Shown: positions 1-64,000 of the stretch, one piece after another
How the letters are laid out: every line of letters begins with the position of its first letter
How positions within the stretch are numbered: the stretch's first letter is position 1
Source of the DNA: Pedobacter foliorum
Lineage (GTDB): Bacteria; Bacteroidota; Bacteroidia; Sphingobacteriales; Sphingobacteriaceae
NCBI RefSeq assembly: GCF_013266735.1
Contig: NZ_JABSNU010000006.1
Location: 310,001 to 374,000 of the forward strand
Direction: 5' to 3'
Length of the DNA stretch: 64,000 bases
Program-made: the position numbers and the translations under genes
Notes under the pieces: model-generated
The model's input: the letters and a program-made list of their open reading frames with translations, nothing else
Told to the model about the DNA's origin: nothing
Database searches by the model: none

Positions 1-112
1 AAGTATGAGGTCTTTTTAATAGAACAAAGTTGTTAACACGTTGTTAGATATCGTCGTTTAAAAGATCAGAATTCCGTCATAATCAACCAGTAAAAAAGCT
101 AATTATTTCTTT

Positions 113-178
113 TTTAGGGGGTAGTAAAAACTTTTGAATGTTAATAATTTAAAAAAAGCTGACTTTATACCCCCTAAA
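113..178 (-). terminator. Inverted repeat downstream of rlpA, possible terminator
   Basis: Arms at 113-123 (TTTAGGGGGTA) and 168-178 (TACCCCCTAAA) are perfect reverse complements over 11 bp, separated by 44 nt. It lies just past the stop of the minus-strand rlpA gene. An A-rich run follows the second arm rather than a clean U-tract, and the loop is long, so a termination role is only an inference. Confidence 0.35.
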
Positions 179-187
179 GTTTAAAAG

Positions 188-622
188 TTACTCGGTTTCT
201 GGCAGATAGCTAATTTCAAGTTTAGCAACCCCTTTTCCATAAAACCCAAGCTCTTTTGCTGCAGCTGCAGAGAGATCTATTTTAAATTTTCTAGAGTGCG
301 GACCTCTGTCATTTATTTCCACATCTACAGATTTTCCATTTACTGGATTGGTAACCGTTACGATTGTTCCGAATGGTAAGGACATATGGGCCGCAGTCAT
401 TTTTTTACCCCGATATCTTACACCGCTTGTAGTCCTTCGTCCTTCAAACTTCTTTGCGTAATATGTTCCGTAAACGGTTTTAGAGATTAATTTAGAAGAT
501 AGATTGGATGACGATTCTGCTATTGTTTCGGGAGCAGAATCTGATGTTGCTCCGTCAGTAATTCTTTGAGAAAAACCCAAGGAAGAAATTAGCATACCGC
601 ATAACAATAAACAATACTTCAT
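188..622 (-). CDS. rlpA: RlpA-like septal ring lytic transglycosylase / DPBB protein
   Basis: A small secreted protein of 144 residues. The chosen ATG at 622 starts a good signal peptide (MKYCLLLCGMLISSLGFSQ); an upstream in-frame ATG at 652 would put ten hydrophilic residues before it. The mature part is one double-psi beta-barrel domain with the RlpA hallmarks TSGVRY, AAHMSLPFGT, VTNPVNGKSV and INDRGPH followed by IDLSAAAAKELG. RlpA proteins cleave or bind naked peptidoglycan glycans at division sites. There is no C-terminal SPOR domain, which is usual for short Bacteroidota members. It stands as a single gene with its own downstream hairpin. Confidence 0.85.
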   Translation of the reverse strand: MKYCLLLCGMLISSLGFSQRITDGATSDSAPETIAESSSNLSSKLISKTVYGTYYAKKFEGRRTTSGVRYRGKKMTAAHMSLPFGTIVTVTNPVNGKSVDVEINDRGPHSRKFKIDLSAAAAKELGFYGKGVAKLEISYLPETE

Positions 623-678
623 ATTTACTATAGTTGGTGAACGTGCAAACATAAGTAAACTAATTACTTATAAACAAG

Positions 679-708
679 TAATGCCCGACAAGTTATCATC
701 GGGCATTA
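679..708 (-). terminator. Hairpin terminator of msrB
   Basis: TAATGCCCGA (679-688) and TCGGGCATTA (699-708) form a perfect 10-bp stem with a 10-nt loop, 23 bases past the msrB stop on the minus strand. What follows is T-rich but not a pure run. Confidence 0.6.
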
Positions 709-731
709 TACTTATGTCATTCCAAAAGATT

Positions 732-1211
732 TTATTTCTTATCGGGCACAAAACTCATAGAAATTGAGTTCACACAGTTACGAGTATTTTTAGATGTGAA
801 GCCTTCGCCCAAAAACACATGACCTAAATGTGCTTTACAATTTGCGCATACAATTTCGGTACGTTGCCCATCTGCATCAGGAATTCTTAGCACCGCTCCT
901 TTAATTTCGTCATCAAAGCTTGGCCATCCGCAATGCGATTCAAACTTCGACTCTGAGCGGTATAAAGGTGCATTACATCGTTTGCAGATATAGGTTCCTT
1001 TTTCCTTGTTATTCAACAACGCTCCAGTTCCAGGATATTCAGTACCCTTGCGTACAATCACATCCTCTTCCTCTTTAGTTAGTTTATTCCACTCCATATT
1101 GTTGGTTGTTTTTTTTACTTCTTCTTTTTTGGGCTTTTGAGCGCAGGCTACAAAACTAGTTATCACTAACAAGCCGGCCAGCATAAATGTTTTATTGATT
1201 AAAGCTTTCAT
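732..1211 (-). CDS. msrB: Peptide-methionine (R)-S-oxide reductase MsrB, lipoprotein form
   Basis: It reduces methionine R-sulfoxide in proteins. The N-terminus is a lipoprotein signal (MKALINK, hydrophobic core, lipobox FVAC), so the enzyme is probably anchored in the envelope. The MsrB domain carries both structural zinc pairs (CKRC and CANC), the [10 protein letters not shown] motif, and the catalytic Cys in [11 protein letters not shown] near residue 146. ATG 1211 is preferred because it gives a compact positive n-region; in-frame ATGs at 1217 and 1223 add two or four residues. No methionine sulfoxide reductase A gene lies nearby. Confidence 0.9.
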
Positions 1212-1292
1212 TTGCATTATCATTATTTAATACAAGATACGGACTAAAGTTTCCTCCGGTTTCATAATAGAAGTAATAATAATGTCAGTTCT

Positions 1293-1331
1293 AAAAAAAA
1301 AGCTCCGATGAATGAAATCACCAGAGCCTTT
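1293..1331 (-). terminator. Intrinsic terminator of sucD
   Basis: On the minus strand an AAGGCTCTGGTGA arm is followed by a CGGAGCTT arm and then nine T residues (the A-run at 1293-1301). It sits 22 bases downstream of the sucD stop. Confidence 0.75.
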
Positions 1332-1353
1332 GCATTATACAAGAAGATCTTTA

Positions 1354-2226
1354 TTATTTCTTTAACAAGGCAGCCATAGCTTCGCCAATTTCAGCAGGAC
1401 TAGCTACAACATGAATACCGCATTCTGCCATGATTTTCATCTTAGCTGCAGCAGTATCGTCAGCACCGCCAACAATAGCACCAGCATGCCCCATTCTACG
1501 TCCAGCAGGAGCAGTTTGACCAGCGATGAAACCTACAACTGGTTTTGTGCCATTTTCTTTAATCCAACGAGCAGCTTCAGCTTCCATACCACCACCAATT
1601 TCACCAATCATGATGATACCTTCAGTTTCCGGATCGTTCATCAACAATTCAACTGCTTCTTTGGTAGTAGTACCAATGATTGGATCACCACCGATACCGA
1701 TTGCAGTAGTAATACCTAAACCTGCTTTTACTACCTGATCAACAGCTTCGTAAGTTAAAGTACCTGATTTAGAAACTACGCCAACAGTACCTTTTTTGAA
1801 GATGAAACCTGGCATGATACCAATTTTAGCTTCATCAGCAGTGATAACACCTGGACAGTTAGGACCGATTAAACGGCAATCTCTGTCAGAAATATATTCT
1901 TTAACCTGAATCATATCCTTAGTAGGGATACCCTCAGTAATACAAACAATAACTTTAATACCTGCTTCCGCAGCTTCCATGATAGCATCTGCAGCAAATG
2001 CAGGAGGAACAAATATAATAGATACATTAGCACCGGCCTTATCAACCGCATCCTTTACAGTATTAAATACTGGTTTGTCTAAATGAGTCTGGCCACCTTT
2101 ACCTGGTGTAACACCGCCAACAACGTTCGTTCCGTACTCAATCATTTGAGAAGCATGATAAGTACCCTCATTTCCTGTAAAGCCTTGAACAATAACTTTT
2201 GAATCCTTATTTACTAAAACACTCAT
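1354..2226 (-). CDS. sucD: Succinyl-CoA ligase, alpha subunit
   Basis: This TCA-cycle enzyme subunit of 290 residues (usual length) forms the phosphohistidine and CoA-binding half of succinyl-CoA synthetase (succinyl-CoA + NDP + Pi to succinate + CoA + NTP). Visible are the CoA-binding segment [11 protein letters not shown] near residue 15, GPNCPG near residue 123, and the phosphorylated histidine H247 in GHAGAIVGG. The ATG at 2226 opens the conserved [18 protein letters not shown] start. The beta subunit sucC is not adjacent in this window, which is common in Bacteroidota. It is a single gene with its own terminator. Confidence 0.96.
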
Positions 2227-2296
2227 GTATCTTTATTTTTTTGTGCAAACTTAGATAAAACTGCGGAGCATTCATGAAAACAATTGAAAAAAAATA

Positions 2297-2869
2297 TTAG
2301 GCTATCTTTTTTTCTACCCGTCTTTCTGGTATAAACCAGATTATAGCAACTAAAATATAACATACAATACCTATCCAGGAACTAATAAAACTGCCTCCAA
2401 TTGCAATAACATACAATAAACAAGAAACAGTATCCTTTAGACTTGTTCCAAATGTATTGGCAAATTCGGAATCCGGGCCATGTAACTTTTTCAATGTACT
2501 TTCCAAAATAAAATAAGCCGTAGCTGCCATAAGCATTATACAACCATAAATTACCACAGGCCAGGTATCATAATGGTTTTCGCCCATCCATGCAGTAGCA
2601 AAAGGAAACAGAGAGAGCCAAAAAAGCAAATGCAGATTAGCCCATAATACTTTTCCATTAACCTTTTTAACCATTTGCATCATATGATGATGATTATTCC
2701 AATAAATACCAACGTATACAAAGCTCAGCAAGTAGCTCATAAATACGGGGACTAGTGGCTTTAATGCCGACAAGGAACTACCATGAGGAACTTTTAATTC
2801 CAAAACCATAATGGTAATGATGATAGCCAAAACTCCATCACTAAATGCTTCTAATCTGCTCTTGTTCAT
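2297..2869 (-). CDS. TMEM175-type (DUF1211) potassium channel-like membrane protein
   Basis: This 190-residue, largely hydrophobic protein begins MNKSRLEAFSDGVLAIIITI. The FSDG signature in the first helix, followed by a HHH-containing second or third helix region, is the hallmark of the bacterial TMEM175 / DUF1211 family. Bacterial members are tetrameric K+-permeable channels with one repeat of about six helices, gated by hydrophobic residues in helix 1. The length fits one repeat. Substrate and physiological role are inferred from the family. It is monocistronic and stands head to head with the gene at 2966. Confidence 0.85.
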   Translation of the reverse strand: MNKSRLEAFSDGVLAIIITIMVLELKVPHGSSLSALKPLVPVFMSYLLSFVYVGIYWNNHHHMMQMVKKVNGKVLWANLHLLFWLSLFPFATAWMGENHYDTWPVVIYGCIMLMAATAYFILESTLKKLHGPDSEFANTFGTSLKDTVSCLLYVIAIGGSFISSWIGIVCYILVAIIWFIPERRVEKKIA

Positions 2870-2965
2870 AAATTAAAGATATATTAATTCATTATTGTTT
2901 CAAACTAAGCTTAAATACTCATTTATTTGCAGAGATAAGATTAACCTTACCGCAAACAACACAAA

Positions 2966-3397
2966 ATGAAACCACTTAAAATCTATTTTAAAGTATTGCA
3001 AACAGGAAATGGAAAATACCTGAAAACGAAAAATGAGGTAAGTAACCTTATTGTTGATGTGATTGACAGGAACCCAACCAAGTCGTCATCAGCAATAAGG
3101 GAAATAACTATTGAGGATTTTAAAAACAATGATAAAGCGCAAAAAGTATTACGCACCAGCGAACGTTTCTTTATTGAAAGTATTTCTGACATTGAAGTTG
3201 CCATCACTTTCTTACCACAGGAGAAATTAGCACCGGAGCAATTTTACACCCAATGGAGATATATCCAAAAATCTGAAGCTTACAGACTAGTACAATATTT
3301 AGATGAAAACAAGCTTGTGGTATACAGCGAAAAGACAAAAGTGCTGCATACCGTAAAGCTAGATAAAGACGTTTCAGTAATAGTTGAAGAAGAATAA
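2966..3397 (+). CDS. Hypothetical protein, 143 residues
   Basis: I do not recognise this protein. It is soluble, with no signal peptide or membrane segment, and alternates beta-like stretches (IYFKVLQTG, NLIVDVID, EVAITFL, LVVYSEK, VSVIVEEE) with a charged middle. The start MKPLKIYFKVLQ is the only good candidate. Codon use matches its neighbours. It ends 5 bp before the convergent DUF1080 gene and is head to head with the TMEM175 gene, so it is transcribed alone. It is likely a lineage-specific conserved protein. Confidence 0.7.
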   Translation: MKPLKIYFKVLQTGNGKYLKTKNEVSNLIVDVIDRNPTKSSSAIREITIEDFKNNDKAQKVLRTSERFFIESISDIEVAITFLPQEKLAPEQFYTQWRYIQKSEAYRLVQYLDENKLVVYSEKTKVLHTVKLDKDVSVIVEEE

Positions 3398-3402
3398 TCC
3401 TC

Positions 3403-4227
3403 TTACTTTTTAGCCACTCTCTTTAAACGAGACAAGTCTTTTATTTCGACGTTCTTAAAGTCAACAGGTTGACCTTCGCTTTGCAGCGCGATAAAACCAC
3501 TGCTCAATAGCTTGCCATCTATTTTAATTTTAGGATCGTAACCATTTGCCACGCCACCACCAATTTGCGGTTTAGAGTATTGTAGTACAGTATCGCCATT
3601 AATAATATGTGTAATTAAAGAATCGCCAAGCACGATCAACTCTCCGCGTACCCATTGATCACCATCATAAGTTTTTGATGTAGAATTTAAGCAGTGTGAA
3701 TCGGCTATCTTTCCCTTATAAACCACATTGGTTCCAGGTGAGCACATGTTGCCAGTAGGTCTTGGGTTTCCGTCACCTAATCCACCTAAAAGCTGCATCT
3801 CAACTGAAATTGGCCAATCTTGTTCTTTTAACATTGTTCTTGGATCCTGCGAATGAAACATTACCCCGCTATTTAACAACGTATAATCCGGAGCGCCTTT
3901 TTGCAGTTTTCCTACAAAACGATATTCAAATTTCAGATGATAATAAGAGAATGGAGTTTTATAATAAAGGTGAGCAAACTGGTCATTAAAGTCCCCATAC
4001 TGATCGTATCTAACTTTAATTATACCATCTTCAACCCTAAAGGTATTTCCAAAATTTACGCCAACTTCATGATGGTGTACTTTTACAAACCAGTCATTAA
4101 TATCTTTGCCATTAAACAACTTAACCCAGCCTTTTTTATCATCAGATTGGTTTGAGTTCTGTTTAATCCCTCCGCAGCCAGCAAAGATAAAACAGGAAAT
4201 TAGGGCAATAAAAGTGGTTCTTTTCAT
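3403..4227 (-). CDS. DUF1080 (3-keto-disaccharide hydrolase-like) lipoprotein
   Basis: This 274-residue protein has a lipoprotein signal (MKRTTFIALISCFIFAGC, lipobox FAGC), so it is surface- or periplasm-anchored. The rest is one DUF1080 beta-sandwich, starting WVKLFNGKDINDWFVKV and including the conserved NSGVMFHSQDP and a C-terminal GFIALQSEGQPVDFKNVEIKDL. The fold is concanavalin-like; characterised members hydrolyse 3-keto-glycosides. Bacteroidota carry many copies, often with sugar oxidoreductases; here it stands alone. The substrate cannot be read from the sequence. Confidence 0.88.
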   Translation of the reverse strand: MKRTTFIALISCFIFAGCGGIKQNSNQSDDKKGWVKLFNGKDINDWFVKVHHHEVGVNFGNTFRVEDGIIKVRYDQYGDFNDQFAHLYYKTPFSYYHLKFEYRFVGKLQKGAPDYTLLNSGVMFHSQDPRTMLKEQDWPISVEMQLLGGLGDGNPRPTGNMCSPGTNVVYKGKIADSHCLNSTSKTYDGDQWVRGELIVLGDSLITHIINGDTVLQYSKPQIGGGVANGYDPKIKIDGKLLSSGFIALQSEGQPVDFKNVEIKDLSRLKRVAKK

Positions 4228-4273
4228 AATTGTGTGTGGTTTATTTTAGTTGGAGGCAAAATACAATAAAAAA

Positions 4274-5548
4274 TTAAATATCTAATTCCTCTAACTTCTC
4301 AATAGCTGCAGGTTGAATTGCCAGCTGATATTTTTCTTCATCGAACTCATTCTCGCTTTTGGCAATCACAATAGTGGCAATTCCATTTCCAATCATATTG
4401 GTTATAGCTCTGGCCTCCGACATAAACCTGTCTACCCCCAACAAGATGGCAATATGCTCAACAGGCATTAATTTCAAAGCCGTTAAAGTAGAAACCAACA
4501 CAATAAACCCACTCCCTGTAACTCCCGCAGCCCCTTTAGATGTAACCATCAAAACAGCCAGCACACTTAGCTGTTGCCCAATGGAAAGATCTACACTAAA
4601 AACCTGACACAAGAATATCACCGCCATAGAAAGATAAATTGCTGTTCCATCGAGATTAAAGGAATAGCCAGTAGGAATAACTAAACCAACTACAGATTTA
4701 TTACAACCAATAGCTTCCATTTTTTGCATCATACTAGGCAATACCGATTCAGAAGACGAGGTACCCAGAACAATTAAGATCTCCTGACGAATATATTTAA
4801 GGTACTGCCATAAGCTAAACTTGTAGTATTTGCAGATAGCATTTAATACTACAAAAATGAACAAGAAACAGGTTAGATAAACCGCCCCCATTAATTTCGC
4901 CATTGGTAATAAGGTATGTAATCCATAAGTACCTACACTAAATGCCATCCCACCAAAGGCACCAACCGGGGCAAGGCGCATCACTACTTTCATAATATTA
5001 AAAAACACCTTTGCCATTTTATCAAAAAAACTAAGCAATGAGTCTCCGTTTGGCCCCATCTTATTTAGCCCATAACCAAACAAAATGGCAAAAAACAGTA
5101 TCTGTAAAATATCCCCTTTAGTAAAAGCCTCAAAAACATTATGAGGTATAATGTGCGCAAAAAATTCAGACCAGTTAATTTCTCCGGCCTGCTCAGTGTA
5201 TGCCTTTATTTTATTTACATCTCCGGTAACCGGATGTATTCCTACCCCGGGTTTTAATAAATTAGCCACCACCATTCCAATCACAATAGCCAATGTGGTC
5301 ACTATCTCAAAATATAAAAGTGCTTTCCCCCCTACGCGTCCAACTTTCTTCATATCACCCATATGGGCTATTCCCAATACTATTGTTAAAAAAATGATCG
5401 GAGCAATGAGCATACTGATCATATTGATGAAACTCTGGCTTATCAATTTGGCGTGTGGTGCAAAACCCGGGAAAAATGCCCCTACTGCAATACCTAATGT
5501 AATAGCCACTAAAACCTGAAAAGTAAGGTTCGAAAGAATAGATTTCAT
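4274..5548 (-). CDS. Dicarboxylate/amino acid:cation symporter (SDF/DAACS family)
   Basis: At 424 residues this is a full-length sodium- or proton-coupled symporter for C4-dicarboxylates or acidic amino acids. Family signatures are the serine-rich hairpin GTSSSESVLPSMMQKME near residue 270, GYSFNLDGTAIYLSMA in TM7, and the GAAGVTGSGFIVL hairpin followed by DRFMSEARAITNMIGNG in TM8. DctA (succinate/malate) and GltP (glutamate/aspartate) types cannot be separated by eye. It is the only gene in its transcription unit, divergent from the gene at 5595. Confidence 0.93.
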   Translation of the reverse strand: MKSILSNLTFQVLVAITLGIAVGAFFPGFAPHAKLISQSFINMISMLIAPIIFLTIVLGIAHMGDMKKVGRVGGKALLYFEIVTTLAIVIGMVVANLLKPGVGIHPVTGDVNKIKAYTEQAGEINWSEFFAHIIPHNVFEAFTKGDILQILFFAILFGYGLNKMGPNGDSLLSFFDKMAKVFFNIMKVVMRLAPVGAFGGMAFSVGTYGLHTLLPMAKLMGAVYLTCFLFIFVVLNAICKYYKFSLWQYLKYIRQEILIVLGTSSSESVLPSMMQKMEAIGCNKSVVGLVIPTGYSFNLDGTAIYLSMAVIFLCQVFSVDLSIGQQLSVLAVLMVTSKGAAGVTGSGFIVLVSTLTALKLMPVEHIAILLGVDRFMSEARAITNMIGNGIATIVIAKSENEFDEEKYQLAIQPAAIEKLEELDI

Positions 5549-5594
5549 TGTACTATAATAGTGAAATTTTGTTTAATGTACTTAGCTTTATGGC

Positions 5595-5861
5595 ATGGAA
5601 AACAAAAATGAAAATCCCTATGTACAATTCAATCATAAAATTCTGAAGGACTGGAAAGACAATGGGGTAAAATACATCAAACTAGTAGAGCTGGAAGCCG
5701 ATCTCGCTATTAAGTTTTTTGAGCTTATTCCTGATTCTGAAATTCCTGATGCAGGCGAAACAATATATCATATCGACTCAGACGATATCACTGAACTTTT
5801 AGAGCCGGTGGCTAAAGTTAAATTTTTGGTACACGAAATCTACCTTGAAGAGGAGGAGTAA
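5595..5861 (+). CDS. Small acidic protein coupled to a Crp-family regulator gene
   Basis: An 88-residue soluble, acidic protein I do not recognise. It begins MENKNENPYVQFNHKILK and ends in four glutamates. The stop codon directly abuts the ATG of the regulator gene at 5862. The GAA-GAG-GAG-GAG tail also supplies an AG-rich, Shine-Dalgarno-like stretch 4 nt before that ATG, so translation is probably coupled. The context suggests a function linked to the regulator, but nothing in the sequence shows what it is. Confidence 0.75.
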   Translation: MENKNENPYVQFNHKILKDWKDNGVKYIKLVELEADLAIKFFELIPDSEIPDAGETIYHIDSDDITELLEPVAKVKFLVHEIYLEEEE

Positions 5862-6434
5862 ATGTATCCTGAACTTTTAGCCCACATCAGAAGATACGTA
5901 CAGCTTGAGCCGCATGAAGAGCAATTGCTATGTGACCATGTGGAGTTTAAAAGCCTTAAAAAGAAAGAGTATCTTCTGGAAACCGGAAAATTATGCAAAG
6001 GCGATTATTTCATCCTCAAAGGATGTTTAAGGCAGTTCTATATAAATAAGAAACTCAACGAGCAGATTATAAACTTTGGTCTGGAAAACTGGTGGATAGC
6101 AGATCAGGACAGCCTGCTAAATAAACATCCATCTACAACTAATATTCAGGCTATAGAAGCTTCTGAGCTTTTACTTCTTAGTGAACAGAGTAAAGCTATC
6201 TTATTTGAAAACATACCGAGATTGGAAAGTTACTTCAGGATCATGATGCAAAAAGCATTTGTTGCCTCCCAACGCAGAATAGGATACATTTTCAATCAAA
6301 CTGAAGAAGAGCGTTATAGACACTTCTCAAAACTATTCCCAGATTTCATGCAACGTGTACCACAATACATGCTGGCTTCTTACTTGGGCTTTACTCCTCA
6401 ATTTTTAAGTCGCTTACGAGCTAAAAAAGACTAA
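5862..6434 (+). CDS. Crp/Fnr family transcriptional regulator
   Basis: A 190-residue regulator with an N-terminal cyclic-nucleotide-binding-like barrel (residues about 15-120: LLETGKLCKGDYFILKG, NEQIINFGLENWWIADQDS) and a short C-terminal helix-turn-helix (MLASYLGFTPQFLSRLRAKK). This layout is the common Bacteroidota Crp-like type that lacks the phosphate-binding cassette arginine, so the ligand is unknown and may not be cAMP. It is translated directly after the small acidic protein. The next gene (6508) is an AhpD-like protein, a frequent partner and possible target. Confidence 0.9.
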   Translation: MYPELLAHIRRYVQLEPHEEQLLCDHVEFKSLKKKEYLLETGKLCKGDYFILKGCLRQFYINKKLNEQIINFGLENWWIADQDSLLNKHPSTTNIQAIEASELLLLSEQSKAILFENIPRLESYFRIMMQKAFVASQRRIGYIFNQTEEERYRHFSKLFPDFMQRVPQYMLASYLGFTPQFLSRLRAKKD

Positions 6435-6507
6435 ATTTTCTTAACCACAGTTCATTTTTTGGAAGCAACTTATTACTCAACTTTGTTATAACAAAAAACA
6501 AATAGTT

Positions 6508-6942
6508 ATGAGCAATAGAATTAAAATTAATGAGGCAGAACCTGCGGCATACAAAGCTATGTTAGCGTTTGATAGTTATGTAGAACACAGCAGTCTTACA
6601 ACTAAACACAAAGATCTTATCAAAATAAGGGCATCCCAAATTAACGGATGTGCTTACTGTATAGATATGCACACCCGCGATGCACGCAAAGCGGGTGAAA
6701 CAGAACAAAGAATTTATGCACTGAATGCATGGAGAGACACTCCATTTTTTGATGAGCAAGAACGTGCATTATTAGCACTTACTGAAGAAGTAACCTTAAT
6801 TACCAACAAGATATCTAACGAAACTTACAATAATGCAGCTGCACTTTTTGACCATGCTTATCTTGCGCAGATAATCATGGCCATAATTATTATTAATGCA
6901 TGGAACAGAATTGGAATTAGTACTGGGTTAGAACCCAAATAA
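6508..6942 (+). CDS. Carboxymuconolactone decarboxylase family (AhpD-like) protein
   Basis: A 144-residue all-alpha protein with the AhpD core motif CAYCIDMHTRDARKAGE: two redox cysteines two residues apart and a histidine three residues later. This arrangement is that of peroxidase-partner alkylhydroperoxidases rather than of true carboxymuconolactone decarboxylase. It begins 73 bp after the Crp-like regulator on the same strand, so redox-linked co-regulation is plausible. Its stop codon directly abuts the stop of the convergent gene at 6943 with no base between. Confidence 0.9.
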   Translation: MSNRIKINEAEPAAYKAMLAFDSYVEHSSLTTKHKDLIKIRASQINGCAYCIDMHTRDARKAGETEQRIYALNAWRDTPFFDEQERALLALTEEVTLITNKISNETYNNAAALFDHAYLAQIIMAIIIINAWNRIGISTGLEPK

Positions 6943-7569
6943 CTATACTCCCTCCATGCCGTATTGTTTCAGTACATCTGCAGGCACGCCTTCCCAACGG
7001 TTAGGCACGTTACCAACATAACCGAGGTCTTTAACACCGATCTCGGTTGTAAAGAATCCAGAGGCGGTCAGATTACGCATCAAACTAAAGAAAGATACAC
7101 CCTGCTGCATTCCTGGTTTTACTTTTGCAGGATAAGCAATGTCATCAACCATCTCAATTTGTTGAGCGGATGATGCTTCTTTAAATGTTTTCTGATAACG
7201 GGTTAAGCATTGCATATCAAGCCACTTTAATCCCCCGCGCATTGGAGTTTGATGTCCCGGCATGTCTTTAACAATAAACTCAATGAAATCAGGAACCTTA
7301 GCATCCGAAGCGCTTCCTGATTTGTCATCTTTAGGAATAATAATATCCGCCAATAGTGTTATTGTTGCCATTTCATGTTCCGTAAAGAACTTCCAGGAAT
7401 TTAATTTTTTATCACGTTCTACTTCAAATTCCTGTCTACCAGGGGTGGCCTCACCATCGGCACCGGCAGCAGCAACTACAGGTTCTTTTCCTGGTTTGCA
7501 AGCTTCAAGCACAACACCGGCACTAATTGCAGTAAGGCCCAAAGCTTTTAACGAATCACGTCTGTTCAT
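6943..7569 (-). CDS. Gluconate 2-dehydrogenase subunit 3 family protein
   Basis: This 208-residue small subunit of a membrane-associated FAD dehydrogenase starts with a twin-arginine signal (MNRRDSLKALGLTAISAGVVLEAC) whose last residues form a lipobox. It is probably exported folded and lipid-anchored. The body carries the subunit-3 features FTEHEMATITLLADIIIPKDDKSGSASDAKVPDFIEFIV and MRNLTASGFFTTEIG. It lies 16 bp downstream of the GMC catalytic subunit on the same strand, the standard operon order, and acts as chaperone or anchor for it. No cytochrome c subunit is adjacent. Confidence 0.92.
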   Translation of the reverse strand: MNRRDSLKALGLTAISAGVVLEACKPGKEPVVAAAGADGEATPGRQEFEVERDKKLNSWKFFTEHEMATITLLADIIIPKDDKSGSASDAKVPDFIEFIVKDMPGHQTPMRGGLKWLDMQCLTRYQKTFKEASSAQQIEMVDDIAYPAKVKPGMQQGVSFFSLMRNLTASGFFTTEIGVKDLGYVGNVPNRWEGVPADVLKQYGMEGV

Positions 7570-7585
7570 ATATATAGATTTGAGA

Positions 7586-9322
7586 TCAGCTAATGTTTAA
7601 ATTTTTCTTTTGTTCTAAAATGTATTCTGCAGTACGCATAGAAAGCGCAAGAATTGTCCAGGTAGCATTTTTATCACCTTGCTGTACGAAAGGGGCAGCA
7701 TCTACTACAAATAAGTTTTTACAGTCATGCGCCTGACACCATCTGTTTAGCGCAGATTTTTTAGGATCATCACCCATTCTAACTGTACCAACTTCGTGTA
7801 TAATTTTACCTGGAGCTTCTAATCCGTAATTAGTATCTGCACCAGGAGGCTCAGAAGCAACAGCACCCATGGCGTGCATGATCTCCTTAAAGGTTTCCTG
7901 CATATGCTTGGCTTGTTTTACTTCTTCAGGTGCCCATTTATAATTGAATCTAAGAACCGGAATTCCGTATTTATCTACTACGTTAGGATCTATTTCGCAA
8001 TAGTTGCTCTCTCTGGCTATAGCAGTCCCCCTACCAGCCATCCAAACACCTGTTCCGTAGAAACGCCTATAATCATCTTTCAAACCAGCCCCATACCCGC
8101 CGGCTTCTTTCTTTTTTCCATCTCTACCAGGTATAGTTCCATTTTGTCCCTCTATACCCCATCCAAATCCATAACCTGGCATATCAAGTCCGCCACCATA
8201 TTCTATATGGTACCCTCTCGGGAAATCAAGTTTTTTATTATCAAGCCACCATGGAGAGTATATATGTATACTTCCTGCACCATCTTCATTATATCTTTTA
8301 CGATCTACCAGCTGAGGTAAATATCCACCCATACTGGCTCCTGTAGAATCATGTAGGTACTTACCAACTACTCCACTGCTATTCGCAATTCCATCAGGGT
8401 GGGCAGCAGATTTAGAGTTAAGTAATAGCCTTGCAGATTCACATGCACTAGCGCCCAGAACAATGGTTTTACCATTAACCTGATACTCTTGCATATCTTT
8501 TGTATTTACATAAGATACACCGGTAGCTTTTCCGGTTTTATCGGTAAGTACCTCTCTTACCATGGCATTTGTGATAACGGTAAGATTTCCTGTCTTCACC
8601 GCAGGAATAACCAAGCAGGAAGAAGATGAAAAGTCAGCGTAAACTTTACACGACCTACCACACTGACCGCAATAAAAGCATTGTCCGCGATCTTTATTAT
8701 CTTTTAATCCTTCTGTAAGCACAGAGCCTCTTCCCGGAATAACACGCACGCCTACCTTTTGTGCCGCTTTTTTTATAAATAACTCATTTAGCCTTGGCTT
8801 TGGAGGAGTCATAAATATACCATCGGGTTCACTTTCAATACCTTCTACAGTACCATAAAGGCCAATCATCCTATCTACTTTATCGTAAAAAGGTTTTAGC
8901 TCTTGGTAAGTAATAGGCCAGGAATCTGTAAGTCCATCTTTAGGTTTAAAATCATCTGGCCCCATTCTCAAAGAGATACGCCCCCAGTGATTTGTTCTTC
9001 CACCAAGCATCCTGGAACGGAACCAAGAAAACTCCGAATTATTTTTCTGAGTATAAGGTTCTCCTTCTAGTTCCCATCCGCCATAAGCGGCATCAAAATC
9101 ACCAAAATGTCTGGTAGTACCAGCACCTCTTCTAGGAGATTCCCATGGCCATTTTAATTGCGCAGAATCAACTCGCGGATCAAAATAAGAACCAGCTTCT
9201 AGCATTAACACTTTCAAACCTGCATTGGCAAGTACATATCCGGTCATACCTCCCCCGGCACCTGATCCTACAATGATAGCATCATATTCGACGCCTGATT
9301 TCTTAATTTCAAATTCGCTCAT
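7586..9322 (-). CDS. GMC family FAD-dependent sugar dehydrogenase, catalytic subunit
   Basis: At 578 residues this is a GMC oxidoreductase of the gluconate / glucose / fructose dehydrogenase type. The FAD dinucleotide fold is IVGSGAGGGMTGYVLANAG near residue 16; the C-terminal domain has HEVGTVRMGDDP and VVDAAPFVQQGDKNATWTIL. Cysteines at 215, 218, 221 and 225 form a CX2CX2CX3C cluster, in the region where the Burkholderia FAD-glucose dehydrogenase alpha subunit holds a 3Fe-4S cluster. It has no signal peptide and is presumably co-exported with the Tat-signalled subunit encoded next. The substrate is a sugar or polyol by inference. Confidence 0.93.
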   Translation of the reverse strand: MSEFEIKKSGVEYDAIIVGSGAGGGMTGYVLANAGLKVLMLEAGSYFDPRVDSAQLKWPWESPRRGAGTTRHFGDFDAAYGGWELEGEPYTQKNNSEFSWFRSRMLGGRTNHWGRISLRMGPDDFKPKDGLTDSWPITYQELKPFYDKVDRMIGLYGTVEGIESEPDGIFMTPPKPRLNELFIKKAAQKVGVRVIPGRGSVLTEGLKDNKDRGQCFYCGQCGRSCKVYADFSSSSCLVIPAVKTGNLTVITNAMVREVLTDKTGKATGVSYVNTKDMQEYQVNGKTIVLGASACESARLLLNSKSAAHPDGIANSSGVVGKYLHDSTGASMGGYLPQLVDRKRYNEDGAGSIHIYSPWWLDNKKLDFPRGYHIEYGGGLDMPGYGFGWGIEGQNGTIPGRDGKKKEAGGYGAGLKDDYRRFYGTGVWMAGRGTAIARESNYCEIDPNVVDKYGIPVLRFNYKWAPEEVKQAKHMQETFKEIMHAMGAVASEPPGADTNYGLEAPGKIIHEVGTVRMGDDPKKSALNRWCQAHDCKNLFVVDAAPFVQQGDKNATWTILALSMRTAEYILEQKKNLNIS

Positions 9323-9556
9323 TTACAATTTGGTTTTTTTTAAAAGTAACGATTTACTATCCATTTTATTCCCAAAACAGCCATCTGTAACAACAATAAT
9401 GGTTTGGGATAAAAGTTAAGAACGTAAGAATAAGTAATATACAAATTTTAGAATTCCACTGAAAAATCTAGGCTTATTTATAACGACTCTAATTAATGAA
9501 TTCATCACACAAAACTCATAATTAACAACATAAAGCGATAAACAAATCCATATCTA

Positions 9557-9564
9557 TAAATTTG
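9557..9564 (+). promoter_or_regulatory. Candidate -7 promoter box before the DsbA-family gene
   Basis: TAAATTTG matches the Bacteroidota -7 consensus TAnnTTTG. It ends 5 bases before the ATG at 9570, which would give an almost leaderless transcript. No clear TTG -33 element is seen at the usual 19-21 bp spacing. Confidence 0.35.
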
Positions 9565-9569
9565 CACCT

Positions 9570-10205
9570 ATGAAAGTAGATATCTGGTCGGACGTGCGTT
9601 GCCCGTTCTGTTATATAGGGAAAAGAAAATTTGAGACTGCTCTTGAACAGTTTGAGCATAAGGATAAAATTGAAGTTGAATGGCATAGCTATGAGCTTGA
9701 TCCAAATGCTGAAACCACTCCTGAAATCAGCGCCTATGAATACCTGGCTGACAAATATGGCAGATCGAAGGAATGGGCTATAGAAACTCATGAGCAGGTA
9801 AAGGAAACTGCTGCAGCTGTTGGGTTAGATTTCAATTTTGACATCTCCGTAGTCGCAAATTCTTTTGATGCACATAGATTAATCCAATTGGCAAAGTCGA
9901 TGGGATTGGGTGATGAAGCTGAAGAGCAATTATTTAAAGCTCATTTCACAGATGGCGTTAACATCAGTGATCATCAATCACTAGTTGAAATCGGTGTTAA
10001 AATTGGCATTGACAAACTTTCGGTTCAAACCATGCTGAGCAGTACTGATTTTACTGACGAGGTAAGATATGATGAAAATGCTGCACAAACTATCGGAATT
10101 AAAGGTGTTCCTTTTTTCATATTCAATCAAAAGCTTGCTGTTTCAGGAGCACAATCACCGGAAACATTTTTAGGCGCGCTAAATCAGGCGTTTCAAAAAG
10201 GTTAA
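9570..10205 (+). CDS. DsbA family (FrnE-like) oxidoreductase
   Basis: A 211-residue cytoplasmic thioredoxin-fold protein of the FrnE branch (MKVDIWSDVRCPFCYIGKRKFE, active site CPFC at residues 11-14), with the helical insertion rich in Glu/Asp and the cis-proline loop IKGVPFFIFNQKLAVSGAQ. FrnE-type proteins act in disulfide exchange or as glutathione-dependent isomerases; there is no signal peptide, so it does not act in the periplasm. It is a single gene, followed by a hairpin. Confidence 0.92.
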   Translation: MKVDIWSDVRCPFCYIGKRKFETALEQFEHKDKIEVEWHSYELDPNAETTPEISAYEYLADKYGRSKEWAIETHEQVKETAAAVGLDFNFDISVVANSFDAHRLIQLAKSMGLGDEAEEQLFKAHFTDGVNISDHQSLVEIGVKIGIDKLSVQTMLSSTDFTDEVRYDENAAQTIGIKGVPFFIFNQKLAVSGAQSPETFLGALNQAFQKG

Positions 10206-10234
10206 AATAAGTATTCTCTTCAAAGTCTGGAATC

Positions 10235-10259
10235 TTTTGTCCCTGAAAAAGGGACAAAA
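10235..10259 (+). terminator. Hairpin after the DsbA-family gene
   Basis: TTTTGTCCCT (10235-10244) and AGGGACAAAA (10250-10259) form a perfect 10-bp stem with a GAAAA loop, 30 bp past the stop codon. It is symmetrical and T-rich on the left, so it could act on either strand of this convergent junction. Confidence 0.55.
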
Positions 10260-10413
10260 CTTCCTAGGCCTTTTCTGAGAAACTGATTTTAAAGTAAAAC
10301 CCACCGTCTATTTCACATAACAATTTAAAATGGCGATGCATTGCCTTCAACCTTGCATTTAGCCATTATGCATAACTATTTTACTGAAAAAAACCGTGTT
10401 CTTCGAAGACATG

Positions 10414-10437
10414 CAGATTTTTCCCTTCAAAAATCTG
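10414..10437 (-). terminator. Hairpin after the ABC exporter gene
   Basis: CAGATTTTT (10414-10422) pairs with AAAAATCTG (10429-10437) over 9 bp with a 6-nt loop, 31 bp past the stop of the minus-strand ABC exporter gene. It has no strong U-tract, so it is a weak terminator candidate. The remaining sequence of this 262-bp gap shows nothing else I can name. Confidence 0.35.
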
Positions 10438-10467
10438 AGGATGAGAAGAATCATGATTTTTTTCCCT

Positions 10468-12240
10468 TTAAATTGAGGTAGAAATACCAGTTGAGTTAAA
10501 CTGCAAATCGTACAGCTTCTTATAATAACCATCAAGCTTAAGTAATTGCTGATGTGTTCCCATTTCTTTAATCTCACCTTTCTCCAATACAAGAATCTTA
10601 TCTGCTTTCTGTATTGTTGATAATCGATGGGCAATCACAATAGAAGTACGGCCTTTCATTAAATTCTCTATTGCACGCTGAATAAGCATTTCAGTTTCAG
10701 TATCAACAGACGAAGTAGCCTCATCCAATACCAAAATTGCAGGATTATACACCAACGCTCTGATAAAAGAAATCAGCTGAGCCTGTCCTGCCGATAACGT
10801 TGCCCCACGCTCCATTACATTATATTGATATCCACCCGGCAATCGCTCTATAAAATCATGAGCGCCTACCTTTTTTGCTGCATCAACCACCTCTTCCATA
10901 GTGATCGAATCATTATTAAGCGTTATGTTATTAAAGATGGTATCCGAGAAGAGGAAAACATCTTGCAATACAGTAGCGATTTGATTCCTCAAATAGCCCA
11001 ATTCGTAATCTTGTATCCTTACTCCATCAACTTTAATCTCTCCCTTTTGAATTTCATAAAAGCGGTTTAAGATATTGATTGTTGATGATTTCCCCGCACC
11101 GGTTGCTCCAACAAGCGCAATGGTTTTACCGGCTTCAACTTCAAAGGATATATCTTTCAACACATAATTCTCATCATTATATGCAAACCAAACCTTATCA
11201 AACGAAATATTACCTTTCATCACTTCCGGCGCATACGTGCCCTTGTTCTCAGTAACCTCATCGGTATCTAAAACCTTAAATACACGTTCGGCACCAACCA
11301 TACCCATTTGGAGGGTATTAAATTTATCAGCAAGCTCTCTAATTGGTCTGAAAAGCATACCGATATACATAATAAACTCCGTGATAATTCCTGGTTTAAT
11401 ATCAGGATTACTAAGGATTGTTCTGGCACCATACCAAACCAATAAACCAAGTGACATTGCCGAAATAATCTCTACAACCGGGAAAAATATAGAATAATAC
11501 CAATTAGAGCGAATGTTGGCATCGCGATAGCGACCATTAATTTTTAAAAACTTATTGTACTCTTGCTTTTCCCTGGCAAAATATTGAATAATCGAAACAC
11601 CTGTAATGTGCTCTTGTAAGTATGTATTTAAATTAGACACTTCGGTTCTGATTTCCTGAAAAGCTGATTTAATTGCTTTCTGAAAAATCGAGGTAGCAAT
11701 AATAAGTAAAGGCATAGGTAATAACACCACAAGTGATAAAGCCCAGTCCTGATATATCATCACTCCGATAATTACAATCACCATTAAAATATCACCAATA
11801 ATTACAATTAAACCCTCAGAAAAAATCTCTGCAATGGTTTCAAGATCTGAAACCGTGCGGGTAATCAATTGCCCTATCGGTGTATTGTCAAAATATTTAA
11901 GCCTTAATTTGGTGATATGATTAAACACATTAATCCTGAGATCACGGATCGCCGACTGCCCCAAAGTATTTGTAAGCAAAGTATGACTATACTGCACTCC
12001 TGTTTGTACAACAAGCAGGATAACCATAAGTATGGTCATGTTTAGTAATCCACTATAATCCCCGGTAATAATATGATGATCCAGTGTGTAGCCGATAAGA
12101 ATTGGCCTTAAAGGAGCCAAAACAGCAAGCAGTATAGTAAGTATTACAGAAATAATAAAAATGCGCTGGTATGGTTTTACGTATTGAAAAACCCTTTTCA
12201 ACAAGCCTACATTAATTACATCACCGGTTATTTTAGACAT
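10468..12240 (-). CDS. ABC exporter, fused permease and ATPase (MsbA/MdlB-like)
   Basis: A 590-residue half-transporter. Residues about 1-320 hold six membrane helices of the type I ABC exporter fold; the nucleotide-binding domain follows, with Walker A GATGAGKSS near 377, signature LSAGQ near 483, Walker B ILVLDEATS near 504 and the switch histidine in IAHRLST. It works as a homo- or heterodimer exporting lipids, peptides or drugs; the substrate is not readable. It starts 3 bp after truA on the same strand, so the two are co-transcribed. No second half-transporter gene is adjacent. Confidence 0.95.
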   Translation of the reverse strand: MSKITGDVINVGLLKRVFQYVKPYQRIFIISVILTILLAVLAPLRPILIGYTLDHHIITGDYSGLLNMTILMVILLVVQTGVQYSHTLLTNTLGQSAIRDLRINVFNHITKLRLKYFDNTPIGQLITRTVSDLETIAEIFSEGLIVIIGDILMVIVIIGVMIYQDWALSLVVLLPMPLLIIATSIFQKAIKSAFQEIRTEVSNLNTYLQEHITGVSIIQYFAREKQEYNKFLKINGRYRDANIRSNWYYSIFFPVVEIISAMSLGLLVWYGARTILSNPDIKPGIITEFIMYIGMLFRPIRELADKFNTLQMGMVGAERVFKVLDTDEVTENKGTYAPEVMKGNISFDKVWFAYNDENYVLKDISFEVEAGKTIALVGATGAGKSSTINILNRFYEIQKGEIKVDGVRIQDYELGYLRNQIATVLQDVFLFSDTIFNNITLNNDSITMEEVVDAAKKVGAHDFIERLPGGYQYNVMERGATLSAGQAQLISFIRALVYNPAILVLDEATSSVDTETEMLIQRAIENLMKGRTSIVIAHRLSTIQKADKILVLEKGEIKEMGTHQQLLKLDGYYKKLYDLQFNSTGISTSI

Positions 12241-12243
12241 ATT

Positions 12244-13014
12244 TTATTTTACAAAGGGATAGACTACACTCACAAGATATAAACCGCATGCAGGTACTGA
12301 TTGTCCGGCATTACTTCTATTTTTACTTTCAATTATTTCTTTAAACTGCTCCAGGTCAATTTCCTTTTTACCAATTCGCACTAAGGTACCAACAATTGCA
12401 CGAACCATATTTCTTAAAAATCGATCTGCTCTTATGGTAAATAATAAAGATTCATCTTTTACCTGAAAGTGGGCTTCTGTAATTTTACAATTATTAGTAA
12501 ACGTTTGAGTATTCGATTTACTGAAACAAGAGAAATCAGTATGTTTAAGTAAGATTTCGGCAGCCTCATTCATTGCTGTGACATCAAGATCTCCTTTATA
12601 AAGCCACGACCGATCAAGCTTAAACGGATCTTTATGAAAATGTATATGATAGTGATAAGCTCTTTCTGTTGCACCAAAGCGAGCATGAGCCATATTTTCA
12701 ACTTCAAAAATGCGTTTTACTGATATTTGATAAGGCAATAGAGAATTTATACCTGTTACAGAACGGCCAAAATTTAAAGGTTTAAGTTCATTCGCTTCAC
12801 TTTCTTGTACAATATCAAAGTGTGCATAAAATTGAGTTGCGTGCACACCGGCATCTGTTCGACCGCAGCCAAGTGTAACAATAGGCTGTCTAAAATATGT
12901 AGACAGTGCCTTATCAAGGCATTCCTGTACAGTAACGGCATTAGGCTGTACTTGCCAACCATGATAATCCGTACCATTATACGATAATTCGATAAAATAA
13001 CGTTGCGTGTTCAA
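12244..13014 (-). CDS. truA: tRNA pseudouridine(38-40) synthase TruA
   Basis: At 256 residues this is a normal-length TruA, which isomerises uridines 38-40 in the tRNA anticodon arm. The catalytic aspartate is D54 in GCGRTDAGVHATQFYAHF. The N-terminal RYFIELSYNGTDYHGWQVQ and the C-terminal RFLRNMVRAIVGTLVRIG motif are both present. It is the first gene of a two-gene unit with the ABC exporter (3-bp gap) and is divergent from the DUF4293 gene at 13099. Confidence 0.96.
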   Translation of the reverse strand: MNTQRYFIELSYNGTDYHGWQVQPNAVTVQECLDKALSTYFRQPIVTLGCGRTDAGVHATQFYAHFDIVQESEANELKPLNFGRSVTGINSLLPYQISVKRIFEVENMAHARFGATERAYHYHIHFHKDPFKLDRSWLYKGDLDVTAMNEAAEILLKHTDFSCFSKSNTQTFTNNCKITEAHFQVKDESLLFTIRADRFLRNMVRAIVGTLVRIGKKEIDLEQFKEIIESKNRSNAGQSVPACGLYLVSVVYPFVK

Positions 13015-13049
13015 TGTTACAAATCTAATATTCTAAATCTGTTTTTAGA

Positions 13050-13079
13050 TTGCTTAGTGTTTCGCTTTTAATATCTTTG
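13050..13079 (+). promoter_or_regulatory. Bacteroidota-type housekeeping promoter of the DUF4293 gene
   Basis: TTG at 13050-13052 and TATCTTTG at 13072-13079 are separated by 19 bp, matching the -33 TTG and -7 TAnnTTTG consensus of the Bacteroidota primary sigma factor. The expected start of transcription is about 10-15 bases before the ATG at 13099. Confidence 0.6.
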
Positions 13080-13098
13080 CTAAAATTATGGAATTGAT

Positions 13099-13566
13099 AT
13101 GATACAAAGAGTGCAATCTATATGGCTTTTATTAGCTGCCCTAACACTTACTTGCATGTTATTTTTGCCTTTCTTAACTAAAAATGTTAATGGAAGTGAA
13201 TTTAGTATTTATACAAATGGTCTTCATCAGACAATTTCTGGAGATAGCGGAACAGGCCAAAAAGTAGAGCCGTTTTTACCACTGTTTATTTCAAATATTG
13301 CAATTGCTGTGCTTTGCATTGTTACATTATTTAGCTTTAAAAACCGAACTATACAGAAACGTTTAGCTAGTGTAGCCATCATATTAACCATAGCACTGTC
13401 ATTTTGGGGCTTTAATTATGCTCAAAAAATCCCCGGTGGAATTGAAGGTGCAACTTACGGTATAGCAGCATTTTTACCTATCTTAAGCATCTTATTTTGT
13501 GCACTTGCGATCCGCGGAATCCGTAAAGATGAGCAATTATTAAGGTCCGCAGATAGACTAAGATAA
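13099..13566 (+). CDS. DUF4293 family membrane protein
   Basis: A 155-residue integral membrane protein with four predicted helices: residues about 7-25, a periplasmic segment with NGLHQTISGDSG, then about 58-75, 92-110 and 122-140. The start MIQRVQSIWLLLAALTL is the signature of DUF4293, a family found almost only in Bacteroidota and often next to rho or helicase genes. The function is unknown. The following gene, 83 bp downstream on the same strand, is a DEAD-box RNA helicase. Confidence 0.88.
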   Translation: MIQRVQSIWLLLAALTLTCMLFLPFLTKNVNGSEFSIYTNGLHQTISGDSGTGQKVEPFLPLFISNIAIAVLCIVTLFSFKNRTIQKRLASVAIILTIALSFWGFNYAQKIPGGIEGATYGIAAFLPILSILFCALAIRGIRKDEQLLRSADRLR

Positions 13567-13621
13567 TTAATTAGCTCATTTTTATTTAGTTACGCATCAG
13601 TAAAATACCAAATATTAAACT

Positions 13622-13629
13622 TACCTTTG
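13622..13629 (+). promoter_or_regulatory. Candidate -7 box of the DEAD-box helicase gene
   Basis: TACCTTTG matches TAnnTTTG and lies 20 bases before the ATG at 13650. A TTG at the expected upstream spacing is not obvious, so only the -7 element is supported. Confidence 0.45.
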
Positions 13630-13649
13630 CGGCTTAATAAATAATATAC

Positions 13650-15527
13650 ATGATAAACCCATTTAGTAAATTGGGGATAAGTGATGACGTTGTTAATGCT
13701 GTAAAGGATTTAGGTTTCGAAAATCCAACACCTATTCAGGAACAAAGTATTCCTGTGCTGTTAGAGGGCAATAACGATTTTGTTGGTTTGGCCCAAACAG
13801 GAACAGGAAAAACAGCCGCATTTGGTTTGCCGCTGTTAGAATTGATAGACTTTAAAAGCAATAAGCCTCAGGCATTGATTTTATGCCCTACAAGAGAGCT
13901 TTGCTTGCAGATTACCAGCGACATCAAGAATTTCTCAAAAAACATCTCTGGAGCTAATGTAGTTGCCGTTTACGGTGGCGCAAACATTATGCAACAGTTG
14001 CGTGAAATTAGAAACGGTGTACAAATTGTAGTGGCTACACCCGGCCGTATGTTGGACATTATTGGCCGTAAGGCTATAGATTTCAGTAATGTGAAATTTG
14101 TAGTTTTAGATGAGGCTGATGAAATGTTAAACATGGGCTTCCAGGAAGACATCAACGACATCTTGTCAACAACTCCTGACGACAAAAAAACATGGTTATT
14201 CTCTGCAACTATGCCTCCAGAGGTTAGAAGAATAGCTAAAAACTACATGGATCAGCCAGTTGAGCTAACCATGGGAACAAAAAACACAGGTAACGTAAAC
14301 ATTGAACACGAATACTATATCGTTCGTGCAAGAGATAAATACGCTGCTTTAAAACGTATTGTTGACTTTAATCCAGAAATTTTTGCAGTAGTATTCTGTA
14401 AAACCAAATTGGATACTCAAGACGTTGCTGAACACTTAATTAAAGATGGCTACAATGCTGATGCATTGCACGGAGATCTTTCTCAGCAACAACGTGATAA
14501 AGTTATGCAACGTTTCCGCGATCGTAACATGCAGTTGCTTATTGCTACTGACGTTGCTGCCCGTGGTATCGATGTAAATAACGTTACTCACGTAATCAAT
14601 TACTCTTTACCTGACGAAATAGAAAGTTACACTCACCGTAGTGGCCGTACCGGTCGTGCTGGTAAAACAGGTGTTTCTATCTGTATCGTTAACTCTAAAG
14701 AAATTGGTAAAATCCGTCAAATTGAAAGAATCATTGGTAAACAGTTTACTAAAGCTGAACTACCTACTGGTTTTGATGTTTGCGAAAAACAATTATTTGC
14801 TTTAGTACACAAAGTTCACAATGTTGAAGTAAACGAAAACCAAATCGAGCAGTACATGCCTCGTATTATGGATGAGTTTGCTGAACTAAGCAAAGATGAG
14901 GTAATTAAACGTTTTGCATCTTTAGAGTTTAACCGCTTTTTAGAGTATTACAAAAATGCACCTGATCTTAATTCATCTGCTGATGACAGAGGTGAGCGCG
15001 GAGAACGTGGTGAACGTGGAGAAAGAAGTCACAGAGGTAGCGATGGTTACACCCGTTTATTCATAAACTTGGGTTCTGTTGATGATTTCACAAGAGGTGA
15101 TTTATTATCTTTTGTATGTAACAACGGTAAAATCAGCGGAAAAAGCATTGGTAAAATCGACTTAAAAGGTGTTTATTCATTCTTTGAGGTTGAAGATGCA
15201 ACTGTTGAGTCATTATTCAGCAACTTTAAAGGAGTTGAATTTAACAACCGTGGTGTAAGAATCGAAAAAACTGCTGACAGTGATGGCGGTGGTCGTAGTC
15301 GTGGTGGTTCAGGCGGTGGTAGACGCGAAGGCGGAAGCTACGGTGGTGGAAGACGCGAAGGCGGAGGCGGTGAGAGAAGAAGCTACGGTGGTGGCGGAGG
15401 CGGAAGACGTGAAGGCGGAAACAGCGGTGGTGGTTTCAGAGATTTCTCTGGAAGAAGCCGTGAGGATAGAGGTGCAGGTGGAAGCGGAAGACGCGAAGGC
15501 GGAAACGACAGAAAACGCAGATCTTAA
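13650..15527 (+). CDS. DEAD-box ATP-dependent RNA helicase with DbpA-type RNA-binding domain and Gly/Arg tail
   Basis: At 625 residues this helicase is of the DeaD/CsdA type. The motifs in order are Q motif (PTPIQEQSIP), Walker A AQTGTGKT near 48-55, PTRELCLQI, TPGRML, DEAD at 154-157, SAT, RGIDVNNVTHVINY and HRSGRTGRAG. A DbpA-like RNA-binding domain follows at about residues 467-545. The last 75 or so residues are a low-complexity tail of repeated GGGRREGG-type units (roughly bases 15285-15520). Such enzymes unwind rRNA and mRNA structures, mostly in ribosome assembly and cold adaptation. It ends at a strong terminator. Confidence 0.95.
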   Translation: MINPFSKLGISDDVVNAVKDLGFENPTPIQEQSIPVLLEGNNDFVGLAQTGTGKTAAFGLPLLELIDFKSNKPQALILCPTRELCLQITSDIKNFSKNISGANVVAVYGGANIMQQLREIRNGVQIVVATPGRMLDIIGRKAIDFSNVKFVVLDEADEMLNMGFQEDINDILSTTPDDKKTWLFSATMPPEVRRIAKNYMDQPVELTMGTKNTGNVNIEHEYYIVRARDKYAALKRIVDFNPEIFAVVFCKTKLDTQDVAEHLIKDGYNADALHGDLSQQQRDKVMQRFRDRNMQLLIATDVAARGIDVNNVTHVINYSLPDEIESYTHRSGRTGRAGKTGVSICIVNSKEIGKIRQIERIIGKQFTKAELPTGFDVCEKQLFALVHKVHNVEVNENQIEQYMPRIMDEFAELSKDEVIKRFASLEFNRFLEYYKNAPDLNSSADDRGERGERGERGERSHRGSDGYTRLFINLGSVDDFTRGDLLSFVCNNGKISGKSIGKIDLKGVYSFFEVEDATVESLFSNFKGVEFNNRGVRIEKTADSDGGGRSRGGSGGGRREGGSYGGGRREGGGGERRSYGGGGGGRREGGNSGGGFRDFSGRSREDRGAGGSGRREGGNDRKRRS

Positions 15528-15547
15528 TTTACAGATCTTCTTAATAC

Positions 15548-15585
15548 AAAAAAGGCCCTTCAGAAATTCTGAAGGGCCTTTTTTT
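15548..15585 (+). terminator. Strong intrinsic terminator, DEAD-box helicase
   Basis: A near-perfect palindrome: AAAAAAGGCCCTTCAGAA pairs with TTCTGAAGGGCCTTTTTT. A GC-rich stem is followed by a run of T, 20 bp after the stop. The A-run on the other side makes it usable in both directions. Confidence 0.92.
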
Positions 15586-15612
15586 ATATCATTGTTATTA
15601 TTTAATCGATCG

Positions 15613-15693
15613 CGATCCTGAATTTATTTCAGGACCTCTAAAGAGAAGGAAAGCCTTGCTAGTGTGAGATGCTGAAATAAATTCAGCATGACG
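15613..15693 (-). repeat. REP-like paired palindrome, copy 1 (inverted orientation)
   Basis: Left arm 15613-15638 contains CCTGAATTTATTTCAGG; right arm 15666-15693 contains GCTGAAATAAATTCAGC. The spacer, read on the minus strand, contains CACTAGCAAGGCTTTCCTTC and aligns with the spacers of the copies at 23521, 31694 and 34299, so this copy is in the opposite orientation. Each arm is itself an inverted repeat. It sits in a tail-to-tail intergenic region. Confidence 0.85.
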
Positions 15694-15722
15694 AATCCTT
15701 CCTTCCATAGTAAAACATTTTC

Positions 15723-16055
15723 TTATGGTTTTACAGGTCTTTCTTTAATCTGAGATGCTTTAAGATAAATCTTAGCTCCTTTTTTATTGATATAGTATTT
15801 TTTGTTTTTACCGTCAATATATACGTCTGTCCCATCCGGAGCCATTTTTCCTTTGTAAACCTTATCAACCACTTTAGAGCTGCCCTTTACAGCAACCTCT
15901 GCAGTTTTATTACCAACTTTCGTTGCCGTTTTACCGATGGCTTTGCCTGTTTTATCAAGCACCGATTCCTTCTTCTTATCTTGTGCATTACTGCTAAAAG
16001 AAACTGCTGCACATAGAGCGAGAGCTAATAAGCCCGTTGCAAATTTTGTTTTCAT
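15723..16055 (-). CDS. Secreted hypothetical protein, 110 residues
   Basis: A small exported protein with a clear signal peptide (MKTKFATGLLALALCAAVSFSSNAQ, cut after NAQ). The mature part is very basic and lysine-rich: an amphipathic SVLDKTGKAIGKTATKVGNKTAEVAVKGSSK repeat-like helix (residues 30-62), then a compact YIDGKNKKYYINKKGAKIYL beta segment resembling PBCV basic adaptor-like or DUF-type hairpin modules. I cannot assign a function. Such proteins are common in Pedobacter-like genomes. It is a single gene downstream of gpsA on the same strand (45-bp gap). Confidence 0.75.
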   Translation of the reverse strand: MKTKFATGLLALALCAAVSFSSNAQDKKKESVLDKTGKAIGKTATKVGNKTAEVAVKGSSKVVDKVYKGKMAPDGTDVYIDGKNKKYYINKKGAKIYLKASQIKERPVKP

Positions 16056-16100
16056 AGTTACATGTTTCTATAAAAACAACTACAGCCACAATTTGTTTTT

Positions 16101-17099
16101 CTAGTTCAACTGCTCAGTAAGCAAACGCATTTCAATATGAGGAGAATGCTTTTCGTACAAAATAGCATAAACTGCCCTGCAAATAGGCATATCAACCTTG
16201 TACTTTTTATTTACATGATGCATAGAATTTACCGCGTAATAACCTTCGGCAACCATATTCATCTCCAACTGTGCAGATTTCACGGTATACCCCTTGCCAA
16301 TCATATTCCCGAAGGTACGATTACGGCTAAATTGAGAATATGCTGTTACCAGCAGATCTCCAAGATAGGCTGATTCCTTTATGTCTCTCGAAATAGGATG
16401 AACGGCATCAACAAATCTTTTTATCTCCCTAATTGCATTTGATATCAAAACAGCCTGAAAATTGTCACCATACCCCACACCATGACAAATACCACTGGCT
16501 ACAGCATATATATTTTTTAGAACAGCAGCATATTCAGTACCAAAAATATCATCAGAAATATTGGTTTTAATATATCGTGTGCTTAAAAGCCTTGAAAATG
16601 TTGCTGCAAGATCCAGATTAGTGGAGGCTATTGTTAGATAAGACAACTTCTCTAAAGCCACCTCTTCAGCATGACAAGGTCCGCTTATTACTACAATATC
16701 CTCATAAGAGACATTATATTTCTGATTTAGGAACTCGCCAATGATAAGATTCTCATCAGGCACTATCCCTTTAATGGCAGAAATGATCTTTTTGCCCTTT
16801 AATTGCTCAGGAGTTATCCCATCCAAGGTTGCTTTTAAAAAAGCTGCAGGCACATTTAAAATAATGTATTCGGCCTTTTCAATAATATCCGAAATATCAT
16901 CTGAGATATTATCTTCAGGAATCCTGATTTCAACAGAACTCAGATAATTTGGATTATGCTTATATTTCTGTAAGTGAACTATTGAATCCTGATTCCTCAT
17001 CCACCAATAAATTTCCTTTGCGGTGAAATTATCTGAAAGCATTTTTATGATTGCAGTAGCCCAACTACCGCCACCAATCATTGCAACTTTAGGTATCAT
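16101..17099 (-). CDS. gpsA: Glycerol-3-phosphate dehydrogenase [NAD(P)+]
   Basis: At 332 residues this is the usual length for GpsA, which reduces dihydroxyacetone phosphate to sn-glycerol 3-phosphate for phospholipid synthesis. The NAD(P)-binding start is VAMIGGGSWATAIIKML; also present are VISGPCHAEEVALEK (the GP..A.E segment), the lysine in EYAAVLKNIYAVASGICHGVGYGDNFQA, and AYLGDLLVTAYSQFSRNRTFG. It follows the adaptor gene at 17182, but a terminator lies between them, so it probably has its own promoter. Confidence 0.95.
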   Translation of the reverse strand: MIPKVAMIGGGSWATAIIKMLSDNFTAKEIYWWMRNQDSIVHLQKYKHNPNYLSSVEIRIPEDNISDDISDIIEKAEYIILNVPAAFLKATLDGITPEQLKGKKIISAIKGIVPDENLIIGEFLNQKYNVSYEDIVVISGPCHAEEVALEKLSYLTIASTNLDLAATFSRLLSTRYIKTNISDDIFGTEYAAVLKNIYAVASGICHGVGYGDNFQAVLISNAIREIKRFVDAVHPISRDIKESAYLGDLLVTAYSQFSRNRTFGNMIGKGYTVKSAQLEMNMVAEGYYAVNSMHHVNKKYKVDMPICRAVYAILYEKHSPHIEMRLLTEQLN

Positions 17100-17110
17100 A
17101 ATTTATAAAT

Positions 17111-17144
17111 AAAAAGCCCCGGCTTATTGTTTTAAACCGGGGGC
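17111..17144 (-). terminator. Intrinsic terminator of the TolC/adaptor operon
   Basis: On the minus strand GCCCCCGG and CCGGGGC form a GC-rich stem (one bulged base) with a 14-nt loop, followed by five T residues (17111-17115). It lies 37 bp past the stop of the adaptor gene. Confidence 0.85.
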
Positions 17145-17181
17145 AATTTACTTATTTTAAATGACTGATATTGCTTACTTT

Positions 17182-18522
17182 CTATTTAGGAGCGGCAAAC
17201 AATTGATCCTTAGTGGTTTTTTCTACTTTCATACCATCCTTTAATCTGTTTTGAATTGCAGAGTATGGACCTGTTACCACTTCCTGATTCGCTTTAAGTC
17301 CAGATTTGATAATGATATATTGATCATTTTGAATCCCTGTTGTAACCTCAGTACGTTTTACTGTGCCATTATTAAACACATAAACATATTGTTTAACGGT
17401 TTTATCAGAAAGTTTAGATTTCTGCTTATCTGCATTTTCATTATTGTCAGCAGGTTTATCAGATTTAGTCTTATCTTCTGTAAATACAGATTGAATTGGA
17501 ATAGCCAAGCCTTTTACAGACTCGCTTTCGATATCAACAGTTGCCGACATACCTGGTCTGAATGGAGAAGGAAGATCTTTGGCACCAGTTTTAATACTAC
17601 TGTATGATTCAGCCAGAATACGAACCTTAACATTAAAGTTTGTTACCTGATCAACAGAACTTGTTGCAGCGCCAACATCTTTAGACGAGCTTGCAATTTC
17701 AGTTACAATACCTTTAAATTTAGTATCTCCAAATGCATCTACCTCAATAATCGAGCTATCTCCAACATTAACCCTATTAATATCATTCTCATTCACATCA
17801 ACGTTTACTTCCATTGATGATAGATTAGAAATACGCATAATCTCAGTACCTGCCATTTGAGCTGTACCAAGAATACGATCTCCCAATTCAACAGATAATT
17901 TAGAGATTACCCCATCAACAGGAGCATAGATAGTTGCTTTGGCAAGATTAGCCCCAGCTTCCTTAACATTAGCACCACCTTCAGCTAAACTATATTTAGC
18001 ACCAGTAACCATAGCTTTCAATCTTGCAATATCAGCTAAGGCAGAGAAATATTGTGCTTTAGAAGCATCAAACTCCGAAGCAGAGATCACCTTTCTGTTA
18101 AAAAGCTCCTGACTTCTTTTAAAAGAAGCTTCAGTATTATCGAAGTTTGCATTTGCCTGTTTCAATTGTTGCTCTGCAGCCACAACCTGAGCTTTTTGAG
18201 TGTTGTTTGAGGCAACAGCTCTTTCAAATCCAGATTGAAGCACATCTGGTCTAACTTTAATCAGCAATTGGCCCTTTTTAACCACATCACCTTCTTTAAC
18301 CAAAAGTTCAGTAACCTCACCCGATACTTCAGAGCTTAGTTTCACTTCGGTTTCAGGCTGTACCTTACCACTGGCAGTAACAGTTTCAATAACTTTCCTA
18401 TCAGCAGCCTTTTCAATCGTCACCTTCTCAGTCTTATCACCTCCTATTAAGCCGGTAAATTTTGCTCCGGCCAGCAGGACAATGATAACGCCTATTACAA
18501 TTAGTATCGGTTTTAGTTTCAT
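17182..18522 (-). CDS. Efflux periplasmic adaptor (HlyD/MacA-like membrane fusion protein)
   Basis: A 446-residue adaptor that bridges an inner-membrane pump and TolC. It has an N-terminal membrane anchor (PILIVIGVIIVLLAGAKF), then the lipoyl half-motif GEVTELLVKEGDVVKKGQLLIKV at about 68-90, a coiled-coil hairpin at about 100-190, the second half-motif APVDGVISKLSVELGDRI, beta-barrel and membrane-proximal domains, and a charged NENADKQKSKLSDKT insert near 370. It lies 68 bp downstream of the TolC gene in one operon. The usual MacB-type ATPase/permease gene is missing; a terminator follows instead. Confidence 0.93.
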   Translation of the reverse strand: MKLKPILIVIGVIIVLLAGAKFTGLIGGDKTEKVTIEKAADRKVIETVTASGKVQPETEVKLSSEVSGEVTELLVKEGDVVKKGQLLIKVRPDVLQSGFERAVASNNTQKAQVVAAEQQLKQANANFDNTEASFKRSQELFNRKVISASEFDASKAQYFSALADIARLKAMVTGAKYSLAEGGANVKEAGANLAKATIYAPVDGVISKLSVELGDRILGTAQMAGTEIMRISNLSSMEVNVDVNENDINRVNVGDSSIIEVDAFGDTKFKGIVTEIASSSKDVGAATSSVDQVTNFNVKVRILAESYSSIKTGAKDLPSPFRPGMSATVDIESESVKGLAIPIQSVFTEDKTKSDKPADNNENADKQKSKLSDKTVKQYVYVFNNGTVKRTEVTTGIQNDQYIIIKSGLKANQEVVTGPYSAIQNRLKDGMKVEKTTKDQLFAAPK

Positions 18523-18590
18523 TTCAATTTATTTATTTTTTATTATTTATGATCCAGGTGCATTAAATTGTGCGAATTTATATCCTGCTC

Positions 18591-20042
18591 CTAGAAAACT
18601 ATTTGTTGACCTAAGTAGTAATCAATAACTTTTGCTTTGAAAAGTAAATCATACTTAGCCCTAATCATGTCTATTTCTGCTTTATTCTTATTTGTTAATG
18701 AGGTATTGTAATCTAAAGAGTTAACTAAACCAACATTATAGCGTTGCTCTATTACTGAAAACGCCTCTTTTCTGGCAGTAAAAGTATTGGTTGTCGACTC
18801 GAACGTACCACTTGCAGCTTTCAAATCAGCAACTGCCTGATAAATAATTTTATTCAAATTATTTTTAACAAGTTGTTCTTCAGTCTGATTCTGCATATAA
18901 GCTATTCTAGCTTTCCTTACCGTTGATCTTGCAGAGAAGCCATTAAAGATTGGAATCTGTAAGCTTAACCCAACATACTGACCAAAGTTGTCTTGAATCT
19001 GATTCTTAAACTTGTAATTTTCTGTAAGGGTGGTAAAGTCTGGAGCTACTACTCTTGTTGTAGTACCCTCTACTACTCCAACCACTTTGTCTTCCTTAGG
19101 AATAACACCAACTATTGATTTTCTACCGCTTGAATAATTAGTACTCAATCCCGCTCCAAATGATAAACTCGGATAATAATTACCTTTTGCTATGTCCATT
19201 CCTCTTTTTGAAGCTTCAGTTCTTAAAGCTGCCAGTTTAATATCAGGAAAAACACTTAGTGCCGAGCTATATACTTCATCAGGATTAACATTGGTTAATG
19301 GCTTGCTAAAACTTTCCAATAAAGGCGCCTTAACATCATATTTAGTAGCTGATGGTATATCCATTAACTGAGCCAACGTGAGGTAAGAAATTGATAACGA
19401 ATTTTCAGCAGTAACCACATCAAGATCAGCGGTAGCAACCTGTGCCTTAGCCTCAGCAAGATCAGCAAGCGTCTTATTACCTACATCCAAAAGCTCTTGT
19501 TGTTGCTTAAGCTGTTGTTGAGCAACCGACAATTGTTGTTTTGCAGCTACCAAAAAGTCTTTATTATATAGAATATCCAAATAAGAAGTAATCACCTTTA
19601 AAATCAAGTCATTCTTAACCTTAGCGGTATTGGTTTTATCAGCATCCAATAAAATTTTGTTTTGTTTTATTTGATTTAGCTTTTGAAACCCTTGAAAAAC
19701 ATTAATACTGGTTGACACCCCTCCGTTAAAAGAAGAAAACTGCTGACTATTGAACTGATTGGTTGAAGGATCGACGCTTCGACCGTAATTTATATTGTAG
19801 CTCCCGTTACTATTTAACGTTGGTAAAAGGGCATTTTTTGATTGCTTAAAGTTCTCATCAGACAAACTTTCGCTCAATTGAGATTGTTTTACCTGAAGGT
19901 TATTATGTAAAGTTTCATCTATTGCTTGTTGTATCGTAATGATTTCCTGAGCGTTAGTTTTTTGCACAAAACCTGTAATAAACATAAAGGAGAGTGCCAA
20001 TGTAACTTTAGGTAATGTACTATAAGGGATAATTTTTTTCAT
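18591..20042 (-). CDS. TolC family outer-membrane efflux protein
   Basis: At 483 residues this is a normal-length TolC protein. The signal peptide is MKKIIPYSTLPKVTLALSFMFITGFVQKTNAQ. Two homologous halves with long coiled helices follow: the first from ITIQQAIDETLHNNLQVKQSQL, the second from about 255 (LPDIKLAALRTEASKRGMDIAKGNYYPSL), ending with a helix of NSLDYNTSLTNKNKAEIDMIRAKYDLLF. It forms the trimeric outer-membrane duct for type I secretion or drug efflux. It is first in a two-gene operon with its periplasmic adaptor. Confidence 0.94.
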   Translation of the reverse strand: MKKIIPYSTLPKVTLALSFMFITGFVQKTNAQEIITIQQAIDETLHNNLQVKQSQLSESLSDENFKQSKNALLPTLNSNGSYNINYGRSVDPSTNQFNSQQFSSFNGGVSTSINVFQGFQKLNQIKQNKILLDADKTNTAKVKNDLILKVITSYLDILYNKDFLVAAKQQLSVAQQQLKQQQELLDVGNKTLADLAEAKAQVATADLDVVTAENSLSISYLTLAQLMDIPSATKYDVKAPLLESFSKPLTNVNPDEVYSSALSVFPDIKLAALRTEASKRGMDIAKGNYYPSLSFGAGLSTNYSSGRKSIVGVIPKEDKVVGVVEGTTTRVVAPDFTTLTENYKFKNQIQDNFGQYVGLSLQIPIFNGFSARSTVRKARIAYMQNQTEEQLVKNNLNKIIYQAVADLKAASGTFESTTNTFTARKEAFSVIEQRYNVGLVNSLDYNTSLTNKNKAEIDMIRAKYDLLFKAKVIDYYLGQQIVF

Positions 20043-20253
20043 AATTTAATTTTCACTGAGATTTGATTCTCTTTTTAGTTGTGAAACTAATTGAGCATTC
20101 TCAAATGGTTTCACAATATTAATATAAACAACTTATTCATTTTGTAAATTTTCGGGTACAACAACCGTATTTTTTCAATCTTCTCATCCTCCATTTTTCT
20201 TCTATTTGACTTAAAAGAAGCCAATAGATTTAAAATTTTCTCTAAGTTTGGGC

Positions 20254-20871
20254 ATGTACCTGATAAAATCCCCGCTTTTATTAAAATGGTATTACCCATC
20301 ATTAACCTGGCACAAGAGCCGGGATCAAAAAGTTATTTATTTAACCTTTGACGATGGACCTATACCAGATGTTACAGACTTTGCATTAAAAACTTTAAAA
20401 AGCTTTAATGCAAAAGCAACATTCTTTTGCATTGGAGATAATATTCACAAACATCCTGATATTTTTGAGAAGATAAAGAACGACGGCCACCGCATCGGCA
20501 ACCATACTTTTAACCATTTAAAAGGATGGAAAACGCCGGATGAAATATACACCAAAAACTTCCAAAAGTGTCAGGAAATAACTAACACAAATTTATTTCG
20601 TCCGCCTTACGGCAGAATTAAAAAATCTCAGGTCACCAGCATCAGAGCACTAAACCCTGAAACCCAGATCATCATGTGGGATGTACTAAGCGGTGATTTT
20701 GACATCAACCTTGCCCCTCACAAATGCTACAACAATGTGATAAAACATACTGGCAACGGATCAATTGTAGTTTTTCATGACAGCTTGAAAGCCTACGACC
20801 GAATGAAATATGCATTACCCAGAGTGTTGAAACATTTTTCTGATCTCGGTTATCGCTTCGATTCTCTTTAA
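20254..20871 (+). CDS. Polysaccharide deacetylase (NodB homology domain)
   Basis: A 205-residue carbohydrate esterase family 4 type protein. Motif 1 is TFDDGP with the metal-binding and catalytic aspartates; motif 2 is HRIGNHTFNH with both metal histidines; motif 3 is RPPYGR; motif 5 is VFHDS. It removes acetyl groups from peptidoglycan or other amino-sugar polymers. The ATG at 20254 is chosen over an in-frame TTG at 20248. There is no classical signal peptide (N-terminus MYLIKSPLLLKWYYPSLTW), so location is uncertain. It is a single gene, divergent from tolC. Confidence 0.92.
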   Translation: MYLIKSPLLLKWYYPSLTWHKSRDQKVIYLTFDDGPIPDVTDFALKTLKSFNAKATFFCIGDNIHKHPDIFEKIKNDGHRIGNHTFNHLKGWKTPDEIYTKNFQKCQEITNTNLFRPPYGRIKKSQVTSIRALNPETQIIMWDVLSGDFDINLAPHKCYNNVIKHTGNGSIVVFHDSLKAYDRMKYALPRVLKHFSDLGYRFDSL

Positions 20872-20967
20872 TTTTTCATGATCGCAACAGCTAAGCTTAG
20901 GCCAAAACGACAATCCAACGCAACAGACTTAAAAACAACACATTACAGCAAACAAAAAACACACAGG

Positions 20968-21003
20968 TGTTCAAAAACGAACAACACTGTTCAAAAATGA
21001 CCG
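20968..21003 (+). promoter_or_regulatory. Doubled 16-bp inverted-repeat motif upstream of aconitase
   Basis: TGTTCAAAAACGAACA at 20968-20983 is a perfect TGTTC-N6-GAACA inverted repeat. A second, half-degenerate copy, TGTTCAAAAATGACC, starts at 20988, exactly 20 bp later, on the same DNA face. They lie 160-190 bp before the acnA start in a 289-bp gap. They look like a double operator; the regulator is unknown. Confidence 0.45.
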
Positions 21004-21160
21004 CCTCTATTTTGCAAAGATTTAAGCGAATAATCAGCTAACATTATTTAGAATAGGTATAAATAATATAATGATAAGCAGATGATGTCCTACCCCTATT
21101 TTTTTTTGTAAATTCGCTACAAATAATAAGAATAACTTACCCTTTTAACACATATTATCA

Positions 21161-23437
21161 ATGGCTTTTGATATAGAAATGATCAAAAAGGTGTATGCAA
21201 ACTTTGGCCCCCGCGTTGAGGCGGCTCGTAAATTAGTAGGCAGACCTTTAACACTCTCAGAAAAAATTCTTTACACCCACCTTTGGGATGGAAATACAAA
21301 TACCGCTTACACAAGAGGTACTGATTACGTAGACTTTGCTCCTGACCGTGTGGCCATGCAAGATGCTACTGCACAAATGGCTTTATTGCAATTTATGCAG
21401 GCAGGCAGACCAAGGGTTGCTGTTCCTTCTACCGTTCATTGCGATCACTTGATCACGGCAAAGAATGGTGCTGAAATTGACTTACCGGCTGCAAACACTG
21501 AAAGTAAGGAAGTATTTGACTTTTTAGCTTCAGTTTCTAACAAATATGGTATTGGTTTCTGGAAACCAGGTGCAGGTATTATTCACCAGGTTGTTTTAGA
21601 AAACTATGCTTTCCCGGGTGGAATGATGATAGGTACCGACTCTCACACTGTAAACGCAGGTGGTTTAGGTATGGTTGCAATAGGTGTTGGTGGTGCTGAT
21701 GCTTGTGATGTAATGGCAGGATTACCATGGGAACTAAAATTCCCTAAACTAATTGGTATTAAACTTACCGGAAAATTAAGTGGATGGGTATCTGCAAAAG
21801 ATGTTATTCTTAAAGTTGCAGGCATTCTTACCGTAAAAGGTGGAACAGGTGCAATTGTTGAATATTTTGGCGAAGGCGCAACAAGCATGAGCTGTACCGG
21901 TAAAGGAACCATTTGTAATATGGGTGCTGAAATTGGTGCAACTACGTCAACATTTGGTTACGACGAGAGCATGGAGCGTTACTTACGTGCTACCGATAGA
22001 GCTGAAGTTGCTGATGCAGCAAACGCAATTAAAGAACACTTAACCGGCGATGCTGAAGTTTATGCAGAGCCTGAAAAATACTTCGATCAAATCATCGAAA
22101 TTAACTTATCTGAACTTGAGCCTTATTTGAATGGTCCATTCACTCCAGATTTAGCTACTCCTATCTCTAAAATGAAAGAAGTTGCAGCTGCTAACGGATG
22201 GCCAATGAAAATCGATGTAGGATTGATCGGTTCATGTACCAACTCATCATACGAAGATATTTCTCGTGCAATCAGTATTGCAAAACAAGTATCAGAAAAA
22301 GGCTTAACTGCTAAATCTGAATACTGTATCAATCCTGGTTCTGAGCAAATCCGTTACACCATTCAACGTGATGGATTCTTAGACGTATTCAAAAGCATCG
22401 GTGCTAAAGTATTTACAAATGCTTGCGGACCATGTATTGGTATGTGGGACAGAGTTGGTTCTGATAAACAAGAGAGAAACACTATCGTTCACTCGTTTAA
22501 CCGCAACTTTGCGAAACGTGCTGACGGTAACCCTAATACTTTTGCTTTTGTTGGTTCTCCGGAATTAGTAACAGCATTAGCTATTGCAGGTGATTTAAGC
22601 TTTAACCCGTTAACAGATACTTTAACTAACGATAAAGGCGAACAAGTAAAACTTGATGCTCCAACTGGATTCGAATTACCTACTCAAGGTTTTGCAGTTG
22701 AAGATGCAGGTTATCAGAAACCGGCTGAAGACGGAAGTAAAGTAGAAGTACTTGTTTCTCCAACTTCACACAGGTTACAATTACTTGATCCATTTACTCC
22801 ATGGGAAGGTACAGACCTTAAAGGCCTTAAGTTGTTAATTAAAGCAAAAGGAAAATGTACTACTGACCATATCTCAATGGCTGGTCCATGGTTAAAATTC
22901 CGCGGTCACTTAGATAACATTTCTAACAACATGTTAATCGGTGCTGTAAACTACTTTAATGAGAAAACTGACTCAGTTAAAAATGAACTTACTGGCGAGT
23001 ACGGTCCTGTACCGGCAACCCAAAGAGATTATAAAGCTGCAGGTTTAGGTTCTATCGTTGTTGGTGATGAAAACTATGGTGAAGGATCAAGCCGCGAGCA
23101 CGCAGCTATGGAGCCTCGTCACTTAGGTGTACGTGCTGTATTGGTAAAATCATTTGCCCGTATCCACGAAACCAACCTTAAGAAACAAGGTATGCTTGGC
23201 TTAACCTTTGTTAACAAAGAAGATTACGATAAAATATTAGAAGGTGATGTTATCGATATTATTGGATTAACAACATTCACTCCTGATGTTCCTCTTACTT
23301 TAGTATTAAACCACGCTGATGGAACTAAAGAAGAAATATCTGTTAATCACAGTTATAACGAACAACAAATCGAATGGTTCAAAGCAGGTGGTGCATTGAA
23401 TATCATTCGTAGAGATGCAGCAGCTAAAAACGCTTAG
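21161..23437 (+). CDS. acnA: Aconitate hydratase (mitochondrial-type)
   Basis: At 758 residues this is a monomeric aconitase of the mitochondrial type, which isomerises citrate to isocitrate in the TCA cycle. The 4Fe-4S ligands are C359 in [11 protein letters not shown] and C422 and C425 in ACGPCIG. The swivel domain carries [38 protein letters not shown]. The start [15 protein letters not shown] is conserved in the lineage. It is a single gene with an unusually long upstream region (289 bp) holding a doubled inverted-repeat motif, and it ends in a strong terminator. The symbol acn or acnA is used variably. Confidence 0.96.
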
Positions 23438-23466
23438 GAGCTAATATCTCAGTAAAATACCTTAAT

Positions 23467-23505
23467 ACACAAAAGGCCTGAATCAATGATTCAGGCCTTT
23501 TGTGT
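23467..23505 (+). terminator. Strong palindromic terminator of aconitase
   Basis: ACACAAAAGGCCTGAATCA (23467-23485) pairs perfectly over 19 bp with TGATTCAGGCCTTTTGTGT (23487-23505). It lies 29 bp past the acnA stop. The stem has a T-rich flank on each strand and may also stop transcripts from the convergent GH97 gene. Confidence 0.9.
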
Positions 23506-23520
23506 TGAACTATTTTTTAT

Positions 23521-23636
23521 ACGATCGTCATCCTGAATTTATTTCAGGACCTCACATAAGCAAGGCTTTCTTTCTCTTGCGAGGTCCTGACCTCGAAGAA
23601 GCTGCGAAGCAAAATAAATTCAGGATGACGGATCGT
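23521..23636 (+). repeat. REP-like paired palindrome, copy 2 (with 22-nt insertion)
   Basis: Left arm 23521-23553 and right arm 23581-23636, including outer ACGATC/GATCGT pairing. The core GTCATCCTGAATTTATTTC is shared with the other three copies. The right arm is interrupted at 23591-23612 by 22 extra bases inside its own loop. It lies between the convergent acnA and GH97 genes. Confidence 0.88.
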
Positions 23637-23661
23637 GTTACTTTCTGCAGCTGCTTTTCAA

Positions 23662-25626
23662 TTATTGAATCACCGCAGCCCATCCGCCATTGCGAACCAT
23701 CTTAATATCCATCTTATCTCCAGATTTCACCTGCACAGTTTTCTTTCTATAATCCATAGCCTGACGACCTGCATTAATTCCATCTTCAAAATAAGTCATG
23801 GTATAAGTCCTACCTTTTTCAAGAAAATCAAAATCTAAAGAAACAGTTCTTTCCTTTTCCTTACCATTGGCAATTGCACCTATAAACCATTTATCCTTTT
23901 TACGCTTAGCCACTACCGCAACCTCACCAATCTTTGCCTCTAGCGCCTTAGTTTCATCCCATGTAGTTGGCACACTTGTGATAAACTCTGTGCACTCCAG
24001 ATTTCTGTAATATAACGTAGGATTATCAGCCAACATCTGTATACCACTTTCAAAAACTACAAACAAAGCCAATTGATAAGCACGCGTGCCAATGCTTGCA
24101 GCATTTGGCCTGTCGGCTCTGTAAACATCAGGCTGCATACTGATCATAGCACCCGGAGTATAATCCATCGGACCAACGGCATTACGCATAAACGGAAGAT
24201 ACAAGCTATTATCAGGATAACAACCACCCATCTGCTCCAATCCCCTAACCCCTTCGTAAGAAATCACATTTGGATATTTATATTCCAGTCCTGCAGGTTT
24301 AAACGCACCATGAAAATCGACAAACAGTTTATGCTTTGCCGCTTCCTTAGCAACATCCTCATAGTAATTAACAATCCATTGATCGCTACGATCCATAAAG
24401 TCTATTTTAACGCCTTTTACACCCCATTCCTGGAAAGTCTTAAACAACTCCATGTTTTTATGAACAGTTAACCAGGTTAACCAAAGCACCACACCAACAT
24501 TCTTCTCTTTACCATAACGAATCAGCTCGTGTACATCAACATCCGGATTTGGCGTATAAGGATCTCTGGTGCTCTTTGCCCAACCCTCATCCATAATGAT
24601 ATAAGGTATACCAAATTTAGCAGCAAAGTCTATGTAATACTTATATGTAGCCAGGTTATAGCCCGAAACAAAATTCACATCGGGGCCATATGGCGCAGCA
24701 TCATTCCACCACTCCCAACTTGCCTGACCAGGTTTAACCCAGCTAGGATCCTTAATTACACTTGGCGAAGCCAACTTTAAAGTCATGGTGTTTTCTAAAA
24801 GCTGCTTATCATTAGAAGTTACTACAAAATATCTCCATGGGAAACTACGCGTTCCCGAAGTTTTTGCAATGTAATCAGCCTCTTTAAGAATTTTCAAGCT
24901 ACGGTCGCCATCATCTCCAAATTTAAGCGGAACCTTAGGAAACGTAGCCGACATCCCATTATTTCCAGTGCCTTTAAGAAACATACAAGGATAATCAGTC
25001 AGGTCAGACTCACTTATCAGTATCTTGTATTTCTTCTTGGTATCAATAAGTACAGGAAGAGTCGACATCTTATTTTCAGGTTTCCATTCACTTGATTTTA
25101 CCTCCGAATACAGCTCTTCGTAGGCTGTTTTAAAACCACCCGGTTGTTGCAAATGAAGCGCATACTCTGCCGGAAAGTTAACTGCAAACTCCTCATTCAA
25201 TACCTCTATGCTATCCTTCTTATTGGTAATAAAGCGATAAGCAATACCATCATCAAATGCACGAAACTCTACATTATACCCGCCCTTAAAATTGAGCAAC
25301 ACAGCGTTGTAATTATTTTTAACAGTAGAAAATTTTAAAGAAACATAAGGTTTAATGGTTTCATTACCCTGTCCCTTTTTGCTACCGGTTAATTTTGGAT
25401 TTTGCCCCAAAACCTCATTTCTAAGGCTCATCTGCAAATGGTTCTTTTCCAACAGCAAATCATCGCCAGAGGAAATAGAATAATATATCTTGTCGGATAC
25501 ATTCACTGAAACTTTCAATCCCCCACCAGGAGATTTAAGCTCAATATTTTTTGCCTGAGCATTTACCGCAGCCGAAAATCCGAACACGGCTACAAGAGTT
25601 AGTACGAGTTTATTAAAAAAATTCAT
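23662..25626 (-). CDS. Glycoside hydrolase family 97 protein
   Basis: A 654-residue secreted glycosidase with signal peptide MNFFNKLVLTLVAVFGFSAAVNAQ. The N-terminal beta-supersandwich (about 25-285) is followed by a (beta/alpha)8 barrel starting WVKPGQASWEWWNDAAPYG, with IPYIIMDEGW, VKIDFMDRSDQ and FVDFHGAFKP-PNVISYEGVRG, then a C-terminal beta domain. GH97 holds inverting alpha-glucosidases (SusB) and retaining alpha-galactosidases; the aspartate in VKIDFMD hints at the retaining type, which I cannot confirm. It acts in the periplasm. No SusC/SusD pair is adjacent, so it is not in a classical utilisation locus. Confidence 0.92.
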   Translation of the reverse strand: MNFFNKLVLTLVAVFGFSAAVNAQAKNIELKSPGGGLKVSVNVSDKIYYSISSGDDLLLEKNHLQMSLRNEVLGQNPKLTGSKKGQGNETIKPYVSLKFSTVKNNYNAVLLNFKGGYNVEFRAFDDGIAYRFITNKKDSIEVLNEEFAVNFPAEYALHLQQPGGFKTAYEELYSEVKSSEWKPENKMSTLPVLIDTKKKYKILISESDLTDYPCMFLKGTGNNGMSATFPKVPLKFGDDGDRSLKILKEADYIAKTSGTRSFPWRYFVVTSNDKQLLENTMTLKLASPSVIKDPSWVKPGQASWEWWNDAAPYGPDVNFVSGYNLATYKYYIDFAAKFGIPYIIMDEGWAKSTRDPYTPNPDVDVHELIRYGKEKNVGVVLWLTWLTVHKNMELFKTFQEWGVKGVKIDFMDRSDQWIVNYYEDVAKEAAKHKLFVDFHGAFKPAGLEYKYPNVISYEGVRGLEQMGGCYPDNSLYLPFMRNAVGPMDYTPGAMISMQPDVYRADRPNAASIGTRAYQLALFVVFESGIQMLADNPTLYYRNLECTEFITSVPTTWDETKALEAKIGEVAVVAKRKKDKWFIGAIANGKEKERTVSLDFDFLEKGRTYTMTYFEDGINAGRQAMDYRKKTVQVKSGDKMDIKMVRNGGWAAVIQ

Positions 25627-25824
25627 GAAAATAGTGGTTTAGTCTATACGGTTGAGTTTGTGTGATTACAATATATTTGGTTCAGTTTTGTAACATTAAA
25701 GGTAGCAATTTTATTTGCTAAAACCATTTACTCAACCCCGTTTGATGGTAAAGTCTTTCTTTCAGCATTAAAGCTGGAAATGATTATTTTTTTTAGTAAA
25801 TTCATTCAACCAAATACTAAGATT

Positions 25825-26262
25825 ATGAATGTACTCACTAAAGTTCAAAACTGGGGTAATCATCATCACCCAAAATGGATCGACTATTTTAGGATTCTTT
25901 TAGGCCTTGTACTTATCTGGAAAGGCATTGCGTTTGCATCAAATCTACAAGCCTTTACCAACATGATGAAAGATGCCATGCTAGGGGTAGCAGTATCAAT
26001 TAGCCTAATGGCGCACATTATTATTGTGCTCCATATCATTGGCGGAATACTGATTGCCATAGGTTCGCAAACGCGTTTATTTTGTGCGCTCAACTTGCCT
26101 ATACTTATCGTGGCTGTATTCTTTGTTAATCTAAGAGCAGACATATTTAGACCATATGCTGAGTTTTGGGTGTCATGTATTGTCCTAGTCGGCTTAGTCT
26201 GCTTTTTAATTGAAGGAGACGGAGTATTGTCTATAGAACACGAAAAAAAGGTGGTTGTTTAA
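25825..26262 (+). CDS. DoxX family membrane protein
   Basis: A 145-residue four-helix membrane protein from the preferred ATG at 25825 (MNVLTKVQNWGNHHHPKWIDYFRILLGLVLIWKGIAF). An upstream in-frame ATG at 25780 would add 15 residues without signal character. Typical DoxX features are the RILLGLVLIWKG first helix, HIIIVLHIIGGILIAIGSQTR in the middle, and a fourth helix near residue 115. DoxX proteins are linked to redox and thiol stress or quinone-dependent functions. It ends 23 bp before the convergent gene at 26286. Confidence 0.85.
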   Translation: MNVLTKVQNWGNHHHPKWIDYFRILLGLVLIWKGIAFASNLQAFTNMMKDAMLGVAVSISLMAHIIIVLHIIGGILIAIGSQTRLFCALNLPILIVAVFFVNLRADIFRPYAEFWVSCIVLVGLVCFLIEGDGVLSIEHEKKVVV

Positions 26263-26285
26263 TTGATATTGGCTTTTAATTAAAG

Positions 26286-26693
26286 CTAAAACTCATGCTC
26301 GCAATCAAAGCAATGATAAGTTTTCTTAACATGAAAAGGATAAACCATTAGTGCAAAGGAAACTATCATTGTTAGCAGGCCAAATCTCTTTTTAGTGGCC
26401 TGTACAAAGCCTACATGATTTGAACCACAGTTAGGACAAACCTCAACTCCTGGCTCAGTTTCCTCATCTGGTAACTGAACATTTTCGTCTTGCAGAATGC
26501 TTTTTGCCAGAGGGATGTCCTTTTCAAAAACATGCAGCCTAACCCCTCCATAAGCCTGAGTATACAAAGGATTTAATGTGATTGAATTCTCATCAGATAA
26601 AAAACATTGAACGCCGCTATCCAACAATCGTGCTTTCACAATATTGGCCTCAATTGGATTGTAAAAAGTTGTTAATACTATAATTTTATCCAC
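26286..26693 (-). CDS. DUF2007 domain protein with C-terminal zinc ribbon
   Basis: A 135-residue protein. Residues 1-70 form a DUF2007 (putative signal-transducing) ferredoxin-like fold: IVLTTFYNPIEANIVKARLLDSGVQCFLSDE. The C-terminal part has CPNCGSNHVGF, a hydrophobic stretch (LLTMIVSFALMVYPFH) and CFDCEHEF, that is, a zinc ribbon whose two CXXC knuckles are separated by what may be a membrane hairpin. The function is unknown. It is divergent from the lipoprotein gene at 26837 and lies tail to tail with the DoxX gene. Confidence 0.82.
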   Translation of the reverse strand: MDKIIVLTTFYNPIEANIVKARLLDSGVQCFLSDENSITLNPLYTQAYGGVRLHVFEKDIPLAKSILQDENVQLPDEETEPGVEVCPNCGSNHVGFVQATKKRFGLLTMIVSFALMVYPFHVKKTYHCFDCEHEF

Positions 26694-26836
26694 TTAATCT
26701 CCTTTGGCAATAAATATACTGAAAAGCATCTAAATTGGGCTATTTTGGACAAACCAACAAGAAAACTAGCTGTAATAATTTAGTGATTTCCTATATTAGC
26801 TCAGCTTTTAAAAAGCAAAGCCAAATATATCCAATC

Positions 26837-27517
26837 ATGAACACAACCATTAAACCTTACCTGCTAGCAGCTTTATTTCTTACCAGTGCATTCGTATCCT
26901 GCAATCAATCAGAAAAAACAGGAGATCAGCGATTCGACCAAAAAGCGGTTGTACTTAATGATAGCGCAGTTAAGATACAGATGAATTTTATTAGCCGAAA
27001 CATATCTAAAGATTCAGTTTTAAAAATAGCTAGCCTTTGGAAACAGGCCATAGAAATTGATCCTACTTATCAAATTGCCTACTTGAACCTCTGGAATTTC
27101 AATAACTCCATGCAACTGTTTAATGAAAACATCCCCCTATCTTCTGATTGGTTAAAAAACCAGCCAAACAATCCGGATATTTTAATAAAGCGAGGATTAG
27201 TATACGAACAGCTAGGCAAAACCGATCTATCAAATAAGGATTATGAGGCAGCGTTACAAATTATTTCGGCCAAGCCTGCACCTGCAATAAACAAAAACAT
27301 GACTCAGGAACAAATTGCTGAAGCAGTTTCAAGAGCCTTCAATATTTTTATCATTAAAAAAGATAGTAAAGAACCATTGGACGTGCTAAGTAAATTACAA
27401 GCACTGTTCCCAAAAGACACCAAAGTTGAATCGGGATATGAAGCACTTAAAAGTAGCACAAGAGCGGAGTATATAAATACGGTTTTAGGTCAGGATGGTT
27501 TACTAGCTCATACCTAA
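26837..27517 (+). CDS. TPR-like lipoprotein
   Basis: From the preferred ATG at 26837 the protein has 226 residues and a lipoprotein signal (MNTTIKPYLLAALFLTSAFVSC). An earlier in-frame start at 26735 would place 34 polar residues before it and hide the signal. The mature part is helical, with tetratricopeptide-like pairs: KIASLWKQAIEIDPTYQIAYLNL and ILIKRGLVYEQLGKTDLSNKDYEAAL. It is probably an envelope-anchored scaffold with no assigned role. An unusual 11-bp repeat palindrome follows 15 bp after the stop. Confidence 0.78.
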   Translation: MNTTIKPYLLAALFLTSAFVSCNQSEKTGDQRFDQKAVVLNDSAVKIQMNFISRNISKDSVLKIASLWKQAIEIDPTYQIAYLNLWNFNNSMQLFNENIPLSSDWLKNQPNNPDILIKRGLVYEQLGKTDLSNKDYEAALQIISAKPAPAINKNMTQEQIAEAVSRAFNIFIIKKDSKEPLDVLSKLQALFPKDTKVESGYEALKSSTRAEYINTVLGQDGLLAHT

Positions 27518-27532
27518 AATCTTCCTATAGTC

Positions 27533-27626
27533 AGTCCACGGTGAGTCCACACTGAGTCCACGTCTAGTCCACGTTTTGCTAGAAAAAAGGTGGACTCAGT
27601 GTGAACTCACCGTGTGGTCAATGTGG
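27533..27626. repeat. 11-bp tandem array facing its inverted copy
   Basis: Four direct 11-bp units starting AGTCCAC lie at 27533, 27544, 27555 and 27566. After a short A-rich loop, reverse-strand units follow at 27590, 27601 and 27612, with a partial GTGG at 27623. The arms 27536-27561 and 27590-27615 pair at about 24 of 26 positions. It fills most of the gap between two convergent genes and may also act as a terminator. Confidence 0.8.
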
Positions 27627-27655
27627 AATAACTTCATCTCGATTTTAGAGCCGTA

Positions 27656-28996
27656 TTAAATCGCTTTCAAAAATTGCTGAAACCAATAACCGGAGTCCTT
27701 AATGGTTCTGTGTTGAGTTTTAAAATCTGTATGAACCAATCCAAAACGTGCATTGAAACCCTCTGCCCATTCAAAATTATCCATCAATGTCCAGGCCATG
27801 TATCCTGAAATATTTAACCCTTCATTTTTAGCCTTTAGCAAGGCTGCTAAATAAAGTTCAAAATAAGCTATCCGTTCCGGATCGTGAATATGACCGCCGG
27901 AAAGCTTATCATGATATGCTGCCCCATTTTCGGTAATCATTAACTTTTTAATACCGGGATAAGAAGCAAATTGTTTAATGATATTATAAAAACTATCGGC
28001 GTTTATTTCCCATCCCATTGCGGTATGAGGTTTCTTTCGGCTTTTGGCCTTTACTTCCCATGCTTGCAAAACAGGAATAAACGCATTGTATTTTATAGTT
28101 AGCGGGAAATAGTTTTGCAAACCAATAAAATCGAAGTCAAAAGTTAGGCGTTCGGTATGTCGCCAGGTAGAATGCTGAATAGAAAACTTCTCCATCAAAT
28201 CCCAATCTGCCCCTGGATAGCCCATTCCGAGTGTTGGCTCAATAAATAGCCTGTTCATTAAACAGTCTATCCTTTTAGCGGCGGTTATATCGGCATCGCT
28301 TTGCGTATAAGGCATAACCTCCGAGCAAGAGAAACTGGTTCCAATATTAGCATTCTGAACTTCAGCCCTTAATATTCGTCCACCATCGGCTTGTGCTATT
28401 GCGGTATGATGAACGGCTGAAAAGAAATTGGTTAAACCTGTTTTTCCGGGGGCGTGTATGCCCAACATGTAGCCAAGCGAGGTAAATCCGAAGGGTTCAT
28501 TTAAAACTATCCAATTCTTAACCTTATCGCCATATTCTTTGGCGCAGATGGATACAAAATTATTAAAGGAATCGTTTACGCTGTAAGCGGTCCACCCTCC
28601 TTCTTCTTCCAATGCATCTGGTAAATCCCAATGGTAAAGAGTTACATAAGGGATTATGCCGTTAGCGAGGCACTCATCAATCACATTGTGATAAAACAAG
28701 ATACCTTCTTTATTTATTACGCCTTTACCGTAGGGAAGGATTCTGGGCCAGGATATTGAAAACCTAAAAACGGAGAAACCAAGTGTTTTAACAAGCGCAA
28801 TATCCTCTTTGTACTTATGATAAAAATCGCAGGCCTGTGTAGGCTGATGTCCTCTTTTTATTTTGCCTGATCTTTTAGAGAAGGTATCCCAAATTGATGG
28901 GCCTTTGCCATAACCATCCGCAGCACCTTCAATTTGCGCCGCAGCCGCTGCTACGCCCCATAAAAAATCGGCTCCAAAATCAGACGCTTTAATCAT
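27656..28996 (-). CDS. Glycoside hydrolase family 1 beta-glucosidase
   Basis: A 446-residue, cytoplasmic (no signal peptide) GH1 enzyme that cleaves beta-linked glucosides or related disaccharides with retention. The acid/base glutamate is E167 in VLNEPFGF and the nucleophile is E356 in ITENGAAYHD. The N-terminal signature is FLWGVAAAAAQIEGA. The start at 28996 (MIKASDFGADFLWG) is preferred; an in-frame ATG at 29017 adds seven residues. It starts about 36 bp after the MutS-like gene on the same strand, with no hairpin between, so they may share a transcript. Confidence 0.95.
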   Translation of the reverse strand: MIKASDFGADFLWGVAAAAAQIEGAADGYGKGPSIWDTFSKRSGKIKRGHQPTQACDFYHKYKEDIALVKTLGFSVFRFSISWPRILPYGKGVINKEGILFYHNVIDECLANGIIPYVTLYHWDLPDALEEEGGWTAYSVNDSFNNFVSICAKEYGDKVKNWIVLNEPFGFTSLGYMLGIHAPGKTGLTNFFSAVHHTAIAQADGGRILRAEVQNANIGTSFSCSEVMPYTQSDADITAAKRIDCLMNRLFIEPTLGMGYPGADWDLMEKFSIQHSTWRHTERLTFDFDFIGLQNYFPLTIKYNAFIPVLQAWEVKAKSRKKPHTAMGWEINADSFYNIIKQFASYPGIKKLMITENGAAYHDKLSGGHIHDPERIAYFELYLAALLKAKNEGLNISGYMAWTLMDNFEWAEGFNARFGLVHTDFKTQHRTIKDSGYWFQQFLKAI

Positions 28997-29032
28997 ACTT
29001 TTAGTTATTAAAGGCAATATGGCATTATGGTA

Positions 29033-30859
29033 TTAACTTAATGTTAAGCCTATCTGTTTGAGTAACAGAGCGGCATTAAATGTTTTGCAAGGGCCATGCT
29101 TCAATTTATAATCAAACTTCATTTCGTCTTCTGCAATCTGAATATCAAAATGGTAGTTTCTAACTTCGTGGCTATGGTCGGCTTCCATTTCTGAAAGCTG
29201 CAGATCGTGAGTGGCAAACAGCGCAGGTGTTTTTTGTGCAATTAGCCTTTCTATGAACACCTTTGAACCCAGGTATTTATCCTTGCTATTTGTTCCTCTA
29301 AGCATTTCATCAATCAGTACAAATGAATTTTCGGAAATACTGATCGCATCGAGGATCATTTTAAGTCTGTTTAGCTCTGCTTTAAAAGTTGATGTTTGAT
29401 CGTTCAGCGAATCCTTGATACGCATATATGAAAGCACTTTAAATATAGAAAGCGACATTTCTTTAGCGCAAACCGGGGCGCCTGAAAAGGCAAGCACCAT
29501 GTTAATACCTACTGTACGCAGGAATGTGCTTTTTCCGGCCATATTAGAGCCTGTAACGATATCAACCGTCGGATGTCCCTCCAAACCAAAATCGTTCGCT
29601 ACGCGCGCGCTTTCGTGAATTAGCGGATGTCCTAATTCAGTACCATGTAAGGTAAAGGTATCTGCAATTGTTGGAAAGTTCCAATCTGGCTGATTATGAT
29701 TAAGTGTTGCAAAGGAAATAAGTTCTTCGAACTGGCTGATCCTATACAGGCCTCCTACCAAATTAGCTGAAGATTTTGCATACCATTTAATTAAATCGAA
29801 AGAGCATTTTAAATCTAATAGCAAAAACAGGTTTAAAAGAAAACCTAAAAACGGATTTAGTCTCACATCAAATGCCTTTATGATGGAAGCTAGTTGTTTG
29901 ATTTGTTTACTTACAGGATCGTTTGTTTTATTTTTCTCGTCATTACCCTTAAAAAAGTCTTTAATATAAGGGCTCCGCCAAACTATATCTTCTGTCCACT
30001 TTACCGTGCCAGAAAAGGAGTCTAGTAAATTTGAGCTTCCTGTAAACCCATAATAAATCTGATTAATGTATTTGAGGTTGAAAAAGATGATCCCCATATT
30101 AAATATGGCTACAAAGCCAAATATCTTCCATACATAGCCGCCAAATATAGCACCAAGTATAAGCAGGCCGATGGTAATATAAGGTCCTATTTTTACGTAT
30201 AACTGAAGTGCTTTACTTTTAGTAAATGTTAGGTGATTGGGTAGCTGATGCTCCAGCTTATCCTTAATAACATCAAGTTGCCCTGGTTTGTGGTTTTGTA
30301 ATTCGGCCCTGAAGTGAAAGGTTTTATCTATATGCTCAGTTAATTCGGCAATAGCTTCCTGTCGCTGTAAAATAACTTCCTTTTCATTTGGCCTCCCAAG
30401 ATTTTCTGCAAGGATATTTAAGCCATTATTGGTATTGCACCTATTGATGTGAGCAAACAAAGTCCCTTGTCCGTAAATATCCAAATCAGATGAATATGGA
30501 TGGTACTCGTCGGCATAGTTTTCGCCATTGCTATATCCATTAATGTTTGAAGTAATGTGATTTACTTCATTTTGGTAAACCCACAAAAGCTGCTCTGCAT
30601 AGGTTAGCTCCTGTTGCACCTCACTTTGCTTTTTTACCAAAATCATAAAAAGGATTACCGGGATAGCGGTTAGTGCTATTAATACCCAAGAAAACCCCAT
30701 ATTTATGATGAGGGCAACTATTAATATCTCGGCAATAAAAAGGCCTAAGCGGGAGAATGATATTTTATTGAGTTTACTTTTGAGGCCATCAATTTGGGCT
30801 TGCTGGCTCTCTACATTATTTCTGTAATCGTTTAAAATGCTATCTTTTGTTCTTATCAT
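29033..30859 (-). CDS. Membrane-anchored MutS-related ATPase
   Basis: A 608-residue protein with only the C-terminal MutS ATPase (domain V) and no mismatch-recognition domains. Residues about 40-85 hold two membrane helices (LGLFIAEILIVALIINMGF, WVLIALTAIPVILFMILV) and about 228-265 two more. The ATPase has Walker A TGSNMAGKSTFLRTVG near 430, Walker B FVLIDEMLRG, and FATHDLQLSEME. It resembles the MutS-like membrane proteins of Bacteroidota, whose role is unknown; it is not canonical mismatch repair MutS. It is divergent from rlmH. Confidence 0.88.
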   Translation of the reverse strand: MIRTKDSILNDYRNNVESQQAQIDGLKSKLNKISFSRLGLFIAEILIVALIINMGFSWVLIALTAIPVILFMILVKKQSEVQQELTYAEQLLWVYQNEVNHITSNINGYSNGENYADEYHPYSSDLDIYGQGTLFAHINRCNTNNGLNILAENLGRPNEKEVILQRQEAIAELTEHIDKTFHFRAELQNHKPGQLDVIKDKLEHQLPNHLTFTKSKALQLYVKIGPYITIGLLILGAIFGGYVWKIFGFVAIFNMGIIFFNLKYINQIYYGFTGSSNLLDSFSGTVKWTEDIVWRSPYIKDFFKGNDEKNKTNDPVSKQIKQLASIIKAFDVRLNPFLGFLLNLFLLLDLKCSFDLIKWYAKSSANLVGGLYRISQFEELISFATLNHNQPDWNFPTIADTFTLHGTELGHPLIHESARVANDFGLEGHPTVDIVTGSNMAGKSTFLRTVGINMVLAFSGAPVCAKEMSLSIFKVLSYMRIKDSLNDQTSTFKAELNRLKMILDAISISENSFVLIDEMLRGTNSKDKYLGSKVFIERLIAQKTPALFATHDLQLSEMEADHSHEVRNYHFDIQIAEDEMKFDYKLKHGPCKTFNAALLLKQIGLTLS

Positions 30860-30938
30860 TGTATTTTTCTCCGTTGAACTGTTTTGCTTCGGCTCGGTTT
30901 GTTAAATATAGGGAATTGATTATTACTCCGCTAATTAG

Positions 30939-31412
30939 ATGAAAATTACACTACTTGTTACAGGAAAAACTGAAGAAAAATACCTTATTGAGGGTATTGA
31001 AAAGTATTTAAATCGATTAAAACATTACATCGGCTTTAATATGATTGTTATTCCTGATGTGAAAAACACTAAAAACTTAAGCGAAGCACAGCAAAAAAGC
31101 AAAGAGGCTGAGATGATGTTAAAGCACATCAGTAATCCGGATACTGTAATTTTACTTGATGAAAAGGGCAAAAAATATACTTCTGTTCTTTTTTCTAATT
31201 ATTTAAACAAACAGATGATTGGAAGTGTTCAGCATTTGGTATTTGTAATAGGCGGGCCTTATGGCTTTGATGAGTCTGTTTATAAACGGGCTAACGGAAG
31301 CATGTCGCTTTCTGATATGACTTTTTCTCACCAAATGGTACGTTTATTCTTTGTAGAACAGCTGTACAGGGCTTTTAGTATTTTAAAGGGTGAGCCATAT
31401 CACCATGAATAA
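30939..31412 (+). CDS. rlmH: 23S rRNA (pseudouridine1915-N3)-methyltransferase RlmH
   Basis: A 157-residue SPOUT-class methyltransferase that methylates pseudouridine 1915 in helix 69 of 23S rRNA. Features are the N-terminal MKITLLVTGKTEEKYL, ILLDEKGKKYTS, the knot loop FVIGGPYGF with SAM-binding glycines, and the conserved C-terminus MTFSHQMVRLFFVEQLYRAFSILKGEPYHHE. The length is exactly that of the family. A short membrane peptide gene follows after 61 bp on the same strand. Confidence 0.97.
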   Translation: MKITLLVTGKTEEKYLIEGIEKYLNRLKHYIGFNMIVIPDVKNTKNLSEAQQKSKEAEMMLKHISNPDTVILLDEKGKKYTSVLFSNYLNKQMIGSVQHLVFVIGGPYGFDESVYKRANGSMSLSDMTFSHQMVRLFFVEQLYRAFSILKGEPYHHE

Positions 31413-31473
31413 TCTGTATTAATTTTATGGAAATTTAAAACGGCTGTCATCATTATATAAAAGGAGATTTACT

Positions 31474-31602
31474 ATGCGCTTACCATCAGATTATAAAAGA
31501 AATTATAGGTTTAAAAGTGACAAGAGAAAGGATCGTTTAAGCTACATTATTGCTATTGTTATTTCGGCAATAGCGTTTTTGCTGATCTGGTATCTAGCTT
31601 AA
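31474..31602 (+). CDS. 42-residue single-helix membrane peptide
   Basis: ATG at 31474 and TAA at 31600-31602. The product begins MRLPSDYKRNYRFKSDKRKD (a very basic head) and ends in a hydrophobic helix from about residue 24 (YIIAIVISAIAFLLIWYLA) reaching the C-terminus. An AAAGGAG-type ribosome binding site lies 7 nt before the ATG, rare in this phylum. It lies 61 bp after rlmH on the same strand. The tail-anchored, N-in topology is predicted from charge. The function is unknown; small size means it could also be fortuitous. Confidence 0.6.
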   Translation: MRLPSDYKRNYRFKSDKRKDRLSYIIAIVISAIAFLLIWYLA

Positions 31603-31693
31603 AACAACAAGGGGATTTGGGGGTAAAACTGATAACCTTGCCGTCATCATAAGTTTGCAGGAACTATCAGTTATGCAGGAACTAATTAATCCC

Positions 31694-31780
31694 GCCGTCA
31701 TCCTGAATTTATTTCAGGACCTCGCACTAGTAAAGCCATCTTTCTCTTGAGAGGTCCTGAAATAAATTCAGGATGACGGC
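31694..31780 (+). repeat. REP-like paired palindrome, copy 3 (most intact)
   Basis: Arms 31694-31723 and 31751-31780 are reverse complements of each other over 30 bp, and each contains its own inner inverted repeat (CCTGAATTTATTTCAGG). The spacer (GCACTAGTAAAGCCATCTTT) aligns with the other copies. It lies between the convergent rlmH/small-peptide unit and the DUF5606 gene. Confidence 0.9.
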
Positions 31781-31809
31781 CGTTTTAAAAGACTATGCCC
31801 ATATATAAC

Positions 31810-31848
31810 AAAACAGGCTGCTCAACTTAACATTGAGCAGCCTGTTTT
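31810..31848 (-). terminator. Strong hairpin terminator of the cyclophilin/DUF5606 operon
   Basis: AAAACAGGCTGCTCAA (31810-31825) pairs with TTGAGCAGCCTGTTTT (31833-31848) over 16 bp with a 7-nt loop, 21 bp past the stop of the minus-strand gene. T-runs on both outer sides allow bidirectional use. Confidence 0.9.
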
Positions 31849-31869
31849 ATTTAATATTATATCAGCTAA

Positions 31870-32409
31870 CTACACGCCTTTTTTACTGGTCATGTTTGCT
31901 TTTTTAGCTGGCTGTGATGTTTTAGCCGGAGCCTTTGCATTTGCCGGTTTTGGCGTTGCTTTTGGCTTTTTATCGCTTTTCTCTTCTGCTTTTAAAGCTT
32001 CTTGCTCTGGTGTTACTGAAGGTGCTTCCTCTGAAAACAAAGGCAATTCTTTTAGTAAATGATACCAAGTAATGATCTTTTTCATGTCAGAGGTATATAC
32101 TTTCTCTTCATCATGAGCTGGAGCTACTTCTTTAAAGAATGCTTTTAAAGCCGTTATTTCTGATTTTGCATCAGGAACGTTTCCTTTAGCGGCAGCAATG
32201 TTAGCCAAAACATCTACAAGTTTCAGATCTTCATCTTCACCGTAAATGGTAATGTCTTCTAATGATGCAAGTTTGGTTGTAGTAATATTGGCTACAATTT
32301 TAACTTTTTGAGCATCAAGGCTCTCAAGAACATATCCGCCTTTATTTTGCCCTACTAGTTTAAATAGGCCTGGTCTCCCAGATACTGCTACTATTCCTCT
32401 TAAATTCAT
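31870..32409 (-). CDS. DUF5606 domain protein
   Basis: A 179-residue protein. Residues 1-130 form the DUF5606 domain (MNLRGIVAVSGRPGLFKLVGQNKGGYVLES, then FKEVAPAHDEEKVYTSDMKKIITWYHLLKE), a family confined to Bacteroidota with an SH3-like N-terminal part. The last 45 residues are a Lys/Pro/Ala-rich disordered tail (PKATPKPANAKAPAKTSQPAK). The role is unknown. It starts 1 bp after the cyclophilin stop, so the two are co-transcribed and probably translationally coupled. Confidence 0.87.
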   Translation of the reverse strand: MNLRGIVAVSGRPGLFKLVGQNKGGYVLESLDAQKVKIVANITTTKLASLEDITIYGEDEDLKLVDVLANIAAAKGNVPDAKSEITALKAFFKEVAPAHDEEKVYTSDMKKIITWYHLLKELPLFSEEAPSVTPEQEALKAEEKSDKKPKATPKPANAKAPAKTSQPAKKANMTSKKGV

Positions 32410-32410
32410 A

Positions 32411-32872
32411 TTAATCCTCTATTACTTCTATTCCTAAAATCTTGTCACCTTGTTTAATATCATCAACAATATCGACATTTTCTACTACTTTACCGAATAC
32501 AGTATGATTTCTATCTAAGTGAGCAGTATTGTCTCTGCTGTGGCAGATAAAAAACTGTGATCCACCAGTGTTTCTTCCGGCATGTGCCATCGATAAAACA
32601 CCACGGTCATGATATTGGTTCTCACCAGAAAGCTCACAATCAATTTTATAACCTGGGCCACCAGTACCTGCTAAGTGTGCTTTTGCAGGATCTTTAGAGT
32701 TTGGACATCCAGCCTGAACCACAAAGTTTGGTATTACTCTGTGAAATGTAATCCCATCATAAAATCCTTCGTTAGCTAATTTTTTAAAGTTAGCAACTGT
32801 ATTTGGTGCATCCTGATCATAAAACTGAACAGTCATGTTCCCTTTCTCTGTTTTAATTATTGCTTTACTCAT
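32411..32872 (-). CDS. Peptidyl-prolyl cis-trans isomerase, cyclophilin type
   Basis: A 153-residue cytoplasmic cyclophilin that isomerises Xaa-Pro bonds. It shows the family set FHRVIPNFVVQAGCP, the FFICHSRDNTAHLDRNHTVFGKV segment and HDRGVLSMAHAGRNTGGSQFF. The start at 32872 (MSKAIIKTEKGNMTVQF) is preferred; the in-frame ATG at 32893 adds MAFTKNN. There is no signal peptide. It is first in a two-gene unit with the DUF5606 gene and divergent from the gene at 33005. Confidence 0.94.
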   Translation of the reverse strand: MSKAIIKTEKGNMTVQFYDQDAPNTVANFKKLANEGFYDGITFHRVIPNFVVQAGCPNSKDPAKAHLAGTGGPGYKIDCELSGENQYHDRGVLSMAHAGRNTGGSQFFICHSRDNTAHLDRNHTVFGKVVENVDIVDDIKQGDKILGIEVIED

Positions 32873-33004
32873 GTTATTTTTTGTAAACGCCAAACTTAGA
32901 TAAAATAGTTTTTATATGCAATTTATACTAAAAGCGTTATATGTACATTATAATTTTATATTGGTATACAAAAAATATACATTCGTACTCATTGATACAA
33001 ACGC

Positions 33005-34273
33005 ATGATTTTAAGCTTTAAAAAATTTGGCCTTCTGTTTTTCTTAATTGTAGTTACAATAGCTGCCAAGGCATCGTCTATTCTTATCTACATGGATGAG
33101 GACCAAAAGAATCATTTAAAGGCTTATGGCATTGCCTATTGGAGCATAAAGCAGAAAGCGGATGTTAGCTGGCTTTTGAATTATAGAGGTGGCAGCTTTT
33201 TAATCGGCCACAATAAAGCCATTGAAGATGAATGCAAAACAAGAGGCGTTTCTTATCAGATACTTGCAGATGGAAAGGTAACGGGTATTTTAAATGAGAT
33301 CAGCGATCCGCAGGTAAATATGGAAATGGTAAAGCTTGAAAAAGCTCCCAAAATAGCTGTTTACTCGCCCAAAAGTAAATTGCCATGGGATGATGCCGTG
33401 ACAATGGTACTTACTTATGCGGAAATCCCATACGACGTAGTATATGACGATGATGTTTTGAAGGATAAACTGTCGGCCTACGACTGGCTACACCTTCATC
33501 ATGAGGATTTTACCGGTCAGTACGGTCGTTTTTGGAGTTCATTTAGAAATGCGACATGGTACCGTGAGGATGTTAAAAATCAAGAAGCTACAGCTAAAAG
33601 AAATGGTTTTACTAAGGTGTCTCAATTAAAACTTGCCGTGGCAAAACGAATAAAGGAATTCTGTACAGGTGGAGGTTTTCTTTTTGCCATGTGCTCAGGT
33701 ACTGATAGTTTTGACATTGCATTGAGCGCTGAGGGTGTAGATATTTGCGAAAGTATGTTTGATGGTGATGCTGCCGATCCGCAGGCTCAGAGTAAACTCA
33801 ACTACAATAACACCTTTGCTTTTAAAGATTTTAAGCTTGATGAAAACCCGAATAATTATGAGTTTTCTGATATTGATGCTACCCAGACAAGAACGTTGGT
33901 ACAGTCGAATGATTTTTTCACTTTGTTTGATTTCTCTGCAAAATGGGATCTTGTGCCGACTATGCTAACTCAAAATCATGATAAGGTTATCAAAGGCTTT
34001 ATGGGGCAAACTACCGCATTTAAAAAGCGTGTTGTAAAACCAAGTGTAACTGTTCTTGGAGAAAATAAAGGTGCTGAGGAAGTGCGTTATTTAAATGGAG
34101 AGATTGGCAAAGGCCAGTTTACTTTCTATGGTGGTCATGATCCTGAAGATTATCAGCATGCTGTAGGAGATCCACCAACGGACTTAAACCTGCACCCTAA
34201 TTCGCCAGGCTACAGGTTGATATTGAACAATGTATTGTTTCCGGCTGCTAAAAAGAAACCGCAAAAAACTTAG
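33005..34273 (+). CDS. Secreted protein of the so-called asparagine synthetase B family (Bacteroidota)
   Basis: A 422-residue exported protein with signal peptide MILSFKKFGLLFFLIVVTIAAKA. The mature part opens SSILIYMDEDQKNHLKAYGIAYW, a form I recognise from Bacteroidota proteins annotated as asparagine synthetase B. I see neither a catalytic N-terminal Cys nor the SGGxDS pyrophosphatase loop of real asparagine synthetases. Instead it has glutamine-amidotransferase-like or ThuA-like features: AVYSPKSKLPWDDAVTMVLTYAEIPY, DWLHLHHEDFTGQYG, and GGGFLFAMCSGTDSFDIAL with FYGGHDPEDYQH. The function is unknown. It is a single gene. Confidence 0.75.
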   Translation: MILSFKKFGLLFFLIVVTIAAKASSILIYMDEDQKNHLKAYGIAYWSIKQKADVSWLLNYRGGSFLIGHNKAIEDECKTRGVSYQILADGKVTGILNEISDPQVNMEMVKLEKAPKIAVYSPKSKLPWDDAVTMVLTYAEIPYDVVYDDDVLKDKLSAYDWLHLHHEDFTGQYGRFWSSFRNATWYREDVKNQEATAKRNGFTKVSQLKLAVAKRIKEFCTGGGFLFAMCSGTDSFDIALSAEGVDICESMFDGDAADPQAQSKLNYNNTFAFKDFKLDENPNNYEFSDIDATQTRTLVQSNDFFTLFDFSAKWDLVPTMLTQNHDKVIKGFMGQTTAFKKRVVKPSVTVLGENKGAEEVRYLNGEIGKGQFTFYGGHDPEDYQHAVGDPPTDLNLHPNSPGYRLILNNVLFPAAKKKPQKT

Positions 34274-34298
34274 TAGCTATAATCCTGAATATATTCCT

Positions 34299-34381
34299 CG
34301 TCATCCTGAATTTATTTCAGGATCCCTCACATACTAGGCAGCCTTTGTTTTGAGAGGTCCTGAAATAAATTCAGGATGACG
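34299..34381 (+). repeat. REP-like paired palindrome, copy 4
   Basis: Arms 34299-34328 (CGTCATCCTGAATTTATTTC then AGGATCCCTC) and 34352-34381 (GAGAGGTCCTGAAATAAATT then CAGGATGACG). The spacer is shortened (ACATACTAGGCAGCCTTTGT) compared with copies 2 and 3. It lies between the convergent gene at 33005 and the porin gene at 34522. Confidence 0.88.
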
Positions 34382-34474
34382 ACAAGAGGTTTTTGCATGA
34401 TTGCAAGAGCTTTTTTCATGACGGCGAGAGACTCTTCATGACGGCAAGCAACCTCCTAATGAGCGCAAAAGGCC
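34375..34474. repeat. Decaying 21-bp tandem array continuing from palindrome copy 4
   Basis: Units start at 34375 (GATGACGACAAGAGGTTTTTG), 34396, 34417 (CATGACGGCGAGAGAC), 34437 (CATGACGGCAAGCAAC) and 34458 at 20-21 bp intervals, sharing an ATGA-CGGCAAGAG core. The first unit begins inside the right arm of the palindromic element. Confidence 0.65.
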
Positions 34475-34484
34475 CAATTTAATC

Positions 34485-34528
34485 GCAATAAACTAATTGC
34501 AATAAACCAATCGGCAATAAACTAATCG
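34485..34528. repeat. Three 14-15-bp direct repeats overlapping the porin stop codon
   Basis: GCAATAAACTAATT (34485), GCAATAAACCAATCG (34499) and GCAATAAACTAATCG (34514) follow each other directly. The third runs into the last codons and the TAG stop (34522-34524) of the minus-strand porin gene. Confidence 0.75.
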
Positions 34529-36543
34529 TAAAAATTCCAGCTTACACCAAATTTGAACAGTAAACGATCTGGCATTGGATAACGGTTAACAGTATAGTAT
34601 CCTTTGTAAATTAACCCTTGGTTTACATAATCGCATTTCACAAAAAGATTAGCTCTTCTTAAGCTTGCTTTTACCCATACATCTACAATTGGTGTGGTAT
34701 CAAACGTTATGTCTTTACCTACATAAAACTGACCTGTTGCTGTTGAATAAGAATATGCCTTATATGGAGTGTTATAGCGCACATCAAACCCAACATTTGT
34801 CTTTAACACTTTAAAAAAGGTTTGATCCAGATAAAAACTATTGAAAGTATAAATTTCCGGAGTACGTAACTTATCAGGATTATCTGTTTTTTGGTAAACC
34901 ACATAACTTTCCAGATTAAACTTACCAAACTTGAACTTTTTACCGGCAGTTATTTTAAGGAGATTTATAGAAGAACCTAATTGAAAAGGCTTTATACCGC
35001 CTAAATCATCCTGACCAAAATACAGGTAATTGTCTATTAAATAATACTGTGCGCCTGCATCAAACCCGAACTTATCGTTAATAAAATTAAAAGACAGATT
35101 GATGGTTTTAGAACGATCAAAATTATTTTCCCAACGGTAATGATTACCAAAATAATTGACATAAGTTTCATCAGGCGACTTATTTTGGAAATAAGCACCA
35201 AGCACAATACGCCCCACAGATTGACTTAACTTCACATTACTTTTAGCTTCGTATAGAAAATCACCGATGTTACGGCCCTGGAAGATTTGTTGCAAATCAA
35301 CATTAAAATCTATCTTATCACTTAACCGATAACCGGCGTTACCCAACAGGGTAATGTTCTGGAAGGTTGATGAATAATCATAAAATCTTGTCCTGTCTCT
35401 GTACAACACCATTTGATTATACTTATAAAAGTCGTGCTTTATACCTACGTCCAATTTCAGTTCATTTTTGATAATTGAACTTCCTTTTGACCTTAAGAAA
35501 AAGCTGTATATAAATTCATTTTGTATATGGCTGTATCTGGTACTGTCATTGGTAAAAGTAGTATCGGCAATACCAATTCCATTTGGAAAAACAATATCCC
35601 TATCAATCGTACTAGGAATATTTTCATCCTTTTGAAATGCGTAGGAATTTGCATCGTACTTTAAAGTATAGGATATCTTATTTGTAGGAAGGATTTTTTT
35701 TGTTATTTCCTGAGCAACGCTATCTATACGACCAACAAAATAGGTTTGTTTAAGCATAAAGCCCGTTTGCCGCCAGAGTCGCTTTCCTGTTTGCAACCTA
35801 ACTGGTTCAGTAAGCTTATCTACCGAATTATTTGCGGCTGAACCTGTAAAAATGGATTCATTAATGATTGAACCATTCTCTTGAGTTTTAAGGGTATTAA
35901 ATACAACACTCGTCCATAGGTTATACCTTTTGTTTGGCGATTGATACCAACTAAAGAGTGCTCCATTGAGGTCATCTCCCCTTTGCCTTCTATAATATCC
36001 GTTTGCCCCTATTCTATTAAAATTAAGGCCAATATTAAAATTTGGCTTAATGTTTTGGGAGTGTACAACTTTAAAAACCTGTTCTGCTTCGCCGGCACTA
36101 ACATAATATAAACTGGTAAATGGTGTTCTGGCCTGGTAATACTTAATGTCGTCATGCGTCATCGCATAATAATCCAAATTGTGCATCCCTATATCAAAAC
36201 CTATGGTTTTTACGGGCTCAAAAAGCATAGGTCTGGCTGATAGGCCTAAGTTACCAACTCCAACAGTTGGTGTTCTTGGTTGTACTAACACATTAAAGTT
36301 CTGGAAACCAGTTAAGGTTGTATCCAGAGCTATAGTTTGTATGCTATCTTTTGTGAGCCTGAGTGTAGTATACCTAATGTATTTTGAGGTAAATATTACA
36401 GAGTCTCGCCCTTCCTCTTCCTTTTTCCTTAAGGAATCCATCTCTTTATTCTCTCTAACGGAAGTTTTTAAATCCTGCGCAAACAATTGTGCACCACCGA
36501 AGATGACAAAGCAAAAAACAAGAAAGGCAATGTTTTTATACAT
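34522..36543 (-). CDS. Putative porin (Bacteroidota-type outer-membrane beta-barrel)
   Basis: A 673-residue outer-membrane protein with signal peptide MYKNIAFLVFCFVIFGGAQLFA and a mature region of alternating beta strands that ends FKFGVSWNFYD, an aromatic C-terminus typical of barrels. I recognise the family as the Bacteroidota putative porin, characterised by PTVGVGNLGLSARPMLFEP and FDIGMHNLDYYAMTHDDIKYYQARTPFTSLYYVSAGEAEQ. The transported solute is unknown. Its ATG overlaps the purine nucleoside phosphorylase stop by one base (TAATG), so it is the third gene of an lpxK-pnp-porin operon. Confidence 0.88.
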   Translation of the reverse strand: MYKNIAFLVFCFVIFGGAQLFAQDLKTSVRENKEMDSLRKKEEEGRDSVIFTSKYIRYTTLRLTKDSIQTIALDTTLTGFQNFNVLVQPRTPTVGVGNLGLSARPMLFEPVKTIGFDIGMHNLDYYAMTHDDIKYYQARTPFTSLYYVSAGEAEQVFKVVHSQNIKPNFNIGLNFNRIGANGYYRRQRGDDLNGALFSWYQSPNKRYNLWTSVVFNTLKTQENGSIINESIFTGSAANNSVDKLTEPVRLQTGKRLWRQTGFMLKQTYFVGRIDSVAQEITKKILPTNKISYTLKYDANSYAFQKDENIPSTIDRDIVFPNGIGIADTTFTNDSTRYSHIQNEFIYSFFLRSKGSSIIKNELKLDVGIKHDFYKYNQMVLYRDRTRFYDYSSTFQNITLLGNAGYRLSDKIDFNVDLQQIFQGRNIGDFLYEAKSNVKLSQSVGRIVLGAYFQNKSPDETYVNYFGNHYRWENNFDRSKTINLSFNFINDKFGFDAGAQYYLIDNYLYFGQDDLGGIKPFQLGSSINLLKITAGKKFKFGKFNLESYVVYQKTDNPDKLRTPEIYTFNSFYLDQTFFKVLKTNVGFDVRYNTPYKAYSYSTATGQFYVGKDITFDTTPIVDVWVKASLRRANLFVKCDYVNQGLIYKGYYTVNRYPMPDRLLFKFGVSWNFYD

Positions 36544-37358
36544 TATAAAGTTGAAATTAACTGGCTCAATATTTTTGTCATTTTAGGCTCGGCTATCTTT
36601 GCTGTCTCTATTATTTCTTCGAGACTTACCGGCTCTAACACTTCGGTAAATCCTTCATCTGTTAATACAGAAATTGCAAACACCGGAACACCCATATGAT
36701 TGGCAACGATAACCTCCGGCACAGTACTCATTCCTACGGCATCACCTCCAATAATTCGTAAATAGTTGTACTCTGCTTTTGTTTCTAAATTAGGACCCGT
36801 TACGGCAATGTAAACGCCTTGGTGGCAAGTAATGTTGTTGTCGTTAGCAATATTAATTGCTTGCTTTATTAACGCTCTGTTATAAGGCTGGCTCATATCA
36901 GGGAAACGAGGTCCCATATCTGAATCATTACTACCACGTAAAGGACTCTCAGGTTGCAAATTGATGTGATCATTGATCACCATTAGGTCGCCTTTTTTAA
37001 ATTCCGGATTTAATGACCCCGCAGCATTTGAAACAAACAAATGAGCAATTCCTAAAACTTTCATCACTCTTATCGGGAATGTGATTTGCTGCATAGAGTA
37101 GCCTTCGTAATAATGAAGACGGCCTTGCATCGCAACTACTTTCTTACCGTTAAGTTTTCCGAAGATCAGTTTTCCGGTATGAAACTCTAACGTTGAGATT
37201 GGGAAATTAGGAATATTAGAATACATTAACTGGTATTCTACCTCAATATCATTAACAAGACCACCTAGTCCAGTTCCTAAAACAATTCCAATTTCCGGAA
37301 GGAAATTATCAGTTTTTCTCTTTATATATTCAACGGTTTCGTGTAGCGCTTGAAACAT
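36543..37358 (-). CDS. punA: Purine-nucleoside phosphorylase (type II, trimeric)
   Basis: A 271-residue trimeric-type purine nucleoside phosphorylase, which splits inosine/guanosine and deoxy forms with phosphate in purine salvage. The motifs are GIVLGTGLGGL, the GRLHYYEGY phosphate segment, FVSNAAGSLNP, YIAVTGPNLETKAEYNYLRIIGGDAVGMSTVPEVIVA and ISVLTDEGF. The only plausible start, ATG 37358, lies 29 bases inside the lpxK reading frame, and its stop overlaps the porin ATG by one base, so the three genes are tightly coupled. Confidence 0.94.
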   Translation of the reverse strand: MFQALHETVEYIKRKTDNFLPEIGIVLGTGLGGLVNDIEVEYQLMYSNIPNFPISTLEFHTGKLIFGKLNGKKVVAMQGRLHYYEGYSMQQITFPIRVMKVLGIAHLFVSNAAGSLNPEFKKGDLMVINDHINLQPESPLRGSNDSDMGPRFPDMSQPYNRALIKQAINIANDNNITCHQGVYIAVTGPNLETKAEYNYLRIIGGDAVGMSTVPEVIVANHMGVPVFAISVLTDEGFTEVLEPVSLEEIIETAKIAEPKMTKILSQLISTL

Positions 37359-38403
37359 AATCTAAAATCTTTTGATCAAATGTAGCTTTATCTTCTTCTT
37401 GTAATGTTATTTTAACTGGCAAATAAAAGACAGGCAAATTTAAAAGTAATTCTTTTAATACATCATCTAATAAACGCTGCGCATCTTTTTCTGTTGTTAT
37501 TATTATTTTTTCTTCAGATGGATTGTTATTAAAGGCATTTACCAGTTGTTGAATGTTTTGTGTGGTAAACCGATAATGGTCGGGATAATCATGATGATCT
37601 ATCTGTGAGGTATATTTCTGCAACTCAGTTAACAAAGGTAAAGGATTGGCTATACCTGTTATTAAAAACACAGCTGTAGTATTTGAAACTGAAGCCAAAG
37701 GCTTTTGCTCTTTACTAATAAGATGTGTAAGGTTACCATAAGTTAGAAACGAGAATGATAGGTTTTCTTTTGCATTAGTATCAAATCTATCTAAACAGGC
37801 TTGCTTTTGGTGGATATCCATCTTAACCGGCCCTTTGGTAACCAATAACGCCTGTGCACGATGATAGCCCGTAAATGGTTCTCTTAAATTCCCGGCAGGA
37901 AGCAAAAATTGTGGTCTTAATAGCTTTTGATACTCAAAAAGAAGAATGCTAAAACCTGGCTTTACACTTCTATGCTGAAAGGCATCGTCGAGTATTATAA
38001 TGTCGTGATTGTTTTTTAAATGGTTAATGCCTGTTACCCGATCTTCGCAAACAGCCACGGTTACATTAGAAAACTTATTATAAAACTGCATCGGTTCATC
38101 ACCTATTGTCTCGGCGGTGGCGGTTTTATCTGCAAGGATATATCCCTTGGTTTTACGTCCGTACCCCCTACTTAAAATGGCAATTCGCCTATCGGAAAGC
38201 AGATTTACCAGGTATTCTGTTACAGGGCTCTTACCTGAGCCACCAACAACAAGGTTGCCCACACAGATAATCGGCAAGTTGAAGCTTGTTTGCTTAAACA
38301 TACCAGTATCAAATAGCTTGTTCCTGATAAGAATCACCAAACCATACAGGGCAGAAAACGGAAGTAACAACAGTCGGAGGTATTTAATCATCTGAGCTTT
38401 CAA
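37330..38403 (-). CDS. lpxK: Tetraacyldisaccharide 4'-kinase LpxK
   Basis: A 357-residue inner-membrane-associated kinase that phosphorylates the lipid A precursor at the 4' position. It has an N-terminal hydrophobic anchor (YLRLLLLPFSALYGLVILI), the P-loop GNLVVGGSGKSPVTEYL near residue 48, AILSRGYGRKTKGY, and the IILDDAFQHRSVKP motif. ATG 38403 or the in-frame ATG at 38391 could both serve as start. It is the first gene of the operon; its end overlaps pnp by 29 bases. Confidence 0.93.
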   Translation of the reverse strand: MKAQMIKYLRLLLLPFSALYGLVILIRNKLFDTGMFKQTSFNLPIICVGNLVVGGSGKSPVTEYLVNLLSDRRIAILSRGYGRKTKGYILADKTATAETIGDEPMQFYNKFSNVTVAVCEDRVTGINHLKNNHDIIILDDAFQHRSVKPGFSILLFEYQKLLRPQFLLPAGNLREPFTGYHRAQALLVTKGPVKMDIHQKQACLDRFDTNAKENLSFSFLTYGNLTHLISKEQKPLASVSNTTAVFLITGIANPLPLLTELQKYTSQIDHHDYPDHYRFTTQNIQQLVNAFNNNPSEEKIIITTEKDAQRLLDDVLKELLLNLPVFYLPVKITLQEEDKATFDQKILDYVSSATRNR

Positions 38404-38476
38404 AAATAAGAATTATTACCGCTCGTTTTATCACGTTTATAAGGATTGCTCTTTACCAGTGTAATAAATAAAAGTT

Positions 38477-38484
38477 TACCTTTG
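38477..38484 (+). promoter_or_regulatory. Candidate -7 box of pruA
   Basis: TACCTTTG matches TAnnTTTG and lies 20 bases before the ATG at 38505, at the same position relative to the start as the box before the DEAD-box helicase gene. A TTG at 38446-38448 is 28 bp upstream, too far for the standard spacing. Confidence 0.45.
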
Positions 38485-38504
38485 TAAAAATAACTTATTA
38501 TAAC

Positions 38505-40133
38505 ATGCTTAAAGGATTTTTTAACGTACCAGCTCCTGTAAATGAACCCATTTTGGGTTATGCTCCGGGAAGTAAAGAACGTGAACTTTTGATGGCTGCT
38601 TTAGCCGATGCCCGTTCCAAACAGATTGAAATACCTATGTATATTGGTGTTGAGGAAGTGCATACAGAAGTTAAAGGAAAGGTTACCCCTCCGCACGATC
38701 ACCAACATGTATTGGGTAAATATAGTATTGGAAATAAACACCATGTAAAGCAAGCTATTGATGCTGCTTTGGCAGCTAAGGCTGACTGGGAGAATTTAGC
38801 ATGGGAACATCGTGCTGCAATTTTTCTGAAGGCTGCTGACTTAATTGCTGGCCCTTATCGTTATAAATTAAATGCGGCTACTATGCTTGGGCAATCAAAA
38901 AATGCTTACCAGGCAGAGATTGATGCAGCATGTGAGTTGATCGATTTTCTTCGTTTCAACGTTAGCTATATGGCTGAAATCTATAAACAACAACCTCCTG
39001 TTTCTCCTAAAGGATCATGGAACAGAGTGGAACAACGCCCATTAGAAGGTTTTGTGTTTGCTTTAACTCCTTTTAACTTTACTGCTATTGCTGGAAATCT
39101 TCCTACATCAGCTGCCATGATGGGTAATGTTGTAGTATGGAAACCGGCAGACACTCAAATTTACGCTGCCAATGTTTTAATGCAGATTTTTAGAGAAGCC
39201 GGATTACCGGATGGTGTTATCAACCTTGTTTATGTTGATGGACCTGAGGCTGGCGAGGTGATTTTTAGTCACCCTGATTTTGCAGGAATTCACTTTACAG
39301 GTTCTACCGCTGTTTTCCAAAACATCTGGAAAACTATTGGTAATAACATCCATAAATTTAAAACTTATCCGCGCATTGTTGGAGAAACCGGTGGTAAGGA
39401 TTTTATCCTTGTTCATGGTTCTGCAGAGCCTGAAATTTCGAGCACAGCAATTATTCGTGGTGCTTTTGAATACCAAGGCCAGAAATGTTCAGCAGCTTCT
39501 CGTGTATATATTTCAAAAACAGTATGGCCAGAGATTAAAGAACTGATGCTTCGTGACCTGGCTACCTTTAAAATGGGCGGAACCGAAGATTTCAGCAATT
39601 TCATTAATGCGGTTATTGATGAGAAATCTTTCAATAAACTAGCTAAATATATTGATGCAGCTAAAGAAGATAAATCTGTAGAGATTATTGCCGGTGGAAA
39701 TTATGATAAGTCTAAAGGTTACTTTATTGAGCCGACAGTGCTTGTTGTTAAAGATCCGAAATACACTACAATGTGTGAAGAGCTTTTTGGTCCTGTTTTA
39801 ACTATTTATGTTTACGAGGATAAAGATTTCGATAAGGTTTTAGATATTATAGATACAACTTCTATTTATGCTTTAACAGGAGCTGTTATTGCTCAGGATC
39901 GTTACGCTATAGAAAAAGCTACTCAGCGTTTAAGAAATGCTGCCGGTAATTTCTATATCAATGATAAATGTACTGGTGCAGTTGTTGGTCAACAACCTTT
40001 TGGCGGTGCCAGAGGATCAGGTACAAATGATAAAGCCGGATCGATGATTAACTTATTGCGTTGGGTTTCTCCACGTACTATTAAGGAAACATTTGATCCG
40101 CCAAAGGATTATCGTTACCCGTTTTTAGGATAA
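38505..40133 (+). CDS. pruA: 1-pyrroline-5-carboxylate dehydrogenase (L-glutamate gamma-semialdehyde dehydrogenase)
   Basis: A 542-residue aldehyde dehydrogenase that oxidises glutamate semialdehyde to glutamate in proline catabolism. The length and the N-terminal FFNVPAPVNEPILGYAPGSKEREL belong to the mitochondrial-type P5CDH family. It shows the NAD-binding VVWKPADTQIYAA, GIHFTGSTAVFQNIW, the general-base glutamate in VGETGGKDF and the catalytic C328 in EYQGQKCSAASRVY. The proline dehydrogenase partner is not in the window. It is a single gene ending in a strong terminator. Confidence 0.95.
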   Translation: MLKGFFNVPAPVNEPILGYAPGSKERELLMAALADARSKQIEIPMYIGVEEVHTEVKGKVTPPHDHQHVLGKYSIGNKHHVKQAIDAALAAKADWENLAWEHRAAIFLKAADLIAGPYRYKLNAATMLGQSKNAYQAEIDAACELIDFLRFNVSYMAEIYKQQPPVSPKGSWNRVEQRPLEGFVFALTPFNFTAIAGNLPTSAAMMGNVVVWKPADTQIYAANVLMQIFREAGLPDGVINLVYVDGPEAGEVIFSHPDFAGIHFTGSTAVFQNIWKTIGNNIHKFKTYPRIVGETGGKDFILVHGSAEPEISSTAIIRGAFEYQGQKCSAASRVYISKTVWPEIKELMLRDLATFKMGGTEDFSNFINAVIDEKSFNKLAKYIDAAKEDKSVEIIAGGNYDKSKGYFIEPTVLVVKDPKYTTMCEELFGPVLTIYVYEDKDFDKVLDIIDTTSIYALTGAVIAQDRYAIEKATQRLRNAAGNFYINDKCTGAVVGQQPFGGARGSGTNDKAGSMINLLRWVSPRTIKETFDPPKDYRYPFLG

Positions 40134-40134
40134 T

Positions 40135-40167
40135 AAAAAACTCCCGGCTCATCGCCGGGAGTTTTTT
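40135..40167 (+). terminator. Intrinsic terminator of pruA, bidirectional
   Basis: AAAAAACTCCCGGC pairs with GCCGGGAGTTTTTT around a 5-nt loop, overlapping the end of the pruA stop region. The A- and T-runs on both sides suit both pruA and the convergent carbonic anhydrase gene. Confidence 0.93.
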
Positions 40168-40204
40168 ATTTAGCACCGAAAATCACTTTCTCAAAAGAGA
40201 ATGA

Positions 40205-40876
40205 TTATTTTCCTGTATTCATTTTAAATACTGGAGAAATATCATCTGGTGCCGATGCACTTACCTGCAAATCCTTAATTAATCCGGTTTCGAGACTATA
40301 CACCCAAGCATGAACAGCTAGCTCTTGCCCTGAAGCCCATGCATTTTGTACAATAGAAGTACTCATAACATTTGCAGCACCTTCTATTGCATTAAGTTCA
40401 ACCAAACGATTAGATCTCTTTTTAGGATCTTTAATTGTTTGCATCTCACGTTCGTGCATTCGGATAACGTCTTTGATGTTCCTTAACCAATTGTCAATCA
40501 AACCAACCTGTTTATCACCCAAAGCAGCATTTACACCGCCGCAACCATAATGGCCACACACTATAATATGCTTTACTTTTAATACATTAACAGAATAATC
40601 CAGCACACTCAGCATATTCATATCTGTATGTGCAACCACATTTGCAATGTTACGGTGCACAAAGATATCACCAGGCATTGTATTGGTAATTTGATTAGCC
40701 GGCACACGGCTGTCAGAACATCCAATCCAAAGAACTGGAGGAGCCTGCCCTGCAGAAAGTCTGTCGAAAAATGTCGGATCCTCTTTAAGCGTATCCGCTA
40801 CCCAATCCTTATTCCCCTGTAATAATCCTTCGTATGTTATTTCTTTTGAATCTTGTTTTTCTAATTTTGCGCACAT
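40205..40876 (-). CDS. Beta-type carbonic anhydrase
   Basis: A 223-residue cytoplasmic zinc enzyme interconverting CO2 and bicarbonate. The zinc ligands are C53 and D55 in WIGCSDSRVPAN (the Asp-Arg pair D55/R57), H109 and C112 in VCGHYGCGGV. It starts 6 bp after the SulP transporter gene on the same strand, so the two are co-transcribed; fusions and operons of SulP with carbonic anhydrase are well known and point to bicarbonate handling. Confidence 0.95.
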   Translation of the reverse strand: MCAKLEKQDSKEITYEGLLQGNKDWVADTLKEDPTFFDRLSAGQAPPVLWIGCSDSRVPANQITNTMPGDIFVHRNIANVVAHTDMNMLSVLDYSVNVLKVKHIIVCGHYGCGGVNAALGDKQVGLIDNWLRNIKDVIRMHEREMQTIKDPKKRSNRLVELNAIEGAANVMSTSIVQNAWASGQELAVHAWVYSLETGLIKDLQVSASAPDDISPVFKMNTGK

Positions 40877-40882
40877 AATATT

Positions 40883-42487
40883 TTAATTATTAATTTCTTC
40901 AATTACTTTATTATTTAATTTAGGTACGGTATATTGTTGCTTAATATTTTCTAAAACTACAATAATACCTTTAGTATAAGCATTGTGCTTATAATTAAAA
41001 ATGGTTTCCAATACATCGGGATCTATGTACCTTGAATTAGATCCATCAATGATTACATTGGTTTCTTTAGGGATTTTATTTAATACTACCTGGATGGCTG
41101 CCTTATTTAAGAAAGACACTTCTTCGGCCAGTTTTATTCTTAAATTCTTTTTATTACCCTCTTCCTGTATTTTATAGAAATATGGATTACGCATATTGGT
41201 ACGTAACAAATAGAATATTGAGAATAGCATACCTATTGCAACACCTTTTAGTAAGTCTGTTAATAAAACAGCAACAATAGTAATTACAAATGGCACAAAC
41301 TGATCCCAACCTTTATGGTACATGTGCTTAAATAATGCTATACGTGCCAATTTATAACCTGTTACTAATAGAATTGCGGCCAAACACGCCAAAGGGATCA
41401 TATTTATGATACCAGGTATAAAAAGCAATGATAAAAGTAACCAGACACCATGAAAAATAGCTGACATTTTGGTTCTTCCTCCCGCATTTACGTTGGCAGA
41501 ACTTCTTACAATTACTGATGTTAAAGGCAATCCACCTAATAAACCACTAACCATGTTTCCTGTTCCTTGGGCCATTAATTCTCTATTGGTAGGCGAAACA
41601 CGCTTAATTGGATCGATCTTATCTACCGCTTCAATACTTAAAAGGGTTTCAAGACTTGCAACTACCGCAATTGTGGCAGCAACAACCCAAACTTTTCCAT
41701 TCAGTATCTGTGAAAAATCTGGAACTGCAAATAACCCAGTAAATTCCGACCAGCTGCTCACAACAGGAATCTCTACCATTTGTTTTGCTTCCAAAGCATA
41801 TTGACCGCCTTGAAACACTATAGCAAGCACAACTCCTATTACCACTACCACCAAAGGAGCAGGAACAACACTTAACTTTTTAAATTTTGGCCATAAAATT
41901 AATACGGCTATCGACAATCCACTGATTATAATGGCCGCCAAACTGAAATGACTTAATGCACCACTAATGGCAGAAAAAGTATTTTCATTGTCTTTCTGAA
42001 AAAAACTTTCATCACCAAAAAAATCTGAATCCACGCCGAGCGCATGGGGAAGCTGCTTTAGAATCAGCGTTAATCCGATTGCTGCCAGCATCCCTTCAAT
42101 TACACTTGATGGGAAATAATTACCTATAGTTCCTCCTTTTAACAATCCAAGTATAACCTGCATTGCACCTGCCAGAACTACAGCAAGTAAAAATATCTCG
42201 TAACCACCTAGTTGACCAATTGCTCCCAGAACTATTGCAGTTAACCCCGCGGCCGGACCGCTAACACTTAATTGCGATCCACTTAACGAAGCAACCACAA
42301 CACCACCAACTATACCTGTTATAAGACCCGCAAACAGAGGTGCGCCAGAAGCTAAAGCGATCCCTAAACATAAGGGAAGGGCAACTAGAAAGACCACAAC
42401 ACTAGATGGCAAGTCACGCTTTAAATTCTTTTTTAATATATATTTCTTCACTTCCAATCTTGAAAAGACTGAGTTTCCACTTTGCAT
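40883..42487 (-). CDS. SulP family inorganic anion transporter (probable bicarbonate carrier)
   Basis: A 534-residue transporter with about 12-14 membrane helices of the SLC26/SulP fold (ALPLCLGIALASGAPLFAGLITGIVGG, GSQLSVSGPAAGLTAIVLGAIG, then the NRELMAQGTGNMVSGLLGGLPLTSVIVRSSANVNAGGRTK stretch). The C-terminal 85 residues form a shortened STAS-like domain (VIIDGSNSRYIDPDVLETIFNY). The gene is coupled to a beta-carbonic anhydrase, so bicarbonate is the likeliest substrate, but sulfate cannot be excluded. ATG 42487 is kept; later in-frame starts would cut the N-terminal helix lead. Confidence 0.93.
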   Translation of the reverse strand: MQSGNSVFSRLEVKKYILKKNLKRDLPSSVVVFLVALPLCLGIALASGAPLFAGLITGIVGGVVVASLSGSQLSVSGPAAGLTAIVLGAIGQLGGYEIFLLAVVLAGAMQVILGLLKGGTIGNYFPSSVIEGMLAAIGLTLILKQLPHALGVDSDFFGDESFFQKDNENTFSAISGALSHFSLAAIIISGLSIAVLILWPKFKKLSVVPAPLVVVVIGVVLAIVFQGGQYALEAKQMVEIPVVSSWSEFTGLFAVPDFSQILNGKVWVVAATIAVVASLETLLSIEAVDKIDPIKRVSPTNRELMAQGTGNMVSGLLGGLPLTSVIVRSSANVNAGGRTKMSAIFHGVWLLLSLLFIPGIINMIPLACLAAILLVTGYKLARIALFKHMYHKGWDQFVPFVITIVAVLLTDLLKGVAIGMLFSIFYLLRTNMRNPYFYKIQEEGNKKNLRIKLAEEVSFLNKAAIQVVLNKIPKETNVIIDGSNSRYIDPDVLETIFNYKHNAYTKGIIVVLENIKQQYTVPKLNNKVIEEINN

Positions 42488-42563
42488 AAAACTATGTTTT
42501 AATCTATTAAACTAATTATAAAAATTGCGCAACAATCCACTAAAGATGATTGCACCTGATAAT

Positions 42564-42902
42564 TTAGCTCAAGTTAGGCGGCGGTGTAGGAACCGACGGA
42601 TGGAATGGATCGAAATACCTTTTGAAATGATCTATAAAACTATTTTTGATTCCATAAAAATGGAGTACTGACGATGATACATAGTCATGCTGAAAGTCTA
42701 CCTTATAATCGAAGAATTTCACTTTAGCTTTACCAGCATCTCCATCAGTGCTGTGCTCGGCTTCAATTTGCATAATTACAGAAATCATCATGTTCTTGTC
42801 AATATGACTGAAAAATACCGGTGCACCCGAAATAACCATCTTCGCAGAGAAGATACTTAAGAAGGTAACAACAATTAATAAACGGTATTTTCTTATAAAC
42901 AT
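42564..42902 (-). CDS. Membrane-anchored hypothetical protein, 112 residues
   Basis: From ATG 42902 the product starts MFIRKYRLLIVVTFLSIFSAKMVISGAP, an uncleaved signal anchor or signal peptide, followed by a soluble part with the acidic EAEHSTDGDAGKAKVKFFDYK and a Pro-rich end (HPSVPTPPPNLS). An in-frame ATG at 42947 would add 15 residues. I do not recognise a family with certainty; similar short proteins precede transporters in Bacteroidota. It is 76 bp upstream of the SulP gene on the same strand and may be first in that operon. Confidence 0.65.
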   Translation of the reverse strand: MFIRKYRLLIVVTFLSIFSAKMVISGAPVFFSHIDKNMMISVIMQIEAEHSTDGDAGKAKVKFFDYKVDFQHDYVSSSVLHFYGIKNSFIDHFKRYFDPFHPSVPTPPPNLS

Positions 42903-43098
42903 TTGGCTTTCGCTTTTCTGTAACTCTTCAAAAATAGCTCCAAACATTCCTTAATTACAAATTATCATGTAAAAAAAATGTAATTTAGTTGTTGCCGTTC
43001 GATGTTTTCTATCCTTATTTTTTAAAAAACAGACTCATTTTAAAGAAAAATGCTTCATTTACCGTAATTTAGGCGATCAAAAATTCTTTTACTTATTC

Positions 43099-44334
43099 AT
43101 GAAAAAAATACTGTTAAGCCTGATTTTTCTTTATCCGGTTATTCTTTTTGCCCAAAGTAATAATGCTCCATCGACGTATGACCCTCATGAAATTGCGATT
43201 ACAGGATATCTGCAAACACAATTTCAGAAAGCTCAGTCTCCGGGGATTTCTTCTTTTTCGGGTGGAGACTTCTCTAAAAACTCTGACAGTCGCTTTATGA
43301 TTCGTCGAGGTCGTTTAAAGATTGACAGGGCGGACAAGTATTCAAGCATTGTTTTTCAAATTGATGCGACACAAAATGGCATTCAGTTGATGGACGCTTT
43401 CATACAGCTACACCAACCCGATTCCAAAGTATTATTACTCACTGCAGGTTTGTTTAACCGTCCTTTTGGCCACTCAATTGTTTATTCTTCGGGATATAGA
43501 GATTTCCCTGAGAGAGCGAGAGTTTTTCAAACCCTGATGCCCAGGGAGCGTGATATTGGCGCCATGGTTACTTATCATCCAAAGGGTGCATTTAAGTTTA
43601 TAACTGCAGAGTTAGCTGTAGTAAACGGCAGTGGCTATAATGCCAGAGACTATGACTCAAGAAAGGATATAATTGGAAACCTGGGCTTTAAATTTGATAG
43701 CTTGGCAAATAAAAAGCTTCACCTAGGTTTTGGTGCATCTATCTATGAGGGATCGGTACGCAACGATACGGAAAGTTATTACTCTCCTGATGGGGTGGGA
43801 TTCAAAAAAAATACCAGTCCTGATAATGTTGGTTACTTCGGTAAACGCGAATACTATGGAGCAAATTTACAGCTTCAATATGACAATACTTTTGGCAGAA
43901 CCATCTTTAAAGCTGAATATATTCAAGGCACTCAACCAGGTGTAGCTGCATCCGCCGGTGTGCTTGGCCCTGTTGCTAGTACCAGTTTCTCTGCACAGCC
44001 TGCTACAGATTTATACCTTCGGGAGTTTTCGGGTAGCTACTTGTGGTTAACCCAACAAATTGCCAATAGTAAATTTACTGCATTAGTGTCTTATGACATC
44101 TATGATCCAAACAGGAAGGTAAGTGCAATGGAAATTGGTACTGCAGGTAATAATACTACCGCAGGCGATATTAAATATAGTACTCTTGGTTATGGCCTTA
44201 CTTATCTAATAAATTCAAGATTTAAACTTACATTGTACAACGAGCATGTTGTAAATGAAGCTACTACATTGGCAGGTTATACTACCGATTTAAAAGATGA
44301 TGTATTTACTACTCGATTGCAATATCGCTGGTAA
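43099..44334 (+). CDS. OprO/OprP-like porin
   Basis: A 411-residue outer-membrane barrel with signal peptide MKKILLSLIFLYPVILFAQ. The N-terminal ITGYLQTQFQKAQ, FMIRRGRLKIDRADKYSSIVFQIDATQNGIQLMDAFIQLH and LTAGLFNRPFGHSIVYSSGYRDFPER stretches are typical of the phosphate-selective porin O/P family in Bacteroidota. The C-terminal strand ends TRLQYRW, giving the usual final aromatic. The solute is inferred only as an anion. It lies 16-25 bp before the carboxylase gene on the same strand. Confidence 0.88.
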   Translation: MKKILLSLIFLYPVILFAQSNNAPSTYDPHEIAITGYLQTQFQKAQSPGISSFSGGDFSKNSDSRFMIRRGRLKIDRADKYSSIVFQIDATQNGIQLMDAFIQLHQPDSKVLLLTAGLFNRPFGHSIVYSSGYRDFPERARVFQTLMPRERDIGAMVTYHPKGAFKFITAELAVVNGSGYNARDYDSRKDIIGNLGFKFDSLANKKLHLGFGASIYEGSVRNDTESYYSPDGVGFKKNTSPDNVGYFGKREYYGANLQLQYDNTFGRTIFKAEYIQGTQPGVAASAGVLGPVASTSFSAQPATDLYLREFSGSYLWLTQQIANSKFTALVSYDIYDPNRKVSAMEIGTAGNNTTAGDIKYSTLGYGLTYLINSRFKLTLYNEHVVNEATTLAGYTTDLKDDVFTTRLQYRW

Positions 44335-44358
44335 AAATTAAAATTATTCGTGTTTAAA

Positions 44359-45900
44359 ATGAAGAATAAAATAGATGTACTTCAGGACAAAATAAAGAAA
44401 GCAAATGAAGGTGGTGGTGCAGCAAGAATTCAAAGTCAACATAAAAAAGGTAAACTAACTGCTAGAGAACGTATTCATTTTTTATTGGACGAAAATTCTT
44501 TTGAGGAAATTGGCATGATGGTAACCCATAGAAGTGTCGATTTTGGAATGGAACGTGAAAAATATTTAGGCGATGGTGTAGTAACCGGCTATGGCAACAT
44601 CAATGGCAGGCTAGTTTATGTGTTTTCTCAGGATTTCACGGTTTTTGGGGGTTCTCTTTCTGAAACTCATGCCGAAAAGATCTGTAAGATAATGGACATG
44701 GCCATGAAAAATGGAGCTCCTGTAATTGGACTAAATGATAGTGGAGGCGCAAGGATACAGGAAGGTGTAGTTTCATTAGGCGGCTATGCTGATATATTTT
44801 ATAGAAACGTTCAAGCATCAGGGGTTGTCCCTCAGCTATCGGCTATAATGGGTCCATGTGCAGGCGGAGCAGTTTATTCGCCAGCTATTACCGACTTTAT
44901 TCTGATGGTAGAAAACACCTCTTACATGTTCGTTACAGGACCAAATGTAGTAAAGACTGTAACTCATGAAGAAGTGAATTCTGAAGAACTTGGTGGTGCA
45001 TCTACTCATGCTACGAAATCGGGCGTAACTCATTTTGCTTGTTCAAATGAACTCGATGCCATCAATCATGTTAAGAGGTTATTGAGTTATATGCCACAAA
45101 ATTGCGAGGAAATCCCAATGCAATTGCCATACACTTTAAGTGATGAAAATCGCTTATCTCTTAATACCATCATGCCTGAGAATTCAAATCAGCCATATGA
45201 TGTAAGATCTGTAATAGGTGAAGTAGTAGATACAGATAGCTTCCTTGAAGTACATAAAGATTATGCTGAAAACATTGTAGTAGGATTTGCCCGTCTGGCC
45301 GGAAGAAGTATAGGAATTGTAGCCAATCAACCAGCTTATCTTGCCGGCGTATTGGACAATCATGCTTCAACTAAGGCGGCTAGATTTGTCCGCTTTTGTG
45401 ACTGTTTTAACATCCCTTTGCTCGTTTTTGAGGATGTCCCTGGGTTTTTACCCGGTACAGATCAGGAATGGAACGGAATTATTACCAATGGTGCCAAATT
45501 ACTGTATGCTTTTAGTGAAGCAACAGTACCTAGAATTACTGTAATTACCAGAAAAGCCTACGGAGGTGCTTATGATGTAATGAACTCTAAACATATTGGA
45601 GCTGACTTAAATTATGCTTGGCCTACTGCTGAAATTGCCGTTATGGGTGCTAAAGGAGCAGCCGAAATTATCTTTAAAAAGGAAATTACCTCTGCACAGC
45701 ACCCGGAAGAAAAATGGCTGGAAAAAGAAAAACTATATTCAGATATTTTCGCAAATCCTTATAGGGCTGCAGAACGTGGTTTTGTGGATGAAGTGATTGA
45801 ACCAGCACAAACCAGAGCTAAGCTAATAAAGGCTTTTAAGATGCTGGAGAATAAAGTGGTTAATACACCTCGTAAAAAACACGGAAATATCCCTTTATAA
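44359..45900 (+). CDS. Acyl-CoA carboxylase, carboxyltransferase (beta) subunit
   Basis: A 513-residue carboxyltransferase of the propionyl-/methylmalonyl-CoA type. The first domain carries [21 protein letters not shown] and [20 protein letters not shown]-like oxyanion helices ([16 protein letters not shown]); the second has [35 protein letters not shown] and [30 protein letters not shown]. The ATG at 44359 is chosen over an in-frame GTG at 44350. The biotin carboxylase subunit is not nearby. Its TAA directly abuts the MFS transporter ATG, so translation is probably coupled. Confidence 0.94.
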
Positions 45901-47088
45901 ATGAAACTTAGTCGTACTGATGTGCTATTGATGGCCTTTTGTACAGGGCTTATTGTAGCAAATATTTATTACTGTCAACCCTTGGTGATTTTGATTGCCA
46001 AGGAGTTTGGCTTAACCGAGAGCCATGCCGGGAAGATTACTTACCTAACTCAAGCAGGTTATGCTTTGGGCTTATTTCTATTGGTTCCATTAGGTGACAT
46101 GTTTGAACGGAAGAAGCAAATACTTTTAATAACATGTCTGGCTATTGGGGCACTGTTACTGGCCGGTTTTGCTCATTCATTTCTTTTGTTAGAAATTGCT
46201 TGTGTATTAATTGGCGCAAGCTCTATTATTCCCCAGCTTATTTTGCCAATGGCGGCAAATCTTAGTTCAGATGAAGAACGAGGGGCCACCGTAGGCATAA
46301 TTATGAGTGGCTTATTAATTGGCATACTTGCATCAAGAGCAGTTAGTGGAAGTATTGGATTCATATGGGGCTGGAGATCAGTTTATTTTATGGCCGCCAG
46401 TATATGTTTTCTATTGTTGTTGCTAATGGCCAGACGCTTTCCACAAAGTCGACCATCATTTAAAGGAACATACAACGAGCTGATGTCGTCAATGTGGCAT
46501 TATATAAAAACAGAGCCGATACTTAGAGAAGCATCTATTATAAATTTTTTGGCTTTCTCAATACTTAGTGCATTTTGGACAACAATGGTGTTGTTCCTTG
46601 CCAATCCCCCATTTAACCTACAAACCTTACAAATAGGTCTATTTGGCATTGCTGGTGCCGCAGGCGCATTAGCAGCTCCGTTGGTTGGTAAATTTAGTAG
46701 CGGAAAGAATCCACGCAAAAATCTATTCGTAGGTCTGGTTTTACAATTACTTAGTATTGGGGCTTTTTATTTTACAGGGAGTCATCTTTACCTATTTGTA
46801 ATAGGTATCATCTTGATAGATATCGGTCAGCAAGCTATCCATGTAACGAATCAAACCAGAATTTACGCTATACTACCGGAAGCTCGGAATCGTTTAAATA
46901 CTGTGTTTATGTCTGTAAGCTTTATTGGTGCATCATTTGGTTCAGCATTAGGCTTATGGTTATGGGAACAAGGCAAGTGGCCTCTATTTTGTTTAGGATG
47001 CTCAGCTGTTATAGTTCTCAATATCTGCATATATAAATTTTATAGTGGAAAATTAAAGAATAGCATTGATGCAAGAAATTCAAATTGA
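45901..47088 (+). CDS. Major facilitator superfamily transporter
   Basis: A 395-residue MFS permease with 12 predicted helices. It begins MKLSRTDVLLMAFCTGLIVANIYYCQPLVILIAKEFGL, and the loop 2-3 motif is PLGDMFERKKQ. The YYCQPL start is typical of a drug-resistance-like or sugar-efflux branch. Substrate unknown. The ATG follows the carboxylase stop with no gap, and its end overlaps the acetyltransferase gene by 20 bases. Confidence 0.92.
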   Translation: MKLSRTDVLLMAFCTGLIVANIYYCQPLVILIAKEFGLTESHAGKITYLTQAGYALGLFLLVPLGDMFERKKQILLITCLAIGALLLAGFAHSFLLLEIACVLIGASSIIPQLILPMAANLSSDEERGATVGIIMSGLLIGILASRAVSGSIGFIWGWRSVYFMAASICFLLLLLMARRFPQSRPSFKGTYNELMSSMWHYIKTEPILREASIINFLAFSILSAFWTTMVLFLANPPFNLQTLQIGLFGIAGAAGALAAPLVGKFSSGKNPRKNLFVGLVLQLLSIGAFYFTGSHLYLFVIGIILIDIGQQAIHVTNQTRIYAILPEARNRLNTVFMSVSFIGASFGSALGLWLWEQGKWPLFCLGCSAVIVLNICIYKFYSGKLKNSIDARNSN

Positions 47089-47488
47089 GCAAATCAGACC
47101 TGATTTAACCTGGAGGGTAAGGCATGAAGTAATGTATCCAGACCTTCCTTTTGATGTTATAAAATTAGCCAATGATGATGATGGGATCCATTTTGGATTG
47201 TTTGCTGGTAATAAATTAACTTCTGTGGTTTCTTTATTTAATAAAGGTAACATTTATCAGTTCAGAAAATTTGCAACTCTTGCCGAATCACAAGGAAAAG
47301 GATACGGTTCGTTATTACTGAATCATATCATCAACTATGTTAAAACTTTTGATGCAGTAAAACTATGGTGTAATGCACGTGTTTCAGCTATCCCCTTCTA
47401 TAACAAATTCGGTTTCATTGAAACTGATAAAATTTCTACTAGCAATGGCATTGACTTTGTCATTATGGAGTTAGAACTCAATAATTAA
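47069..47488 (+). CDS. GNAT family N-acetyltransferase
   Basis: A 139-residue GCN5-type acetyltransferase. The acetyl-CoA-binding motif A is RKFATLAESQGKGYGSLLLNHIINYV (Q-x-x-G-x-G form), followed by LWCNARVSAIPFYNKFGFIETDK, the motif B region. ATG 47069 is preferred to the in-frame TTG at 47066. It overlaps the MFS gene by 20 bases, so it is the third gene of a coupled carboxylase-transporter-acetyltransferase unit. The substrate is unknown. Confidence 0.9.
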   Translation: MQEIQIEQIRPDLTWRVRHEVMYPDLPFDVIKLANDDDGIHFGLFAGNKLTSVVSLFNKGNIYQFRKFATLAESQGKGYGSLLLNHIINYVKTFDAVKLWCNARVSAIPFYNKFGFIETDKISTSNGIDFVIMELELNN

Positions 47489-47539
47489 CTTGGTGCTTAG
47501 GCAGTAGTTTATATATTTGTTTAGAATAAATTTTATATA

Positions 47540-48655
47540 ATGGCAAAGAAAAAAGAAGACAAAAAGAAGCACGTAAGTGTAGTAAATAAAAAATCGCTTC
47601 AATTTTTTGAAAAATATATCAATAACCCATCTCCAACAGGTTTCGAATACCCTGGTCAAAAATTATGGCTAGATTATTTAAAACCATATATAGATGAAAG
47701 TTTTATCGATAATTACGGAACTGCAGTTGGTGTGATTAACCCAAAAGCAGATTTCAAAGTAGTTATTGAAGCTCATGCTGATGAGATCTCATGGTTTGTG
47801 AATTACATAACTCCAGATGGCTTAATTTATGTAATCCGCAATGGAGGTTCAGATCATCAAATAGCTCCTTCTAAACGAGTAAATATCCATACTGACAAAG
47901 GAATGGTTAAAGCTGTTTTTGGATGGCCTGCTATTCACACACGTAATGGTGGTGAAAAAGAAGAGGCACCTGCATTAAAGAATATTTTCCTTGATTGTGG
48001 ATGTACAACCAAAGAGGAAGTGGAAAAACTTGGTGTTCATGTAGGTTGTGTAATTACCTATGAGGATGAGTTTATGATTTTAAACGACCGCTATTATGTT
48101 GGTCGTGCACTTGATAACAGGGCAGGCGGATTTATGATTGCTGAGGTTGCCAGACTACTTCAGGAAAATAAAAAGAAATTACCTTTTGGGCTTTATATCG
48201 TAAACTCTGTACAAGAGGAAATTGGACTTAGAGGTGCTGAAATGATAGCTCACAGAATTAAGCCTAATGTGGCTATTATTACTGATGTTACCCATGACAC
48301 TACCACCCCAATGATCAGTAAAATTACTCAGGGAGATTTAGCATGTGGTAAAGGCCCGGTTGTTTCTTATGCTCCTGCTGTTCAAACAAACTTAAACAAG
48401 TTGCTTATTGAAACTGCTGAGAAGAACGACATTCCTTTCCAACGTCAGGCTTCGTCTCGTTCAACCGGTACTGATACTGATGCTTTTGCTTATTCTAACG
48501 GTGGAGTACCTTCCGCATTGATTTCTCTTCCTTTAAGATATATGCATACCACAGTTGAAATGATTCATAAAGATGATGTTGATAACGTTATTAACTTGAT
48601 TTATCATTCATTATTGAACATTAAAAAAGATCACGATTTTACTTATTCAAAGTAA
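47540..48655 (+). CDS. M42 family metallopeptidase (glutamyl/leucyl aminopeptidase type)
   Basis: A 371-residue cytoplasmic di-metal aminopeptidase. The N-terminal part after a lysine-rich leader (MAKKKEDKKKH) has NNPSPTGFEYPGQKLW. Metal ligands and catalytic residues appear in VVIEAHADEISW, RALDNRAGGFM, NSVQEEIGLRGAEM and ITDVTHD, with the final histidine in LRYMHTTVEMIHKDD. M42 enzymes form tetrahedral dodecamers (TET) that trim peptides after the proteasome or Lon. It has its own strong terminator. Confidence 0.94.
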   Translation: MAKKKEDKKKHVSVVNKKSLQFFEKYINNPSPTGFEYPGQKLWLDYLKPYIDESFIDNYGTAVGVINPKADFKVVIEAHADEISWFVNYITPDGLIYVIRNGGSDHQIAPSKRVNIHTDKGMVKAVFGWPAIHTRNGGEKEEAPALKNIFLDCGCTTKEEVEKLGVHVGCVITYEDEFMILNDRYYVGRALDNRAGGFMIAEVARLLQENKKKLPFGLYIVNSVQEEIGLRGAEMIAHRIKPNVAIITDVTHDTTTPMISKITQGDLACGKGPVVSYAPAVQTNLNKLLIETAEKNDIPFQRQASSRSTGTDTDAFAYSNGGVPSALISLPLRYMHTTVEMIHKDDVDNVINLIYHSLLNIKKDHDFTYSK

Positions 48656-48675
48656 ATTTTAATAATCTATTTTTT

Positions 48676-48709
48676 AAGCGTGCCCGGTAATTCCGGGCAC
48701 GCTTTTCTT
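48676..48709 (+). terminator. Intrinsic terminator of the M42 peptidase gene
   Basis: AAGCGTGCCCGG (48676-48687) pairs with CCGGGCACGCTT (48693-48704) over 12 bp with a 5-nt loop, followed by TTCTTTT. It lies 21 bp past the stop. Confidence 0.93.
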
Positions 48710-48823
48710 TTGTTTGTATTTCGGAGGCTTTTCTTACTTTTATAAAACATGACACCAATTGTGGCAAGATTATGGTAAGTCAAATGCAGAAATAAAATAC
48801 TAAAAGAAAAACTATCCTTTCCT

Positions 48824-50368
48824 ATGGGCGATCAATCAGCAAAATTTATAGAAAAAATTAAGGCCTCTTATACACCAACTGGTTCATACATTTATCTGGG
48901 AGCAGGTATTCTGGATGGACAAGTGATAGCCGAGGCGGAAGTAAATTTGTCTTTAAAAATGATGAATAGGCATGGTCTTGTAGCCGGAGCAACTGGTACC
49001 GGAAAAACCAGAACATTGCAGTTACTTGCCGAGCAACTGTCTGACGCAGGTGTACCTGTGTTTATGCTTGATGTTAAAGGTGATTTATCAGGTCTTAATC
49101 AACCAGGACCTATCAACCCTAAAATAGAGGAAAGAGCCGGTCAATTAAAGAGACCTTTTAATCCTTCCGGATTTCCTGTAGAGATTTTTTCTTTATCCGG
49201 AAAACTAGGTGCTCAAATGCGGGCTACCGTTCTTGAATTCGGCCCCACTTTACTTTCCAAAATCCTTGACTTAAATGATACGCAAGCAGGTGTTCTGGCC
49301 GTAATTTTCAAATATGCAGACGATAACAAGCTACCGATTATTGATCTTAATGATCTTAAAAAGTTAGTTTCATACCTGGCAGAAGGACAAGGTGCCGAAG
49401 AGATTAAAAGCTCTTATGGTAAAATATCTACATCTACCTCAGGGACAATTTTAAGAAAAATTGTTACTATTGAACAGCAAGGCTTAAGTGCCATGTTCGG
49501 TGAAACCTCATTTGACATTGAAGATCTTTTCTCCAAAACTGATGGCAAAGGGGTGATTAGCTTGCTAAATATATCTGATGTACAAAATCAGCCAGTCCTT
49601 TATTCTACTTATCTCCTGAGCTTACTGGCGGAGATTTTTTATAATATGCCGGAAGTTGGAGATCTTGATAAACCTAAACTTGTGTTCTTTTTTGATGAAG
49701 CACATTTATTATTTAAAAACTCTTCGAAAGCTTTTCTTGAGCAAATAGAAACCATTATCCGATTGATCAGATCAAAGGGTATCGGTGTATTTTTCTGTAC
49801 CCAAGCACCTAGTGATGTTCCTGAGAGTGTATTATCTCAGCTAGGGAATCGTGTTCAACATGCTTTGAGGGCATTTACTCCTAATGATGTTGATGCGCTT
49901 AAAAAGACTGTAAATACTTATCCAAGATCTGAATTTTACGAAATTGATAAAATGTTGACCTCTTTAGGAACCGGCCAGGCACTGATAACTGTTTTAAATG
50001 AGAAAGGGATCCCTACCGAAGTAGCTGCAACAATGCTTACACCGCCTAGGGCAATCATGGGGCCACTAAGTGCAGCTGATTACAATAACCTTATACAATC
50101 GAGTGACCTCACAGCCAAATATCAGGAATCAATTGATCCCGAGAGTGCTTATGAGATCTTAACCAAGCGCGTAAATGAGAAGTTAGTCGAAGAAGAGGAA
50201 AGAAAACAAGAAGAAGTTCCTAAAAAAAATGAGAAAAGTTTAGTTGAACAGGTTATGGGTGCAACTATAACCAGGCAAATAGGAAAAGAAATTGTACGTG
50301 GCCTATTTGGTATGCTTACAGGCAAAAAACCTCGCAGTAGCAGCGGAAAGGGAATATTTGGTTTTTAA
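48824..50368 (+). CDS. HerA-like ATPase (DUF853 family)
   Basis: A 514-residue ATPase. The Walker A motif is GLVAGATGTGKTRTLQLLAEQL near residue 54, followed by VFMLDVKGDLSGL. The Walker B motif is LVFFFDEAHLLFKNSSK near 290, then IRLIRSKGIGVFFCTQAPSDVPESVLSQLGNRVQHALRAFTP. The C-terminal part is charged and helical, ending RSSSGKGIFGF. DUF853 proteins are widespread relatives of HerA/FtsK motors, with no firm role. No NurA nuclease or defence genes are adjacent, so a housekeeping role is likelier than an antiphage one. Confidence 0.9.
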   Translation: MGDQSAKFIEKIKASYTPTGSYIYLGAGILDGQVIAEAEVNLSLKMMNRHGLVAGATGTGKTRTLQLLAEQLSDAGVPVFMLDVKGDLSGLNQPGPINPKIEERAGQLKRPFNPSGFPVEIFSLSGKLGAQMRATVLEFGPTLLSKILDLNDTQAGVLAVIFKYADDNKLPIIDLNDLKKLVSYLAEGQGAEEIKSSYGKISTSTSGTILRKIVTIEQQGLSAMFGETSFDIEDLFSKTDGKGVISLLNISDVQNQPVLYSTYLLSLLAEIFYNMPEVGDLDKPKLVFFFDEAHLLFKNSSKAFLEQIETIIRLIRSKGIGVFFCTQAPSDVPESVLSQLGNRVQHALRAFTPNDVDALKKTVNTYPRSEFYEIDKMLTSLGTGQALITVLNEKGIPTEVAATMLTPPRAIMGPLSAADYNNLIQSSDLTAKYQESIDPESAYEILTKRVNEKLVEEEERKQEEVPKKNEKSLVEQVMGATITRQIGKEIVRGLFGMLTGKKPRSSSGKGIFGF

Positions 50369-50471
50369 CTACCTCAATATCCATAGGATACATTGAAAAT
50401 TATCATCAAACTAATGAAAAAACTCTCTTACTTTTTACACTGAATATAAATTGAATCATTATTTTCGCTGA

Positions 50472-51374
50472 ATGAAAAAACCTACCTTATTAATACTAGC
50501 AGCTGGTATGGCAAGTCGCTATGGCAGCATGAAACAGATTGATGGCTTTGGCCCCAATGGAGAAACAATTATTGACTATTCTATATATGATGCAATTAAA
50601 GCTGGATTCGGCAAAGTGGTGTTTATCATCAAAGAAGAGTTCGTAGAAAACTTTAAGGCGATATTTGAACCTAAGCTTAGCGGAAAAATTGAAACCGACT
50701 ATGTGTTTCAAAACTTCGATTTAAAACAATTTGGCATCGAAGAGGAAATTTACCGTGAAAAACCATGGGGAACAGCACATGCAATTCTATCTGGAAGAAA
50801 TGTGATAAATGAGCCTTTTTGCGTAATAAATGCTGATGATTATTATGGTTTTGACTCATTTAAAAAAATGGTAGGTTTCTTAACTAGCGAGGCTACCGAC
50901 AGCAACTATTCTATTGTTGGTTACCAAATTGGAAAAACTTTATCTGATTTTGGTTCTGTATCTCGTGGGGTTTGCAAAACTAACGAAGCTGGATATTTGG
51001 AGGAAATTACTGAACGTACTCAAGTTTATAAAAAAGATGGCGGGATTGTTTATGAAGAAAATGGTGTTGAATATCCATTAGAATATAACACTCCAGTATC
51101 TATGAACTTTTGGGGATTTACTCCTGCCGTGTTTAAACTAACTGAGGACTTGTTTAGAGTATTTGCTTTAGAAAATAAAAACAAACCAAAAGCTGAATTC
51201 TTTATTCCTTTGATTGGTGAAAACCTTGTAAAAAACGGTACTGCATCTTTCAAAGTTATACCTACCGATAGCCAATGGTTTGGAGTAACATATAAGGAAG
51301 ACAAGCCTTTTGTACAAGAGTGCATTGATCAACTAGTGAAAAACGGAACTTATCCTGAAAATCTTTGGAACTAG
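50472..51374 (+). CDS. Sugar-phosphate nucleotidyltransferase family protein
   Basis: A 300-residue nucleotidyltransferase with the pyrophosphorylase signature LILAAGMASRYGSMKQIDGFGPNGE at its start and the metal-binding INADDYYGFDSF near residue 120, followed by EKPWGTAHAIL. It is of the UTP/dTTP-glucose-1-phosphate or mannose-1-phosphate guanylyltransferase fold, but the sugar and base cannot be told from sequence alone. It is a single gene ending at a long palindromic terminator shared with dnaK. Confidence 0.87.
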   Translation: MKKPTLLILAAGMASRYGSMKQIDGFGPNGETIIDYSIYDAIKAGFGKVVFIIKEEFVENFKAIFEPKLSGKIETDYVFQNFDLKQFGIEEEIYREKPWGTAHAILSGRNVINEPFCVINADDYYGFDSFKKMVGFLTSEATDSNYSIVGYQIGKTLSDFGSVSRGVCKTNEAGYLEEITERTQVYKKDGGIVYEENGVEYPLEYNTPVSMNFWGFTPAVFKLTEDLFRVFALENKNKPKAEFFIPLIGENLVKNGTASFKVIPTDSQWFGVTYKEDKPFVQECIDQLVKNGTYPENLWN

Positions 51375-51383
51375 ACAAAGAAA

Positions 51384-51440
51384 TTAAGGCATAAAAAAAG
51401 CTCCCTGGTAAATTACCAGGGAGCTTTTTTTATGCCTTAA
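51384..51440. terminator. Long bidirectional terminator between the nucleotidyltransferase gene and dnaK
   Basis: A near-perfect palindrome of about 28 bp per arm: TTAAGGCATAAAAAAAGCTC at the left and GAGCTTTTTTTATGCCTTAA at the right, with the GC-rich core CTCCCTGG/CCAGGGAG. Both strands carry a T7 run after the core stem. It serves two convergent genes. Confidence 0.95.
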
Positions 51441-51443
51441 AGA

Positions 51444-53351
51444 CTATTTTTTATCGTCTTTAACTTCTTCAAAGTCAACATCAGTAACGTTGTCGCTACC
51501 ATCAGCTGGCTGAGCTGTATCTTGAGCCTGAGCACCGCCTTCTGGTTGTGCACCATCTTTATACATCTCTTCTGAAGCTGCGTTCCATGCATTTTGCAAT
51601 TCTGCTTGTGCTGTATCAATATCAGCAAAGTTTCTTGCAGCATGTGCATCTTTAAGTTTTTTCAAACCTTCTTCAATAGGCGCTTTTTTATCCGCAGATA
51701 GTTTATCTCCGAATTCTTTTAATTGTTTCTCAGTAGAGAAAATTAAAGCATCAGCACCGTTGATTTTTTCAGCTTCTTCTTTAGCAGCTTTATCAGCTTC
51801 AGCATTTTGCTCAGCTTCTTCTTTCATCCTTTTGATCTCTTCGTCAGTTAAACCAGATGAAGCTTCAATACGGATTTTTTGCTCTTTACCAGTTGCTTTA
51901 TCTTTAGCACTTACGTGTAAGATACCGTTGGCATCAATATCAAATGCTACTTCAACTTGAGGAACCCCACGAGGTGCTGGTGGAATACCATCTAATATGA
52001 AACGACCAATTGTACGGTTTTGAGCCGCCATAGGACGCTCTCCTTGCAAGATGTGAATCTCTACCGAAGGTTGATTATCAGCCGCTGTGGAGAAAGTCTC
52101 TGCTTTTTTAGAAGGTATGGTTGTGTTAGCTTCAATTAATTTAGTCATTACACCACCCATAGTTTCGATACCTAGAGAAAGAGGTGTTACATCTAATAAC
52201 AATACATCTTTAACTTCTCCAGTTAATACACCACCTTGGATTGCAGCACCAATAGCTACTACCTCATCAGGGTTTACACCTTTAGAAGGTTCTTTACCAA
52301 AGAAAGCTTTAACCGCTTCCTGAATAGCAGGAATACGTGTAGAACCACCTACTAATATGATCTCATCAATATCACTTGTTTTTAAACCTGCATTTTTCAA
52401 AGCTGATTTACAAGGATCAATTGTACGTTTAATTAAATCAGCAGCCAATTGCTCAAATTTAGCACGGCTTAATGTTCTTACTAAGTGTTTAGGTCCTGTT
52501 GCATCAGCAGTGATGTAAGGCAAGTTAATCTCAGTTGAAGTTGTACTTGAAAGCTCAATTTTAGCTTTCTCAGCAGCTTCTTTAAGACGTTGTAACGCCA
52601 TTGGATCTTTGTTAAGGTCCATACCGTTTTCATTCTTAAATTCATCAGCTAACCACTCAATAATGATATGATCAAAGTCATCACCACCTAAGTGAGTATC
52701 ACCGTCAGTTGATTTAACTTCAAATACACCATCACCTAATTCCAACACTGAAACGTCATGAGTACCACCACCGCAGTCAAACACAACAATTTTCATATCC
52801 TTGTGTGCTTTATCTAATCCATAAGCTAAAGCAGCTGCAGTTGGCTCGTTAATGATACGTTTAACAGTTAAACCTGCAATTTCGCCGGCTTCTTTCGTTG
52901 CCTGACGTTGAGCGTCATTAAAATAAGCTGGAACAGTAATAACTGCTTCAGTTACTTCATGACCTAAGAAATCTTCTGCAGTTTTTTTCATTTTCTGCAA
53001 AACCATCGCAGAAATTTCTTGTGGTGTATATTTGCGGTCGTCAATCTCAACCCTTGGTGTATTGTTGTCACCTTTAACTACCTTATAAGGTACTCTTGAT
53101 GATTCTTTAGAAACTTCAGCAAAGCTGCTTCCCATAAAGCGCTTAATTGAAGAAATCGTTTTTGTTGGGTTAGTGATTGCCTGACGCTTTGCCGGCTCAC
53201 CTACTTTACGCTCTCCATTTTCTGCAAACGCAACAATGGAAGGTGTAGTACGTTTACCCTCGCTGTTGGCTATAACTACAGGTTCGTTACCTTCCATTAC
53301 GGCTACGCAAGAGTTTGTTGTTCCTAAGTCTATACCAATAATTTTTGACAT
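51444..53351 (-). CDS. dnaK: Chaperone DnaK (Hsp70)
   Basis: A 635-residue Hsp70 that binds unfolded peptides in an ATP-driven cycle. The N-terminal phosphate loop is [17 protein letters not shown]; also present are [35 protein letters not shown] (a Cys-Gly-Gly in place of the usual Leu-Gly-Gly) and [17 protein letters not shown]. The substrate-binding part starts [20 protein letters not shown], and the lid ends with an acidic [15 protein letters not shown] tail. DnaJ and GrpE genes are not adjacent. A sigma-54-like promoter with an overlapping inverted repeat lies just upstream. Confidence 0.98.
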
Positions 53352-53403
53352 GTTATTTTATCTATGTTATTATTTATGAAATCTTGTTTATTTACATCTG
53401 TTC

Positions 53404-53433
53404 AACAAGCAATGTGCCAATAGGGATTTGGCA
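53404..53433 (-). promoter_or_regulatory. Sigma-54-like promoter and inverted repeat before dnaK
   Basis: On the minus strand TGGCAC (53414-53419) and TTGTT (53404-53408) are 5 bp apart, the spacing of the -24/-12 consensus TGGCAC-N5-TTGCW with one mismatch in the -12 box. An inverted repeat TGCCAA-N7-TTGGCA (53415-53433) covers the -24 element. The predicted transcript start is about 40 bases before the dnaK ATG. Confidence 0.45.
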
Positions 53434-53517
53434 GAAAAAATAGTTTTTCTATAAGATTTTCAATATAAAATTGTCCGAATTGTACCACAAAAATGTGACA
53501 GTATGACAGAAAACCTG

Positions 53518-54708
53518 TTACATTTCTTCCTTCAAAAGTCTTTCCAGATGATGATAACCTATTCCAAAATAGGTCTTAGTATCATTTAATTGAGAAAGGA
53601 TCTCAGCTTTCTTTTGTTGACTGACTTCTCCTTTTATTCCGACTACCAAGATATTCTTAGGAGTATGGACATCTGATATAAACTCAAATATCTTTGTCTT
53701 ATAACCAAAATATTCAAGTAACAAGGCCCTCATTCCATCAGTTATCATTTCAGCTTGTCGCTCCAAAAAAATACCATGCTTAGTTAAGAAAGAAACATCA
53801 TTCCTAACTTTTCCCTTTTCAATTTCTCTTCTGATCTGCTTATGACAACAAGGTGCCACAACAATTAATTCAGCATTTGCTTTTATACCTTTGTAAATAG
53901 CATCGTCAGTAGCAGTATCGCAGGCGTGTAGCGCGATTAACAAATCAATTGAATCCGTATTGTAGCTATCTATACTGCCCTGTTTAAATCGCAATTGGTT
54001 AAAGGCGGACTTTTCGGCAATACCATTACACAATTGAACCATATCCTCCCTAAACTCTACCCCTACCATATCTGCTTTTACACCCAGAACATTATGTAAA
54101 TAATCATAAAGGGCAAAAGTAAGGTAACCTTTCCCAGAGCCCATATCTACTACTTTTCGAAGTTTAGCATTTGGCAGTTCTTTAATTAAGGAACTCAAGA
54201 TTTCAACATATTGATTAATTTGTCTGTATTTATCCTGAGAATTCTTAAATACATTCCCTTCCTGATCTGTAACCTTCAACTCTTGCAAATAGGTCTTACC
54301 CTCTGGCTTTATTATTCTTTTCTTCTCTTTATCATGAGCCAAATTCGGCTTACTAGTCGAAACAGTCTCTCTTTCCCTTAAAGAAATAAGTCCTTTCTTT
54401 CCATGCTCTATAATCACTTCCTTCTTTGTGGTAAATAGGGTACAAATTTTAAAATCATTACTGATCAAATTTTTGATTAAATCTGTCCCATCAGCGATGC
54501 TTAAATTCTTGAATATATCTCGGGTTTTATAACGATAATTAAAAGAAAGCATATCGACCCTCTTAATTTTCACTCTTCTTACATATATATTTTTAAGCTC
54601 CTTTTCATTGCCTTGATAATTCCCTAAAGACGCTTTAAGAAATAGATTTGAAGAGATGCTTTCTGACAATTGCTCAAGAAATAGCTGGATGTTAAGTTGA
54701 TTCGACAT
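53518..54708 (-). CDS. Class I SAM-dependent methyltransferase (Methyltransf_32-like)
   Basis: A 396-residue protein. Residues 1-150 form an uncharacterised beta-rich domain (YVRRVKIKRVDMLSFNYRYKTRDIFKNL); a Rossmann methyltransferase follows at about 165-320 with motif I VVDMGSGKGYLTFALYDYL, DMVGVEFREDMV, SIDLLIALHACDTATDDAI and VVAPCCHKQIRREIE. The domain is the Methyltransf_32 type, related to the TRMT13 and RRG8-like RNA methylases, so an RNA target is possible but unproved. It is a single gene. Confidence 0.85.
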   Translation of the reverse strand: MSNQLNIQLFLEQLSESISSNLFLKASLGNYQGNEKELKNIYVRRVKIKRVDMLSFNYRYKTRDIFKNLSIADGTDLIKNLISNDFKICTLFTTKKEVIIEHGKKGLISLRERETVSTSKPNLAHDKEKKRIIKPEGKTYLQELKVTDQEGNVFKNSQDKYRQINQYVEILSSLIKELPNAKLRKVVDMGSGKGYLTFALYDYLHNVLGVKADMVGVEFREDMVQLCNGIAEKSAFNQLRFKQGSIDSYNTDSIDLLIALHACDTATDDAIYKGIKANAELIVVAPCCHKQIRREIEKGKVRNDVSFLTKHGIFLERQAEMITDGMRALLLEYFGYKTKIFEFISDVHTPKNILVVGIKGEVSQQKKAEILSQLNDTKTYFGIGYHHLERLLKEEM

Positions 54709-54777
54709 GAAATAAGATTACTGTGCAAAGATAGCATTTGAAAACTATGCCCGTCGAGTTAACCTTCTTTAACGGGC

Positions 54778-54808
54778 AAAAAAAAAGTCGGTTCAAATTG
54801 AACCGACT
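54778..54808 (-). terminator. Terminator of the ribosomal protein operon
   Basis: AGTCGGTTCAA (54786-54796) and TTGAACCGACT (54798-54808) form an 11-bp stem. On the minus strand it is followed by nine or more T residues (the A-run 54778-54786). It lies 22 bp past the rplQ stop and closes the whole spc/alpha operon. Confidence 0.93.
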
Positions 54809-54830
54809 CTAATATTTTGATTAGGAAAAA

Positions 54831-55358
54831 CTATTCTCCTTTATCTTCTTTTGCTTCTTCAGCAGCTGGAGCTTCTTCAACAGCTTCTTCAACCTTCACT
54901 TCTTCTGCTTTAGCAGCTGGAGCATCCGATTTTTTTGCTTTGCTTCTACCACGACGAGTAGTTTTCTTCTCAGCTGAATCTGCTTCTTTACCGTAAACCT
55001 CGTTATAGTCAACTAATTCGATTAATGCCATTTCAGCATTATCACCTAAACGATTGTTTAACTTAATGATTCTAGTGTAACCACCTGGACGGTTAGCAAC
55101 TTTCGCTGCAATATCACGGAATAATTCAGTAACAGTTTCTTTATCTTGTAAATAACCAAAAACAATACGACGAGAATGCGTAGTATCAGTTTTTGATTTA
55201 GTGATAAGAGGCTCAACATACATACGCAAAGCTTTTGCTTTTGCTAAAGTTGTTGAAATTCTCTTATGTTTAATTAACGATGAAGCCATATTAGCCAACA
55301 TCGCTTTACGATGTGAATCTGTTCTTCCTAGGTGATTTACTTTTCTACCGTGTCTCAT
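54831..55358 (-). CDS. rplQ: 50S ribosomal protein L17 (bL17) with acidic tail
   Basis: A 175-residue bL17. The family core (about residues 1-122) starts [45 protein letters not shown] and continues with [30 protein letters not shown]-terminal extension of about 50 residues follows, first basic ([15 protein letters not shown]) then Ala/Glu-rich ([24 protein letters not shown]), which is usual in Bacteroidota but absent in E. coli L17 (127 residues). It is the last gene of the operon. Confidence 0.97.
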
Positions 55359-55449
55359 TTTTAAATTTATTCAGTGTATACCGTCTCTATGAAATTAATC
55401 TGAGGGAATTACACACTATTAACAATATATAATTTATGCTTGTAGCTTA

Positions 55450-56442
55450 TTATTCTTCGTCTAATTTGAACTTAGACAAATTCATTCCAAAAGATAAACT
55501 CTTAGATTTAACAAGCTCTTGTATCTCTGTTAAAGATTTTTTACCGAAGTTTCTGAATTTTAACATATCAGCAACATCATAAGAAACCAAATCAGCTAAA
55601 GTACGGATATCAGCTGCTTTCAAGCAATTTAATGCACGAACTGATAAGTCTAAATCTACTAATTCAGTTTTTAAGATCTTACGCATATGTAAGATTTCCT
55701 CGTCAACTTCTTTAGTTTCTTCTTTAGCTTGAGATTCTAATACCAAATTCTCATCTGAGAACAACATAAAGTGCTGGATTAAAATCTTAGCAGCTTCTTT
55801 TAATGCCTCTTCAGGATGGATAGATCCATCAGTAGATATATCTAATATTAGTTTTTCGTAATCTGTCTTTTGTTCAACACGATAGTTCTCTATCGTATAT
55901 TTCACATTTTTCATTGGAGTGAAAATCGAATCGATTGCAATAACTCCAACTACAGCATCATTAATTTTATTCTCTTCTGCAGGTACATAACCACGTCCTT
56001 TATTAATGGTCAATTCCACCTCTAAAGTAACAGATTTCTCCATGTTACAGATAACGAAATCTGGATTAAGAACCTCAAAGTTATTAGAGAATTTAGTAAT
56101 GTCTCCTGCGGCAAATTGCTCTTGGCCATTTACTACAATAAAAACCTTCTCAGAATCACCTGAATCTCCTACTTTTTTAAAACGTACTTGTTTTAAGTTA
56201 AGTATGATTTCAGTTAAATCCTCTACAACACCTTTCATTGTAGAAAACTCATGAGATACGCCAGAAAAACGAATACTTGTAATGGCATAACCTTCTAAAG
56301 AAGAAAGTAATATTCTTCTTAAGGCATTACCAATTGTTACACCGAAACCGGGCTCTAAAGGACGAAATTCAAATATACCATCGAAATCAGTAGATTTCTG
56401 CATGATTACCTTATCGGGTTTCTGAAATGCTAAAATTGCCAT
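55450..56442 (-). CDS. rpoA: RNA polymerase alpha subunit
   Basis: A 330-residue RNA polymerase alpha. The N-terminal assembly domain includes [37 protein letters not shown]; the acidic linker (ETKEVDEE) follows near residue 245; the C-terminal domain holds the helix-hairpin-helix segments [54 protein letters not shown] that contact upstream DNA. It lies between rpsD (hairpin in the 76-bp gap) and rplQ. Confidence 0.98.
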
Positions 56443-56480
56443 TTATAATGTTTTTAGATCGTTATTAAAATTATGTAACG

Positions 56481-56510
56481 TAAAAAATTAATTGCCCGTA
56501 GGCAATTAAT
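56481..56510 (-). terminator. Terminator-like hairpin with UNCG loop between rpsD and rpoA
   Basis: Read as RNA on the minus strand: ATTAATTGCC, loop TACG, GGCAATTAAT, then TTTTTTA. The stem is perfect over 10 bp, the loop is a C(UACG)G type UNCG tetraloop, and a U6 tract follows. It begins 8 nt after the rpsD stop and ends 38 nt before the rpoA ATG. Confidence 0.7.
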
Positions 56511-56518
56511 TAAATATA

Positions 56519-57127
56519 TTACTTAGAGTATAACTCTACTATAAGGTTTTCTTTGATGTTTTCTGGTATCTCATCACGATTAGGATAAGTTAAAAATTTA
56601 CCAGTTAACTCACTCGCATTCCAATCTAACCAATTGAATTTATTGATTACTCTTCCTGCTACAGAATTAGTGATTGCTTCTAATGTTTTTGATTTCTCGC
56701 GAACTGCAACAACATCTCCAGCTTTTAATTGATATGATGGAATATTTACTACTTCACCGTTAACTGTTACGTGTTTATGGCTAACTAACTGACGAGCAGC
56801 TGAACGTGTAGTAGCAATACCTAATCTATAAACTGTATTATCTAAACGAGCTTCTAATAATTGCAATAAGTTATCACCTGTAATTCCTTCACGTGAAGAC
56901 GCTTTGGTAAACAAGTTACGGAACTGACGCTCCAATACACCATAAGTATATTTAACTTTTTGCTTTTCCATTAATTGAACTGCGTACTCAGATTGTTTCC
57001 CTCTTCTTTTTGAGGCTCCATGTTGTCCAGGAGGATAGTTTTTTCTATCTAATACCTTATCAGGGCCGAAAATTGGCTCTCTGAACTTACGCGCGATTTT
57101 GGACTTTGGTCCTGTATATCTTGCCAT
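56519..57127 (-). CDS. rpsD: 30S ribosomal protein S4 (uS4)
   Basis: A 202-residue uS4, an assembly-initiating 16S rRNA-binding protein. The start is ATG 57127 ([24 protein letters not shown]); an in-frame ATG at 57154 would add nine residues not found in the family. The S4 domain is at about residues 92-155 ([38 protein letters not shown]). The N-terminal region lacks the zinc-binding CX3C cluster of some bacteria. The order rpsK-rpsD-rpoA-rplQ is the alpha operon order. Confidence 0.97.
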
Positions 57128-57192
57128 TGTTTCTTGTTTTAAAGTATCATGCAACCTTAAGCTGCAGACTCTTAGCTTTAAAAATTAATAAA

Positions 57193-57582
57193 TTAAACTC
57201 TTCTCTTTTTAGGAGGACGACATCCATTGTGTGGAAGCGGTGTAATATCTTTGATTGAGGTTACTTCAATACCTGAAACCTGCAATGTTCTAATTGCAGA
57301 CTCACGACCTGAACCTGGACCTTTAACAAAAACTTCTACTTTACGTAGACCTAAATCAAATGCTACCTTACCGCAGTCAGATGCTGCTTGACCTGCTGCA
57401 TAAGGAGTGTTCTTTTTAGAACCCTTAAATCCCATTTTACCTGCAGAAGACCATGAAATAGTTTGACCGTTGTTATTTGTTAGGGTAACAATGATATTGT
57501 TAAAAGTAGCATTGATGTGCGCCTGACCAACAGGCTCAATAACAACAATACGCTTTTTGGTAACTTTTTTACTCTTAGCCAT
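57193..57582 (-). CDS. rpsK: 30S ribosomal protein S11 (uS11)
   Basis: A 129-residue uS11, part of the platform of the 30S subunit and the lining of the mRNA exit. Recognised from [62 protein letters not shown] and the C-terminal [17 protein letters not shown]. It is co-transcribed with rpsM (22-bp gap) and rpsD. Confidence 0.98.
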
Positions 57583-57604
57583 AATTATTATTCAGTACTA
57601 ATTT

Positions 57605-57982
57605 TTATTTAGTAGCTTTTTTCTTGTTAGCAACTGTTTTTCTCTTGCCTTTACGTGTACGAGAGTTGTTTTTAGTACGCTGACCACGCACAGGTAAACC
57701 TTTCCTGTGACGTAAACCGCGGTAACAACCGATGTCCATTAGACGTTTAATGTTCAATTGAACTTCTGAACGTAAAGCACCTTCAACTTTTACGCCATCG
57801 TTAATGATGGTACGGATTGCTGATAACTCATCATCAGACCAGTCCTGTACTTTTTTGCTTAAATCGATACCTGCTTCAGTTAATATACGTTGTGCAGTTG
57901 ATCTACCTATTCCGAAGATATAAGTTAATCCAATTTCGCCTCTTTTGTTTCTTGGTAAATCAATACCTGATATCCTTGCCAT
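57605..57982 (-). CDS. rpsM: 30S ribosomal protein S13 (uS13)
   Basis: A 125-residue uS13, which forms intersubunit bridges and contacts the P-site tRNA. It shows the start [34 protein letters not shown] and [34 protein letters not shown]. It follows rpmJ and precedes rpsK, as in most bacteria. Confidence 0.98.
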
Positions 57983-58065
57983 ATTTGTACTAAATGTTTG
58001 ATTATTTGATTAAACGACAGATTGAGTAACCTGTACATTCAATCCAATCATACTTCAATAATTTC

Positions 58066-58182
58066 TTAACCTTGACGTTGCTTAAACTTAGGGTTTTTCT
58101 TGTTTATAACGTAAAGTTTACCTTTACGACGAATAACCTTGCAATCAGCACTACGTTTTTTAATTGATGACCTAACTTTCAT
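58066..58182 (-). CDS. rpmJ: 50S ribosomal protein L36 (bL36), zinc-free form
   Basis: ATG at 58182 and TAA at 58066-58068, giving a 38-residue product: [20 protein letters not shown], then [18 protein letters not shown]. It aligns over its full length with bL36. Of the canonical zinc ligands (Cys 11, 14, 27 and His 32 or 33) only Cys14 remains, so it cannot bind zinc in the usual way. It lies one base after the infA stop (TAA-A-ATG) and before rpsM. Confidence 0.95.
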
Positions 58183-58183
58183 T

Positions 58184-58402
58184 TTATTTATATCTATAAG
58201 TAATCCTGCCTTTTGATAAATCGTAAGGCGACATCTCTAATTTTACTTTATCTCCGGGTAAAATCTTGATGTAGTGCATCCTCATTTTCCCAGAAATATG
58301 CGCTATTATCTCGTGTCCATTCTCTAGTTCAACTCTGAACATGGCATTCGATAATGCTTCTTTTATTACACCGTCTTGTTCAATTGAGGCTTGTTTAGCC
58401 AT
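58184..58402 (-). CDS. infA: Translation initiation factor IF-1
   Basis: A 72-residue S1-like OB-fold protein: [72 protein letters not shown]. It has the exact family length. It binds the A site of the 30S subunit during initiation. It sits between map and rpmJ in the operon. Confidence 0.98.
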
Positions 58403-58473
58403 ATAATATTGATTTTTACTTAATTAGCTGCTATTAAACAGGGTTGCAAAATTAAATAAAAAATTTTAATTAT

Positions 58474-59259
58474 TTACTTTTTTTCTATTAAAACTTCTTC
58501 AATTAAAGAAAAGGTAGATAAAACATCTGCTTTTCCCTTTTTTACAGCCACTGTATGTTCAAAATGTGCAGAGGGTCTGTTGTCATTACTGGTTACTGTC
58601 CAGCCATCAGACCAAAACTTCACTCCGGCTGTGCCGGCATTAATCATTGGTTCTATTGCTATAACCATCCCCTCTTCCAGTTTAATCCCACTACCACGCT
58701 TACCGTAGTTAGGAACCTCTGGCTTTTCATGCAATTTAACCCCTACTCCGTGTCCTACCAGCTCTCTTACAACACCAAATCCATTTCTCTCTGCCAGATC
58801 CTGAACAGCGAAACCAATATCTCCGATCCTAGATCCTACAACAGCCTTTTCTACAGCTAATCGTAAACACTCTTGAGTTACTTCTACCAATTTCTTCTTT
58901 TCTGCATCGACTTCTCCTATTGAGAATGTATAAGCAGAGTCACCGAAGTAGTTGTTTTTAATAACTCCACAATCCACTGAGATAAGGTCACCTTCCTGAA
59001 TAACATAGTCACTTGGAAATCCATGGACTACTTGCTCATTAGGTGATATACAAAGCGAATAAGGAAAGCCGTTATAATTTAAAAAAGCTGGTATCGCACC
59101 ATGATCTTTAATAAAAGTCTCAGCCAGCTGATCTAACTTTTTGGTTGTAACACCTGGCTGAATAACTTTTGCTACTTCTGCTAGTGTCTTTGACACTAAT
59201 AAAGAGCTTTCTCTTATTAATTCTATCTCCTCAAGGGATTTATAATAGATCTTTGACAT
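58474..59259 (-). CDS. map: Methionine aminopeptidase, type I
   Basis: A 261-residue cytosolic enzyme removing the initiator methionine. The metal ligands are the aspartates in ISVDCGVIKNNYFGDSAYTF, the histidine in LVGHGVGVKLHEKPEVPNYG, and the glutamates in VIAIEPMINAG and EHTVAV. There is no N-terminal zinc-finger extension. It lies 9 bp after secY; the adenylate kinase gene found at this place in many bacteria is absent. Confidence 0.97.
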   Translation of the reverse strand: MSKIYYKSLEEIELIRESSLLVSKTLAEVAKVIQPGVTTKKLDQLAETFIKDHGAIPAFLNYNGFPYSLCISPNEQVVHGFPSDYVIQEGDLISVDCGVIKNNYFGDSAYTFSIGEVDAEKKKLVEVTQECLRLAVEKAVVGSRIGDIGFAVQDLAERNGFGVVRELVGHGVGVKLHEKPEVPNYGKRGSGIKLEEGMVIAIEPMINAGTAGVKFWSDGWTVTSNDNRPSAHFEHTVAVKKGKADVLSTFSLIEEVLIEKK

Positions 59260-59268
59260 CAGTCTTTA

Positions 59269-60603
59269 CTATATCACTGCATTGCTTCCACTAGCAGCAG
59301 GAATCCCTGTTCTGCCAGTAACTCTACCTGTCTTCATTAAGCCGTCATAATGACGCATTAACAAATAACTTTCGATCTGCTGCAATGTATCTAAAACAAC
59401 TCCTACAAGAATTAACAAAGAAGTACCGCCATAGAAATGAGCGAACTCTGACTTAATTCCAAACTTAACAGCAATTGAAGGAAGAATAGCGATGATAGCT
59501 AAAAAGACAGCACCTGGAAAGGTAATCTTTGAGATCACATCATCTATAAAAGAAGAAGTAGATAATCCTGGCTTAATACCTGGAATGAATCCACCATTCT
59601 TTTTCATATCATCCGACATCTGAGTAGGGTTAACTGTTATAGCCGTATAGAAAAATGTAAATGCAATAATTAAAAAAGCAAATGTTAAGCTATACGCTAA
59701 CGATGTATAATCACTGAACTGAATTAACCATGTATTTTGCAACGATGGGAAAAACTGTGTTAAGGTTGCTGGAATAAACATTAATGCTTGAGCAAAAATG
59801 ATTGGCATTACACCTGCAGCATTCACCTTTAATGGTATGTACTGTCTTACACCTCCAAATTGTCTATTACCAACAATCCTTTTAGCGTACTGAACAGGCA
59901 CTTTACGTACCCCTTGTACTATCATAATAGTGAACATTACTACTGCAAAAAGCGCAACGATTTCAATAACCAAAGCAATAAGTCCGCCATCACCTACAAA
60001 TCTTGAGCTAAATTCTTGCTGCAAGGCAATAGGTAAACGAGCAATAATACCAACCATGATAATTAAAGAGATACCATTTCCAATACCTTTATCAGTGATC
60101 TTCTCTCCTAACCACATTACAAACAATGTACCTGCTGCCAGTACAAAAGTAGCTAGCACAAAGAACAACGTATGATTAATGATAATCGCTTCCGGAGGAA
60201 CCTGAGTTTTTACATAACCAACTGCTTGAACAGCTGTAATAGCAACAGTTAGATAGCGTGTAATTTGATTCAGTTTGTTTCTTCCACTCTCACCTTCCTT
60301 TTGCATTTTCTGAAACGAAGGTACAGCGATACCTAATAGCTGAACTACAATTGATGCAGAAATATAAGGCATAACTCCTAAAGCAAGAATAGATACTCTG
60401 GAGAATGACCCTCCAGCGAACATATCCAAAAGACCTAAAAGGCCAGACTTCTCATTATCGCCTAAAAGAGTCGCATCAACACCTGGCAAAACCACATGTG
60501 ATACAAATCTATATACCAAAAGAATCATGAGCGTAAATACTATACGCTCTTTTAATTCTTGAATTTTCCAAATATTACTTAAAGTAGTAAACAGCTTCTT
60601 CAT
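59269..60603 (-). CDS. secY: Protein translocase subunit SecY
   Basis: A 444-residue, ten-helix core channel of the Sec translocase. Recognised by FTLMILLVYRFVSHVVLPGVD, the plug region LGLLDMFAGGSFSRVSILALGVMPYISASIVVQLL, KGIGNGISLIIMVGI and the cytosolic loop KRIVGNRQFGGVRQYIPLKVNAAGVMPIIFA. It starts 3 bp after the rplO stop. Confidence 0.98.
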   Translation of the reverse strand: MKKLFTTLSNIWKIQELKERIVFTLMILLVYRFVSHVVLPGVDATLLGDNEKSGLLGLLDMFAGGSFSRVSILALGVMPYISASIVVQLLGIAVPSFQKMQKEGESGRNKLNQITRYLTVAITAVQAVGYVKTQVPPEAIIINHTLFFVLATFVLAAGTLFVMWLGEKITDKGIGNGISLIIMVGIIARLPIALQQEFSSRFVGDGGLIALVIEIVALFAVVMFTIMIVQGVRKVPVQYAKRIVGNRQFGGVRQYIPLKVNAAGVMPIIFAQALMFIPATLTQFFPSLQNTWLIQFSDYTSLAYSLTFAFLIIAFTFFYTAITVNPTQMSDDMKKNGGFIPGIKPGLSTSSFIDDVISKITFPGAVFLAIIAILPSIAVKFGIKSEFAHFYGGTSLLILVGVVLDTLQQIESYLLMRHYDGLMKTGRVTGRTGIPAASGSNAVI

Positions 60604-60606
60604 TAA

Positions 60607-61053
60607 TTACAATTTTTCGATTGAGCCTCCAACAGCCTCAATAGCTTTTTGTGCGGTAGCAGAAAAAGCGTGAGCTTTAACTTCTAATTTAGATTTAACT
60701 TCACCACGACCTAATACTTTTACTAGATCATTTTTTGATGCTAATCCGTGTTCTTGCAAGGTAGCAAAATCAATGCTTGTTAAGTTAAATCTCTCAGCTA
60801 AACCTTGTAAAACATCTAAGTTTACACCTACATATTCAACACGATTAATTGGCTTGAAACCTACCTTAGGCACACGACGTTGCAATGGCATTTGACCACC
60901 TTCAAATCCAATTTTAGTTGAATGTCCTGAACGCGATCCAGCACCTTTATGTCCACGAGTCGAAGTACCACCACGACCAGAACCAGTACCACGACCTATC
61001 CTTTTATTATTCTTAACAGAACCTGCTGCAGGTTTTAAATTACTTAAGTTCAT
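60607..61053 (-). CDS. rplO: 50S ribosomal protein L15 (uL15)
   Basis: A 148-residue uL15 with the glycine-rich N-terminal extension ([43 protein letters not shown]) that winds through 23S rRNA, and a globular C-terminal half. The gap to rpmD upstream is unusually long (111 bp) for this operon and holds a long hairpin. Confidence 0.97.
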
Positions 61054-61117
61054 TTTTAAAACTTATTGTGTTGCCCTTCGCTTTCACTAATCAGGGACAA
61101 CGGTTAAACAATATACA

Positions 61118-61158
61118 AAGGTTGCAAATGTAGTCATATAACTCACATTTGCAACCTT
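61118..61158 (-). other. Long perfect hairpin between rpmD and rplO
   Basis: AAGGTTGCAAATGT (61118-61131) and ACATTTGCAACCTT (61145-61158) pair over 14 bp; the 13-nt loop can add an AGT/ACT pair set. It starts 7 nt after the rpmD stop. No U-tract follows, so it looks more like an RNA processing, stability or protein-binding site than a terminator. Confidence 0.7.
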
Positions 61159-61164
61159 AAATAA

Positions 61165-61344
61165 TTATATACTCTCGATAGCTATTAAGTGATTAACTTT
61201 TCTTACCATTCCAATAATGGCAGGAGTAGCTTCAACTTCTACGCTTTGGTTCATTTTAGTTAAACCTAAAGCTTGCATCGTTCTTTTTTGGCGTTCGCTT
61301 CTATCGATAATGCTTTTTACCTGGGTTATTTTGATCTTCGCCAT
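61165..61344 (-). CDS. rpmD: 50S ribosomal protein L30 (uL30)
   Basis: ATG at 61344 and TAA at 61165-61167, giving a 59-residue product that begins MAKIKITQVKSIIDRSERQK and continues RTMQALGLTKMNQSVEVEAT, ending VRKVNHLIAIESI. This is the normal bacterial uL30. It lies 4 bp after rpsE and before rplO, the standard operon position. Confidence 0.96.
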   Translation of the reverse strand: MAKIKITQVKSIIDRSERQKRTMQALGLTKMNQSVEVEATPAIIGMVRKVNHLIAIESI

Positions 61345-61348
61345 AATA

Positions 61349-61867
61349 TTATCCGTTAAAAACTTTATTTAAATCTACACCACGTTGCTGAGCTACGGTA
61401 TAAGCATCACGCATCTTAGTTAAAGCATCAACAGTTGCTTTTACCACGTTGTGTGGATTAGATGAACCTTTTGATTTTGCTAATACGTTGTGCACACCAG
61501 CACTCTCTAATACAGCACGCATTGCACCACCAGCAATAACTCCGGTACCTACTGCAGCTGGTTTGATTAAAACAAAACCACCTGAGAATTTACCTATTTG
61601 CTCGTGAGGAACAGTACCGTTTAACAAAGGAACTTTTACTAAGTTCTTTTTAGCATCATCGATGCCTTTTGCAATTGCTTCTGTAACCTCTTTAGCTTTA
61701 CCCAATCCGTAACCTACGATTCCGTTCTCATCTCCAACAACTACGATTGCTGAGAAGCTGAAAGTACGACCACCTTTGGTTACTTTGGCTACACGCTGTA
61801 TGCTAACTAAACGATCTTTCAATTCGATTTCGCTAGTCTTAACTCTTTTTATATTGATAGTTGACAT
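61349..61867 (-). CDS. rpsE: 30S ribosomal protein S5 (uS5)
   Basis: A 172-residue uS5. The double-stranded-RNA-binding-like N-terminal domain carries [46 protein letters not shown]; the C-terminal domain has [41 protein letters not shown]. It acts in translational accuracy and mRNA unwinding at the entry channel. It lies 18 bp after rplR. Confidence 0.98.
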
Positions 61868-61885
61868 TCTTATCCTATTTTCAGA

Positions 61886-62239
61886 TTAAAATACTAAACC
61901 AGCTTCGCGAGCACCTTCTGCCAACGATTTTACACGTCCGTGGTATAAATAGCCGTTTCTATCGAAAACAACTTCTTTAACACCCGCTGCGATTGCTTTT
62001 TCTGCAACTAATTTACCAACAGCTACAGATTGCTCCGATTTGTTTCCAGTACCTGAAAAATCTTTAGATAAAGATGAAGCTGATACAATTGTACTACCGG
62101 TTACGTCGTTAATGATTTGAGCATAAATTCCTTTATTGCTTCTATAAACCGATAAACGTGGACGGCTTTCAGAACCTGTTAATCTTTTTCTGATTCCTTT
62201 TTTTATACGATCTCTACGAGATAATTTTTTCCCTGCCAT
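61886..62239 (-). CDS. rplR: 50S ribosomal protein L18 (uL18)
   Basis: A 117-residue uL18, which binds 5S rRNA. Recognised from [51 protein letters not shown] and the C-terminal [28 protein letters not shown]. It starts 5 bp after rplF. Confidence 0.98.
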
Positions 62240-62244
62240 GATGA

Positions 62245-62802
62245 TTATTTTTTAGAAGCTGATTTACCTGCTTTTCTTCTTAACACTTCTCCAACAAACT
62301 TGATACCTTTACCTTTATATGGCTCTGGTGCACGTAACGAACGGATTTTCGCTGCTACTTGTCCTATCAGTTGTTTATCAATACTTTCCAAAATGATTTT
62401 TGGAGTCTGACCTTTTTCTGAAGTTGTCGTTACCTTAATTTCTTCCGGCAATTGGAAAACATAGTGGTGAGAATAACCTAAAACAAGATCCAAAGTATTT
62501 CCTTGGTTAGTAGCACGGTAACCCACACCAACTAATTCTTGTTGAATTTTATAACCTTCTGTTACACCAACAACCATATTGTTTAACAAAGAACGGTACA
62601 AACCATGTAACGCTTTGTGTCTTTTTTGTTCTGAAGGACGTTGTACAGTTAATACACCATCTTCCTGACTTACAGTGATATCTGAATCTACTGCTTGAGT
62701 TAATTCACCTTTAGGACCTTTTACACTTACTACGTTATCTTTAGATACAGTAACTGTAACACCTGCAGGGATATTAATTGGGGCTTTTCCTATTCTTGAC
62801 AT
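62245..62802 (-). CDS. rplF: 50S ribosomal protein L6 (uL6)
   Basis: A 185-residue uL6 made of two repeated alpha/beta domains: [36 protein letters not shown] and, in the second, [21 protein letters not shown]-like strands, ending [26 protein letters not shown]. It binds near the sarcin-ricin loop. It is the only gene of the operon here with a near-perfect Shine-Dalgarno, 8 nt before its ATG. Confidence 0.98.
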
Positions 62803-62810
62803 TTTGCTAT

Positions 62811-62818
62811 CCTCCTTT
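62811..62818 (-). promoter_or_regulatory. Strong Shine-Dalgarno of rplF
   Basis: AAAGGAGG on the minus strand lies 8 nt before the rplF ATG (62802), between the rpsH and rplF genes. It is nearly fully complementary to the 16S anti-Shine-Dalgarno. The other ribosomal genes in this window have A/T-rich leaders without such a site. Confidence 0.8.
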
Positions 62819-62820
62819 AA

Positions 62821-63219
62821 TTAATAAACGTGACACAAAACTTCGCCACCAATGTTTAGTTTGGCAGCTTCTTTATCAGTCATAACACCCTTAGATGTAG
62901 ATAAGATCGCGATACCTAAACCATTTAATACTCTTGGCATATTCTCTACGCCAGCATATTGCCTTAAACCTGGTTTACTGATACGTACTAATGTACGAAT
63001 TGCAGGTATTTTAGTAATAGCATTATATTTTAACGCTATCTTGATAGTACCTTGCACAGTAGTATCCTCAAATTTGTAATTGGCAATGTAACCTTTATCA
63101 AAAAGTACTTTAGTAATTTCCTTTTTAAGGTTTGATGCAGGAATCTCTACAATTCTGTGATTTGCCTTGATGGCATTTCTTACCCTTGTAAGATAATCTG
63201 CTATTGGATCTGTATTCAT
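62821..63219 (-). CDS. rpsH: 30S ribosomal protein S8 (uS8)
   Basis: A 132-residue uS8 that binds helix 21 of 16S rRNA and, in E. coli, regulates the spc operon. Recognised from MNTDPIADYLTRVRNAIKANHRIVEIPASNLKKEI and the C-terminal GVENMPRVLNGLGIAILSTSKGVMTDKEAAKLNIGGEVLCHVY. The 113-bp gap to rpsN upstream holds two small hairpins. Confidence 0.98.
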   Translation of the reverse strand: MNTDPIADYLTRVRNAIKANHRIVEIPASNLKKEITKVLFDKGYIANYKFEDTTVQGTIKIALKYNAITKIPAIRTLVRISKPGLRQYAGVENMPRVLNGLGIAILSTSKGVMTDKEAAKLNIGGEVLCHVY

Positions 63220-63297
63220 TTTTTATATAATTGTGATAGTGGTTTCCTTCCTGACCTATTCGGGACGACCTGCCATCGGTTAATATTTGTTTTACTA

Positions 63298-63338
63298 CTT
63301 AAGGAACAAACCTTAAGCACAAAGAAGCTGTATTACCA
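63298..63338 (-). other. Two small hairpins between rpsN and rpsH
   Basis: CTTAAGG/CCTTAAG (63298-63304 and 63311-63317) form a 7-bp stem with a 6-nt loop. AAGCTG/CAGCTT (about 63325-63342) forms a 6-bp stem straddling the rpsN stop codon. Both lie in a 113-bp gap in an otherwise compact operon; a role in RNA processing or S8 binding is only a guess. Confidence 0.4.
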
Positions 63339-63602
63339 GCTTGCTTTTCTAACTCCAGGTATTTTACCTGCTAAAGCCATATCGCGGAAAAGTACCCTTG
63401 ATATACCGAAAGTACGCATGTAACCACGAGGACGTCCAGTTAATTTACAACGATTGTGTAAACGTACTGCAGATGAGTTTTTTGGTAACTTATCTAATCC
63501 TTCATAATCACCAGCAGCTTTAAGTTCAGCACGTTTGTCTGCATACTTAGCTACTAATTTCTGGCGCTTAATTTCGCGAGCTTTTACTCCTTCTTTTGCC
63601 AT
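63333..63602 (-). CDS. rpsN: 30S ribosomal protein S14 (uS14), zinc-free long form
   Basis: An 89-residue uS14 of the zinc-free type ([89 protein letters not shown] in outline), with a single Cys instead of the two CXXC knuckles. It overlaps the rplE stop by one base (TAATG). Confidence 0.97.
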
Positions 63603-64000
63603 TATAGATTTGTATTATTTTGATTTTTAAACGGTAATCCAAATTGTTTTAAAAGTTCCAATGCTTCAACATCAGTAGTAGCAGTAGTTACAAAAGTAAT
63701 GTCCATACCTAAAATCTTACTGATTTTATCGATGTTGATCTCTGGGAAGATGATTTGCTCGGTAATACCTAAAGTATAGTTACCTTTTCCATCAAAACCT
63801 TTATCATTGATACCTTTGAAATCACGGATACGTGGCAAAGCTACGGAAATTAAACGATCTAAAAACTCATACATGTTATTATCACGCAAAGTAACACGTA
63901 CACCAACCGGCATACCTTTACGTAATTTAAAGTTTGAGATATCTTTTTTAGATTTTGCTCCAACTGCTTGCTGACCTGAAATAGTAGTCATCTCTAAAAT
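63602..64000 (-). CDS. rplE: 50S ribosomal protein L5 (uL5), 5' part outside the window
   Basis: The C-terminal 132 residues of uL5, which binds 5S rRNA and the P-site tRNA. The reading frame stays open to the window edge (the upstream codons read Ile-Leu-Glu before [36 protein letters not shown]), so the ATG at 63991 is an internal methionine. Family length is about 180-187 residues, so roughly 50 are missing. The later [31 protein letters not shown] motif is intact. Its stop overlaps the rpsN ATG. Confidence 0.97.

Follow-up and report, generated by a model that had tools for sequence, protein, structure and literature searches.

CGTC-tagged REP dimers occur in many, probably recent, copies in a Pedobacter assembly in which no Y1 transposase was found

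The 83-base palindromic element found at positions 15611-15693 of the window (the whole 64,000-nucleotide stretch of DNA that was analysed) appears, judging from its sequence, to belong to an already described superfamily of repeats, the CGTC-tagged REPs, and more precisely to be an inverted dimer of two such units. Our analysis makes a clear case for many, probably recent, copies of this element in an assembly without the expected enzyme, and covariation within single arms is well supported at one base pair of the hairpins (6:22, in an arm numbered from 0). The enzyme usually credited with spreading such repeats was not found in this assembly (G000 hereafter; 6.08 Mb in 43 contigs, with the window on contig C40), whose nearest named loci for one window protein belong to Pedobacter panaciterrae and Pedobacter sp. 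V48.

The first-pass annotation had placed a palindromic element at 15613-15693; the element is real and is one of four inverted dimers in the window, starting at 15611, 23526, 31696 and 34299. Its left arm (15611-15638, plus strand) is made of the tag CGCG, a degenerate form of CGTC, the stem ATCCTGAA/TTCAGGAC, the loop TTTAT and the tail CTC; it is followed by a spacer (15639-15665) that resembles those of other copies and by a right arm of the G:C type (15666-15693, read on the minus strand) with the tag CGTC, the stem ATGCTGAA/TTCAGCAT, the loop TTTAT and the tail CTC. As first reported, the plus strand reads GCTGAA-ATAAA-TTCAGC in the right arm and CCTGAA-TTTAT-TTCAGG in the left. The statement that each arm is standard in the three other copies stood for both arms of two dimers (31696-31723, plus strand, with 31751-31778, minus strand; 34299-34326, plus strand, with 34354-34381, minus strand; all of the C:G type) and for the left arm of the third (23526-23553, plus strand, C:G type), but not for its right arm (23581-23630, minus strand), which is a long-loop variant. 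The window contains 11 matches to CTGAA-N5-TTCAG when at most one mismatch is allowed, compared to an average of 2.39 over 100 shuffles, of which not one reached 11. None of the 23 Rfam matches obtained over 15400-15900 (E up to 1) attained the gathering score. The dimer at 15611 lies just past a terminator-like hairpin (GGCCCTTCAG..CTGAAGGGCC, 15554-15578) located 3' of the upstream helicase gene. This hairpin is near-identical in the nearest genome found (G126), from which its stem differs by a compensatory change at the outermost pair (GGCCC..GGGCC vs TGCCC..GGGCA).

Over the whole genome, the arm core CTGAAWWWAWTTCAG gave 268 forward and 269 reverse matches, the listed rows showing the same places on either strand; the reversed core, used as a control, gave 0. 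We then surveyed 1,564,088 bases (26% of the genome) using a score over 19 fixed letters of CGTCATNCTGAANNNNNTTCAGNNNCTC, which assumes a 5-base loop, rewards a match to the tag and leaves free the pair 6:22, positions 23-24 and the loop. This survey returned 135 arms scoring at least 15, compared to 2 matches in the reversed sequence, both at 15. Neighbouring arms were inverted with their tags outward in 54 of 56 pairs, the 2 others being in other orientations, and the spacing was 55 or 56 in 41 of the 54 inverted dimers. The 25 remaining arms were single, although several of them are dimers with a variant second arm, and partner arms with a long loop or a 4-base loop also occur beside the 5-base-loop core; the survey comprised 78 elements in all. 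The tag was CGTC in 107 of the 135 arms, in a scan that rewards it, and the arms end with a 3-base tail that is mostly CTC. In the flanks of the dimers, there is weak conservation of T at position -1 and of C at position -4. The elements sit 3' of genes: using crude gene calls, 70 of the 78 could be placed, 30 between convergent genes, 39 between unidirectional genes and 1 between divergent genes, when the 626 intergenic gaps taken as background were 80, 390 and 156, respectively.

The pair 6:22 was C:G in 97 arms, T:A in 17, G:C in 12 and non-Watson-Crick in 9. It was therefore Watson-Crick in 126 of the 135 arms when 78.8 were expected by independence (maximum of 93 in 5000 shuffles), and it showed the highest mutual information among all arm column pairs (0.80, the next being 0.29). 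Ten relatives behaved alike, with 6:22 paired in 138 of 150 listed rows vs 68.1 expected and with all four Watson-Crick types represented; in both sets the counts take in arms or rows of shared descent, arm families included, so that they are not independent events. The compensatory change at the inner stem end, first noticed in the 15611 copy, thus extends to the whole genome and to its relatives. Pair 5:23 was T:A in 127 of the 135 arms, while 4:24 was A:T in only 51 and A.C in 80; the remaining stem pairs are near-invariant in G000, partly because the scan fixes those letters. Among 14 listed rows of a genome from a different family of the same class (G201), 8:20 was C:G in 9 and T:A in 5, and 10:18 was A:T in 13 and C:G in 1, each pair varying jointly. 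Another genome of that class (G202) gave 140 matches of another CGTC form, with G.A at 9:19 and A.G at 10:18, each in 20 of 22 typed rows. The loop is nearly invariant in G000 arms. Over the same 150 rows of the ten relatives, loop bases 12 and 15 were T:A or C:G in 146 vs 77.2 expected, and it is possible that these two bases form an inner pair closing a 2-base loop, with a bulged T.

Sorting the 54 dimers by their pairing at 6:22 showed that 46 kept both within-arm and between-arm pairing, 5 within-arm pairing only, none between-arm pairing only and 3 neither. Among the 8 dimers whose arms differ at 6:22, pairing was within-arm only in 5 and between-arm only in none. The same sorting at 4:24 gave 11 dimers with both, none with within-arm pairing only, 27 with between-arm pairing only and 16 with neither. 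The arm hairpin is thus kept at pair 6:22 and not at its base, 4:24: when covariation over genomic copies was compared within and between arms, as the first-pass annotation had suggested, the former prevailed at 6:22 and the latter at 4:24. The arm types matched at position 6 within 47 of the 54 dimers (shuffle mean 33.3). According to the first-pass annotation, the left arm of the 15611 copy no longer paired with the right one, which was overstated: since the 15-base core is nearly self-complementary, pairing of the two arms persists along it, and a long stem with mismatches is still predicted for this copy. In this copy, the gap between long-range and local folds was small with DNA parameters (-16.0 vs -14.9) and larger with RNA parameters (-29.2 vs -23.9), and in all 54 dimers the best local-only fold was outdone by a fold with pairs spanning more than 30 bases. 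Exchange of a whole arm may explain the swap in its right arm as well as two fresh mutations do; receipt of a whole arm is possible because G:C arms occur elsewhere (12 of 135) and because spacers are alike across dimers of different arm types.

Hybrid dimers were also found, in which the hairpin is retained and the between-arm pairing is lost. Partner arms with an unrelated hairpin and the same tag and tail are present at C40:22361, C1:73304 and C3:6773 (of 121 first arms, 20 lack a standard partner, and these three are among the 20); a fourth lies within C40:182160, one of the 5 dimers with within-arm pairing only, in which the spacing is 96 and a third hairpin stands between the arms. When these four partner arms were folded as DNA, the fold energies of three were matched by 0, 1 and 5 of 200 shuffles, and that of the C3:6773 arm was unremarkable (reached by 33 of 200). 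Altogether, the covariation at 6:22, its recurrence in ten relatives and the hybrid dimers with unrelated hairpins support the original reading of the element as two paired, REP-like hairpins.

Di Nocera, De Gregorio and Rocco (2013, PMC3733652) described CGTC-tagged REPs from five phyla, Bacteroidetes among them, reported no transposase dedicated to these repeats and proposed that they are either dying relics or users of borrowed enzymes. They have an 8-9 bp stem that opens with paired A and T, a 4-5-base loop and an unpaired tail that is mostly CCA; they are mostly inverted dimers, they lie between convergent or unidirectional genes and rarely between divergent ones, and they are not associated with transposases (PMC3733652). 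The Pedobacter units resemble them by their CGTC tag, their short hairpin with a 5-base loop, the AT beside the tag and the short unpaired tail, as well as by their mostly inverted dimers, partly conserved spacers and location 3' of genes. No Y1 or RAYT match was obtained in G000, but 2 of 20 Y1 loci in relatives have CGTC-tagged pairs nearby and IS110 pieces lie next to arms in G000. The Pedobacter units differ by their CTC tail and by the A.C found at 4:24 in most arms. By stem and loop length, the nearest family is CGTC-2, a number that is not certain when judged from the text of PMC3733652. dRS3 of Neisseria and RPE-4/RPE-6 of Rickettsia, which that article equates with CGTC-1 and CGTC-4 units, can be likened to the Pedobacter units by description, as other families of the superfamily. 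With GTAG REPs and REPINs, the element shares two inverted hairpins, a 5' tetranucleotide, a high copy number and a location at gene 3' ends, but its tag is CGTC rather than GTAG or GTGG, and no RAYT was found in G000, hence none flanked by such a REP. A further difference from GTAG REP/RAYT systems is that, in relatives, most of the Y1 loci examined (18 of 20) lack a CGTC-tagged pair in their vicinity. The word Pedobacter does not occur in the text of PMC3733652 or in the available part of PMC12306157, and no title or abstract on this repeat family in Pedobacter was found in a search that left subscription literature mostly outside.

G126 is 95-96% identical to G000 over aligned blocks, and the same pattern finds 14 arms in it, compared to 224 in G000; 800 kb of G126 hold a single arm core. 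Both flanks of 15 of the 78 elements were found in G126 and the element was absent at all 15 sites. At two of them (EL4 and EL59) G126 retains an arm remnant and at a third (EL10) the remnant of a different CGTC arm; at least some of the absences are therefore losses. At the 31696 site, a short hairpin is found instead of the dimer in G126, G083, G002, G066 and strain O48, and at the 15611 site the element is missing from G126 and from three P. panaciterrae/V48 loci, the orthologous sites of P. panaciterrae and sp. V48 being too diverged for their junctions to be read. Because these relatives lack the element at both sites, a gain in G000 is favoured, and the pattern of presence and absence suggests that CGTC dimers probably spread recently in the G000 lineage. 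When 31600-31850 was compared with five relatives, the intergenic hairpin appeared strongly divergent in sequence and always palindromic, with one form in G126, G066 and O48, another in G083 and V48, and neither of these in G000. At 34299-34381, two P. panaciterrae strains carry a different CGTC dimer, while G126 and V48 carry a remnant, as if this site were a hot spot.

At the 15611 site, the G000-specific piece is 134 bases long vs 14 in G126 and thus longer than the dimer, and it exceeds the dimer at all or nearly all of the 15 compared sites, where G126 has other short sequence; at about 9 of the 15, this is a different terminator-like hairpin (by eye), in places bounded at the hairpin feet. 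No direct repeat of 3-10 bases flanks any of the 54 dimers, 2-base direct matches were seen in 11 vs 5.7 expected, and in 6 of the 54, vs 0.43 expected, the two outer flanks show mutual complementarity over 5 bases. Neither these dimers nor the sites compared with G126 revealed a clean target duplication or insertion point: with no flanking direct repeat, a specific piece longer than the dimer and partly complementary flanks, the insertion point is not defined.

Several arms are associated with insertion sequences or longer units. Pieces of the IS110 family are found within or next to CGTC arms at the starts of G000 contigs C1, C3 and C39 and at L213 (1141-2700). Among these pieces are a partial IS110 gene at the start of C1, whose non-coding end is common to C3 and C39 and directly adjoins the inner portion of an arm, and a 343-aa frame on C42, next to a dimer whose left arm is of the G:C type. 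CGTC arms may be landing sites for IS110 pieces. REP sequences are described as insertion targets of IS elements in the available part of Tobes and Pareja 2006 (PMC1525189); the IS110-family and other pieces found here in or beside arms are like that case, in which, as far as that part of the article goes, the arms are target and not cargo. At C39:292001-292357, a piece with ends CTGTTGTCCGG..CCGGACAACAG lies inside an arm, about 13 bases of which are repeated on both sides, and contig C2 starts inside an apparent second copy of this piece. Six T:A-type dimers (C40:65845, C39:269079, 381873, 388142, C2:141427 and C22:89896) are contained in a longer unit whose terminal inverted repeats are close to GAGGGTGTCCAAAAAGG; at all three comparable sites, G126 has a plain terminator-like hairpin.

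The first-pass annotation had inferred that these elements are substrates of RAYT transposases. A search of G000 gave no Y1_Tnp match at E 0.001 (controls matched in 5 of 14), and a Pedobacter RAYT profile of five members gave none even at E 10. The assembled genome thus yielded no RAYT or IS200-type transposase, the tag is CGTC and not GTAG, and that inference is not supported in G000. A RAYT or Y1 enzyme encoded in the assembled genome was accordingly rejected as the mover, and so was a reverse transcriptase, as RVT_1 had no match in G000. The search for a plasmid carrier of the element gave no match; 15 stretches matched viral contigs. Since the assembly is in 43 contigs, a replicon may have been missed. 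The best explanation, which we hold with moderate confidence, is that the elements are inverted dimers of CGTC-tagged REP units, and that these dimers are probably non-autonomous and moved in trans. Each 28-base unit, which would act as a recognition module, begins with the unpaired CGTC tag, continues with a hairpin that has a loop of 5 bases and ends in a short tail; the part of the hairpin that is kept is pairs 5:23 to 11:17 (about 7 bp). The two units of a dimer are inverted, with their tags on the outside and usually 27-28 bases of spacer between them. Hairpins exposed as single strands, for example on the lagging-strand template, would be cut and joined by a trans-acting enzyme, which would not be a recognisable Y1 transposase of the G000 assembly, and each hairpin would be preserved by selection or by the moving enzyme itself. 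Dimers at gene 3' ends would probably be transcribed as RNA hairpins.

Mobilisation by a Y1 enzyme (RAYT or IS200-like) that the lineage has lost, or that is carried by an unassembled or passing replicon, seems rather unlikely to us, but it is retained as the first rival because of a genus-wide correlation and of two loci. Among 145 genomes of the genus, 96 have arms and 82 have Y1, and their counts correlate (Spearman 0.61, a value that ignores phylogeny), arms being present in 75 of the 82 genomes with Y1 and in 21 of the 63 without. The hairpin with a 5' tetranucleotide would also suit TnpA-REP, which requires such a structure according to the available parts of PMC6006769 and PMC8266576. 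Against this, G000 is the richest of all in arms and has no Y1, 14 genomes of the genus have at least 10 arms and no Y1, and the four nearest genomes (G126, G083, G002 and G066) have neither Y1 nor a credible RAYT-profile match, the one in G126 being at E 0.3 with three stops. Moreover, among 20 chosen loci with one Y1 gene each, a CGTC-tagged inverted pair was found within 260 bases of the gene in only 2: L207, with CGTC dimers of the same arm type upstream, and L204, with one pair of another type downstream. Other palindromes adjoin the Y1 gene in the six printed flanks, including that of L204.

Two further explanations were considered. It is improbable, in our view, that no transposase is involved and that intergenic hairpins or terminators are exchanged by short-homology recombination or template switching, CGTC dimers being carried along. 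The oversized G000-specific pieces and the other terminator-like hairpins of G126, with some boundaries at hairpin feet, fit such exchanges, but random breakpoints would have lost both the conserved ends and the fixed arm order that the 54 copies display. In addition, 199 kb chained between G000 and G126 contain only 11 small gaps, 6 of which hold elements, so that wholesale exchange is not general, small exchanges within aligned blocks falling outside this count. That the dimer is instead one long-stem element, such as a MITE of a DDE insertion sequence, with incidental hairpins, strikes us as decidedly improbable. The long-range folds that win in every dimer, the arm types that match within dimers above chance, the between-arm pairing retained at 4:24, the T:A-type dimers within a longer unit with terminal inverted repeats and the outer flanks that are complementary beyond chance in some copies would all suit a long stem; the lack of any 3-10-base flanking direct repeat, and thus of a target site duplication, the hybrid dimers with unrelated arms and the exclusively within-arm bias at 6:22 argue against it.

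If dimers of CGTC-tagged REP units are indeed moved in trans by an enzyme, the covariation would mark what this enzyme must recognise, namely the tag and pairs 5:23 to 11:17. The covariation of loop bases 12 and 15 hints that the loop is smaller and carries a bulge, and a bulge is needed by the E. coli TnpA-REP, as stated in the available part of PMC8266576. The mover question is also testable through the differences between two close genomes that hold 224 and 14 arms, neither with a Y1 match. We tentatively propose that CGTC dimers multiplied recently in one lineage of a small clade that yielded no Y1 transposase or RAYT, in a genome with no reverse-transcriptase match, and that what spreads this superfamily may therefore be a mover of another kind that recognises hairpins, or a process of the host by which entire hairpins are exchanged at the ends of genes. 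If true, either one would answer a question that has been open since 2013.
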